From NCBI GenBank assembly GCA_027621155.1, contig JAQCCA010000002.1, forward strand, positions 1-42,156: DNA of 42,156 bases. The letters are read 5' to 3'. This document shows positions 1 through 42,156 of this stretch, one piece after another. A model generated the notes under the pieces. It saw only the letters and a list, made by a program, of their open reading frames with translations, was not told where the DNA came from and did not search any database. Made by a program: the position numbers and the translations under genes. Within the stretch, counting starts at the first letter, position 1. Every line of letters begins with the position of its first letter. The stretch is from Pseudomonadota bacterium (GTDB lineage Bacteria; Pseudomonadota; Gammaproteobacteria; Francisellales; Francisellaceae).

Positions 1-995
1 CGCATTCTGGTTCGCAAGCAAATGCTGCCGTTTATTTTGCGCTTTTGCAACCAGGAGACACTGTGCTTGGCATGTCTTTAGCGCATGGTGGACATTTAAC
101 ACATGGCGCTAAGGTCAGTTTCTCAGGGAAATTATTCAATGCCATTCAATATGGTTTAGATCCACAAACCGGTGATATTGATTATGCAGAAGTGGCGCGT
201 TTAGCGAAAGAGCATAAACCAAAGATGATTATCGCCGGATTCTCTGCATTTTCAGGGATTGTTGATTGGGCGCGCTTTAGAAAAATCGCCGATGAAGTCG
301 GGGCTTATTTGATGGTTGATATGGCGCATGTTGCAGGTTTAATTGCTGCAGGTGTTTATCCAAATCCCGTTCCATTTGCTGATGTGGTGACTAGTACAAC
401 ACATAAGACATTGCGTGGACCACGTGGTGGAATTATTTTGGCTAAGTCAAACCCCGAGCTTGAGAAAAAATTCCAATCAATTGTTTTCCCTGGCACACAA
501 GGTGGACCATTGATGCATGTCATCGCTGCCAAAGCAGTTGCCTTTAAAGAAGCATTGCAACCTGAGTTTAAAACTTATCAGCAACAAGTGGTTAAGAATG
601 CTAAAAAAATGGCAGAAGTGTTAATGTCGCGTGGTGTTGATGTCGTCTCAAAGGGCACTGAGAATCATTTGATTTTAATTGATCTAATCAGTAAAGGTAT
701 TACAGGTAAAGATGTTGAAGCTGCTTTGGGACGCGCAAATATCACTGTTAATAAAAATTCAGTGCCGAATGATCCACGTTCTCCTTTTGTCACCAGTGGC
801 TTACGCATTGGTACACCGGCCATTACCACGCGTGGTTTAAAAGAAGATGAGTGTGCGCAAATCGCGCATTGGATGTGTGACATTATCGATGATCTTGGCA
901 ATGAAGCAAAAGAGCAGGAAATCAAACAAAAAGTTGTAGCACTTTGTGCTAAATTCCCTGTTTATTCAGAAGACAAAGCAACTGAATCTGCGTAG
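1..995 (+). CDS. glyA: Serine hydroxymethyltransferase, 3' part (5' end outside window)
   Basis: GlyA interconverts serine and glycine with tetrahydrofolate, feeding one-carbon units to purine, thymidylate and methionine synthesis in the cytosol; it uses PLP. The frame is open from the first bases and upstream of the listed ORF start reads the family motif [19 protein letters not shown], so the gene is cut by the window edge. The PLP lysine lies in [14 protein letters not shown], followed by the family-typical FPGTQGGPL and SGLRIGTPA segments. It ends in TAG, which shows that TAG is used as a stop in this genome (relevant to rne below). It converges on the PotF-like gene across a palindromic repeat. 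Identification is secure. Confidence 0.97.
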
Positions 996-1029
996 CTAAG
1001 TACCAATGCAAATATTATCAGGTATTTTT

Positions 1030-1095
1030 TGGATTCTCGGATCAAGTCCGAGAATGACCACGAATCGTCATATTCGGGCTTGACCCGAATATCCA
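1030..1095. repeat. 66-bp double-hairpin palindromic repeat between convergent genes
   Basis: The whole unit is an imperfect palindrome running from TGGAT to ATCCA. Each half is itself a hairpin: ATTCTCGGA/TCCGAGAAT (9 bp) around TCAAG, and TATTCGGG/CCCGAATA (8 bp) around CTTGA. The two halves differ in sequence but both keep their pairing. It sits in the only gap between glyA and the convergent potF-like gene, so it may also act as a bidirectional transcription end. From memory, sequences of this TCAAG-loop type are dispersed in several proteobacterial genomes; its copy number here cannot be seen. Confidence 0.8.
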
Positions 1096-1111
1096 TTATT
1101 ACCAAAAACTA

Positions 1112-2320
1112 TTATTTAGGTACTTCTTTCTGCTCAGGATGATAATACTTTGGGGTAAAGTTAATCCCATATTTTACATACATCCACATTTTAGAGACAA
1201 AGGCTTGTAACTCAGGTGGATGCATACTTAATACATACATTTTCTTAATCATGGCTTCTGTTGGGTTAACGTTAGGGTCTTTGAATAAATCATTCAAATA
1301 TTGACTGTTATCAACAACACCGTTGGGTTGATAAATATAATTGCTATTCATTGCAGCAACATAAGGATCCATATTAAAGTTTAAAAAAGCATAGGCAGCA
1401 TCAAGGTTTTTAGCACCCTTAGGAATCATCAGCATATCAAACCAGATATTTGTTCCTTCTGCGGGTAAGACATATTTTAAGATTTGATCGGGGTTGATCT
1501 CTTTAGCGCGCTCAACCGAACGGACAACGTCACCTGAGTAGCCCATAACGACGCATAAATTACCGGCAGTAAAGTCATTTTGATATTTATTGCTGTCAAA
1601 GTATTTGATATAAGGACGCACATTTTTTATTAAATACAGCGCTGCTTTTTCATAAGCTGCCTTATCAGTGGTGTTAGGGTCAATGCCTGCATAGTAAAAA
1701 TAATTGCCAAATACCTGTTCAGGCTCATCAAGCATTGAAACGCCACATTTGGATAGCGTTTTAAGATACTTTGGATCAAATAAGTATTTCCAGCTGTTTG
1801 GCACAACAGAGTGTCCAAAGACTTTGGCGACTTCTTTGACATTATAGGCAATGCCCGTCGTACCATAGGTATAGACAACAGCATAATTATTACCGGGGTC
1901 ATTAATCTCAGAAATCTTATCATAAATGGCTTTATTGCGATGTGCCCAGTTGGGCAGTTTGCTTTTATCAAGCTGAATGAGCGCATGTGATTTGATCTCA
2001 CTTGGTAGGTAAAGTGCACCTTGCTCAATAACATCAAACCCAGAGGCACCAGTCATCACCTTGGCGCGTGTCATATTATCATCGGTGGTATAGCTTAAAC
2101 GCACACGGGTATTAGAAAGCTTGCTAAAGCATGGGATAAGATCCGGTGACATATAATCTGCCCAATTTGTAAAGTTAAGCGTCTTTTTGGTTTTAAATGG
2201 GGTAATGGGTGAGCTTAATAATTTTTCATTACATTGAAAATCAGCAGCAGCCAGTAAGCCAGAACAGCCAATAAATAGTGCAACAATATATGAAGTCTTT
2301 TTAAGTTTCGTCAATAACAT
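1112..2320 (-). CDS. Periplasmic polyamine-binding protein, PotF/PotD family
   Basis: This is the substrate-binding component of a PotFGHI-type polyamine ABC transporter. A signal peptide (lysines, then a hydrophobic stretch ending near AAAD) precedes the mature start KTLNFTNWADYMSPDLIPCF, which matches the PotF N-terminus. PotF-like pocket segments follow: GASGFDVI, DEPEQVF, a GDV aspartate and the aspartate in WFDML. The aromatic residue of the family's GWAGDV segment is tyrosine here (GYSGDV), so ligand preference may differ from E. coli putrescine-binding PotF. No permease or ATPase gene is adjacent, so it is an orphan in this window. It lies downstream of the tRNA pair and is probably transcribed on its own. 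Confidence 0.88.
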   Translation of the reverse strand: MLLTKLKKTSYIVALFIGCSGLLAAADFQCNEKLLSSPITPFKTKKTLNFTNWADYMSPDLIPCFSKLSNTRVRLSYTTDDNMTRAKVMTGASGFDVIEQGALYLPSEIKSHALIQLDKSKLPNWAHRNKAIYDKISEINDPGNNYAVVYTYGTTGIAYNVKEVAKVFGHSVVPNSWKYLFDPKYLKTLSKCGVSMLDEPEQVFGNYFYYAGIDPNTTDKAAYEKAALYLIKNVRPYIKYFDSNKYQNDFTAGNLCVVMGYSGDVVRSVERAKEINPDQILKYVLPAEGTNIWFDMLMIPKGAKNLDAAYAFLNFNMDPYVAAMNSNYIYQPNGVVDNSQYLNDLFKDPNVNPTEAMIKKMYVLSMHPPELQAFVSKMWMYVKYGINFTPKYYHPEQKEVPK

Positions 2321-2472
2321 AACAAAGCCCGCAAAGTTATAAAATTAAAATATTGGGCTATTGTAGCGATAAGTGACAGCACTTGATAGAACTTATTGTT
2401 TGTTATGCTGTTTAATGAAAATATTTAGCAACTAAGTGATTTCAGTGATACTCATTAGGAAGCTAATCTGAT

Positions 2473-2547
2473 TGGAGCGGGAAACGAGGTTCGAACTCGC
2501 GACCCCAACCTTGGCAAGGTTGTGCTCTACCACTGAGCTATTCCCGC
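2473..2547 (-). tRNA. tRNA-Gly(GCC)
   Basis: On the minus strand the sequence folds as a tRNA. The GCGGGAA acceptor pairs with TTCCCGC, the D arm contains AGCTCAGTGGTAGAGC, the anticodon loop is TTGCCAA (anticodon GCC), the T arm contains GTTCGAA, and CCA is encoded. It is 8 bp downstream of tRNA-Arg and surely co-transcribed with it. The plus-strand 61-aa ORF over this area is an antisense artefact. Confidence 0.97.
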
Positions 2548-2554
2548 TTGAATA

Positions 2555-2631
2555 TGGCGCACCCGGAAGGATTCGAACCTCCGACCGCCTGGTTCGTAGC
2601 CAGGTACTCTATCCAGCTGAGCTACGGGTGC
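2555..2631 (-). tRNA. tRNA-Arg(ACG)
   Basis: Minus-strand cloverleaf with acceptor GCACCCG pairing with CGGGTGC, D arm AGCTCAGCTGGATAGAGT, anticodon stem CCTGG/CCAGG with loop CTACGAA (anticodon ACG, normally deaminated to ICG by TadA), T loop GTTCGAATC and an encoded CCA. It is the first gene of a two-tRNA transcript. Confidence 0.97.
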
Positions 2632-2668
2632 GTATTGAGTTTTTAACTGTTTCGTGAAAACGAGGTGC

Positions 2669-2697
2669 ATGATAGTGCTTTGCTGCACCCCTGTCAA
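2669..2697 (-). promoter_or_regulatory. Promoter of the tRNA-Arg/tRNA-Gly transcript
   Basis: Reading the minus strand, a perfect -35 TTGACA is followed after 17 bp by TATCAT. A GC-rich discriminator (GCACCTCG) leads into tRNA-Arg about 40 bp later. The tRNA-Leu promoter in this window has the same GCACCT-like discriminator, as expected for stable-RNA promoters under ppGpp control. Confidence 0.8.
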
Positions 2698-2778
2698 TGT
2701 CAAAGTAAAGATAAATTAAAAATATTTGGCTTTTTTTGCTTTGAAATTAACAGCTGTTTTATTGTTGATCATTGCTGT

Positions 2779-4059
2779 TTAAACTTGCGCCACTAAACGC
2801 AGTTCATTCAACACTTTGGTCATAATGCTAAGTGCTTGAGTGAGCTCATTATCACTGATATTCAAAGGACACAATAGCCGTAAAACATGTTTATGACTGC
2901 CTGAGCTTAATAAAATCAATCCATGATGCAATGACTGATCAATAAAGCGCTTTAGCATCGTTGGGTTGGGTTGATTATTATGATCGATAAACTCAATACC
3001 GATCATCGCACCAAGTCCTCTGACATCACCAATAAAGTCACAGGTTTTCTTATGCTCATTAAAAAAGTCACGTAATACTTGACCAAGGTGCATAGCTTGA
3101 TCAGCAAGATTTTCTTCTTTAAATATTTCAAGAGAAGCAAGTGCTGCGGCACATGCAATAGGATTGCCTGAATTAGTACCACCCAAGGATGCTGTGGGCA
3201 TGTCTTTAAGCAGGGATTTTTTGATGGTTAGTGCACTTAATGGTAAGCCAGAAGCCAGTGATTTACCCATCACTAAAATATCGGGGGCACAATGATAATG
3301 TTCCATCGCAAAAAGCTTACCCGTGCGACAAAAGCCACTTTGGATCTCGTCAGCAATCATCACAATTCCATGCTCATTGCAAAGGTGGCGCAAATATTGC
3401 ATAGCTTCAATACTTGCCGGAATAAAGCCACCTTCGCCAAGCTCAGGCTCGATAATAATCGCAGCAATATCCTCTAACGCAACCTGATTCGCGATTAAAT
3501 CATTAATTAATGATTTAAAGTGATTAAGATCGCAATTCATGTCAGGGTAGGGCAGGCGATAAATGTTATTAAAAAGCTCACCAAAACCCTGTTTATAAGG
3601 TTTGACTTTAGCAGTTAAAGACATGCTCATAAAGGTTCGACCATGGAAAGCGCCGTCAAAGCAAAGTACGGCTTGGCGCTTTGTGGAGAAGCGCGCAACT
3701 TTAATGGCATTCTCAACTGCTTCAGTACCACTATTGCAAAGCATGGTTTGCTTTGCAAAGTCACCAGGCGTTAAGGTATTTAAGGCTTGAGCAAGCTTTA
3801 AATAAGGCTCATGAATCATCACATGAAAGCATGGCTGGATAAATTCATTGGCTTGCTTGGTGATCGCTTCAACCACTTTGGGATGATTGTGCCCGATGTT
3901 CATAGCGCCAATACCTGCGGCAAAGTCGACATAGGTTTTACCATTAACATCAGTTAAGGTTGCACCTTGTGCCTTTTTAACGCATAGCTTGGTATTATTA
4001 CCAAGTGCTTGAGGAACCTCGCTTTCACGTAGTTGCCATAATGATTCGTTATTCATCAT
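2779..4059 (-). CDS. Class III PLP aminotransferase (GabT-like); probable 2-aminoadipate aminotransferase
   Basis: A 426-aa fold-type I class III aminotransferase. Visible motifs are NSGTEAVENAIK near 109-120 (phosphate site), IADEIQSGFCRTG with the PLP-pyridine aspartate at 237, and MGKSLASG with the Schiff-base lysine at 266. By sequence alone it would be called 4-aminobutyrate aminotransferase. Its position as last gene of an operon with a lysine/saccharopine dehydrogenase, an aminoadipate semialdehyde dehydrogenase and a 2-oxoadipate enzyme makes 2-aminoadipate to 2-oxoadipate the likely reaction (inference). It starts 8 bp after the DUF1338 stop. Two successive ATGs follow GAGGTT, and the second has the better spacing. 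Confidence 0.85.
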   Translation of the reverse strand: MMNNESLWQLRESEVPQALGNNTKLCVKKAQGATLTDVNGKTYVDFAAGIGAMNIGHNHPKVVEAITKQANEFIQPCFHVMIHEPYLKLAQALNTLTPGDFAKQTMLCNSGTEAVENAIKVARFSTKRQAVLCFDGAFHGRTFMSMSLTAKVKPYKQGFGELFNNIYRLPYPDMNCDLNHFKSLINDLIANQVALEDIAAIIIEPELGEGGFIPASIEAMQYLRHLCNEHGIVMIADEIQSGFCRTGKLFAMEHYHCAPDILVMGKSLASGLPLSALTIKKSLLKDMPTASLGGTNSGNPIACAAALASLEIFKEENLADQAMHLGQVLRDFFNEHKKTCDFIGDVRGLGAMIGIEFIDHNNQPNPTMLKRFIDQSLHHGLILLSSGSHKHVLRLLCPLNISDNELTQALSIMTKVLNELRLVAQV

Positions 4060-4067
4060 AACCTCGA

Positions 4068-4871
4068 TTATGCATTAACATTAGTGCTTTCAAAGATCTT
4101 ATCAGCAGAAGCTGCCACAAATCCTTGATAAAGCTTACCTGTGTGATCTGGGTAGCGTTTAGCAAATTCATAATAGCAGCATGGAATTTCCTTTTCGCCT
4201 TCAGTAAACTCAACCTTAATCATGCCTGATTTAGTACTTGATTGTTCAAGCAAATCGCGAGGTGTACCCTTGACTTCACCGCCTGAGCTATTTAAATCAA
4301 AGCCTTGACCTTTAAGGAAAGTATTGACTTCATGGACTTCATCAAACTGATCTAACGCATTGATGAAAACGGTAAAGTGATTCGCTCTAAACCCAAAGAC
4401 ATAGAACCATGCTGCATATTCAGATTCAGCTAATAGTTTTTGGTAAACTTCATGACTTGGTTTGCCCCAAGAATTGCCAGATAGTAATAACTTTTGAGGG
4501 TGATCAAGCAAAGCTTGAGGGATTTTGTCAATGCACTCTTTAATGGTTTGTTGTGCGAAAGGACTTAACTGTTCAAGTAATAACTGGCTGATAAAAATTT
4601 TAGGCTGTGATGAGTCGCTATACTCATAATGCTTAGCATAAAGTTTCTTGGCTTCAAAATGATAATCACCATTTTCAAAATAGCCTTCAGCAATAAAAGG
4701 TTTAGCTAATACATCAAGATTAATACGTGGATCATTAATCGTTCGTAGTGCAATATGGTCATTAATCACTTGTGCATTATGATCACAAAAAAGATCATAA
4801 ATTTTCTGCACATGTGGGTTTGTGTCAACGTATTGTTGCCATAAGTCGTCTAAAATGATGATATGTGACAT
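4068..4871 (-). CDS. DUF1338/HglS-type 2-oxoadipate dioxygenase/decarboxylase (2-hydroxyglutarate synthase)
   Basis: This family is an iron-dependent enzyme that turns 2-oxoadipate into 2-hydroxyglutarate with loss of CO2 (characterised as HglS in Pseudomonas putida lysine catabolism and in plant homologues). Candidate metal ligands are His39 in NDHIALRTI, His165 in ANHFTVFIN and Glu235 in CYYEFAKRY. At 267 aa it is the short form; the Pseudomonas enzyme is much longer. I prefer the ATG at 4871 over the listed start at 4916. It is preceded by TAGGAGAATAACC, an ideal ribosome site, and the longer form would overlap the upstream aldehyde dehydrogenase gene. Third gene of the lysine operon. Confidence 0.87.
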   Translation of the reverse strand: MSHIIILDDLWQQYVDTNPHVQKIYDLFCDHNAQVINDHIALRTINDPRINLDVLAKPFIAEGYFENGDYHFEAKKLYAKHYEYSDSSQPKIFISQLLLEQLSPFAQQTIKECIDKIPQALLDHPQKLLLSGNSWGKPSHEVYQKLLAESEYAAWFYVFGFRANHFTVFINALDQFDEVHEVNTFLKGQGFDLNSSGGEVKGTPRDLLEQSSTKSGMIKVEFTEGEKEIPCCYYEFAKRYPDHTGKLYQGFVAASADKIFESTNVNA

Positions 4872-4881
4872 GGTTATTCTC

Positions 4882-6381
4882 CTACTCTGTAAGTGAAAAT
4901 TTGATTCCTTGTGCAAGAGGTAATTCCTTGCTCCAATTCATGGTAACGGTTTGGCGACGCATATAGGCTTTCCATGCGTCAGATCCAGCTTCACGCCCGC
5001 CACCGGTGTGTTTCTCGCCACCAAAAGCGCCACCAATTTCAGCGCCTGATGTACCAATGTTGACATTGGCAATACCGCAATCACTGCCGGCATATGATAA
5101 AAATTGTTCAGAATGATCAATACGTTGCGTGAAAATGGCAGATGATAAGCCGTGATCGACTTGGTTATTGATTTTAATTGCATGCTCAATATCATCAAAT
5201 GGCATCACAAATAAAATAGGGCAGAAGTTCTCTTGATTAACAATATCCCAGTCAGGTTTAGCTTCGATGATTGTCGGCTCGACATAGTTGCCTGGCTTGT
5301 TAATCACATTGCCACCAAAAAGGATATTGCCACCTAACTCTTTAGCGCGAGCAACTGCTTTTTGATAAATCCCAACAAGGTTTTGATCAATCAAAGGTCC
5401 CATAAGGTTGTTAGTATCTAGTGGATCACCAACAGTGATTTGCTTGTAGGCATTTTGTAGGCGTTTGATAACATCTTTATAGATGTTCTGGTGTACAAGC
5501 AAACGACGTAATGATGTACAGCGTTGTCCCGCTGTGCCAACTGCACCAAAGACAACGGCAGGAATCGCTAATTTTAAATCAGCAGATTCATCAATGATTG
5601 CGGCATTATTACCACCTAATTCAAGCAGTGATTTACCAAAGCGCTCAGCAACACGTGCACCAACCTCGCGTCCCACGGCAGTGGAGCCGGTGAATGACAT
5701 CAGTGCTATGCGCTGATCAGCAACCAGTGCTTTAGAAACATCAACACTTTTTGAAACCACGGATGTGAAGACATTCGGGAAGTTATGTGCTTTGGTCACG
5801 CGATCACAAATCTCTTGAATTGCTAAGGCACAAAGTGGTGTTTTAGGTGAGGGATTCCAAACAACTGTATTACCACAAATTGCCGCAATAAAAGCATTCC
5901 ATGACCAAACAGCGACAGGGAAGTTATACGCTGAGATCACACCGACAACACCAAGCGGGTGCCATTGTTCAAACATGCGATGATCTGGACGCTCTGAATG
6001 CATTGATTTGCCATACAGCATACGCGCCTGACCAACGGCAAAATCAGCCATATCAATCATCTCTTGTACTTCGCCATCACCTTCTTGTTTGGATTTACCC
6101 ATTTCAAGGGATACAAGACTGCCTAATTGGTCTTTATGCTTTCTTAACTCTTCACCAATTAAACGCACGAGTTCAGCGCGTTGTGGCGCTGGGATCTTGC
6201 GCCATTTTGTAAACGCATTTTGCGCTTCAGTAATGGTTTGCTGTAAATGTGACACACCTAAGCTTGGCACCTTAGCCAATAACTCATTATTGGCAGGGTT
6301 GAAGCTTTCAATATATTCACCAGTGTTGTGCTTGGCAGCGTATTGGCTTAGTTGTTCTGTGTAGCTTGTCATGCAAGTCAT
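4882..6381 (-). CDS. L-aminoadipate-semialdehyde dehydrogenase (ALDH7/antiquitin type)
   Basis: An NAD-dependent aldehyde dehydrogenase of 499 aa. The ALDH7A1-like segment [13 protein letters not shown] holds catalytic Cys288, the general-base glutamate is Glu254 in [10 protein letters not shown], the oxyanion asparagine is in [10 protein letters not shown] (about 153), and the cofactor loop is [11 protein letters not shown] (about 230-240). The GQRCT-x-RR context and LGGNN sequence are characteristic of antiquitin, which oxidises 2-aminoadipate 6-semialdehyde to 2-aminoadipate. Second gene of the operon: 32 bp after the dehydrogenase and 10 bp before the DUF1338 gene. Two ATGs lie close together at the 5' end, with GGAGA upstream. 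Confidence 0.92.
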
Positions 6382-6413
6382 TGTATTATGTTCTCCAATT
6401 TCGTTGATTACAT

Positions 6414-7574
6414 TTAGATATATTCTCTTTTGCTTGGATTAGTAGCAAGCTCAGGCTTTGGGTTGTCAGCGCAGTTGTCTAAAAAATTATAGCGATAGTA
6501 ATGCCCAAAGCGATTATCCATCATTTGTGCCAAGGTAATATCTTCTTGCTTAGCAAAACCTGCTTTAAAATGCGCTTGTTTTAATGCAAGGTCAATGGTG
6601 ACACATAGACCACAGGCTGTTGTTAATTGCAAAGCACTCCACTTTTGTCCAAAGGCTTCTTGTGAGTGGTATTTCTTAGCAAAATGACGTTCACTATAAA
6701 CGCCATTAATTGTGCCTTCAACAGAAACATAGACCAAGACCACATCGTCTTCAACGCGCGGAATGGCATTGTTGAATATCTCACATAAAAGCTCTTGTTT
6801 GTTCTTAAGCTTAAGGTCATTAATTAAGAAGCGTAACTTCTCACAATGTCCTGGGTAACGCACACTTTTGTAGTTGATATTACGTACTTTTCCTTTATAA
6901 GTGTCTTTGAGTGAGCCAATACCGCCTGAGGTATTAAATGCTTCATACGTTAGCCCATCAATTTTAATTGTCTCAAGATCATCAAGTGGCTCGATCGTAA
7001 CATTTTTGAAATCTTCAATTGCTTCACATGGCTTGACATATTCATTGATCAAGCCTTCGGTTGACCAAGTCAGTGCATATTGCAGTGGGTGGCTGATATT
7101 AACCGGTAGCGCACCCACACGCATTTTGACTGTTTCGGCTTCATCAAAAAGCTTAACAAGATCATTAGTGACAACACTGATAAAGCCAGGTGCTAAACCG
7201 CATTGTGGCGCGAAAACTTTGTCGCTATTTTGCGAAAGTGTCTCAACATATTTTGTTGTTTCAACATCTTCAGTTAGATCAAAATAATTGGTATCACAAG
7301 CTTTCGCCATTTCAGCTACTTTTTTGGTTAAGAAATAAGGCAGAGCAGCAGCTAGTGCCGTAATGTTATGCTCTTTGATATACGCTTTAACATTATCTTC
7401 TTTCATAATGTCCAATACGCAGTGTGTTAGGTTATGCGCCTGTTTACCAAGGGTTAAAGGCTTTCTATCGGCTTGAATATCAGCAATATGCACATGATAA
7501 TCACCACTTGATGCAAGCATAGCACCAGTAAGTAAACCTACTCTACCACTACCAAATATAAGTATATTGATCAT
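6414..7574 (-). CDS. Lysine 6-dehydrogenase / saccharopine dehydrogenase family enzyme
   Basis: A 386-aa NAD(P)-binding enzyme. The Rossmann motif is FGSGRVG (7-13), then GLAPGFIS (126-133), EAFNTSGG (211-218) and [10 protein letters not shown] (237-246). These last blocks resemble bacterial L-lysine 6-dehydrogenase as well as the C-terminal half of saccharopine dehydrogenase. Either would yield 2-aminoadipate 6-semialdehyde, the substrate of the next gene. No separate lysine-ketoglutarate reductase is present in the window, which favours direct lysine 6-dehydrogenase (inference). First gene of the operon, with a near-perfect AAAGGAGGATTCTA before ATG. The upstream 240 bp are shared with divergent comEC. 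Confidence 0.82.
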
Positions 7575-7816
7575 TAGAATCCTCCTTTTGCTTTGTATTT
7601 ACGTTGCTTATCTTAAATTTAAGAATAGGCTGCTTTAATGTTTTTTGGTTAATAAGTTTCATTTAAGCGCATCCTTTTCGCCGAAATAGTTATTAATGAT
7701 ACCTAAATGATGAAGTTATTTTACATATTGACAGTATTGTTGCAATCAAAATTCAGCAAAATTTAACACGCTTTTTTCGTAAAAGCGCTTTATCTTCACT
7801 ATGCTAAGAGCATTGT

Positions 7817-9940
7817 TTGTTATTTGAACTTTTTATGCATAGACGTTTGGGTTTTTCTTTGGTCATTCTGTTGCTATTGCTTATCACAATGCATGGGCTT
7901 TGGGTGCTTTATGGCTATGCTAAGAAATATCCTGAGAATCAATTAAATAAGAAAATCATGATTGAGGGTGTTGTTGCTAGTTTGATTGATCGTGATAAAG
8001 CGGTCAGTAAATTTCTGTTTGCAACAAAGGATGGTTTGATTCGCTTGAGTTTGTATCCAAATAAAAACCTAAAACCATGGCAGTTAACGCCAGGTTCGCG
8101 TTGGCGCTTATATGTTAAATTACAAATGGCAAAAGGCTTTAGTAATCCAGGGGTTTTTAACTATGCCAATTGGCTTAAACGTCAGCAAGTTAAGGCAGTT
8201 GGTTATGTGAGCACAACTGAAAAAGCACAATTTCGCGGGATCGATTATCGCTATTTTGTTGAGCGCTTGCGTTATCGGATTGAACGCATACTGCAAAAAA
8301 CGATTAAAGATAAACAATTAAGAGCATTAGCTAGTGCATTGTTAATAGGTAATAAAAATGAACTTACGCTTGAGGATAAGCGCCTTTTTCAGCAAACAGG
8401 CACATCACACCTGATTGCGATCTCAGGGCTTCATATCGGCATGATTGCATTATTTGCTTTTTGTTTATTACGCGTTTTATGGTCTTGCTCAGTGCGTTTA
8501 TGCCAGTGGTTGCCAGCGCAAAAGGCAGGATTGATTGCCGCTGTTATCAGTGCCTTTGGTTATAGTTTATTAGCCGGTTTTGCTATCCCTACGGAACGCG
8601 CTTTTATTATGGTGCTTGTTTTTTCTGTTGGGCTTTTTATCAATCGCAAGATCAATAGCTTTTATTTATTGCTTATGGCGGGCGTTATTATTGTCTTGTG
8701 GCAGCCTTTGTCGTTATTTGAACCAGGATTTTGGCTATCATTTATGGCAGTTTTCTTTTTAATTATAATTAATCGCAGCTTATTATCACTTGCTAAGTTT
8801 AAGCGGTATCTTTTGATTCAATTATTGTTAATGATTCTGCTAATTCCGCTGACTATTTTCTGGTTTCAAGGTTTTAGTATGGTTGGCGTTATTGCCAATT
8901 TGGTTGCAATTCCATGGGTGAGCTTTTTAGTGGTGCCAAGCTTGTTTATTAATCTGCTGTTATTATTATTCGGCATAAATCTTTGGTTTATCAGTGCGTA
9001 TTTTATTCAATTTTTGGTGCTATGGCTTAATCTTCTACCTGTTGATATGTTGTTCTTTTATTGGCATAGCATCTCAATGTTAGCGGTGATTAGTGCAGTT
9101 ATTGGCTTAACGTTGCTGCTTTTCCCTTTACCATGGTATTTACGTGTATTAAGTATTGCACTCTTTCTGCCAATTTTTCAAAAAGCGCGCTTATCTTCAG
9201 ATGTGGCGTTTAAAATGACCGTTCTTGATGTTGGGCAAGGTCTGGCAATTGTGATTCAAACGCCAGAGACGGTCGTTGTTTATGATACTGCAGGTGGCAA
9301 TGGTAAGAAATTTATTATCGCTGAGCAAACGCTTATCCCTTATCTTAAACATCAAGGTATTCATCATATCGATACGCTCATTATCAGTCACAAAGATAAA
9401 GATCACAGTGGTGGTTTGGAGCATATGCTTAATGAATTTACGGTAACGAATATATTCAGTAATGAAAAGATCAGTGATGTTAATTCAGAAATTTGTCATG
9501 AGAGTTTACAGTGGCAAGTTCATGGTGTGAGTTTTCAATTTCTGACTGCTAATCATCTTAAGGGTAACAATGGCTCTTGTGTGTTAAAGGTAAATTTTAA
9601 TGATCAATCCGTTTTGTTAACGGGCGATATTTACAAAACAGCTGAGCGTCATCTACTTAATAATCATCGCAGATTATTGCCATCGACTATTTTGCTTGCA
9701 CCGCACCATGGCAGCTCAAGTTCGTCATCTAAAGACTTTATTGAAGCAGTGAGCCCAAAATACGTGATTTTTAGCAGTGGCAAGCATGATGGCTTTAAAC
9801 ATCCGCATAGTGAAGTGGTGCAAAATTATCAAGCTGCAGGTATAAAAATATTAAATACCGCACAAAATGGTGCAATCACGGCTATATTTAAAGATAATGG
9901 CGAGCTAGTGATAGAAACAAATAAAACTGAAGAAGAGTAA
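7817..9940 (+). CDS. comEC: DNA uptake channel protein ComEC/Rec2
   Basis: ComEC forms the inner-membrane channel that brings single-stranded DNA into the cytoplasm during natural transformation. The order is typical: N-terminal membrane segment, soluble OB-like region, a polytopic competence domain with the signature HLIAISGLHIGMIALF, about ten hydrophobic segments, and a C-terminal metallo-beta-lactamase-like domain (VLDVGQGLAIVI, SHKDKDHSGG, LAPHHGSSSSSS). Its 707-aa length is somewhat short but within the family. The listed start is TTG after AAGAG; the first ATG is at 7835 and is a possible alternative, with no clear ribosome site. With the type IV pilin gene nearby it supports possible natural competence. 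Confidence 0.93.
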   Translation: MLFELFMHRRLGFSLVILLLLLITMHGLWVLYGYAKKYPENQLNKKIMIEGVVASLIDRDKAVSKFLFATKDGLIRLSLYPNKNLKPWQLTPGSRWRLYVKLQMAKGFSNPGVFNYANWLKRQQVKAVGYVSTTEKAQFRGIDYRYFVERLRYRIERILQKTIKDKQLRALASALLIGNKNELTLEDKRLFQQTGTSHLIAISGLHIGMIALFAFCLLRVLWSCSVRLCQWLPAQKAGLIAAVISAFGYSLLAGFAIPTERAFIMVLVFSVGLFINRKINSFYLLLMAGVIIVLWQPLSLFEPGFWLSFMAVFFLIIINRSLLSLAKFKRYLLIQLLLMILLIPLTIFWFQGFSMVGVIANLVAIPWVSFLVVPSLFINLLLLLFGINLWFISAYFIQFLVLWLNLLPVDMLFFYWHSISMLAVISAVIGLTLLLFPLPWYLRVLSIALFLPIFQKARLSSDVAFKMTVLDVGQGLAIVIQTPETVVVYDTAGGNGKKFIIAEQTLIPYLKHQGIHHIDTLIISHKDKDHSGGLEHMLNEFTVTNIFSNEKISDVNSEICHESLQWQVHGVSFQFLTANHLKGNNGSCVLKVNFNDQSVLLTGDIYKTAERHLLNNHRRLLPSTILLAPHHGSSSSSSKDFIEAVSPKYVIFSSGKHDGFKHPHSEVVQNYQAAGIKILNTAQNGAITAIFKDNGELVIETNKTEEE

Positions 9941-9981
9941 ATAATTGGAGTTACGCATTTTTTAAAAAACTATGATTTAGA

Positions 9982-10095
9982 AACACCCCGTCAGTCTGCG
10001 ACTGCCACCCCTCTTGCAAAGAGGGGAATTGGGCAATGGTGATTTTATATTCCCCTCTTAGAAAGAGGGGTGCCGAACTTGTGAGGCGGGGTGTT
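9982..10095. repeat. 114-bp palindromic MITE/REP-like element, copy A
   Basis: Bounded by AACACCCCG and its inverse CGGGGTGTT, and containing several stems: CAGTC/GACTG, CCCCTCTT/AAGAGGGG twice, and GCC/GGC. The reverse complement of copy B (14383-14496) matches it over the full 114 bp with about 10 differences by eye and no gaps. Several differences are paired so that stems are kept. No coding capacity was seen. It separates comEC from the acyltransferase gene. Confidence 0.9.
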
Positions 10096-10158
10096 AAAAT
10101 AGAAAAAATGTGGGGCTCCAGCTAAAACAAAACTAAAAGAAAAAACTGGAGAGCAGGT

Positions 10159-11073
10159 GTGAAAAGAGTATGGCATATTGCAGTTGGGGTCGTGCTGTTG
10201 CTATTGTTGATTATTAATACGATTATTTTTGGCGCACCGGTGATTATATTGTCATTGTTGAAATTAATTCCGCAAAGGGCTTGGCAAAATACGGTGGGGA
10301 AAATGTTAATGTTCTTGGCAACGTCGTGGATGACAATTAATAATAGAGTCAGCTTATGTCTTTTGCCGACAAAATATATTGTCAGTGGTTATCAGGATTT
10401 TAGTATGTGTCGCTCGTATTTGATTTTAAGCAATCATCAAAGTTGGCTTGATATCGTTGTATTGCAGCAGGTGTTTTTAAATAAAATCCCCTTTGCCAAG
10501 TTCTTTATGAAAAAAGAGCTTATCTATGTGCCAATCATTGGTATTGCCTGTTGGGCGTTGGATTTCCCATTAATGAAACGTTATTCAAAACACTATCTTA
10601 AAAAACACCCTGAGAAGAAAGGTCAAGATTTGCTGGAGACAAGACGTGCTTGTCAACGTTTTAAAAATCGCCATGTATCAGTTGTTAATTTTGTTGAGGG
10701 GACGCGTTTCACCCCGCAAAAGCATGCCAAAGGTGGTAAGCAATTTAAGCATTTATTACAGCCCAAAGCCGGAGGTGTTGCCCTTGCGTTAGATGTCTTA
10801 GGTGATAAGATCAAAGGGGTTTTAAATGTAACCATTGTATATCCTGAAAATTTCCCGAGTTTTTGGGATTTTCTATGTGGCGTTATTCATGAAGTGCATA
10901 TTCATATTGAATTGATTGAGCCAGAGGATATTCCGTATCAAAATTATTATCAAGATGATGTGGCAAAGATGTGCTTTCAAGCTTGGATTAATGCGCTGTG
11001 GCAGCAAAATGATGTCATGATGAGTAAAATATTAGAAGATAAATCACTTAACATTAACAACACAAAACAGTAA
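10159..11073 (+). CDS. 1-acyl-glycerol-3-phosphate acyltransferase family protein (YihG-like)
   Basis: A membrane-bound LPLAT acyltransferase of 304 aa, likely acting on lysophospholipid or lysophosphatidic acid. It has an N-terminal hydrophobic segment, the catalytic block SNHQSWLDIVVLQQ (the NHxxxxD motif) and the phosphate-binding block NFVEGTRFTP (the EGTR motif). The general plan matches E. coli YihG. It starts with GTG after GGAGAGCAGGT. Rubredoxin and the PLP enzyme follow closely, so the three genes probably form one transcript beginning downstream of repeat copy A. The exact acyl acceptor cannot be told from the sequence. Confidence 0.88.
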   Translation: MKRVWHIAVGVVLLLLLIINTIIFGAPVIILSLLKLIPQRAWQNTVGKMLMFLATSWMTINNRVSLCLLPTKYIVSGYQDFSMCRSYLILSNHQSWLDIVVLQQVFLNKIPFAKFFMKKELIYVPIIGIACWALDFPLMKRYSKHYLKKHPEKKGQDLLETRRACQRFKNRHVSVVNFVEGTRFTPQKHAKGGKQFKHLLQPKAGGVALALDVLGDKIKGVLNVTIVYPENFPSFWDFLCGVIHEVHIHIELIEPEDIPYQNYYQDDVAKMCFQAWINALWQQNDVMMSKILEDKSLNINNTKQ

Positions 11074-11118
11074 GATGTGCGCCATAATTTGGACGAACCC
11101 ACTGTTACAGGTGTCAAA

Positions 11119-11328
11119 ATGTTAATTAGTAAGCCAAAGAGTCAAGAGATGTCAGAATTAGAATACAAAAGATATATGTGTGTGGTATGTGGTTGGATTT
11201 ATGACGAGGCAGAAGGCTGGCCAGAAGATGGTATCCACCCCGGAACCAAGTGGGAAGATATTCCTGATGACTTTGAATGCCCTGATTGTGGCGTCGGTAA
11301 AGAAGACTTTGAGATGATGGAGATCTAA
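11119..11328 (+). CDS. Rubredoxin
   Basis: A small electron carrier with one iron bound by four cysteines: CVVCG near the start and CPDCG near the end of the core. The aromatic/acidic core [16 protein letters not shown] and [11 protein letters not shown] is typical. The core is about 54 aa. The listed ORF starts at a GTG (11077) that gives a long non-conserved extension. I prefer the ATG at 11119, which has AGGTG six bases upstream; ATG 11149 is also possible. Its last base is the first base of the proposed ATT start of the next gene. Confidence 0.93.
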
Positions 11329-12227
11329 TTATCATCCATTTTAATAAGCCGATCTTCGAGAAAGTCGAGGTTGATGGCTTAGCATTTATTATTAAACGCG
11401 ATGATTTAATTCATCCGCTATTCTCAGGCAATAAGGCTTATAAGATTTATTGGCTTATCAAGCATATCAAGCGTAATCCACACATCAACAAAATCGTATC
11501 TTTTGGTGGTGCGCAATCCAATTATATGTTGGCATTAGCACAATTTTGCGCTTTGCATAAATTGTCCTTTGATTATTGGTTAAAACCATTACCTAAGACA
11601 TTAAAAAACATGCCGTTTGGTAATTACAAAGAGGCGTTATCACTTGGGATGGAAGCTTGTGTTGCTGATCAAACGTTAACTTTGGCACATGTTAAAAGCC
11701 ACTATAAGAGAGACTCAGATACCTTATTTTTAGCGCAAGGTGGTGCAGATAGGCGTGCTGCAGAAGGCTTAAAACTATGTGCCAAGGAAATTAATGCTTA
11801 CCTTAAATCACGCAATATAAGCCAAGCGAGTATTGTTATTGCTTCCGGTACGGGGGTGAGTGCATTGTATTTACAACAGCATGTCGATCAGGCTTATCAA
11901 GTGTATACCGTGGCTTGCGTTGGTGATAAGGATTATTTATATGGTCAAATGAATGAGTTGTCTCAAGGAATACGGTGCTTACCAACAATACTATCACCTT
12001 TAAAGAAGTATCAGTTTGGGACTTGCTATCCTGAGCATTTGGCAATGTATTATAAACTTAAAGAGCAAACGGGCATTGAGTTTGACTTGTTGTATGACCC
12101 ATTAACGTGGCAGGTAATGCTTGAGTTTTATCATGAATTGCCTCAACCCATTATCTATCTGCACTGTGGAGGTGTTAGTGGTAATGAGAGCATGCTTAAG
12201 CGCTATCATTATTTAACTGAGAGATGA
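11328..12227 (+). CDS. PLP enzyme of the ACC deaminase/D-cysteine desulfhydrase family, apparent ATT start
   Basis: A fold-type II PLP enzyme. The conserved N-terminus, including the PLP lysine in FSGNKAYK and the cofactor loop SFGGAQSNY, lies upstream of the listed ORF start at 11526. The frame is open back to 11313 with no ATG, GTG or TTG. An ATT at 11328 overlaps the rubredoxin stop by one base (TAATT) and has GGAG five bases upstream, giving a protein of 299 aa starting IIHFNKP. The family includes 1-aminocyclopropane-1-carboxylate deaminase and D-cysteine desulfhydrase; substrate is not assignable here. The alternative is a start codon lost by mutation or a base error (TAATG to TAATT). 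Confidence 0.82.
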   Translation: MIIHFNKPIFEKVEVDGLAFIIKRDDLIHPLFSGNKAYKIYWLIKHIKRNPHINKIVSFGGAQSNYMLALAQFCALHKLSFDYWLKPLPKTLKNMPFGNYKEALSLGMEACVADQTLTLAHVKSHYKRDSDTLFLAQGGADRRAAEGLKLCAKEINAYLKSRNISQASIVIASGTGVSALYLQQHVDQAYQVYTVACVGDKDYLYGQMNELSQGIRCLPTILSPLKKYQFGTCYPEHLAMYYKLKEQTGIEFDLLYDPLTWQVMLEFYHELPQPIIYLHCGGVSGNESMLKRYHYLTER

Positions 12228-12264
12228 TGATCTAGAAATAAGCAATTTCTATCAATGCCTTATG

Positions 12265-12303
12265 GCTAATCTCGCACATTAGATTAGCTTATTTCGTTTT
12301 TTG
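12265..12303 (+). terminator. Probable intrinsic terminator after the acyltransferase-rubredoxin-PLP enzyme operon
   Basis: An 8-bp stem GCTAATCT/AGATTAGC with an 8-nt loop is followed by TTATTTCG and a run of six Ts, 38 bp after the PLP enzyme stop. Outer bases (AAATAAGC upstream, GCTTATTT downstream) could extend the structure. The stem is AT-rich and the T-run is displaced, so strength is uncertain. Confidence 0.55.
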
Positions 12304-12471
12304 TCAGCTTAAATCCAAAAAACACTATTTTTTTTGATAACTTACTTGCGAAAAAAGCAACTGTGAGCTAGCTTTCTAATACAGCAAGCTCAAATGCTTA
12401 TTGTCCCTGCCTCAAAAAATAAAATTGAACAATTATTTACGATTAACAAACATAAAATAAAGAGGAGAATT

Positions 12472-12936
12472 ATGATGGACATTGAACAAATTAAAAAAAT
12501 GAGAAAACAAAAAGGTTTCTCATTGATTGAATTACTAATTGTAATTGCGATTATTTCGATTTTAACTGCGATTGCGATTCCGATGTATACTAGTTATACA
12601 TCAAAAGCTAAAACATCTGAAGCGTATGCATTTATTGGCTCGGACAAAGCATACGTAGCGGAACAGATAAATGCGAAAAATATCTTATCGGGTACTCCTT
12701 CAGGTCTTTCAACTGAAGGCGGTACTAAAACTGGGAAATATGGCTCTGTAGCAACGGATTCGGCGGGTCAAATTACTTATACTTTCTCAAGTTCAGCAGG
12801 GACCGCTTTAGATGGTGGTACTGTTGTTTTGGCTCCAACAGTTTCCTCAACAGGTGTTACCTGGGCTTGTACTAGTACAGCGCCGACTGCTGGGGCTTAC
12901 GAGTCAGAGCCTTGTGATGCTATAACTAATCAGTAA
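12472..12936 (+). CDS. Type IV pilin (PilA/PilE-like major or minor pilin)
   Basis: The prepilin signature is clear: a short charged leader ending in KQKG (residue 15), cleaved by PilD, then [22 protein letters not shown] with Glu at mature position 5. A pair of C-terminal cysteines (in WACTS and SEPCD) would close the disulfide loop of the globular head. The listed start at 12394 gives an unlikely 41-residue leader. I take the ATG at 12472 (or 12475) behind AGAGGAG. A strong terminator lies 80 bp downstream, so it is monocistronic. It faces a Wzy_C/PglL-type ligase, suggesting the pilin may be its glycosylation target (inference). The serine/threonine-rich head would suit O-glycosylation. 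Confidence 0.93.
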
Positions 12937-12950
12937 GGTTAATTAGTTAC

Positions 12951-14324
12951 CTATAGAGTGATGCTGTAGTAATTAAACAGTACCCAGAGGCAAAGAAGGG
13001 GTAATAATGAGAATGCCATCATCAATAGATGGCTTTTTTTTTGCATGCTATTTTTGGTCTCTTGATGATCGTTCATAGCTTGCGGCATAAACGATAGTAA
13101 AAGCCCCATAGCAAAGATCAAGCTCAATTGACTCAATTGTAGTTTAAATATAATACTTACTAGTGCATGTGTCATGCCAGCTAATACACTGGCAAACGCA
13201 ACAAAATACAAAGTTGATTTTTTATGATCTTGCATATACTCACAAGCGCGACGGAAAGCGCGTAAGCCAACGAATAAGAAGCAAGCAAGTCCAATAACTC
13301 CCCATTGGCAAGCAATGGTTAGGATAATATTATGCGGATAGTCTCTTAGATAATACAGCGCGTTTAATTCGCCAACGCCAAGAAGGGGGTAGTGTGCGGC
13401 TAATGCCAATGATTTCGCCCATAAGCTCCAACGATCCTGATTGGCAAAAATATTGCGTGCAAGAACAGTTTCACCGCCAACAATGCTTTGAATAATATAA
13501 AAAAGCAGGGCACCAATAATGAGTGCCAAGACTTGCCAACCAAGAAAACGTATCAGTATTTTATGGTTTAAAGCACCAAGAACAACCGTGATAACAATAT
13601 ACTCAAGGATTAAAGCGCGTGAGCTATGCGCAATTATGACAAACCAAAGAGACGACATGGCAATTAAGCTTAATACTTTAAATGCAAGGCTATAATTATG
13701 GCTTAATAACGGTAAGCATAAAATTGGCAAAAACCAAGTAGCAAAATGATCAAAAAATCGCGGATTAGCAAAGTTAAATTGACGCAAAAAAAACTCAGGG
13801 AAGTTAAACTGTGCGATTTTTGGTGGGAAATAAAAGTGCGCAAGTAACACATTGAGTATCAGCACAAATAAGTAGCTAATAGCGCAAATAATCACAGCGC
13901 CAATAAGCCAGCGAACATGATCAGAGAATCGACTAAAGTAATATGCTAAGAATAGCACGCTAAGTAGTAGTGTGATATCGATTGATATGCCTTTAAATGC
14001 AGTCGCTGGATGAAATGCCAAGCTTGCTGAGATAACACCAATGCAAAAGAATAAGATGATCAGACTTTTGATCCAAGTGGAAAGCGCATGAAATGTGGCT
14101 AAAATGCCATTTCGCGCATCACGACTTGCAGTAAATAAAATTAAAATCACAATCCAACAAAAAAGGGCAGTAATCCCGCGCCAAACATAGAGCATTAATG
14201 TATTTTCCATTGAGATTTTCATCATACCAATCGGATTCCAAAAGACCATAATCAGTCCGATAAGCATCACGCCATAGATAAAGTGCTCAGTGTTATTGGA
14301 TGAAAGAAGTTTTTTGTTTAGCAT
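12951..14324 (-). CDS. O-antigen ligase/PglL-type oligosaccharyltransferase (Wzy_C family)
   Basis: A 457-aa protein made largely of hydrophobic helices (about 11-12), with the Wzy_C hallmarks: a short arginine-bearing block ahead of a helix (AHSSRALILEYIVI), a periplasmic loop with HYPLLGVGELNALYYL and the DYPHNIILTIACQWGVIGL segment. Family members transfer lipid-linked glycans either to lipid A core (WaaL) or to pilin (PglL/TfpO). The neighbouring convergent pilin gene favours the pilin role, but this is context only. Its last 80-90 bases overlap the pilin terminator on the other strand. Confidence 0.85.
   Translation of the reverse strand: MLNKKLLSSNNTEHFIYGVMLIGLIMVFWNPIGMMKISMENTLMLYVWRGITALFCWIVILILFTASRDARNGILATFHALSTWIKSLIILFFCIGVISASLAFHPATAFKGISIDITLLLSVLFLAYYFSRFSDHVRWLIGAVIICAISYLFVLILNVLLAHFYFPPKIAQFNFPEFFLRQFNFANPRFFDHFATWFLPILCLPLLSHNYSLAFKVLSLIAMSSLWFVIIAHSSRALILEYIVITVVLGALNHKILIRFLGWQVLALIIGALLFYIIQSIVGGETVLARNIFANQDRWSLWAKSLALAAHYPLLGVGELNALYYLRDYPHNIILTIACQWGVIGLACFLFVGLRAFRRACEYMQDHKKSTLYFVAFASVLAGMTHALVSIIFKLQLSQLSLIFAMGLLLSFMPQAMNDHQETKNSMQKKSHLLMMAFSLLPLLCLWVLFNYYSITL
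13015..13042 (+). terminator. Strong intrinsic terminator of the pilin gene, inside the convergent ligase gene
   Basis: GCCATC/GATGGC stem with a 7-nt loop followed by nine Ts, starting 79 bp after the pilin stop. On the other strand the same bases encode the C-terminal KKSHLLMMAF segment of the ligase, so one sequence serves as both terminator and coding sequence. Confidence 0.85.
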
Positions 14325-14382
14325 ATTGTATATTTCCTGTCTTATGTTCTTACTTATTGGAGTTACGAGCTTTTGCTATTTC

Positions 14383-14496
14383 AACACCCCGCCTCGCAAG
14401 CTCGGCACCCCTCTTGCGAAGAGAGGAATATAAAATTACCATTGCCTAATTCCCCTCTTTGCAAGAGGGGTGGCAGCCGTAGGCTGACGGGGTGTT
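14383..14496. repeat. 114-bp palindromic MITE/REP-like element, copy B (inverted relative to copy A)
   Basis: It has the same 9-bp ends (AACACCCCG...CGGGGTGTT) and the same length as copy A, in reverse orientation. Stem changes between copies are compensatory: CAGCC/GGCTG here, CAGTC/GACTG in copy A. It lies between the ligase gene and the DUF2062 gene. The segment TTGGAGTTACG occurs near both copies outside the element. Confidence 0.9.
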
Positions 14497-14547
14497 ATAA
14501 AAGTCATCGTTTTTTCTAAAATACCTAGATTTAAGCGACTACTATAG

Positions 14548-15036
14548 TTAGATCCTTGTTTTGTTTTTGGGCTTAAACAAAGCAAATCCAAACCAGCTAA
14601 TACTTGCCAGTATAATTCCAAGGATCAAGCCGATAATCACGCACCCTGTTATTAGTGGCATAAAAATACTATGGATATGCGTGATCATCTGATGCCAAGC
14701 AAAGTTATCTTCATGGAAGAGTGGAGTTTTATTTAGCATAAAACAACCAAATAAATACGCTCCGTACATCATTGGCAGCATGGTAATGGGATTGCTGATC
14801 CATACTAATGCGACGGCAATAATCAAGTTAGCACGTAAAAAAAGTGCCAAGATTGCCGCCGGTACCATTTGAAATGGCATTGGCATCATACACATGAAAC
14901 CACCAATAACGCAGGCTTTGCTGACACTGCTTTTATCAAATTGCCATAAGAAATTATGATGCATGTGTTTGTGTAAAAAGCGCAACCATTTATGTTCTTT
15001 CAATTCCTCTTTGCTAGGCAACCATTTGCGCTTCAC
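14548..15036 (-). CDS. DUF2062 membrane protein
   Basis: A 162-aa protein of the uncharacterised DUF2062 family. It has a basic N-terminus (KRKWLPSKEELKEHKWLRFL), then a conserved hydrophobic core with GGFMCMMPMPFQMVPAAILA and WISNPITMLPMMYGAYLFG, and a final transmembrane segment near the C-terminus. The proline/glycine-rich membrane segments are the family's usual signature. No function is established for this family that I can apply here. It is divergent from aroK. Confidence 0.85.
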   Translation of the reverse strand: MKRKWLPSKEELKEHKWLRFLHKHMHHNFLWQFDKSSVSKACVIGGFMCMMPMPFQMVPAAILALFLRANLIIAVALVWISNPITMLPMMYGAYLFGCFMLNKTPLFHEDNFAWHQMITHIHSIFMPLITGCVIIGLILGIILASISWFGFALFKPKNKTRI

Positions 15037-15201
15037 GATGTATTTCCATTATTCATAAACTTGGGAAATCATAGCAAAAAGCGATGATAAAAGCTGTTGA
15101 ACACTGGCAAAAAAATAAAAAATCTATCCGTCATGCTAAGATCTCTTTAGTGCAAAAAATCTTGCTTAAAATGACTTTTTTGTGTATTTTGTTTTGGTTT
15201 T

Positions 15202-15228
15202 TTGAAGTGGATCATGCAAGGTTATGAT
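15202..15228 (+). promoter_or_regulatory. Possible aroKB promoter
   Basis: TTGAAG and TATGAT are separated by 15 bp, 50 bp upstream of aroK. The -10 is good, but the spacing is shorter than the preferred 16-18 bp. Confidence 0.35.
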
Positions 15229-15277
15229 CGTGTTGTGGGTCTATGTGTTAAACACATTAAACGTAATGTAGAGAAAA

Positions 15278-15802
15278 ATGATTATTACTCAAAATGTTTT
15301 CTTGATTGGGCCAGTTGGTGCTGGCAAGAGTACAATAGGTCGTCAATTAGCAAGCGAGCTTAAGCTTGATTTTGTCGATTCAGATCGTGAGATTGAGCAA
15401 CGTTGTGGCGTTGATATTGATTGGATTTTTGATATTGAGGGCGAAGAAGGCTTTAGAAAAAGAGAGCAAGAAGTGCTCGGTGATTTAGCGACTCGTCAGG
15501 GTATTGTTTTGGCTACTGGTGGGGGTGCGATTATTCTGCCTGAGAATAGAACGCTTTTGTCATCACGTGGCAAAGTAGTCTATCTGCAAGCCTCAATTGA
15601 GCAACAATTAGAACGTACAGCCAAAGATAAGAAGCGTCCATTATTACAAGTCGATGATAAGGAAGCGCAACTGAAGAAATTAATGGCAGAACGCGAGCCA
15701 TTGTATCGAGAGATCGCCGATATTACCATTGAGACAAGTGAAACGACGGTACGCAATGTAGTACAAAAAATCACAAATCTATTAATGGAAGAGGCGGTGT
15801 GA
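15278..15802 (+). CDS. aroK: Shikimate kinase
   Basis: Phosphorylates shikimate at the 3-hydroxyl with ATP in the chorismate pathway (cytosol). The Walker A loop GPVGAGKST is at 11-19. The shikimate-binding region follows with [14 protein letters not shown] and the FRKREQEVL arginines, then the LATGGGAI loop and the lid region KDKKRPLL. The length of 174 aa is typical. ATG follows AGAGA. Its stop overlaps the aroB start (GTGA), the usual translationally coupled aroK-aroB pair. Confidence 0.96.
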
Positions 15803-16887
15803 TCACCGAGGTTGTCGTTGCTCCGAAGGGTAAGCCAAGTTACCCTGTTATGATTTCGCCTGATAATGATTTTACAAAACTTATTTCCTATATCAAAAAC
15901 AAAGAAGTGTTGGTTGTCACCAATGGCACAATTACTGATTTGTATTTATCCCAATTGGATAAGGCCATTAAAGATGAATGTTTTAAATATGCGCATTGTA
16001 TTTTGGCCGATGGTGAAGCGTATAAAAACAGTGACTCTTTAAATACGATCTATCAACATTTGCTTGAGCGCAATTACACGCGTAACTGTGTGCTTATCGC
16101 ATTAGGTGGTGGCGTTATCGGTGATATTACAGGATTTGCAGCGGCTACGTATCAGCGCGGTACCAATGTTATTCAGATTCCAACGACCTTGTTATCACAA
16201 GTAGATTCGTCTGTAGGCGGTAAAACAGCAATTAATCACCCCTTAGGGAAAAATATGATTGGCGCTTTTTTCCAACCGCAATTGGTGATGACGTCAACAC
16301 AATTTTTAAAGACTTTACCTCAACGTGAATTTGCCGCAGGTATGGCAGAAGTGATCAAATATGGCTGTATTATTGATACGGATTTCTTTGCATGGCTTGA
16401 ACAAAATGCTCAGCTACTAATAGCGCATGATCCAAATGCACTAATCTATGCGATCGCCAAAAGCTGCGAGCTTAAAGCGCAAGTAGTCAGCCTTGATGAA
16501 GAAGAAAAAACTGGTGTGCGCGCACTTTTAAATCTTGGGCACACCTTTGGACATGCCATTGAGTGTTGTCAAAACTATCAAGGGTTAAAGCATGGTGAAG
16601 CGGTTGCCATTGGCATGCTAATGGCTGCAGAATTATCACAATCCTTGGGGTTTGTTGATGAAACGGTTGTTGACAGAATACGTGCGCTACTGCAGTGTTT
16701 CTCACTGCCCGTGGCGTTGCCAAAAGGATTGAGTAAGACAGAGTTTATCGCAGCGATGTTGCGTGATAAGAAAAATACCACAGCAGGTATTACACTTATT
16801 TTGCTAGATGCTATTGGTCAGGCAAAAGTAGATAAGTCCGTCTCAGAAAATGCGTTATCAGAATTTTTATCAAGATATTTTGATTGA
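15799..16887 (+). CDS. aroB: 3-dehydroquinate synthase
   Basis: Converts DAHP to 3-dehydroquinate, the second step of the shikimate pathway; NAD- and divalent-metal-dependent. Visible blocks are [54 protein letters not shown] and the metal-ligand histidines in [12 protein letters not shown] and [10 protein letters not shown]. The length of 362 aa is normal. The start is GTG overlapping the aroK stop by 4 bp, with GGAAGAGGCG upstream. Confidence 0.96.
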
Positions 16888-16934
16888 GCTTTTCTTGATT
16901 CATCATAAATTATTAGAAAAGCCTTAAATAATAT

Positions 16935-16962
16935 TTGACATCAGATGTCCTTTAGCTAGAAT
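16935..16962 (+). promoter_or_regulatory. Promoter of tRNA-Leu
   Basis: A perfect -35 TTGACA and a -10 TAGAAT are separated by 16 bp, followed by AGCACCTG as discriminator. It is about 55 bp upstream of the tRNA 5' end. The discriminator resembles that of the tRNA-Arg/Gly promoter. Confidence 0.8.
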
Positions 16963-17017
16963 AGCACCTGTTCTCGCGATGCGAGAAGCTCAATTTATCA
17001 TTCACACGAGTTTGTGT

Positions 17018-17104
<87 letters not shown>

Positions 17105-17190
17105 AAATTTTTCAAAATGCTTGTTATTTTTGACGAATCTTACGTTATTCATAATAATGAAACCTCAGAAGGTCAATTGAGGATAAAGCA

Positions 17191-17952
17191 ATGACAACAC
17201 AATGGGATGTTAAGCGTTATACAACACAGCATAATTTTGTCACCAATTATGGTTATGAAGTGGTTGAGTTACTGGCGCCTCAACAAAATGAAGTTATATT
17301 AGACTTAGGTTGTGGCAATGGTGAGTTAAGTTACGAAATTTCCAAAAGAAGTCATAAGGTTTATGGTATTGATTTTGCGCAGTCAATGGTTGAGCAGGCA
17401 AATGAAGATTATCCACATATTGAGTTTACACAGCACAATGCTGAGTTAGCTTTTCCTTTTGCTAAGGAAAGTTTTGATGCCGTTTTTTCTAATGCCGCCC
17501 TTCATTGGATGCACAATGCCGATGCGGTGATTAAAAATATTAAAGAAGTGCTAAAACCCAATGGACGCTTTGTTTTTGAAATGGGTGGTAAGGGTAATGT
17601 TAATAACGTTCTTATTGCGATTGAGACAGCAGCTCAAGCTTATGGTGTAACAAAGTTTAGTGCTTTTAATTTTTATCCATCAATCGCTGAATATGCGACA
17701 TTACTTGAAAATAACGGTTTTCGTGTGAGTTTCGCTGTTCATTTTGATCGCTCAACCTTACTGCAAACGGATGAGGGCTTACGCAATTGGGTGAAGATGT
17801 TTCGCAATGATGTCTTAAGCCAGATTCCGAATGACAGTCATGACGACTATTTAAGCAAGGTTGAGTCGTTGGCAAAAGGCACACAATATCAAAATGGGCA
17901 GTGGTATGCTGATTATGTACGCTTACGCATGGTGGCAATCAAGCTTAAGTAA
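17191..17952 (+). CDS. SAM-dependent methyltransferase, trans-aconitate methyltransferase-like
   Basis: A 253-aa class I methyltransferase. SAM motif I is VILDLGCGNGELS (about 35-47), the acidic residue after strand 2 is in VYGIDFAQSM, and the motif FDAVFSNAALHWMHN followed by LKPNGRFVFEMGG resembles the Tam (trans-aconitate 2-methyltransferase) group. The general type is sure and the substrate is not. ATG is preceded by GAGGATAAAGCA. It follows tRNA-Leu by 86 bp and may be read through from that promoter. Confidence 0.82.
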   Translation: MTTQWDVKRYTTQHNFVTNYGYEVVELLAPQQNEVILDLGCGNGELSYEISKRSHKVYGIDFAQSMVEQANEDYPHIEFTQHNAELAFPFAKESFDAVFSNAALHWMHNADAVIKNIKEVLKPNGRFVFEMGGKGNVNNVLIAIETAAQAYGVTKFSAFNFYPSIAEYATLLENNGFRVSFAVHFDRSTLLQTDEGLRNWVKMFRNDVLSQIPNDSHDDYLSKVESLAKGTQYQNGQWYADYVRLRMVAIKLK

Positions 17953-18048
17953 TTAAAGTCCAAAAACACCGTAAAAACTACTGCTGCATTAGGTTAAATC
18001 CAGTAAACTGTGCATGAATAAATTATTTTGATTTTGGTAGTGGCTGTT

Positions 18049-19527
18049 ATGGTGAAAGCAGAGATTTTAATGAATATAGCAGCACACGAAAAGCGGGTTG
18101 CCGTGATCGAAAACGGTGTGTTGCAGGAAGTGCATTTTGAGCGTGAGAATCAGCGCGGTATTGTTGGCAATATTTATAAAGGGAAAATCACGCGGGTTTT
18201 ACCTGGAATGCAGGCTGCGTTTGTTGATATAGGGCTTGAGCGCTCTGGCTTTTTACATGTTTCTGATGTTATGCCGATTGCTTCAGATGAAAGTGCTGGC
18301 ATTGACTTAAACAGCAAAGAAGCCGATGTGCGTCATTGGCTGAGAGAAGGGCAAAGCATCTTGGTGCAAGTGCTTAAAGACCCATTAGGTAGCAAAGGTG
18401 CGCGTTTAAGTGCGCATTTGTCATTAGCGTCGCGCTATTTAGTGCATATGCCAGATTTAGATCATATCGGTATTTCTTTGCGCATTGAATCCGAGGAAGA
18501 GCGTGAGCGTTTGCAGCAAGTAATGAAAGAGGCGATTGGATCGGATTATCCACGCGGATTTATCATTCGCACGGTTGCTGAGGGCTTATCTTCTGAGGAG
18601 CTTAGAAAAGATATTAATTTCTTGCAGAATCTATGGCAGGACGTGCTTGATTCAGCAAGTACGGTGACGAAGCCTGGTGTTGTCTATCAGGATTTGAATC
18701 TTGTTATGCGTGCACTTAGAGACTTTGCTAACGACAAGGTTGAACGTATTCGCATTGATAATATCGATATGTATAGTGAGCTATGCCGCTTTAGTGATAA
18801 ATTTGTGCCTGGAGTACGTGAGAAACTGGAGTTATATAGCTCAAATACACCAATCTTTGATATGTATGGTGTTGAAGAAGAGTTATCACGTGCGCTTGAG
18901 CGTAAAGTGCCATTAAAATCTGGTGGGCATATTGTTATTGATCAAACTGAAGCTATGACAACGATTGATGTCAATACCGGTGGTTATGTCGGTATGGTCA
19001 ATCTTGAAGAGACAATTTTTAAAACTAATTTAGAGGCCGTACGCGTTTTAACAAGGCAGTTGAGACTAAGAAATCTTGGAGGTATCATTATTGTCGATTT
19101 TATTGATATGTCTGAAGAAGAGCATAAAGCTCAAGTTTTAGAGGCACTTGAAAAGGCGTTAGAGCTTGACTATGCACGTACGACATTTTCACCATTATCA
19201 GAGCTTGGCTTGGTTGAGATGACGCGTAAGCGCACGCAGGAAAGCCTCGCACAGTTTTTATGCGAGCCTTGCCCGATGTGCCAAGGAAAAGGTCGCATTA
19301 AATCAGTACAAAGCATTTGTTATGAGATTTTTCGCGAGATTAATCGTGAGGCAAATGCTTACCAAAGCAATGGCTTTTTGATTGTTGCTGCAAACTCGGT
19401 AATTGATGCCTTGCAAAATGATGAATCGTTTGGTCTAGGTGAGTTAGAAATTATTATTGGTAAACCCATTAAACTTCAGCCAGAATTAAGCTATGCTCAA
19501 GAAATGTATGATATCGTGCTAATGTAA
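18049..19527 (+). CDS. rng: Ribonuclease G
   Basis: An endoribonuclease that matures the 5' end of 16S rRNA and cleaves A/U-rich single strands. It has an S1 domain at the N-terminus (GIVGNIYKGKITRVLPGMQAA type sequence), the catalytic DNase I-like domain with the Mg2+ aspartates in MTTIDVNTGG and IIVDFIDM, and the Zn-link CPMC near the end. There is no long C-terminal tail, which separates it from RNase E. The listed start (18028) is a TTG-type start; E. coli alignment favours the ATG at 18049 (MVKAEILMN). It is followed by yhdP as in E. coli. Its intact state matters because rne in this window is interrupted. Confidence 0.94.
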   Translation: MVKAEILMNIAAHEKRVAVIENGVLQEVHFERENQRGIVGNIYKGKITRVLPGMQAAFVDIGLERSGFLHVSDVMPIASDESAGIDLNSKEADVRHWLREGQSILVQVLKDPLGSKGARLSAHLSLASRYLVHMPDLDHIGISLRIESEEERERLQQVMKEAIGSDYPRGFIIRTVAEGLSSEELRKDINFLQNLWQDVLDSASTVTKPGVVYQDLNLVMRALRDFANDKVERIRIDNIDMYSELCRFSDKFVPGVREKLELYSSNTPIFDMYGVEEELSRALERKVPLKSGGHIVIDQTEAMTTIDVNTGGYVGMVNLEETIFKTNLEAVRVLTRQLRLRNLGGIIIVDFIDMSEEEHKAQVLEALEKALELDYARTTFSPLSELGLVEMTRKRTQESLAQFLCEPCPMCQGKGRIKSVQSICYEIFREINREANAYQSNGFLIVAANSVIDALQNDESFGLGELEIIIGKPIKLQPELSYAQEMYDIVLM

Positions 19528-19552
19528 TGATGGATCTAATGAGCAGCAATTT

Positions 19553-22500
19553 ATGAAAAGAAGAATATTTATATTATGGTTAAGTTCAGTATTTGCTACT
19601 TTTCTTATTGTTGCTTGCATCGTTGGCTATGGTGTTTTAAGGCTTTTACCTGCTTATCAAAGCTCGATTGAAGATGTCCTGTCAAAGGTAACGGGCTCTA
19701 GTGTTTCTTTAAAGGTAGAGTATGCCAGCTGGCATGGTATCAATCCTGTGATTGAAGTCAGAGATGTTAAGGTTAAAGATCAAGAATTTTCTCTTAATAT
19801 CCCTAGCATGACTGTGCATATCAATGCCTGGCAGTCGTTAATGAGTTGGCGCTTTGTGACCAAAGATGTCACTGTGGCAGCACCCAAGCTTGTCTTTTAT
19901 TCCAGTGGCAAAGGCTTCGATTATCGAATGTTGCAATCCTTATCAGTCGCGGAGATTGATGAAATCGGCACTCGCTGGTCGAGTATCTTAGATTATCTAT
20001 TACAGCAAAATAATCTTGAATTGCAGAATATGCGCGTTGATGTTTTTAAGAATGCTAAGTCATTAGCCGAGCTTGTTGTTAATGCAAATTATCAGCAAAG
20101 AACTCAAGCAAAAGGCGTTTTACGCTTGACACTACAACCGCAAAAAGAACGTGATGAAAATAATCATCCTAGTCAGATTGATATTGTTTCTGTTATTGAG
20201 GAGAAAGACGAAAAATACTATTTTGATAGTACCTTAAATGATAAGCATAATGTCTTGGCAACCTTGATTGATAACGTAACGCAACAAGTAAAAATATCTC
20301 AGCTAATCGATCATCAGTTGGCATTGTCAGTGGTTAGCTCAGCCAAAGGGCTAGACTCAGTGATGATCATGGGTGAGTTATCAAAAGCTGAGTTTAAAAC
20401 CAGTCAATTAGATGAGCCAATATACAGTAATATCGTATTTAATTTGCGATTATTTCGTTATCAAAATCGTTTTGTATTGGGAGCTAACCCTTTATCTTTT
20501 GTGACGAATCATAAGCGATATACCTTTAGATCAGCGCTTTTTTCATTAGATCAACACCGTTTAGTGATGAATATTCCACGGCTTGATTTAGCGGATTTCT
20601 CGTCATTAGTGCAGATGGAAACCAGTGATTGGCGTAAAAACATTGTGCTCTCTGGCGTGCTAAGCGATGTAAGCTTTAGTTTTGATCTTAAGAACTTTAG
20701 TTTAAGTGGTATGCAATTAAAGGCACACTTTAATGATCTAGGCATTGCTAATAGCGATCATAATGTCGACTTTAAAGGCTTAAGTGGCAACGTTTGGTGG
20801 CGTGAGAATCATGTGAAACTAAGCATAGACTCACCAAATTTTGATATGGCAGAGAATCATATATTTAGTCGAGATTGGCCTGAGCTTGCAGTTAAAGGAA
20901 ATATAGATATTATCAAAGAGCCTTCAAAAATCCGCTTTGTGGTTGATGATTTGGCGTTAATGAATGCGAATATTCATTTTACGACTAAAGGCTCCGTTGA
21001 TGTGCCATTAACTACTCCTAAAGACTTTAGCCTTGATCTTAAGGGGGAGTTAAGTGGACAAAACCTCACAACTGAATATCAGGCCTTTTTGCCGCAAAAA
21101 GGAATCCCTAAACCGTTGTATGATTGGTTAATGCAGTGTTTATATGGTGCTAAAAAACTAGATGCAAGCTTTGCAATAAATGGCATTGCACGCAAAATTC
21201 CATATCCCAACCATGATGGCATATTTAAGATTGATGCGACCATTCAAGAGGGTAGTTTGTCACCGTATTTTGGTTTAGGTGTCGCTCATCAAGTTATGGG
21301 GGCTTTGCATTTTAATAATGAGGTATTTACCGCTAAAGTTAATGGGGGATTTTTGGCTGGTATTCCGATCAAAAATGTTGATTTGCAGATTGATAATATT
21401 GCGCCTGATGTGCCAGCGACTTTCAGTATTAATGCGGATGTTGCGACTAATAGCCAACATGCCTCTGCGTATTTAGCGCAAACGAAATATGGAGCCTTGG
21501 CGCAACAAATTAATCAATATGCACAGTATCAAGGGGACATTAATGCCAAGCTTAATATCGGTATTGCCTTGGGAGATCATACAAAAAAGGATCGCTTTGC
21601 AGGTAAAGTTGAGCTTAAATCGGGTGTTGTTGATATTAAAAAACCGCTGTCTAAATCACTTTATGATGTTAATGCTGAAGTGCTGATTAATGATCAGACG
21701 CTCAAAATTCAAAATCTTTCAGGATTTTTGAATATGAATATACCCTTTAATGTTAAGGGTGTGGTAGATGTCGCTGATCTTGAAAATCCGAGTATTAATC
21801 TCGAAGGAGGAGCATCTGTCACATTTTTGCCTAGATTCAGTGCCGAGCAACTAGATCGTGGTATATATCATGTGATGCAAGGTGTGTTGCCATTTGACTT
21901 TGTGATTAAAGGCAATATCAATAAAGGTATTTTGCAAGTGAGCTCTAATTTACTGGGTTGGCAAAATAACTTAGGTGAGCCACTAACGAAAAAAGGTTTT
22001 GAATATACGCCATTGTTATTAAAAAGTACATGGCAAAAAAATCAATCAGAAAACAAGACAGCATCATGGCACCTCAGCAGCAAATTGGATATCAAACATC
22101 AGGACAAGTTAACCACAAGTCTTAATGTCAATGACAAGGGTGTTGTCTCTGATGTTGGCTTATATGGGCAGTTATCAAACATGAGTAGCCAGCTGGTAGT
22201 TAATGCAATGCAAAGTATCAGTAGCGCTGATATTCTAAATGTAGAAAATAAAGAACAATGGCAGCAGGTTTTGCACTTAGATGTGCCGATGGTTGATAAA
22301 GAACTTAGTCAAACAGGGTGCTTTGTGGTTGCAAATTATAATGACTGTGTTTATCGACAACTTAATCAGTTACTGCGCCCAAAAGTGAGGCTCAGCATTG
22401 ATCAGTTAAACCTTTTTGGGAGTAATTATCAAAATGTCACTTTGCAGACCAATAGGGCACATAACTACACAAACTATATTGCGCATGGAAAGCCGCAAAA

Positions 22501-23473
22501 ATCATTGGTTATCAGTGTGCCTGATGCGTTAAGTGAACCGATTGAAGTCAGTGCTGATAATTTATTTTTTGCCTTGCCACAGAAGGAAAAAGAAACTGAA
22601 AATAAAAATAATAAAAGCAATGTAAATAATACGAACGACTTTATGACGATGTTAAATACGCTATTAACATCTGATGTGCTACGTAAAACGCCCGATATGA
22701 ATGTCAAGCTGACCAACCTGCAAGTAGGTGGTTACTCGATCCCAAATTTTCTAATGGCAACAACGGTTAGAGGAGGAGCGCTATCGATTCCGGTGTTATC
22801 TGCCTATGATCCAAATGCCAAGTTATTAGCAACAGCGAAGCTTTCCTCGTATGGTAGTTATATACATGCCAATGTCTTTTCATTAAATTGGGGTAATATG
22901 CTGCATAATTTTGGCTATGATGACTTCTTAAAAGGCGGATCTGGTAATGTCCAAGTACAATTAAGTTGGTCAGATCTCATGCCAAATGTTTCGACTATTT
23001 CAGGTAAGGCAACGGTTGATTTGCTCAACGGTGTTGTATTGTCGGTTGATTCAGGGATTGCTAAATATATTGGTTTATTAAGTCTTGATTCATATTTCAA
23101 GCGCTTATTTATGCCTTATGATGATTTTGAGCATCGTGGGATGGCGTTTAATAGTGTGGTTGGTGCTTATACGCTTGATAATGGATTGGCAAAAAGTAAC
23201 CCTTCAGTGATTATTGATACCCCTAGCTTTGCTTTGGTGGTGACAGGTGATGTTGATATAACTAATAAACAGTTAAATCAGCGTATTAAATATCAGCCGC
23301 ACTTTTCTGGAACAACCGCGGCAGTGGCAGGTGCTATTGGTGGTCCTGTTGTGGCTTTTGCGACTTACTTAGGCACAAAACTTTTAGGCAATACGGTATT
23401 TAAAAATATTGGTTTAATAAGTTTTGATGTGACCGGTAGTTGGGATAAACCAAGTCTTAAACAGGTTCAATAA
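19553..23473 (+). CDS. yhdP: YhdP family AsmA-like envelope protein
   Basis: A 1306-aa protein anchored by one N-terminal transmembrane helix, followed by a long beta-rich periplasmic region. It resembles the YhdP/DUF3971-AsmA group, which spans the periplasm and takes part in phospholipid movement to the outer membrane. The C-terminal AsmA-like block includes DLLNGVVLSVDSGIAKYIG and PHFSGTTAAVAGAIGGPVV. The order rng-yhdP is the conserved gammaproteobacterial arrangement and the genes are 25 bp apart. The last 7 bases overlap convergent rsmE. Length is close to that of the E. coli protein. Confidence 0.92.
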   Translation: MKRRIFILWLSSVFATFLIVACIVGYGVLRLLPAYQSSIEDVLSKVTGSSVSLKVEYASWHGINPVIEVRDVKVKDQEFSLNIPSMTVHINAWQSLMSWRFVTKDVTVAAPKLVFYSSGKGFDYRMLQSLSVAEIDEIGTRWSSILDYLLQQNNLELQNMRVDVFKNAKSLAELVVNANYQQRTQAKGVLRLTLQPQKERDENNHPSQIDIVSVIEEKDEKYYFDSTLNDKHNVLATLIDNVTQQVKISQLIDHQLALSVVSSAKGLDSVMIMGELSKAEFKTSQLDEPIYSNIVFNLRLFRYQNRFVLGANPLSFVTNHKRYTFRSALFSLDQHRLVMNIPRLDLADFSSLVQMETSDWRKNIVLSGVLSDVSFSFDLKNFSLSGMQLKAHFNDLGIANSDHNVDFKGLSGNVWWRENHVKLSIDSPNFDMAENHIFSRDWPELAVKGNIDIIKEPSKIRFVVDDLALMNANIHFTTKGSVDVPLTTPKDFSLDLKGELSGQNLTTEYQAFLPQKGIPKPLYDWLMQCLYGAKKLDASFAINGIARKIPYPNHDGIFKIDATIQEGSLSPYFGLGVAHQVMGALHFNNEVFTAKVNGGFLAGIPIKNVDLQIDNIAPDVPATFSINADVATNSQHASAYLAQTKYGALAQQINQYAQYQGDINAKLNIGIALGDHTKKDRFAGKVELKSGVVDIKKPLSKSLYDVNAEVLINDQTLKIQNLSGFLNMNIPFNVKGVVDVADLENPSINLEGGASVTFLPRFSAEQLDRGIYHVMQGVLPFDFVIKGNINKGILQVSSNLLGWQNNLGEPLTKKGFEYTPLLLKSTWQKNQSENKTASWHLSSKLDIKHQDKLTTSLNVNDKGVVSDVGLYGQLSNMSSQLVVNAMQSISSADILNVENKEQWQQVLHLDVPMVDKELSQTGCFVVANYNDCVYRQLNQLLRPKVRLSIDQLNLFGSNYQNVTLQTNRAHNYTNYIAHGKPQKSLVISVPDALSEPIEVSADNLFFALPQKEKETENKNNKSNVNNTNDFMTMLNTLLTSDVLRKTPDMNVKLTNLQVGGYSIPNFLMATTVRGGALSIPVLSAYDPNAKLLATAKLSSYGSYIHANVFSLNWGNMLHNFGYDDFLKGGSGNVQVQLSWSDLMPNVSTISGKATVDLLNGVVLSVDSGIAKYIGLLSLDSYFKRLFMPYDDFEHRGMAFNSVVGAYTLDNGLAKSNPSVIIDTPSFALVVTGDVDITNKQLNQRIKYQPHFSGTTAAVAGAIGGPVVAFATYLGTKLLGNTVFKNIGLISFDVTGSWDKPSLKQVQ

Positions 23474-24204
23474 TCGCCCCATAAAGCCTGTAATATAGCG
23501 ATAATTGCCAAGGGTGCAGTTTCTGTGCGTAGTATTCTTTTACCAAGACGTATGCTGTGACAGCCTTTATTTAATGCAAGCGATTCCTCATTATCACTAA
23601 AACCACCCTCAGGACCGATATAAATAGCAAAACGTTTAGCATTTGATTGCTGTTGATAGCGATGGGTAATTGTCTCATTGCTATGAGGAGATAGGAATAA
23701 CTTAATATCCGCATCGATTGTTAATGCATCAACTAAAGCTTGAGGCGTGTTAACTGTAGGCACAAATACACGAGCGGATTGCTCACTGGCACTTATGGCA
23801 ATTTTTTGCCAATGATCTAGTTTATGCGCTATCCGATCTTGATTAAGCTTGTAATCAACGCGTTCGGTCAGCATTGGCGTAAGTTCATTGACGCCAAGCT
23901 CGGTGGCTTTTTGAATGACTGTTTCTAGCTTGTCGCCCTTAGACAGCGCTTGGAACAGATGGATATGAATGGGTGATTCATTTTGCTTTTCAGTTTTAGA
24001 TAATATCTGAAGTATCGCTTTTTTAGGGTCTGCATGACTGATCTCAGTAAGATATTCATAACCATCAACATTATTAAATAAAATAACTTGATGACCCTGT
24101 TTATGCCTTAATACACGAATAAGGTAATGACTTGTTTCAGCAGAAAGGGTTATCGTCGCGGATTGCGCAGAAATCTCAGGATAAAATACACGAGAAATTC
24201 TCAT
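23467..24204 (-). CDS. rsmE: 16S rRNA (uracil1498-N3)-methyltransferase
   Basis: A SPOUT-fold enzyme methylating U1498 of 16S rRNA with SAM. The N-terminal PUA-like region contains SHYLIRVLRHKQG. The knotted C-terminal half contains KGDKLETVIQKATELGV, IGPEGGFSDNE and LGKRILRTETAPLAIIAIL, the SAM-binding trefoil motifs. At 245 aa it is standard for the family. It overlaps the 3' end of yhdP on the opposite strand and lies 18 bp downstream of the permease gene. Confidence 0.95.
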   Translation of the reverse strand: MRISRVFYPEISAQSATITLSAETSHYLIRVLRHKQGHQVILFNNVDGYEYLTEISHADPKKAILQILSKTEKQNESPIHIHLFQALSKGDKLETVIQKATELGVNELTPMLTERVDYKLNQDRIAHKLDHWQKIAISASEQSARVFVPTVNTPQALVDALTIDADIKLFLSPHSNETITHRYQQQSNAKRFAIYIGPEGGFSDNEESLALNKGCHSIRLGKRILRTETAPLAIIAILQALWGDY

Positions 24205-24222
24205 ATAATAACTCGCTTACGG

Positions 24223-25437
24223 TTAGGCAGAAAAATGAATCACAATGATGGCAATACCAGCAATAAATGAGATAAGCCACAATAGCGAGAACTGACTGAT
24301 TTTATAATGAAAAACATGCCCTGATTTATTGAGTTTATAGGCAATAACGGCAGGCATCATGAGCAGTAAAACAGCGATACACACACCAACATAACCAATG
24401 GCGCTAATAAACAGATTAGGGTCAAGCAAGTTAACTAATAATGGAATAATAAAGGTGAGAATAATCGCAATAAGAATTTTAAATTGAGCAGGCAGGCGGT
24501 TTAAGCGATAGCTATCAACATTAAAGTGATAAAGTGCCAAGCTGACACCTAAGTAAGATGTCATCACTGATATATCGGTAAAGACGTTCATGCTGATATT
24601 AGCAGTTGTTGTGGTGATTTTTTCTTTTAACGCATGCAGGATATTGCCGACATTCGCTTGATCTATACTCATATGATCAAAAATGGAGCTCATAAAGCTG
24701 ATCGGTCCATGCAAAGGTAATACGCCAAGTACTGCAATTAACCATAAAAAGTAGAGTATTAATGGGATGATGCTACCGATAAAAATCACGCGAAACAATG
24801 CTTTAGCATCTTGATTAAGATAATCACTTAGGGTTGGCACAATAATATGTGATGTAAAGGAGGTAATAATAACGGGGATCGCAATTAATAAGGTTGGGAC
24901 TAAATCTACTGGAGAAACGGCTAAATTGCTAAAGTCAACAAAGTGTAAGAAAATCAAACACACAAGCACTAGAAAAATAAGCTTAGCTGAGAGCAGTATA
25001 CGATTGATCACATCCACAGCGGATGTGCCAACGACAACAATTGCACCAAAAACAACGACGAAGATTAATGACCATGCGCTGGAGGAAATGCTAGGTAGTA
25101 ATGAATTAAAAGCAGAAGCAGCGCCTGAGATATACGCCACACTAATGCAATACATCAAGAGCAAAAACGAAATCCAAGTGATGATAACACCAGGCAAACC
25201 TAATGTACGCTTAGCAATAGAGGCGAAGCTTGCACCTTTTGGCATTGATAACGAAATATCAGCAATTAAAAGTGCGGTATAAGTCATAATGCACCATGCA
25301 ATAAGCATGACAATACTACTGATAAAAAAGCCAAGCTTGGCGGTGATTATGGGGAGCGCTAAAATACCAGCACCGATCTCAGTGCCGGTGACAATCATCA
25401 TGCAGCCAAGCTGCTTTGCCAATGAATTATTTGCCAT
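24223..25437 (-). CDS. Aromatic amino acid permease (HAAAP family), paralogue 1
   Basis: An inner-membrane secondary transporter of the tryptophan/tyrosine permease family (TyrP/Mtr/TnaB-like), 404 aa with about 11 hydrophobic helices. The N-terminal family motif is GTEIGAGILALP. Further family segments are GTSAVDVINR, FTSHIIVPTLSDYL and SYLGVSLALYHFNVDSYRL. Substrate (Tyr, Trp or another) cannot be decided. It is probably co-transcribed with rsmE downstream. A second, divergent paralogue is at 34582. Confidence 0.87.
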   Translation of the reverse strand: MANNSLAKQLGCMMIVTGTEIGAGILALPIITAKLGFFISSIVMLIAWCIMTYTALLIADISLSMPKGASFASIAKRTLGLPGVIITWISFLLLMYCISVAYISGAASAFNSLLPSISSSAWSLIFVVVFGAIVVVGTSAVDVINRILLSAKLIFLVLVCLIFLHFVDFSNLAVSPVDLVPTLLIAIPVIITSFTSHIIVPTLSDYLNQDAKALFRVIFIGSIIPLILYFLWLIAVLGVLPLHGPISFMSSIFDHMSIDQANVGNILHALKEKITTTTANISMNVFTDISVMTSYLGVSLALYHFNVDSYRLNRLPAQFKILIAIILTFIIPLLVNLLDPNLFISAIGYVGVCIAVLLLMMPAVIAYKLNKSGHVFHYKISQFSLLWLISFIAGIAIIVIHFSA

Positions 25438-25571
25438 GAAAAAGTTTCCAGAAATTGATGGTTTTGATTACTAAAACGTTACAGTACCTGATTTTCTTGC
25501 TACGTAAAAGTGAAAATAGTAGATAATTTATTTTTGAAGTTGACCAAATGAAGTTGAGTCAAACAAGCTAT

Positions 25572-26972
25572 TTAGAATAGCTTGCCACCTTTGCCACCAG
25601 GAGGCATCATGCCTGGCATGTTTTTCATTTGCTTCATTTGGCGCATAGCGCCCATCATTTTGCCCATGCCGCCTTTGCCACTGATTTTCTTCATCATCTT
25701 TTGCATTTGTGTGAATTGCTTTAATAGACGATTAATATCTTGCACTTGAGTGCCAGAGCCTTTAGCAATACGCAGTTTACGCGATGACTTGATAAATTCA
25801 GGTTTACGGCGTTCAAAAGGGGTCATCGAGTTGATGATTGCTTCCATTTGTACAAACATCTTATCGTTGACTTTATCCTGAAGATTAGCAGACATGTTAC
25901 CCATGCCTGGCAGTTTATCTAGCATTGAGCCGACACCACCCATTTTCTTCATTTGTTGCAACTGACTTTTGAAGTCTTCTAAGGTGAATGATTTACCTTT
26001 TTTAAGTTTTGTTGCAAGCTCTTTAGCTTCTTTTTGATCGACTTTGTGCTCAACTTCTTCGATCAAAGAAAGCACATCGCCCATGCCTAAAATGCGTGAA
26101 GCAATACGATCTGGATGAAACGGCTCTAACGCATCGGTTTTTTCACCCATACCGATAAATTTAATCGGTTTGCCAGTAATCTCACGAATAGAAAGAGCAG
26201 CTCCTCCTCTGGCGTCACCATCGGCTTTAGTCAGCACAACACCGGTTAACGGCAAAGCATCATTAAATGCTTTGGCTGTATTTGCCGCATCTTGACCGGT
26301 CATGCTATCAACGACAAAGAGCGTCTCCGTTGGTTTCATCGCATGATGTAATGCTTTGACCTCATCCATCATCTCAGCGTCAATATGCAAACGCCCAGCA
26401 GTATCGAGTATTAAGACATCGCATACTTGTTGCTTGGCAAGTTGCAAGGCTCTTTGTGCAATATCAATCGGCTTTTCATCAGCTGACGATGGGCAAAAGC
26501 TGATATCTAAAGATTCGGCTAAAGTTTGTAGCTGCTTAATCGCCGCAGGACGATAAACATCGGCACTAACGACCATTACCTTTTTGTTTTGACGCTCTTT
26601 CAAGAACTTTGCAAGCTTTGCCGTAGTCGTTGTTTTACCAGAGCCCTGTAAACCTGCCATTAAGATAACAACAGGTGGTTGAGCGCTTAAGTTAAGTGTT
26701 TCATTTTTCTCACCTAATGTACGTTCAAGCTCTTTTTTGACCATTGCAATAAAGGTCTGCCCTGGGGTGAGACTTGTGCGAATCTTTTCACCCAATGCTT
26801 CTTCTTGAATGCGACTGATAAACTCTTTGACGACGGGGAGGGCAACATCAGCCTCAAGTAATGCCATGCGCACATCGCGTAAGGCACTTTTGATATTGTC
26901 TTCGGTTAAGCGACCTTGACCTTTGAGCTTGTCAAGTGAACCGCCTAAGCGTTCGGATAAACTTTTAAACAT
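25572..26972 (-). CDS. ffh: Signal recognition particle GTPase Ffh
   Basis: The protein part of SRP; with 4.5S RNA it targets inner-membrane proteins to FtsY/SecYEG. It has an N domain (1-100), a GTPase G domain with GLQGSGKTTTTAKLA (107-121), DTAGRLHID (190-198) and TKADGDARGGAA (248-259), and a methionine-rich M domain ending MPGMMPPGGKGGKLF. The length of 466 aa is typical. No 4.5S RNA gene was recognised nearby. Confidence 0.97.
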   Translation of the reverse strand: MFKSLSERLGGSLDKLKGQGRLTEDNIKSALRDVRMALLEADVALPVVKEFISRIQEEALGEKIRTSLTPGQTFIAMVKKELERTLGEKNETLNLSAQPPVVILMAGLQGSGKTTTTAKLAKFLKERQNKKVMVVSADVYRPAAIKQLQTLAESLDISFCPSSADEKPIDIAQRALQLAKQQVCDVLILDTAGRLHIDAEMMDEVKALHHAMKPTETLFVVDSMTGQDAANTAKAFNDALPLTGVVLTKADGDARGGAALSIREITGKPIKFIGMGEKTDALEPFHPDRIASRILGMGDVLSLIEEVEHKVDQKEAKELATKLKKGKSFTLEDFKSQLQQMKKMGGVGSMLDKLPGMGNMSANLQDKVNDKMFVQMEAIINSMTPFERRKPEFIKSSRKLRIAKGSGTQVQDINRLLKQFTQMQKMMKKISGKGGMGKMMGAMRQMKQMKNMPGMMPPGGKGGKLF

Positions 26973-26995
26973 ATGTTTTACCTGTTTATGGTGCT

Positions 26996-27568
26996 TTAAG
27001 CATCTTTTTGTAATTCATGTTGATAAATGAGTTTCATGGCAGCAATGTTGCCATAATTAGCGGCTTTATTAAGCCAGATAAAGGCTTGGTGAAGATCGGT
27101 TTTTGTATAATACGGTTGGTCTTTGCCAATATATGATCGACCTAATAAGTACATCGCCTCAGTATTGCCTAGTTTGGCAGAGTCAATAAGATAACCATGA
27201 GCTTTTGCTGGTTGATTTTTAGCGTTGTAAATCAGTGCTAAAGCACGATAGGCATTGGCGCGATAGTCCCTGGGTTGTGCCAGATTTTTCTTATCAAGGA
27301 ATTTATCAAAATACTTGATCGCCGTATCATAATTAGGTTTCACGGCAATGCCATAGGTGTAATAAGTCCCTAGAAAGTAAGGAGAGGTTGGGCAGCCGTT
27401 ATTATAGAGCTTTGTAAAAGCAGGCACAGATTGACTATATTGACCATGTTTAAACAATGCATATGCATCGTTATAGGCTTTGGAAAGACAAGCATTTGCT
27501 GTTTGAATGCTGAAACTTGCTAATAAAATACCACCAATAAAAAGTGCGTTACGTTTAAAGTGCGTCAT
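26996..27568 (-). CDS. Secreted Sel1/TPR-repeat protein
   Basis: A 190-aa protein with a signal peptide (IGGILLASFSIQTANA, cleavage before Cys or nearby) and three to four Sel1-like/TPR helical repeats. Recognisable repeat ends are ALFKHGQYSQSVPAF, YYTYGIAVKPNYDTAIKYF, AMYLLGRSYIGKDQPYYT and AFIWLNKAANYGNIAAM. Such proteins usually act as protein-protein scaffolds in the envelope; no specific role can be assigned. It is located between rne and ffh on the same strand. Confidence 0.8.
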   Translation of the reverse strand: MTHFKRNALFIGGILLASFSIQTANACLSKAYNDAYALFKHGQYSQSVPAFTKLYNNGCPTSPYFLGTYYTYGIAVKPNYDTAIKYFDKFLDKKNLAQPRDYRANAYRALALIYNAKNQPAKAHGYLIDSAKLGNTEAMYLLGRSYIGKDQPYYTKTDLHQAFIWLNKAANYGNIAAMKLIYQHELQKDA

Positions 27569-27625
27569 AATCCATCCTCACATTTTGAAATGGTCATCAC
27601 CTTAAAAAGGTGATGACTGCTTTAT

Positions 27626-30349
27626 TTAGGCTTTAGTGATATAGCCTTGAGAGTTAACATCAACCGCAGGAGAGTATTCCATGTGCGCCGGTTTGCGCGC
27701 TGATTTGCGAGGGCGCGGTTTTCTCTCTTGTTTGTTGTTATCGTCATGATCACTTGCTTCAACTGTTTCAAGTTCGCGATCATCAGTAGTGCTATTATCA
27801 CTTTGTAGTGTGGTTTCACCAATGATAATTCCAGTCTCTTCAGCTTCTACTGTTGATTCCTGCGCTTCTTTAGCCTGTTTGGCAAGCTCTTTTTGCTTAA
27901 GCTTTTCTTCTTTGGCAATTTGAGCAGTCAGTGCTTGCGTATCCACCACTTCAAAGTTTAAGTATTTAACTTTGCGGGTTTGTGAAGCATGCGTTTCAAC
28001 CTGAACAGCTTGATCACTGGTCAGTGTCGTAACTTCGGCTAAAACTTCTTTAACCATCACTGAAATCTTCTCTTCAGGTGTCGTTGAAATCGTTTTCATA
28101 ATCGCTTTTTCTTTTGCTGCTTTTTGTGCTTCAGGTGAATCCTTCTTCAGTGCAGCAATATCGACCATCTCTTCACTTTGGTGAACTTGTAGGCGTTGAT
28201 TATTGCGGTTATTACCACGGTTTCCCTTGTTACCTCTGTCACGATCGTTTCTATCATTTCTATCGTTTCGATCATTACGATTGTTGCGGTCATTACGATC
28301 ATTCTTATTGCCGCGATCATTGCGATTGTCATTGCTATCGCGTGCGTCAGTAGATTTGTTGTGATGATCGTTACGCTCATCACTTTGTTGCTGATGACGT
28401 GGCTTATTCTCGTGCTGATTTCTATTATTGTTACGATTATCGCGACGATTGTTATCACGGTCATTATTGCGTCCATCACGAGATTGAGACTTATCGCGTT
28501 GATTATTACGCTCACTAGTTTTGTTATCAGCTCTATCTTGCTGACCTTTTTCAGGTTGCGTAGATTTCTGGGATTGTTTTTGATCACGTGCATCACGCTC
28601 AGTGCTGGCTTCTTTATCGCTGAAGAAAAAAGCGCTTAATTTTGCCCAGAAACCCTTGGTTTCAGTCTTGTTATGCTTGGTTTCTTTGCTCAATTCTTTG
28701 TTAACTTGTGGCTTATCTTCAGTTTTTTTGCTGTCACTATTGTTAGATGTGTTAGAAGGCTGATTATAATCAGCAGATTTTAACGCAGGCTGCTTTGATT
28801 TATCTTGTTTTGGTGCTTTATAAAGCTCAACATCTTTTTTATCTTCAATCAAATCATAGCTTGGGCGACTTGCCGTATAAGCATCACCCCAAATGCGTTG
28901 CACGCTGTAATGTGGCGACTGCAAATTAGCGTTAGGGATTAAGGTAACCTTCGTGCTTGTACCTTCTTCAATCTGAGATAACTCATCGCGCTTCTCATTT
29001 AAAAGGAATGTCGCAACATCAATGGGTAATTGTACGCGTAACTCATTGGTTTTTTCACGTACTGCCTCAGCATGGACATTGCGTAAAATAGACAAAGCAA
29101 GTGATGGGATTGAGCGAATAAAGCCGTGTCCTGCGCAGCGTGGGCATGAGTGCATTACTGATTCACCAAGAGATGCTTGTAACCTCTGACGTGAGATTTC
29201 CACTAAGCCAAACTTAGAAATGCGCGTCATTTGAATGCGTGCGCGATCATGGAATAAAGCGTCAACCAATTTTTGCTCAACGGCTTTTTGATTCGGGAAG
29301 AATGCCATATCAATAAAGTCAACAACGATTAAACCACCAAGATCACGTAAACGTAATTGTCGAGCGATTTCCTCAGCAGCTTCCAAATTCGTTGCAAAAG
29401 CGGTCTCTTCGATATTGTCACCTTTGGTTGAGCGTGCTGAGTTAATATCGATTGCAGTTAATGCTTCTGTGGTATCAATCACAATTGAACCACCCGATGG
29501 CAATTGCACTTCACGTTTAAACGCGCTTTCAATTTGCTTTTCAATTTGGAAAGCGTTAAATAATGGCAGATCTTTTTTATAAAGTTGTAAACGCTCAACA
29601 AAGCCAGGACGTAGCATGCTTAATTGGCGCTTAAGATCTTCGTAAGATTCCTCATCATCGATAATGATTTCTTTGATATCTTCTTTTAAGTGATCACGAA
29701 TGGCACGTATAGTAATGTCACTTTCTTTGTGAATCAAAAAAGGCGCTTTGCGCTGATATGAAACACGCTTAATCGCATCCCAAAGTGTTGTCAAAGTGTC
29801 AAGATCCGCTTGAATTTCATCAGCTGAGCGATCAACACCTGCGGTGCGGATAATAACGCCCATATTGGTAGGGATGGTTAACGAATCAAAAAGAGCTTTA
29901 AGTTTTTGACGCTCATCACCTTCGATGCGGCGAGATATTCCACCGGCACTTGGATTATTTGGCATCAATACCATGTAGCAGCCAGCAAGTGTGATGAATG
30001 TTGTTAAAGCCGCACCTTTTGAGCCACGCTCTTCTTTAGCGATTTGCACAATCAACTCTTGACCGACATCAAGCAACTCGTTTAAAGATGTGTCTTGGTC
30101 TTTAGCAGTTTTCTTGAAGTATTCGGGGGAATTCTATGCAAATGGTAAAAAGCCATTCTTATCTTCACCATAATTAACGAAAACAGCATTTAAGCTTGGC
30201 TCAATGCGTGAAATTTTTGCTTTGTAGATATTGGCTTTTTTCTGCTCCCTGTCAATACTCTCGATGTCTAAATCCATCAATTGCACGTTGTCGACGATTG
30301 CAATACGCGTTTCTTCTGCTTGACGCGCATTGATTAACATTTTTTTCAT
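27626..30349 (-). pseudogene. rne: Ribonuclease E, interrupted by an in-frame amber codon at codon 72
   Basis: RNase E is the degradosome endonuclease for mRNA decay and rRNA/tRNA processing. The N-terminal S1 part [20 protein letters not shown] runs to NGFLPFA, then TAG (30136-30134). The same frame then continues NSPEYFKKTAKDQ and into GQELIVQIAKEERGSKGAA and the catalytic domain (LTAIDINSA, LIVVDFIDM, Zn-link CPRC). Length and frame match E. coli RNase E across the stop (FLP-x6-EYF spacing kept), so this is a base substitution, not an indel. The second half has no good ATG start and begins at TTG in the ORF list. The whole would be 907 aa with an Arg/Asn/Asp-rich tail. Possible explanations are a real nonsense mutation, suppression, or a base/assembly error (an EcoRI site GAATTC abuts the stop). 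Confidence 0.85.
28196..28345 (-). repeat. Low-complexity Asn-Asp-Arg repeat region of rne tail
   Basis: Short imperfect tandem units (CGNTCATT/CGATCGTT-like in plus orientation) encode runs of NDR, NNR and NRN triplets in the disordered tail of RNase E. The composition is so skewed that all frames stay open, which produces the false 147- to 149-aa ORFs listed on both strands here. Such basic tails bind RNA and partner proteins in RNase E. Confidence 0.8.
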
Positions 30350-30950
30350 GTGTTGTTATCCTTTTAAATTCAGGTTGTTTAAAAGGTACAAAGGATGAAG
30401 CTAAGTGTGTAGATGATGTGTTTGCATGAAATAAAGCGCGTGCCTGGCTAGTTAAAGCCCAATAAAAGCACGCTGTTATTGTTATTATTGTTATAAAAAC
30501 AATCATCTTTTTTTGTGATTCCTATAGTTTTCTCATCTTGCGTTTGCGCCTATATGACCAAAAACGCAAATATTCTGCTATGGTCACTTATGCTCTTTGT
30601 CATAAGTGTTTACACAAATTAAGGACACTTAAACCTTGTCCTAATACCTTTGTGTGATTTAACGTTTAATGTGTGCAACCCTTGTAAGCAGACGCTCCAA
30701 GATCGCTTGCAGTTACCTTAGGTAACTGCAGTTATTAATCATCTAAATCTGTTTTGCATATTTTATGCTTTCTCTTAAAAACACATAACAAAGACCCAAA
30801 GGTCAATACACTATGTGTGGCCGGATTCAAAGCGTCATGTAGATGAATGAGTCATTGGCTAATTGCGCTAACGCAATTGACTTCTCCCAGTCGATGTACA
30901 ATCGTCAAAATCCATATCAAATTGTCGTTTGTTATTGCGCTATAAAACTA
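30350..30950 (-). promoter_or_regulatory. rne leader: Probable long structured leader of rne (gap 30350-31087 without genes)
   Basis: A 738-bp gene-free gap separates divergent rne and clcA. It contains several strong inverted repeats: CACTTATG/CATAAGTG (30585-30608), GCAGTTACCT/AGGTAACTGC with one base between (30709-30729), GACC/GGTC (near 30800) and AATTGCG/CGCAATT (30861-30878) extended by AGTC/GACT. E. coli rne has a structured leader of more than 300 nt through which RNase E limits its own mRNA, and this layout is compatible with that. I saw no coding sequence or recognisable RNA family, and no transcription start can be fixed. The remainder up to 31087 should hold the clcA promoter. 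Confidence 0.45.
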
Positions 30951-31087
30951 TCGAGCAAAAACAGCGGTATTTTAGCAAAAGGTCACTGTGAATGAAAGTT
31001 AAATTGTCGAATGCTTGTAATAATCTTAAAGAGTTTCTATGCTAACGCTATAGGATATAGAAAAATTAAATCATTTTAAGGACGAGG

Positions 31088-32443
31088 ATGAATAAAGTTC
31101 ATTACCCAAAGGATGTATTGCGATCAACCGTCTATGGCGGTATTGTCGGTGTGTTAGTGGGAAGTATTGGTGCACTTTTTCAGTTATGTATCCATTGGAT
31201 ATTGGCAGGGCAGCAAGCAGCTTTTACTGCGCTACAAGATAATCTATTCTTGCTGTGCCTATTTAGCATGTGCTTTTCCAGTATGTTTTTGATTTTATCA
31301 CTAGTTATTGTCCGACACATGGTGCCTGAGGCTTCAGGTAGTGGTGTCCAAGAAATTGAAGGGGCACTTGAAGGTGTGCGCGAGCTTCGATGGTGGCGTG
31401 TGTTACCTGCGAAGTTTATCGGTGGGGTGATGTCTTTATCTAGTGGTCTTGTTTTAGGAAGAGAGGGTCCCACCATTCAAATGGGTGGTGCGATTGGTCA
31501 GTTGGTTAAAAGTATCTTTCGATTGAATAATGATTATGCGCATGTGCTTATTGCCGCAGGTGCAGGCGCCGGTCTTGCAACAGCATTTAATGCGCCTTTA
31601 GCGGGGATCTTGTTTGTGATTGAAGAAATGCGTCGGCAATTCAAATACAGCTTTCAATCGTTGCAAACGGTGATTGTTGCTTGTGTTGTTGCAGATATTT
31701 TGCTCGAAGCATTACTGCAAACAGGAGGGTATAATATTCGCCAAATGATGGATATCGATATGACAGCATATAATGCGCCACCTTTGTCAAGTTTATGGCT
31801 TTTTGTCGTTTTTGGTGCGATTTTTGGCGCATTGGGTGTGTTGTTTAATAAATATCTGGTGCATTCATTGAACTTTTTTGCTAGGCGCTCAGGCTTTGAT
31901 TTTTGGAAGTGGATCATTCTCATTGGTGCGGCAACGGGTTTGCTTATTGTCTTTTTGCCGCATGTGGTTGGCGGTGGCTATATAGTGATGCCCGATGCAT
32001 TGCACGGTGAGATTGCTTTGTCCGCCTTAATTGCTTTATTTATTTTGCGCTTTGCCACAACCTTGGTTAGCTATGGCACGGGCGTTCCTGGTGGGATATT
32101 TGCCCCAATGCTAGCATTGGGGACGATTTTTGGTATGTTTTTCGGCATTGTCGCGCATGCGCTTTTTCCAGATCTTATAACCAATCCACAAGTTTTTGCT
32201 GTCGCTGGCATGAGTGCACTTTTTACTGCGACGGTTAGCGCGCCATTGACAGGAATTGTACTTGTTGTTGAGATGACGATGAATTATGCGTTGATCTTGC
32301 CATTGATTGTTACATGTTTTAGTGCAACGATTGCTGCTATTTTTATGGGAGGAAGCCCAATTTATGGCACGCTGTTGAGTCGAACGTTGGTGCTTGCAAA
32401 GCGTAAAAAACTTTATCTGTCATTTAAAAAAAGGAAAGATTGA
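31088..32443 (+). CDS. clcA: CLC-type H+/Cl- exchange transporter
   Basis: A 451-aa inner-membrane antiporter exchanging two chloride ions for one proton; in enteric bacteria ClcA helps in acid resistance. CLC signatures are GSGVQEIEGALEG (about 84-96), GREGPTIQMGG with the gating glutamate at about 126, the internal proton glutamate in VIEEMRRQF, TGVPGGIFAPML, and a tyrosine in PIYGTLLSRT near the end. The first filter reads GSGVQ where E. coli ClcA has GSGIP. ATG follows AAGGACGAGG. Its large upstream gap is shared with rne. Confidence 0.93.
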   Translation: MNKVHYPKDVLRSTVYGGIVGVLVGSIGALFQLCIHWILAGQQAAFTALQDNLFLLCLFSMCFSSMFLILSLVIVRHMVPEASGSGVQEIEGALEGVRELRWWRVLPAKFIGGVMSLSSGLVLGREGPTIQMGGAIGQLVKSIFRLNNDYAHVLIAAGAGAGLATAFNAPLAGILFVIEEMRRQFKYSFQSLQTVIVACVVADILLEALLQTGGYNIRQMMDIDMTAYNAPPLSSLWLFVVFGAIFGALGVLFNKYLVHSLNFFARRSGFDFWKWIILIGAATGLLIVFLPHVVGGGYIVMPDALHGEIALSALIALFILRFATTLVSYGTGVPGGIFAPMLALGTIFGMFFGIVAHALFPDLITNPQVFAVAGMSALFTATVSAPLTGIVLVVEMTMNYALILPLIVTCFSATIAAIFMGGSPIYGTLLSRTLVLAKRKKLYLSFKKRKD

Positions 32444-32460
32444 AAAACATCCTATTTATG

Positions 32461-32520
32461 AACCGTCTCCTGAGCGAAGTCGAAGGGGGGATGGCTTCGA
32501 CTAACGCTCAGCCAACGTTT
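32461..32520. repeat. Palindromic intergenic repeat
   Basis: A two-part stem: CTGAGCG/CGCTCAG (7 bp) and, inside it, AGTCGAAG/CTTCGACT (8 bp), around a G-rich loop. It lies 18 bp after clcA and could end that transcript, but no T-run follows. It is unrelated in sequence to the 114-bp element. Confidence 0.75.
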
Positions 32521-32601
32521 TAAATTTGAAGTTGCCGAGAATGGAAAGTTTGCTATAGCTGCGTGCGTCTATAGGTTTAGAACAAACAAAGAAGTTTGTA
32601 G

Positions 32602-32620
32602 GGGCGTATTGCATACGCCC
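32602..32620. repeat. Short perfect palindrome GGGCGTAT-TGC-ATACGCCC
   Basis: An 8-bp perfect stem with a 3-nt loop, preceded by GTTTGTAGGG, in the clcA-lapA gap. It looks like another dispersed intergenic palindrome type; only one copy is seen here. Confidence 0.65.
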
Positions 32621-32673
32621 ATAAAGATATACTATCATGCACGGCATGAATTAATGCATATGCTATAGGAGAT

Positions 32674-32901
32674 ATGATGCGTTTATTGGGATACATAATC
32701 TTAGTGATTATATTTGTTTTAGTTGCGGCATTGGCAGTATTGAATGCACAGGAAGTGACCTTTAATTATTTGATTGGTACGTTTCATTTGCCGTTGATAT
32801 TGCTACTGTTGGTGGTTTTTGTCTTGGGACTTGTTATCGGTATGGTTTTGATGTTACTGTCACGCAAAAGAAAACTGAGTGATAAGGCAATCAAGGAATG
32901 A
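32674..32901 (+). CDS. LapA/DUF1049 domain membrane protein
   Basis: A 75-aa protein with two hydrophobic helices separated by the short hydrophilic turn [15 protein letters not shown], ending in a basic stretch ([13 protein letters not shown]), the pattern of the LapA (DUF1049) family. In E. coli LapA acts with LapB in control of LpxC and lipopolysaccharide synthesis; that function is not shown here. ATG follows ATAGGAGATATG. Its stop overlaps the tsaD start (ATGA), an unusual pairing suggesting translational coupling. Confidence 0.8.
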
Positions 32902-33911
32902 TCGTTCTTGGCATTGAAACATCATGTGATGAAACGGGCATTGCCATTTATGATGGCTCGAAACACAAACTTCTTGCCAATGCATTGTTCAGCCAGATTG
33001 ATTTGCATGCACAATATGGTGGTGTAGTGCCTGAGCTTGCTTCGCGTGATCATATAGCCAAACTTATTCCACTGACTAAAGAAGCATTAGCGCACGCAGG
33101 CTTGACACTCGAGGATATTGATGCCATTGCTTATACGGCAATGCCAGGGCTAGTTGGTGCGCTAATGGTTGGCGCAACTTTTGCCAAAACATTAAGCTAT
33201 ATGCTAGATATTCCTGCAATTGCGATTCATCACTTGGAGGGACATTTATTAGCACCATTATTAAGTGAAGAGGCTAAGCCTGAGTATCCCTATGTGGCAT
33301 TATTGGTTTCAGGTGGGCATACCCAATTAATAGCGGTTAAAAGTTTTGGTCAGTATGAGCTGTTGGGTGAGTCAATTGATGATGCGGCAGGGGAAGCTTT
33401 TGATAAAACAGCCAAGTTACTAGGTCTTCCTTATCCAGGCGGTCCTCATTTGGCAAAGCTTGCTGAAAAAGGTCGCGCAAATATGTTTACTTTCCCGCGT
33501 CCCATGTGTGATCGCCCTGGATTTGACTTTAGTTTTAGTGGGCTAAAAACAGCAGTGCTCAATACTTGGCACGCGCAAGCTGATCAAAGTGAGCAAACTA
33601 AAGCTGACATCGCGTATGCGTTTCAAGACGCATTGATTGATACGATTGTGATTAAATGCAAGCGCGTATTAAAACATACCGCTATGAAGAATTTAGTCGT
33701 TTCGGGTGGCGTTAGCGCTAACAAAGGATTGCGATTAGCGCTTAGTGAATTGGCACTCAAAAATCGTTGGCAAGTTTATTATCCGCCTTTGGCGTATTGC
33801 ACAGACAATGGTGCAATGATTGCCATTGCTGGCGCTTATCGCTTGGCAAATGGTTTTGTTGATCAGGATATGGTGATTAATGTTAAGCCAAGAGCACCTT
33901 TGAATGTGTGA
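32898..33911 (+). CDS. tsaD: tRNA threonylcarbamoyladenosine transferase TsaD
   Basis: Catalyses the last step of t6A37 formation on ANN-decoding tRNAs with TsaB/TsaE. It starts at the family's usual [13 protein letters not shown], followed by [21 protein letters not shown], the metal-binding HHLEGH block, ASKH-fold segments [10 protein letters not shown] and [17 protein letters not shown], and the [15 protein letters not shown] and CTDNGAMIA blocks. The 337-aa length is standard. Coupled to lapA by a 4-bp ATGA overlap. Confidence 0.96.
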
Positions 33912-33956
33912 ATGTGCTTTAGTGTTTGAGTTGAAAACTAAGTTAAGTTTTAATTA

Positions 33957-34012
33957 ACCCCTCACCCGCGCAGCATAAGCTCACGACCTCTCCCTCAAGG
34001 GGCGAGGTGAGA
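33957..34012. repeat. Imperfect palindromic repeat between convergent tsaD and thioesterase genes
   Basis: Outer CTCACC/GGTGAG and inner CTCTCCC-TCAA-GGGGCGAG inverted segments. It occupies the convergent gap in the same way as the 1030-1095 repeat, so it may be a bidirectional transcript end. Sequences of the CCCTCACCC...CTCTCCC type are, from memory, common dispersed repeats in bacteria. Confidence 0.7.
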
Positions 34013-34039
34013 TAAGTGGAAAAACTTATTTTTCCACTA

Positions 34040-34429
34040 TCATTGAGCCAATGCCTCTTTGACTTCATCTGGCACAAAAGGGCGTCCTCCAGCTGCTGGA
34101 ATGCATGTGGCAATAAAGTTGGCTTCAGCACAGAGCTTGCCATTGCAAAGCATTTTCTGATAAAAACCAAATTTGATATTGCTGATGGGCGTAAGCTCAC
34201 AGGTGACTTCAACTTGATCACCCTTCTTAAGTGAGCTTTTAAACTTGAGCTCATAAGATGCTAATACATAAAGTTTGCCCTCGTCAGCAGCTTTGACGAT
34301 ATCTATGTCAAAAACGTCACGCATAAAATCATGGCGTACTTTTTCCATGTAATACGGGTAATATAATCCATCAAGAATCCCTTGAAAATCAATATGTTCA
34401 TCCTTAATGTTGAGTGTTTGGCTATACAT
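34040..34429 (-). CDS. 4-hydroxybenzoyl-CoA thioesterase family (YbgC-like) acyl-CoA thioesterase
   Basis: A 129-aa hot-dog-fold protein. The segment DEHIDFQGILDGLYYPYYMEKVRHDFM follows the usual layout of the 4HBT helix, though the expected catalytic aspartate in a DxxG-like position reads as HIDFQGILD, so the exact active site is uncertain. The later strands FKSSLKKGDQVEVTCEL and KLCAEANFIATCIP fit the family. ATG is preceded by AGGAGAAAAAA. It is monocistronic and convergent with tsaD. Confidence 0.78.
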   Translation of the reverse strand: MYSQTLNIKDEHIDFQGILDGLYYPYYMEKVRHDFMRDVFDIDIVKAADEGKLYVLASYELKFKSSLKKGDQVEVTCELTPISNIKFGFYQKMLCNGKLCAEANFIATCIPAAGGRPFVPDEVKEALAQ

Positions 34430-34581
34430 TTTTTTCTCCTGTTTTCTTAAGTTAGCGCTGTATTAAAGCATGTTGTGTTTATTTGCGTCTATAGAAAATT
34501 CTGAAACTATAATAGAAAACTAGTTGTCAGTTTGAATGGTGATGATAAGATGAAGCTTCGCTAATTTGTTGATTCAAAAAT

Positions 34582-35802
34582 ATGTTGGAAAATCATACAC
34601 CGCACACGGTTTCAAGGATGAAAAAACTTGGGGGTATTTTGTTAATTGCCGGCACATCGATTGGCTCGGGAATGCTAGGTATTCCGTACGCTGTTGCTGC
34701 AGTTGGCTTTAAAAGCGCGTTGATTCTGTTGTTTATCAACTGGGTCATTATGTTGGCAACTGCCTTGTTGATCGTTGAAGTCAATGTGCGTCAGCCCTTA
34801 ACGGCAGATCTAAATACCATGGCATTTGCTACTTTGGGACGCTTTGGGCAAGTTGTCAATTGGTTGGCTTATCTATTACTACTATATGCGTTAACAACAG
34901 CATATATTGCGATGGGTGGCGGGTTGCTTGATCAATATGTGCTAGGTGTGAGTAACTCGGGCGGTTATGGGGCGCTGTTATTTACCGTGATATTGGGTGC
35001 GGTTATTTATTTTGGCACCTCAGCAGTTGATCAGCTAAATAAACTATTTTTCACTCTTAAAGCACTTTGTTTTATTGGGATTATTGTGGTGATCGTGCCA
35101 TATGTGCAAACCAGTTTGTTAAGCACACAAAGCATGGGTATTGGCTATGCGTGGTATGCTTTCCCTATCTTGATTACCTCTTTTGGGTTTCATATTGTGA
35201 TCCCAACGATTCGCAATTATTTTAAAAATGACCATGAGTTAAAGCGCATTGTTGTCATTGGTGCGAGTGTACCATTTGTCGTCTATGTGGTATGGGTTAT
35301 TGTTACTTTAGGTGTTGTCCCTGTATTGGGTGAGTATGGGTTTAAATATCTGATGACACATGGTGTTGATTTAGGTAAGGCGTATCATCATCTACTGAAT
35401 GTGCATGCAGCCAGTGGCTTTATTGTTGGATTTTCTAATATTGCAGTCACAACATCTTTTCTTGGTGTGACCTTAGCACTCTTTCACTTTAATCGAGATG
35501 CTTATCGCTTGAAGAAATCGACCAAAGCAAAGCTTTTAAACTTTGTGATCACTTATGTGCCACCATTGATATTTGCTGTTTTTTTCGTCAATGGCTTCTT
35601 GGCTGCATTAGGCTACGCCAGTATCTTTGTTTGTATTTTATTGATTATACTGCCGGCGTGCATGGCATGGTCATTAAGAAATAGTGAGGGGCGCAATACG
35701 CTACCCAGTAAAATATATTTATCATTATTGATCCTATTGGGTGCATTTATTATTGTGCTGCAAATATTAAGTAGTATCGGTCTTTTAGCAGTATTAGCAT
35801 GA
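34582..35802 (+). CDS. Aromatic amino acid permease (HAAAP family), paralogue 2
   Basis: 406 aa, about 11 hydrophobic helices, same family as the 24223-25437 gene. The N-terminal motif is GTSIGSGMLGIP, then GTSAVDQLNKLFF, FGFHIVIPTIRNYF and SFLGVTLALFHFNRDAYRL. Several blocks are shared with paralogue 1, but overall divergence is clear, so this is an old duplication or separate acquisitions rather than a recent copy. Substrate not assignable. An in-frame ATG at 34618 just before KKLGG is an alternative start. Confidence 0.87.
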   Translation: MLENHTPHTVSRMKKLGGILLIAGTSIGSGMLGIPYAVAAVGFKSALILLFINWVIMLATALLIVEVNVRQPLTADLNTMAFATLGRFGQVVNWLAYLLLLYALTTAYIAMGGGLLDQYVLGVSNSGGYGALLFTVILGAVIYFGTSAVDQLNKLFFTLKALCFIGIIVVIVPYVQTSLLSTQSMGIGYAWYAFPILITSFGFHIVIPTIRNYFKNDHELKRIVVIGASVPFVVYVVWVIVTLGVVPVLGEYGFKYLMTHGVDLGKAYHHLLNVHAASGFIVGFSNIAVTTSFLGVTLALFHFNRDAYRLKKSTKAKLLNFVITYVPPLIFAVFFVNGFLAALGYASIFVCILLIILPACMAWSLRNSEGRNTLPSKIYLSLLILLGAFIIVLQILSSIGLLAVLA

Positions 35803-36248
35803 TTTTTCTTGAGCTTAAGCATATTTTTAGTCATAATTCAGCCGTTTTCATTTACCTTTAAAATGATTTTCTGCTAAAACTAAATTGTACGTATTCGATG
35901 GGCGTACATTTTTCATTTGCTATTAGGTGACTCGTTTAGGAATTGTTTCTATACTGTGCGCGGTCATAGTTAGTGAGAATGTGTTGAAGCATTTTGGTGT
36001 AGATTTGGCGTATTGATTTTCAGACAATAGCTAGCTCTATTATCAAAAATGAGTACGTCAAAGATGCTCAAAAGGCAAAAACAAAAACCGCAAACTGTGA
36101 GCGCACGCAGTATATATTGGAATATCGAAACCTTTGGTGAAATTGAGTTAAGCTTAAAAGTAAATGCTAAGTAAGAAGAAATAGAAAAAGTTTAAAAAAT
36201 TAAAAAACAAAAAAACAAAAATATGAAATATCTTAATTAAGGGAATTC
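35803..36248. other. 446-bp gap without a confident gene
   Basis: AT-rich sequence between the permease and the KfrA-like gene. One short ORF (36049-36174, 41 aa, MSTSKMLKRQKQKPQTVSAR start, basic) is present but has no ribosome site and no recognised similarity, so I do not call it. The KfrA-like gene's promoter should be here; no clear -35/-10 pair stands out. An A-rich tract runs up to the gene's start. Confidence 0.5.
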
Positions 36249-36932
36249 ATGTCGGAAGAGAACCAGATAACTTATGATGAACTTGCTGCGGTTGCCGAAC
36301 GTCTAAGTCGTGAGGGGCGCGAAGTCACACTTGAATATGTGCGTCGCGAGTTAGGCAAGGGCACGCATGCACAGATCGCGGTCCTTCTTGGTAAGTGGCA
36401 AAAAGAAAATGCGCAATTAATGCATGAAAATAAAAATGCAAGACCTAAATTTTCACAATCAAGATCTGATGATGAGAGAAATACAGGCACTTCTTCGCTG
36501 CGTAGACCAGATATGAATGGCTTTAAATCAAAGAAGCCTATGCGTCAACAGCAATCCACTCATGGGCAAAGCGAATATAGGAAATCTTACTCAAGAACGC
36601 AGTTTATCGGTAATGGTAATTCCGATGAGTCTTATGAGGCGATCGCACCGCGCGAGTCATTGACTTCGGAGCGTTTGCAGGCGGAACCTGCGATTATCCA
36701 GAAGCTTTTTCAGGCGTTAGCGATTATTAGAAGTACGCGTTTGTTAGCACAAGAGCACTATCAAACAGCACAAAATGAATTGCTTAATACGCGCATGACC
36801 TGTGATCAAGAAGTGCGTGACTTTCAAAAAACGGCGAATGAGCAATTATTAGCATTGCAAACAGAGTTCAGTCGCTTGAAAACAACTTATGATCAAGAGA
36901 TTATTGCCATTCGTCGTCAGTTAAGTATATAA
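36249..36932 (+). CDS. KfrA N-terminal domain DNA-binding protein with coiled-coil tail
   Basis: A 227-aa protein. Residues about 7-50 (ITYDELAAVAERLSREGREV, then TLEYVRRELGKGTHAQIAVLLGKW) match the KfrA N-terminal helix-turn-helix domain, best known from plasmid partition/autoregulatory proteins. A basic, low-complexity middle (about 60-120) leads to a C-terminal alpha-helical stretch rich in Gln, Glu and Leu that looks like a coiled coil. Here it is next to rnpB and relA on what appears to be chromosome, with no partition or replication genes, so a plasmid role is not supported. ATG follows TTAAGGGAATTC. Confidence 0.78.
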   Translation: MSEENQITYDELAAVAERLSREGREVTLEYVRRELGKGTHAQIAVLLGKWQKENAQLMHENKNARPKFSQSRSDDERNTGTSSLRRPDMNGFKSKKPMRQQQSTHGQSEYRKSYSRTQFIGNGNSDESYEAIAPRESLTSERLQAEPAIIQKLFQALAIIRSTRLLAQEHYQTAQNELLNTRMTCDQEVRDFQKTANEQLLALQTEFSRLKTTYDQEIIAIRRQLSI

Positions 36933-36941
36933 TTCTGCCCG

Positions 36942-37369
36942 CTAAGTTGATTAGACAGTCGCGTCTGACCACTAAGTTCATAGATTAAAATAAAAGCTTT
37001 AGCATGAATTTAGACAAAATCTTCTATGCAGGAGGTTCGTTAGTCTGGAACTTAGTGGTCAGACGAGGAAAGTCCGGGCTTCAAAGAGCAAGATGCCAGG
37101 TAACGCCTGGGAAGCGTAAGCTTACGGAAAGTGCAACAGAGAATAGACCGCCTGTATTGTTATATAGGTAAGGGTGAAACGGTGTGGTAAGAGCGCACCG
37201 CGCTTTTGGTAACAAAAGTGGCATGGTAAACCCCATCTGAAGCAAGGCCAAATAGGGTTGTAATAGTGTGGCTCGCGCTGCAACCGGGTAGGCTGCTTGA
37301 GCATTATGGTGACATAATGCCTAGATAAATGACTGTCCACGACAGAACCCGGCTTATCGATTGACTTAG
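36942..37369 (+). ncRNA. rnpB: RNase P RNA (class A) with enlarged P3 arm
   Basis: The catalytic RNA that cuts 5' leaders from pre-tRNAs. Conserved blocks in order are AGACAGTCGC (P2), GAGGAAAGTCCGGGCT, GCCAGGTAACGCCTGG, AGTGCAACAGAGA, GGTGTGGTAAGAGCGCACCGC, AGCAAGGCCAAATAGG, and GACTGTCCACGACAGAACCC with CGGCTTAT at the 3' end. P1 pairs CTAAGT with ACTTAG, which defines the ends at about 428 nt, longer than E. coli M1 RNA (377 nt). The excess is in P3: an exact 18-bp helix (36962-36979 with 37048-37065) closing a 68-nt loop. The listed minus-strand 72-aa ORF is an artefact. Confidence 0.95.
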
Positions 37370-37548
37370 TATTTCTTTACCTTTTTTTGCTTTTTTTACC
37401 TAACGCAAGATGTTTGATATTTATCATACTTTCACTAGGGTTTTTCACTGATTTTCGTTATCCTTAAATACAGCTTTTATTGATAGGTCATACTTGAATC
37501 CCAAGCGTGGACTTTAGATTTTTTAAGATGATTTTTGGATAGATAAGA

Positions 37549-39756
37549 ATGGTGCAAGTAACGGACAAATATGCCTTAACCGATGAAGGGTTGATTGATT
37601 TTCAGAAATGGTTACCTTTATTAGAGGATTTTTATCCAAAACAACGTTTAGCAACGATTGCCGGTGCAATTGATATTTTAGCGCAATACGGTGTTGACGA
37701 GCCTTCGGTGCATGGTGGTACTTGTTTTGGTTATGGTGTTGAAATGGCGGCAGTTCTTTTTGATTTGCAGGCGGATGAGGAGTCTGTCGCTGCCGCATTG
37801 CTTTTTGAGTTGCATTATCATCAAAAAATTTCGCCAGAGCTTGTGATTGAAGCTTGTGGTGAAGCGGTATTGAAGATTCTTGATGGTGCGACAGCCATGT
37901 CGGCAGTCAGAGCATTGCAAAATGACAAACCTAATCAGGCACAAATTGATACCTTTCGTAAGATGTTATTAACCATCGTTGAAGATGTGCGCATCGTGTT
38001 GGTTAAGTTGGCAGATCGAGTATGCACGATGCGTGCGGTTAAAAACTGGACGGAAAGCTATAAGCAGACAATCGCTAAGGAAATCCTTGAGATATATGCA
38101 CCATTGGCAAATCGGTTGGGCTTGTCAAAGACAAAGTGGGAGCTTGAGGATCGTGCTTTCGCCTGTTTATATCCTGTTGAATATAAGAAAATCGCCAGAG
38201 GATTAAAAAAGAAGCGCTTGCAGCGTGAGGCTTATATTCATGATGCGATGGATATGCTTGCGACTGAGCTTAAAAAAGAAAATATTCACTTTGAGTTATC
38301 TGGTCGGGTGAAACATATCTATAGCATATGGCGTAAACTACGCAAAAAAGAGCGTAGTCTTGATGAGCTATATGATATTCGGGCGATGCGTGTATTGGTT
38401 GATTCGATTGATGAATGTTATCGTGCTTTGAGTATTGTTAATCAGCTATGGGAGCCCATTGCCAGTGAATTTGCTGACTATATTGCCACACCTAAACCTA
38501 ATGGTTATCGCTCTGTGCACACCGTTGTTTATGGACCTGAGCATTTAACGCTAGAGATTCAGATTAGAACACAGCAAATGCATAATGAATCTGAGATGGG
38601 GGTGGCGGCACATTGGCGTTATAAAGAAGGGGTTAAGCATGACCCAAGTTACGAGGCACGTGTTAATTGGTTGCGATCCTTACTTGACTGGGAGACTGAG
38701 CTTGCCGATGAGTTGAAAAGCGATGAGCTTAAAAAAGAGCTTGCCGGAAATCGGGTGTATGTATTCACTCCTAATGGTGATGTGATTGATCTTGAGTTAG
38801 GGTCGACTGTCCTTGATTTCGCCTATATGGTGCATACGATGATTGGGCATCGCACCAAGGGGGCTAAAATCAATGGCAAGATTGTGCCGTTAACAACGAA
38901 GCTTAGCACAGGGGACAAGGTTGAGATTCTCACTCACAAGGAGCCAAGCCCCAGTTTAGATTGGTCAAATGCTGGTAGCGGTTTTATTCATTCAGCGAAA
39001 ATTCGCGCACGCGTCGCACGTTGGTTTAAACAGCTCAATAAAGAGCAAAATGCAGCCTTGGGTCGTGAGCGTCTTTTGGATGAGTTAAAGCATCATCGCT
39101 TAAAGTCCATTGATTATGCTGAAGTCGCCTCACATTTTAATATGGCAGATGAGGAAACGTTGTATGCGGGTATCGAAACTGGGTCTCTGCGTTTTAATCA
39201 GGTAGTTAATTATATTGTTGAGCATTACAAGCTTATTGAAAAACCAACTGTTGAAGAAGTGGCGATTAAAAGTGTTAATGTTACGCAAAGCTTAAAAGAC
39301 AATGCGCGTAAAACTGATTTAACTATTTACGGTGTGGATAATTTATTGTCGCATATGGCAGGTTGTTGCAAACCGGTGCAAGGTGATGATATTGTTGGTT
39401 ATCTAACGCATGGGCGAGGCGTGACTGTGCATAGAGCGGTGTGTCCTAACTTCTTGCGTTTAAGCTTAAGCTCGCCTGAGCGAGTGCTTGATGTGCAGTG
39501 GGGTAAAAAGGACTTAAGGCGTTATCAGGTTGATTTGCTTTTGATTTGTAGTGATGTTGAAAAGGCGGTACATGAAGTCACCAGTATTTTAACCATTGAA
39601 AAGATAACGATTGCGGCATTGCAGCCTTCGCACTCAGATAAACATAAAACGATCAAACTAAGCTTGATTTTAACGGATATGCAAACCTTGGATACGCTGG
39701 CTAAGAAGATGAGCTCAACGGCTTATGTTGAAAATGTCACGCGTGTGATTGCGTAA
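37549..39756 (+). CDS. relA: (p)ppGpp synthetase RelA
   Basis: Ribosome-associated synthetase of ppGpp during amino acid starvation; 735 aa. The N-terminal HD hydrolase domain is degenerate: no HD pair where SpoT has one (sequence reads AALLFELHYHQ). The synthetase domain has HIYSIWRKLRKKERSLDELYDIRAMR and DYIATPKPNGYRSVHTVV. Then come the TGS domain (VYVFTPNGDVIDLELGST) and a C-terminal ZFD/ACT-like region with CCKPVQGDDIVGYLTHGRG. The acidic ExDD motif of monofunctional RelA reads EFAD here, one residue off, but not the RxKD of bifunctional enzymes. It follows rnpB by 179 bp. Confidence 0.94.
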   Translation: MVQVTDKYALTDEGLIDFQKWLPLLEDFYPKQRLATIAGAIDILAQYGVDEPSVHGGTCFGYGVEMAAVLFDLQADEESVAAALLFELHYHQKISPELVIEACGEAVLKILDGATAMSAVRALQNDKPNQAQIDTFRKMLLTIVEDVRIVLVKLADRVCTMRAVKNWTESYKQTIAKEILEIYAPLANRLGLSKTKWELEDRAFACLYPVEYKKIARGLKKKRLQREAYIHDAMDMLATELKKENIHFELSGRVKHIYSIWRKLRKKERSLDELYDIRAMRVLVDSIDECYRALSIVNQLWEPIASEFADYIATPKPNGYRSVHTVVYGPEHLTLEIQIRTQQMHNESEMGVAAHWRYKEGVKHDPSYEARVNWLRSLLDWETELADELKSDELKKELAGNRVYVFTPNGDVIDLELGSTVLDFAYMVHTMIGHRTKGAKINGKIVPLTTKLSTGDKVEILTHKEPSPSLDWSNAGSGFIHSAKIRARVARWFKQLNKEQNAALGRERLLDELKHHRLKSIDYAEVASHFNMADEETLYAGIETGSLRFNQVVNYIVEHYKLIEKPTVEEVAIKSVNVTQSLKDNARKTDLTIYGVDNLLSHMAGCCKPVQGDDIVGYLTHGRGVTVHRAVCPNFLRLSLSSPERVLDVQWGKKDLRRYQVDLLLICSDVEKAVHEVTSILTIEKITIAALQPSHSDKHKTIKLSLILTDMQTLDTLAKKMSSTAYVENVTRVIA

Positions 39757-39773
39757 TTTTTTATGACTATTTT

Positions 39774-41091
<1,318 letters not shown>

Positions 41092-41925
41092 ATGACATTC
41101 CATAAAAAAGCAATTTTTAAGGCACTTTCATTATTAAGTATATCTGTTGCAGCCTTGACACTAGCTGCTTGTGGCGGTGGCGGCAGCTCTGATGCGGGCA
41201 CTGGTAGTTCTGCTGCTTCTGTTACCCCTTTAACTGTAAATTTAGATGCAGCCTTGGCGCCTGGTGAGTCAGGACAAATTAGTCTGCAAACTTCATCTGA
41301 TGTGTCAAAGGTGGGGGTTAATTATCAGCCTGTAAATATTGCGCAAGTGATATCAAGCATCAAGACCTTAGCGGGTTCTGTCTTTACGCAGCACTTCACG
41401 ATTAGTAATGGTAATTGTGGTACTGAATTGCAGACACAGGGTGGTGAGTGTCAATTGCAAATCACAAGGAATAATATTCCTAATGAAGGCATATCTACAC
41501 AGTCATACACAAGCACAATTACGATAAATGGTGTTGAGCAAAGCGTGAGTATTAAATATGCATTAATTGATACGCGGTTTAGCATTGAAGGTGGTAATAA
41601 TCTAACTGTGAGACCCTATATCAACTTAGAGCAAGCAAATACCCCGATGTATTTTGCGCTAGACAATACGACAGTACAGCTGACTTTATCACTAGGAAGC
41701 CAATCTTTTTGTTCATTGTCAAACGTAAGTCAATCAGGAAATCCTGTATACCACTTGATTAATAATTCTCAGAAGGGTGAGCTGTGCACCTTGGTGGTAA
41801 CAAATGCACCAAATGGCACACAAATGCAAGCGTATTGGCAGTATCAAAATAACACGCCAGCAAGCCAGGTAGTTAATGGTAAGTTTGTCATCAACAATAA
41901 CGTTTTAACACAAGAGATAAATTAA
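41092..41925 (+). CDS. Putative lipoprotein of unknown function
   Basis: 277 aa. A type II signal peptide with lipobox LAAC (Cys27) is followed by a Gly/Ser linker (GGGGSS), so it is lipid-anchored, most likely in the outer membrane because residue +2 is Gly rather than Asp. The rest is beta-rich, Ser/Thr/Asn/Gln-rich, with four further cysteines (in NGNCG, GGECQ, SFCSL and GELCT) that could form two disulfides. I do not recognise the domain. The ribosome site is GATAGGAAGT, 10 bases from ATG. Confidence 0.85.
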   Translation: MTFHKKAIFKALSLLSISVAALTLAACGGGGSSDAGTGSSAASVTPLTVNLDAALAPGESGQISLQTSSDVSKVGVNYQPVNIAQVISSIKTLAGSVFTQHFTISNGNCGTELQTQGGECQLQITRNNIPNEGISTQSYTSTITINGVEQSVSIKYALIDTRFSIEGGNNLTVRPYINLEQANTPMYFALDNTTVQLTLSLGSQSFCSLSNVSQSGNPVYHLINNSQKGELCTLVVTNAPNGTQMQAYWQYQNNTPASQVVNGKFVINNNVLTQEIN

Positions 41926-42109
41926 GCTTTCGCTCGCAAGAGTACTATGGATAAATCAATATAGGGATGTCTATACCGCTCGTAAAATGGTTTGTGAACG
42001 GTATATCAATCGTTAGTCTATTTTTGATTAAAATAATTTCTTGAAAAGCGCAAAAGCGCCCGCAATTGTTACGCCGTAATAAAAACCTAAAAACATGTAA
42101 GGTGTATCA

Positions 42110-42156
42110 ATGTCACACAAACATCCAAAACAACATGAAGAAGATTTTGAGTTGAT
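42110..42156 (+). CDS. Start of an unidentified gene, cut by window end
   Basis: ATG followed by 15 open codons (MSHKHPKQHEEDFEL), with AAGGTG five bases upstream (TAAGGTGTATCA). It is too short to identify; the hydrophilic, charged beginning gives no clue. It could be chance, but the ribosome site and position after the gap make a real gene plausible. Confidence 0.5.
   Translation, partial: MSHKHPKQHEEDFEL

Follow-up and report, generated by a model that had tools for sequence, protein, structure and literature searches.

The rne gene and its internal stop codon

The window, which is the whole analysed stretch of 42,156 nucleotides, corresponds to contig C5 of a 2.35-Mb draft assembly that consists of 286 contigs and is 90.5% complete. 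The records closest to the window came from species of Cysteiniphilum, a marine bacterium. The features discussed below were located as follows:

18028..19527, plus strand: rng (RNase G), the intact paralogue, recognized by the RNase E/G family model
27626..30349, minus strand: reading frame of rne (RNase E), made up of 907 codons, among them a single internal TAG, and closed by the terminal stop
27626..30076, minus strand: downstream open frame of 816 amino acids from the TTG at codon 92, with RNase_E_G and thioredoxin-like domains and no S1
29990..30244, minus strand: part of rne that encodes the S1 domain (about residues 36-120), interrupted by the stop
30131..30139, minus strand: private nine-base patch at rne codons 71-73, A-stop-N versus K-E-I in relatives
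30134..30136, minus strand: in-frame TAG at codon 72 of rne, seen in the translation

Translation of the minus strand from 27626 to 30349 revealed a full RNase E, which ran through NGFLPFA-stop-NSPEYFKK to the C-terminal NSQGYITKA-stop. The TAG at codon 72 was the sole internal stop of the frame, and the terminal stop was reached without any change of frame. The translation thus confirmed the in-frame amber codon at 30134-30136 and the unbroken frame behind it, both of which had been described in an earlier note on this DNA. The EcoRI site reported there at the stop was also present, with GAATTC overlapping the TAG and running on 3' of it. The RNase E/G family model matched the gene over its full length, across the TAG. 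The S1, RNase_E_G catalytic and thioredoxin-like small domains followed each other in order, with the S1 domain cut by the stop, and the C. litorale orthologue contained the same three domains in the same order. With a TAG at codon 72, the window rne does not form the one continuous open frame and polypeptide of an RNase E. In the whole assembly, the family model matched two genes, rne with its one internal TAG and an unbroken RNase G (match at 18091-19335), and no second intact rne copy was found with this model. The intact rng in the same window bore out the suggestion that RNase G was available.

The rne frame had no internal stop in any of the relatives (21/21), and codons 71-73 encoded K-E-I, K-E-V or K-D-I in all 30 RNase E loci compared, in which some genomes were entered twice and 21 relatives were represented. 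A sense codon in relatives had been named beforehand as the result that would speak against the stop, and it was found in 21 of 21. Conservation of the stop, which is expected of programmed recoding, was not observed, as 0/21 relatives carried TAG. The RNA around the stop folded hardly better than shuffled sequences (z -0.26 to -0.98) and gave no Rfam match, so that no programmed recoding structure was found after the stop. Both release factors, RF1 with the PET motif and RF2 with the SPF motif, were found in the genome; RF1 was intact, and a terminal TAG was shared by 24 homologous genes of this genome and strain JM-1. The presence of RF1 and the lack of any avoidance of terminal TAG ruled out a reassignment of this codon, in agreement with the earlier reading of TAG as a real stop in this genome.

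The nine-base patch and its genomic setting

A comparison of codons 71-73 with C. litorale showed that six of the nine bases were changed, and five of nine were changed relative to strain JM-1. A single-base nonsense mutation, by which the stop had originally been explained, was ruled out by these differences from the closest relative, which turned the conserved K-E-I into A-stop-N. The patch was length-neutral, private to one assembly and located directly 3' of the GFLP motif of the S1 domain. Private sites, defined as positions at which the window alone differed from at least three agreeing relatives, accounted for 381 of 22,671 sites (1.7%). At this rate, about 4e-5 occurrences of six private differences in nine bases were expected across the region compared, which pointed to a single complex event, or a single complex error, and not to point drift. 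Five private differences within 12 bases were found at only two places in the window, the rne patch and 24059. The second dense cluster (24059-24070) was located inside an open coding frame. In a looser comparison of two genomes, dense clusters of differences from JM-1 were also seen elsewhere in the genome, mostly at less conserved positions. Since such clusters occur in similar coding DNA between these species, a complex mutation is plausible, and the patch appeared unusual by its location more than by an absence of clusters elsewhere.

A GGGGG run was found beside the patch and a 10-bp imperfect hairpin adjoined it; the two could promote slippage of the polymerase in the cell or sequencing errors. 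A genome search with 15 bases and one mismatch allowed gave no other copy of the patch, and no local template was found. The longest exact match in the same genome was 12 bases in another gene, valS by its motifs, with about 0.3 matches expected by chance, so that a local or genomic template was rejected as the source of the patch. Outside the patch, the window rne contained eight private amino-acid changes and 27 synonymous ones, compared with 5/25 and 5/30 in two intact sister species. These counts gave no clear sign of decay, and since the remainder of the gene changed much as in the intact sisters, any break would be very recent. No excess of private changes was seen in RNase G, and accelerated evolution of this paralogue was rejected.

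The quality of the assembly was assessed by comparing 452 kb of this genome with 1.34 Mb of strain JM-1. The results showed that 155 of the 158 comparable genes were unbroken, and the three flagged genes were rne, a gltS-like transporter and one start-site effect; a generally error-ridden assembly was not seen in these 158 genes. The gltS-like gene, a sodium/glutamate symporter (L085, C3:2901-4124), contained an in-frame TAG that arose by one base change and was absent from the closest other Cysteiniphilum copies. Additionally, an MFS transporter pseudogene (L227, C261 at about 4600-5700) carried a TAG and, compared with JM-1, lacked five bases, and the stops in other MFS matches were TAA or TGA. 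Broken genes were thus few and, apart from rne, located in transporters. Two copies of a repeat of about 126 bases, 90% alike and in opposite orientation, were found in the window at 9982-10107 and 14371-14496. In C. litorale, C. marinum and a MAG, a further copy was found a short way downstream of rne, a place where the window had none. Judged by its copies, the repeat is a small interspersed element of the genus.

Origin of the internal stop

The best single explanation of the patch is a consensus or assembly defect, and we infer that a technical origin is rather likely. The gene would be an ordinary Cysteiniphilum rne, in which a scrambled, length-neutral patch over codons 71-73 happens to create a TAG. 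Local low coverage or a mis-joined read beside the G run and the imperfect hairpin may have produced the patch, and the living cells would make normal RNase E. This explanation is favoured because the patch is private and contradicted by all relatives, because it breaks an enzyme that E. coli requires and that overproduced RNase G replaces there only poorly (PMC5436854), and because the gene looks maintained elsewhere. Counted in its support were the open rne in every relative, the conservation of the residues that the patch replaced and the constraint on the rest of the gene, together with the lack of another rne copy, the fragmented and incomplete draft, its incomplete tRNA set and the GGGGG run with its hairpin. 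On the other side, six substitutions or several balancing indels within nine bases are not typical of base-call errors, and the sampled remainder of the assembly was clean. Of the options raised in the earlier note, which were loss, suppression or reinitiation, and artefact, the artefact emerged as the most likely, and suppression and reinitiation were left unsupported.

It is possible, with less weight than the technical defect, that a real and recent complex mutation produced an rne allele with little or no function in the strain or in part of its population. A templated switch, a microhomology-driven short replacement or a multi-nucleotide substitution would be the route, and RNase G and other nucleases would share the load. 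One complex event would give just such a unique, multi-base, length-neutral patch. RNase G was intact in the same window, the assembly contained other broken genes (the private TAG of the gltS-like gene and the TAG with a 5-base deletion of the MFS gene), and a 12-base match to the patch existed in the valS-like gene, although at the level expected by chance. However, RNase G showed no excess of private changes, no clear relaxation was seen in rne beyond the stop, and the search for a local template found none. E. coli cannot do without RNase E, and its rne mutants are rescued by RNase G poorly and only under overproduction (PMC5436854).

Production of the enzyme in spite of the stop seems far less probable. 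An amber suppressor tRNA that reads the TAG and yields full-length RNase E would fit the observation that the three closely examined internal stops (rne, the gltS-like gene and one MFS gene) were all TAG. No tRNA with a CUA anticodon was found among the tRNAs identified, and the Leu-CAA and Gln-TTG tRNAs were unmutated. Several amino acids had no tRNA in the incomplete assembly, and a CUA tRNA may be among the genes missing from it. Suppression is also opposed by the intact RF1 and the 24 conserved terminal TAGs, and by the TAA or TGA in other MFS matches. Even a read-through product would have A and N in place of the flanking K and I of a conserved S1 motif. Altogether, we regard suppression as very improbable. 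Reinitiation or an internal start, which would give a shortened catalytic RNase E without S1 and a 71-residue N-terminal piece, appears the least probable of all. The 816-amino-acid frame was open from the TTG at 30074-30076 (codon 92), the first candidate start, and kept the catalytic domain. The further in-frame starts were TTG at codon 99, GTG at codon 101 and, as the first ATG, codon 126, but no clear ribosome-binding site preceded any of these four codons. The product would lose the S1 domain, which is part of the RNA-binding channel (PMC9841416), and no relative had such a split gene.

The window therefore most likely holds an assembly defect or, as its alternative, a very recent broken copy, and no novel mode of RNase E production. 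It is unlikely that one complex micro-replacement has just deprived a gammaproteobacterium of full-length RNase E and that the cells live on RNase G or on a two-piece or suppressed enzyme. A stop that was both real and fixed would provide a natural test of the dispensability of RNase E with RNase G present, which has so far mainly been studied in engineered E. coli. On the present evidence it is a caution, in that an essential gene found broken in a draft assembly needs a read check before a biological story is told.

Comparison with known RNase E genes and alleles

The rne genes of Cysteiniphilum litorale DSM 101832 and Cysteiniphilum sp. JM-1 share the gene, start, frame, length and neighbourhood with the window, and their proteins are about 97-98% identical to that of the window. 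Both have K-E-I at codons 71-73 and no stop, whereas the window has A-stop-N. The N-terminal half of E. coli RNase E (2VRT, 2VMK, 2BX2) has the same domains in the same order. F67 of the GFLP motif is counted among the active-site residues of RNase E (PMC9841416). In the E. coli enzyme, GFLP-x-K-E-I covers residue numbers 66-73, and the position of the motif is common to the window frame. The classical alleles rne-1 and rne-3071 affect residues 66 and 68. E. coli RNase E has no stop, whereas in the window the patch removes K-E-I from the S1 domain.

Short-patch illegitimate recombination yields clustered polymorphisms and is known from Acinetobacter baylyi. It would exchange a short stretch and leave the surrounding DNA as it was, but no convincing donor with flanking microhomology was found for the patch in the window. 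A literature search on short-patch recombination, suppressed rne amber alleles and the essentiality of rne in Francisella gave nothing directly usable. Draft genomes also contain ordinary nonsense alleles and pseudogenes, which likewise have one private stop where all relatives have an intact gene. Unlike in these ordinary alleles, the stop in the window lies within a multi-base patch and affects a gene essential to E. coli.

Follow-up and report, generated by a model that had tools for sequence, protein, structure and literature searches.

The RNase P RNA gene (rnpB) in the window, as the whole analysed stretch of 42,156 nt is called here, has a P3 arm of 104 nt, against a median of 19 nt in a survey of gammaproteobacterial families. 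The gene belongs to class A (Rfam RF00010). The question was how such an arm arose on a conserved core, and what it means for the RNA. One intact class A gene was located at about 36941-37372, and it is the only copy in the source genome. RF00010 matched at 37052-37372 over the whole model (1-367) with 300.9 bits, against a gathering score of 100, so that the covariance-model check proposed with the sequence-only reading returned class A. P1, P2 and P3 follow in order, P1 and P2 being long-range pairings; in its complete set of core elements, single copy and promoter-like 5' site the gene resembles class A RNase P RNA generally. With its 3' end, the upstream ORF (36249-36932) overlaps the putative promoter. 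Feature coordinates are collected in Table 1.

Table 1. Features of the rnpB locus, in window positions.
Feature	Position	Strand	Basis
rnpB	36941..37372	+	5' end by P1; 3' end by Rfam match
Sigma-70-like promoter, TTGCCA-18-TATAAT	36904..36933	+	11/12 consensus positions; consensus match only
P1 5' strand	36941..36952	+	paired with 37359-37370 in MFE fold
P1 3' strand	37359..37370	+	MFE fold
P2 5' strand, GACAGTC	36954..36960	+	exact complement of GACTGTC 37331-37337, the P2 position of RF00010
Expanded P3 arm, 104 nt	36962..37065	+	inverted repeat, fold, comparison with relatives
P3 closing helix 5' arm, 18 nt	36962..36979	+	exact inverted repeat; covaries among relatives
P3 apical insert, 68 nt	36980..37047	+	single occurrence in genome
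P3 closing helix 3' arm, 18 nt	37048..37065	+	exact inverted repeat
Catalytic core, conserved, AGGAAAGTCC ... ACAGAACCCGGCTTA	37066..37356	+	RF00010 alignment

The Rfam match starts within the P3 3' arm, and the 5' end of rnpB given by it is therefore off by about 111 nt. The long arm accounts for this, since it disturbs the 5' alignment and pushes the model's 5' portion onto the 3' arm of P3. The true RNA 5' end was placed near 36941 from folding, base pairing and the P2 complement GACAGTC/GACTGTC.

The arm was assigned to P3 because it lies between P2 and the RF00010-conserved GAGGAAAGTCCGGGC; the conserved GAGGAAAGTCC forms its downstream boundary and P2 the other. The exact 18-bp helix around 68 nt that had been described from the sequence was found in full. 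Perfect 18-mer inverted repeats (loop ≤200 nt) occur just this once in the 42 kb of the window, and none was obtained in 100 Markov-1 sequences. A second helix of 8 bp (36981-36988/37040-37047) follows behind a one-base bulge, the tip is AT-rich, and the 104-nt arm folds at -45 kcal/mol (z = -8.5). The arm was not detected a second time in its own genome, genus or family, and the search for genomic copies suggested earlier returned the rnpB copy alone; the arm thus lacks the multiple copies that mark a MITE-like dispersed palindromic repeat. The motif CAGTCGCGTCYKACCA was matched only in the window among 369 genomes of the class and, on that search, is not a widespread motif.

The downstream RelA/SpoT-like protein is 95-99% identical to those of Cysteiniphilum species, with Facilibium and Fangia next, and a locus titled 'Caedibacter sp. 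MAG-148' is equally close by this protein. This comparison places the source genome in Cysteiniphilum, a genus related to Francisella. Six Cysteiniphilum genomes were compared, with a core alignment of 293 positions. C. marinum has the shortest P3 region (23 nt), followed by C. litorale (70 nt) and the window (103 nt, or 104 when the closing pair is counted); the longest are those of MAG-148 (182 nt), strain JM-1 (187 nt) and C. halobium (190 nt). The cores are 98.6-99.7% identical, halobium excepted (95.2-95.9%), and that of the window is 95.9-99.7% identical to the others; an expanded P3 on a conserved core, as first proposed, therefore stands. The sequence-only reading had named an arm of equal length in all related genera as the observation that would speak against it; lengths were found to differ among relatives. 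The genus thus offers a natural close-range series, from 23 to 190 nt on a near-identical ribozyme core. The RF00010 scores of the three other Cysteiniphilum with arms >180 nt are about 44-53 bits under that of marinum.

In the wider family P3 measured 12-24 nt, except in a three-genome clade (83-87 nt) of genus g5, which is probably Francisella. Across a gammaproteobacterial survey of one genome per family (about 118 families) the median was 19 nt and the maximum 77 nt. Survey lengths were measured automatically and then inspected (the true lengths at loci L209 and L144 are about 9 and 21 nt), and arms were short by eye at the nine loci for which no automatic length was returned.

Dispersed repeats were found inside several of the long arms. 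Element A, a palindromic repeat of ~120 nt with at least about 40 matches per genome, lies within the JM-1 and halobium arms. Element B, of ~190 nt, ends in TGGAGTTACG...CGTAACTCCA and gave 21-49 matches in five of the six Cysteiniphilum genomes and 3 in the remaining one (G001); its left half, from the terminal repeat TGGAGTT onward, is held by the MAG-148 arm. These three arms accordingly carry sequence with multiple genomic copies and terminal inverted repeats, as expected of MITE-like elements. Outside rnpB, the window itself contains element B at 9937-10047 and 14431-14522 and element A at 33936-34008, the latter being partly read as protein (SPLEGEV...AGEG) in the mechanical ORF 33943-34254. 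In an unrelated genome (G066), a P3 of 77 nt surrounds a palindromic repeat of 40 nt, of which that genome has about 40 further copies; as both the lineage and the repeat differ, P3 captured a repeat there independently. Dispersed repeats are thus accommodated by P3 in two or more gammaproteobacterial lineages that are unrelated to each other. Another copy of the G066 repeat lies about 55 bp upstream of that P3 (contig C66, 12814-12865, against 12683-12759). The long P3 of the g5 genomes gave no high-copy match when searched for dispersed repeats.

The direction of change was examined within the genus. The C. marinum P3 equals the JM-1 arm minus exactly 164 nt between two copies of TTAC, and this exact match means that a short P3 can be a secondary loss. 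The whole arm is common to JM-1 and halobium, the most divergent species, at 81% identity, which suggests that the long, element-bearing form was ancestral to Cysteiniphilum. The window and its relatives have the ACCACT/AGTGGT base of the arm in common, which makes the long arm older than the source genome. The long arm probably antedates the split of the Cysteiniphilum species and has been rewritten repeatedly since, enough to obscure any empty insertion site; nodes ordering gain and loss within the genus have weak support (54-94).

Within the genus, both sides changed in 7 of the 18 closing-helix pairs and 98.9% of cells were paired, against 36-57% for slid helices; none of 500 shuffles reached the observed covariation. 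With two g5 genomes added, eight pairs had changed on both sides. In the alignment, five adjacent pairs of the window had changed together, from TTTTG/CAAAA to AAGTT/AACTT. Template switching is able to create and maintain RNA hairpins (PMC8794818), and a single such event would fit the five-pair change at least as well as stepwise compensation. Strong selection, which had been offered as a cause of the helix's exactness, is accordingly one of two candidate sources, homogenisation of the arms by template switching being the other. When the P3 5' arm was set against the P1 5' strand, 6 of 7 changed positions had become P1-like (p about 0.007, a posteriori), which is suggestive only of local copying.

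These results are probably best explained by an ordinary class A RNase P RNA, functional and encoded by a single gene, in which P3 is a permissive, hypervariable insertion site. In the Cysteiniphilum ancestor, P3 would already have been well over the usual ~20 nt and closed by a long helix, and the MITE-like elements A and B, both dispersed palindromic repeats, would have inserted into its apical part. Palindrome-prone mutation would then have rewritten the arm, by slippage deletions and by template-switch or selection-driven matching of its two sides. The window arm would combine the ancestral base CGTCT.ACCACT/AGTGGT..GACG with a replaced, perfectly matched mid-stem and the 68-nt insert, whose repeat identity is no longer recognisable. 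Since this insert showed no similarity to elements A and B, its presumed repeat origin is drawn from the relatives. Within the C-domain, P2 and P3 are stacked coaxially as a single unit (PMC4919922). As P3 is peripheral and stacked on P2, an insert could be tolerated if it forms a closed hairpin, which at the far end of P3 would keep the active site clear; most likely, pre-tRNA cleavage is hardly affected by the arm, if at all.

A different fate of the arm is conceivable by analogy with the intervening sequences (IVS) of fragmented 23S rRNA. Like the P3 arm, these are sporadic hairpin inserts of variable length that are closed by a long helix and seated in a peripheral arm of an RNA essential to the cell. 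RNase III, which needs about two helical turns, might cut the long helix, release the arm and leave a two-piece RNase P RNA joined by tertiary contacts. In each of the five long Cysteiniphilum arms the closing helix is near-perfect and about 20-26 bp long, close to that requirement, and the arms also show the hallmarks of an IVS, being variable in length, sporadic in occurrence and conserved in the closing helix. Were this so, Cysteiniphilum would run a two-piece RNase P RNA, with the P3 arm as the intervening sequence, a kind of fragmented bacterial RNase P ribozyme of which we know no example. However, a palindromic origin may by itself account for the strong helix, and excision, hypothetical here, is considered unlikely. 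The strong compensatory change in the closing helix, by which pairing was maintained or re-made, could also be read as functional adaptation, the extended P3 binding a protein or another RNA with a gain in, for example, stability or regulation. Sister species nevertheless differ in arm length and apical sequence, the marinum arm is almost fully gone, and no conserved apical motif was seen in the Cysteiniphilum alignment, which makes adaptation distinctly improbable.

The sequence-only reading had favoured either selection or a recent palindromic insertion, and the latter would here be a mobile element newly inserted in the source genome. Mobile-like repeats in the P3 of sister species lend this part of the proposal some weight, yet the 104 nt are without a second copy in their own genome or family and the basal arm sequence is common to relatives, so that a recent insertion is very improbable. 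It had further been proposed that P1 and P3 might pair alternatively through a shared CTAAGTT/AACTTAG, and such a strand exchange could act as a switch. The sequence CTAAGTT is indeed identical in P1 (36942) and P3 (36972); the P1 3' strand, however, reads GACTTAG and agrees in 6 of 7 letters. Forced pairing of the P1 5' with the P3 3' strand costs 22 kcal/mol and that of the P3 5' with the P1 3' strand 31 kcal/mol, the alternative base-pair probability was 0.0000, the native hairpin was computed to be ahead during transcription once 37060 is made, and the shared 7-mer is missing from the P3 of relatives. With both exchanges above 20 kcal/mol, the switch was rejected as next to impossible.

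Under the reading of P3 as a permissive insertion site, the series shows an essential RNA accepting, rewriting and deleting palindromic insertions. Palindromic insertion in an RNase P RNA is already known from Rickettsia, where palindromic elements are reported in M1 RNA and tmRNA (Ogata et al., 2002, cited from the review PMC2229807), and Cysteiniphilum is a well-resolved new instance. Both cases concern short dispersed palindromic repeats within an RNase P RNA gene; by comparison with that review, the lineages and repeat families differ, and here P3 has received repeats in two or more lineages that are unrelated, with turnover of the arm inside a single genus. Literature searches on repeats in rnpB genes, cyanobacterial ones included, yielded nothing usable. 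Within the literature searched, the P3 location in these lineages, the turnover within one genus and the independent G066 repeat are new.

Three further observations were made among the relatives. The P3 5' arms of two g5 loci (L039 and L042) have 10-11 letters (CGTCTGACCA, CGTCTGACCAC) in common with the window arm, where other Cysteiniphilum read CGTCTTACCAC; ancestry, transfer and convergence are candidate causes. An RF00010 match was absent in 13 of 143 surveyed gammaproteobacterial genomes, several of them >95% complete, which may reflect strict filters, divergence or true loss. The RNase P RNA at locus L198 (genome G059) has a P3 of 50 nt and appears to be expanded by roughly 150 nt in its P12 region.
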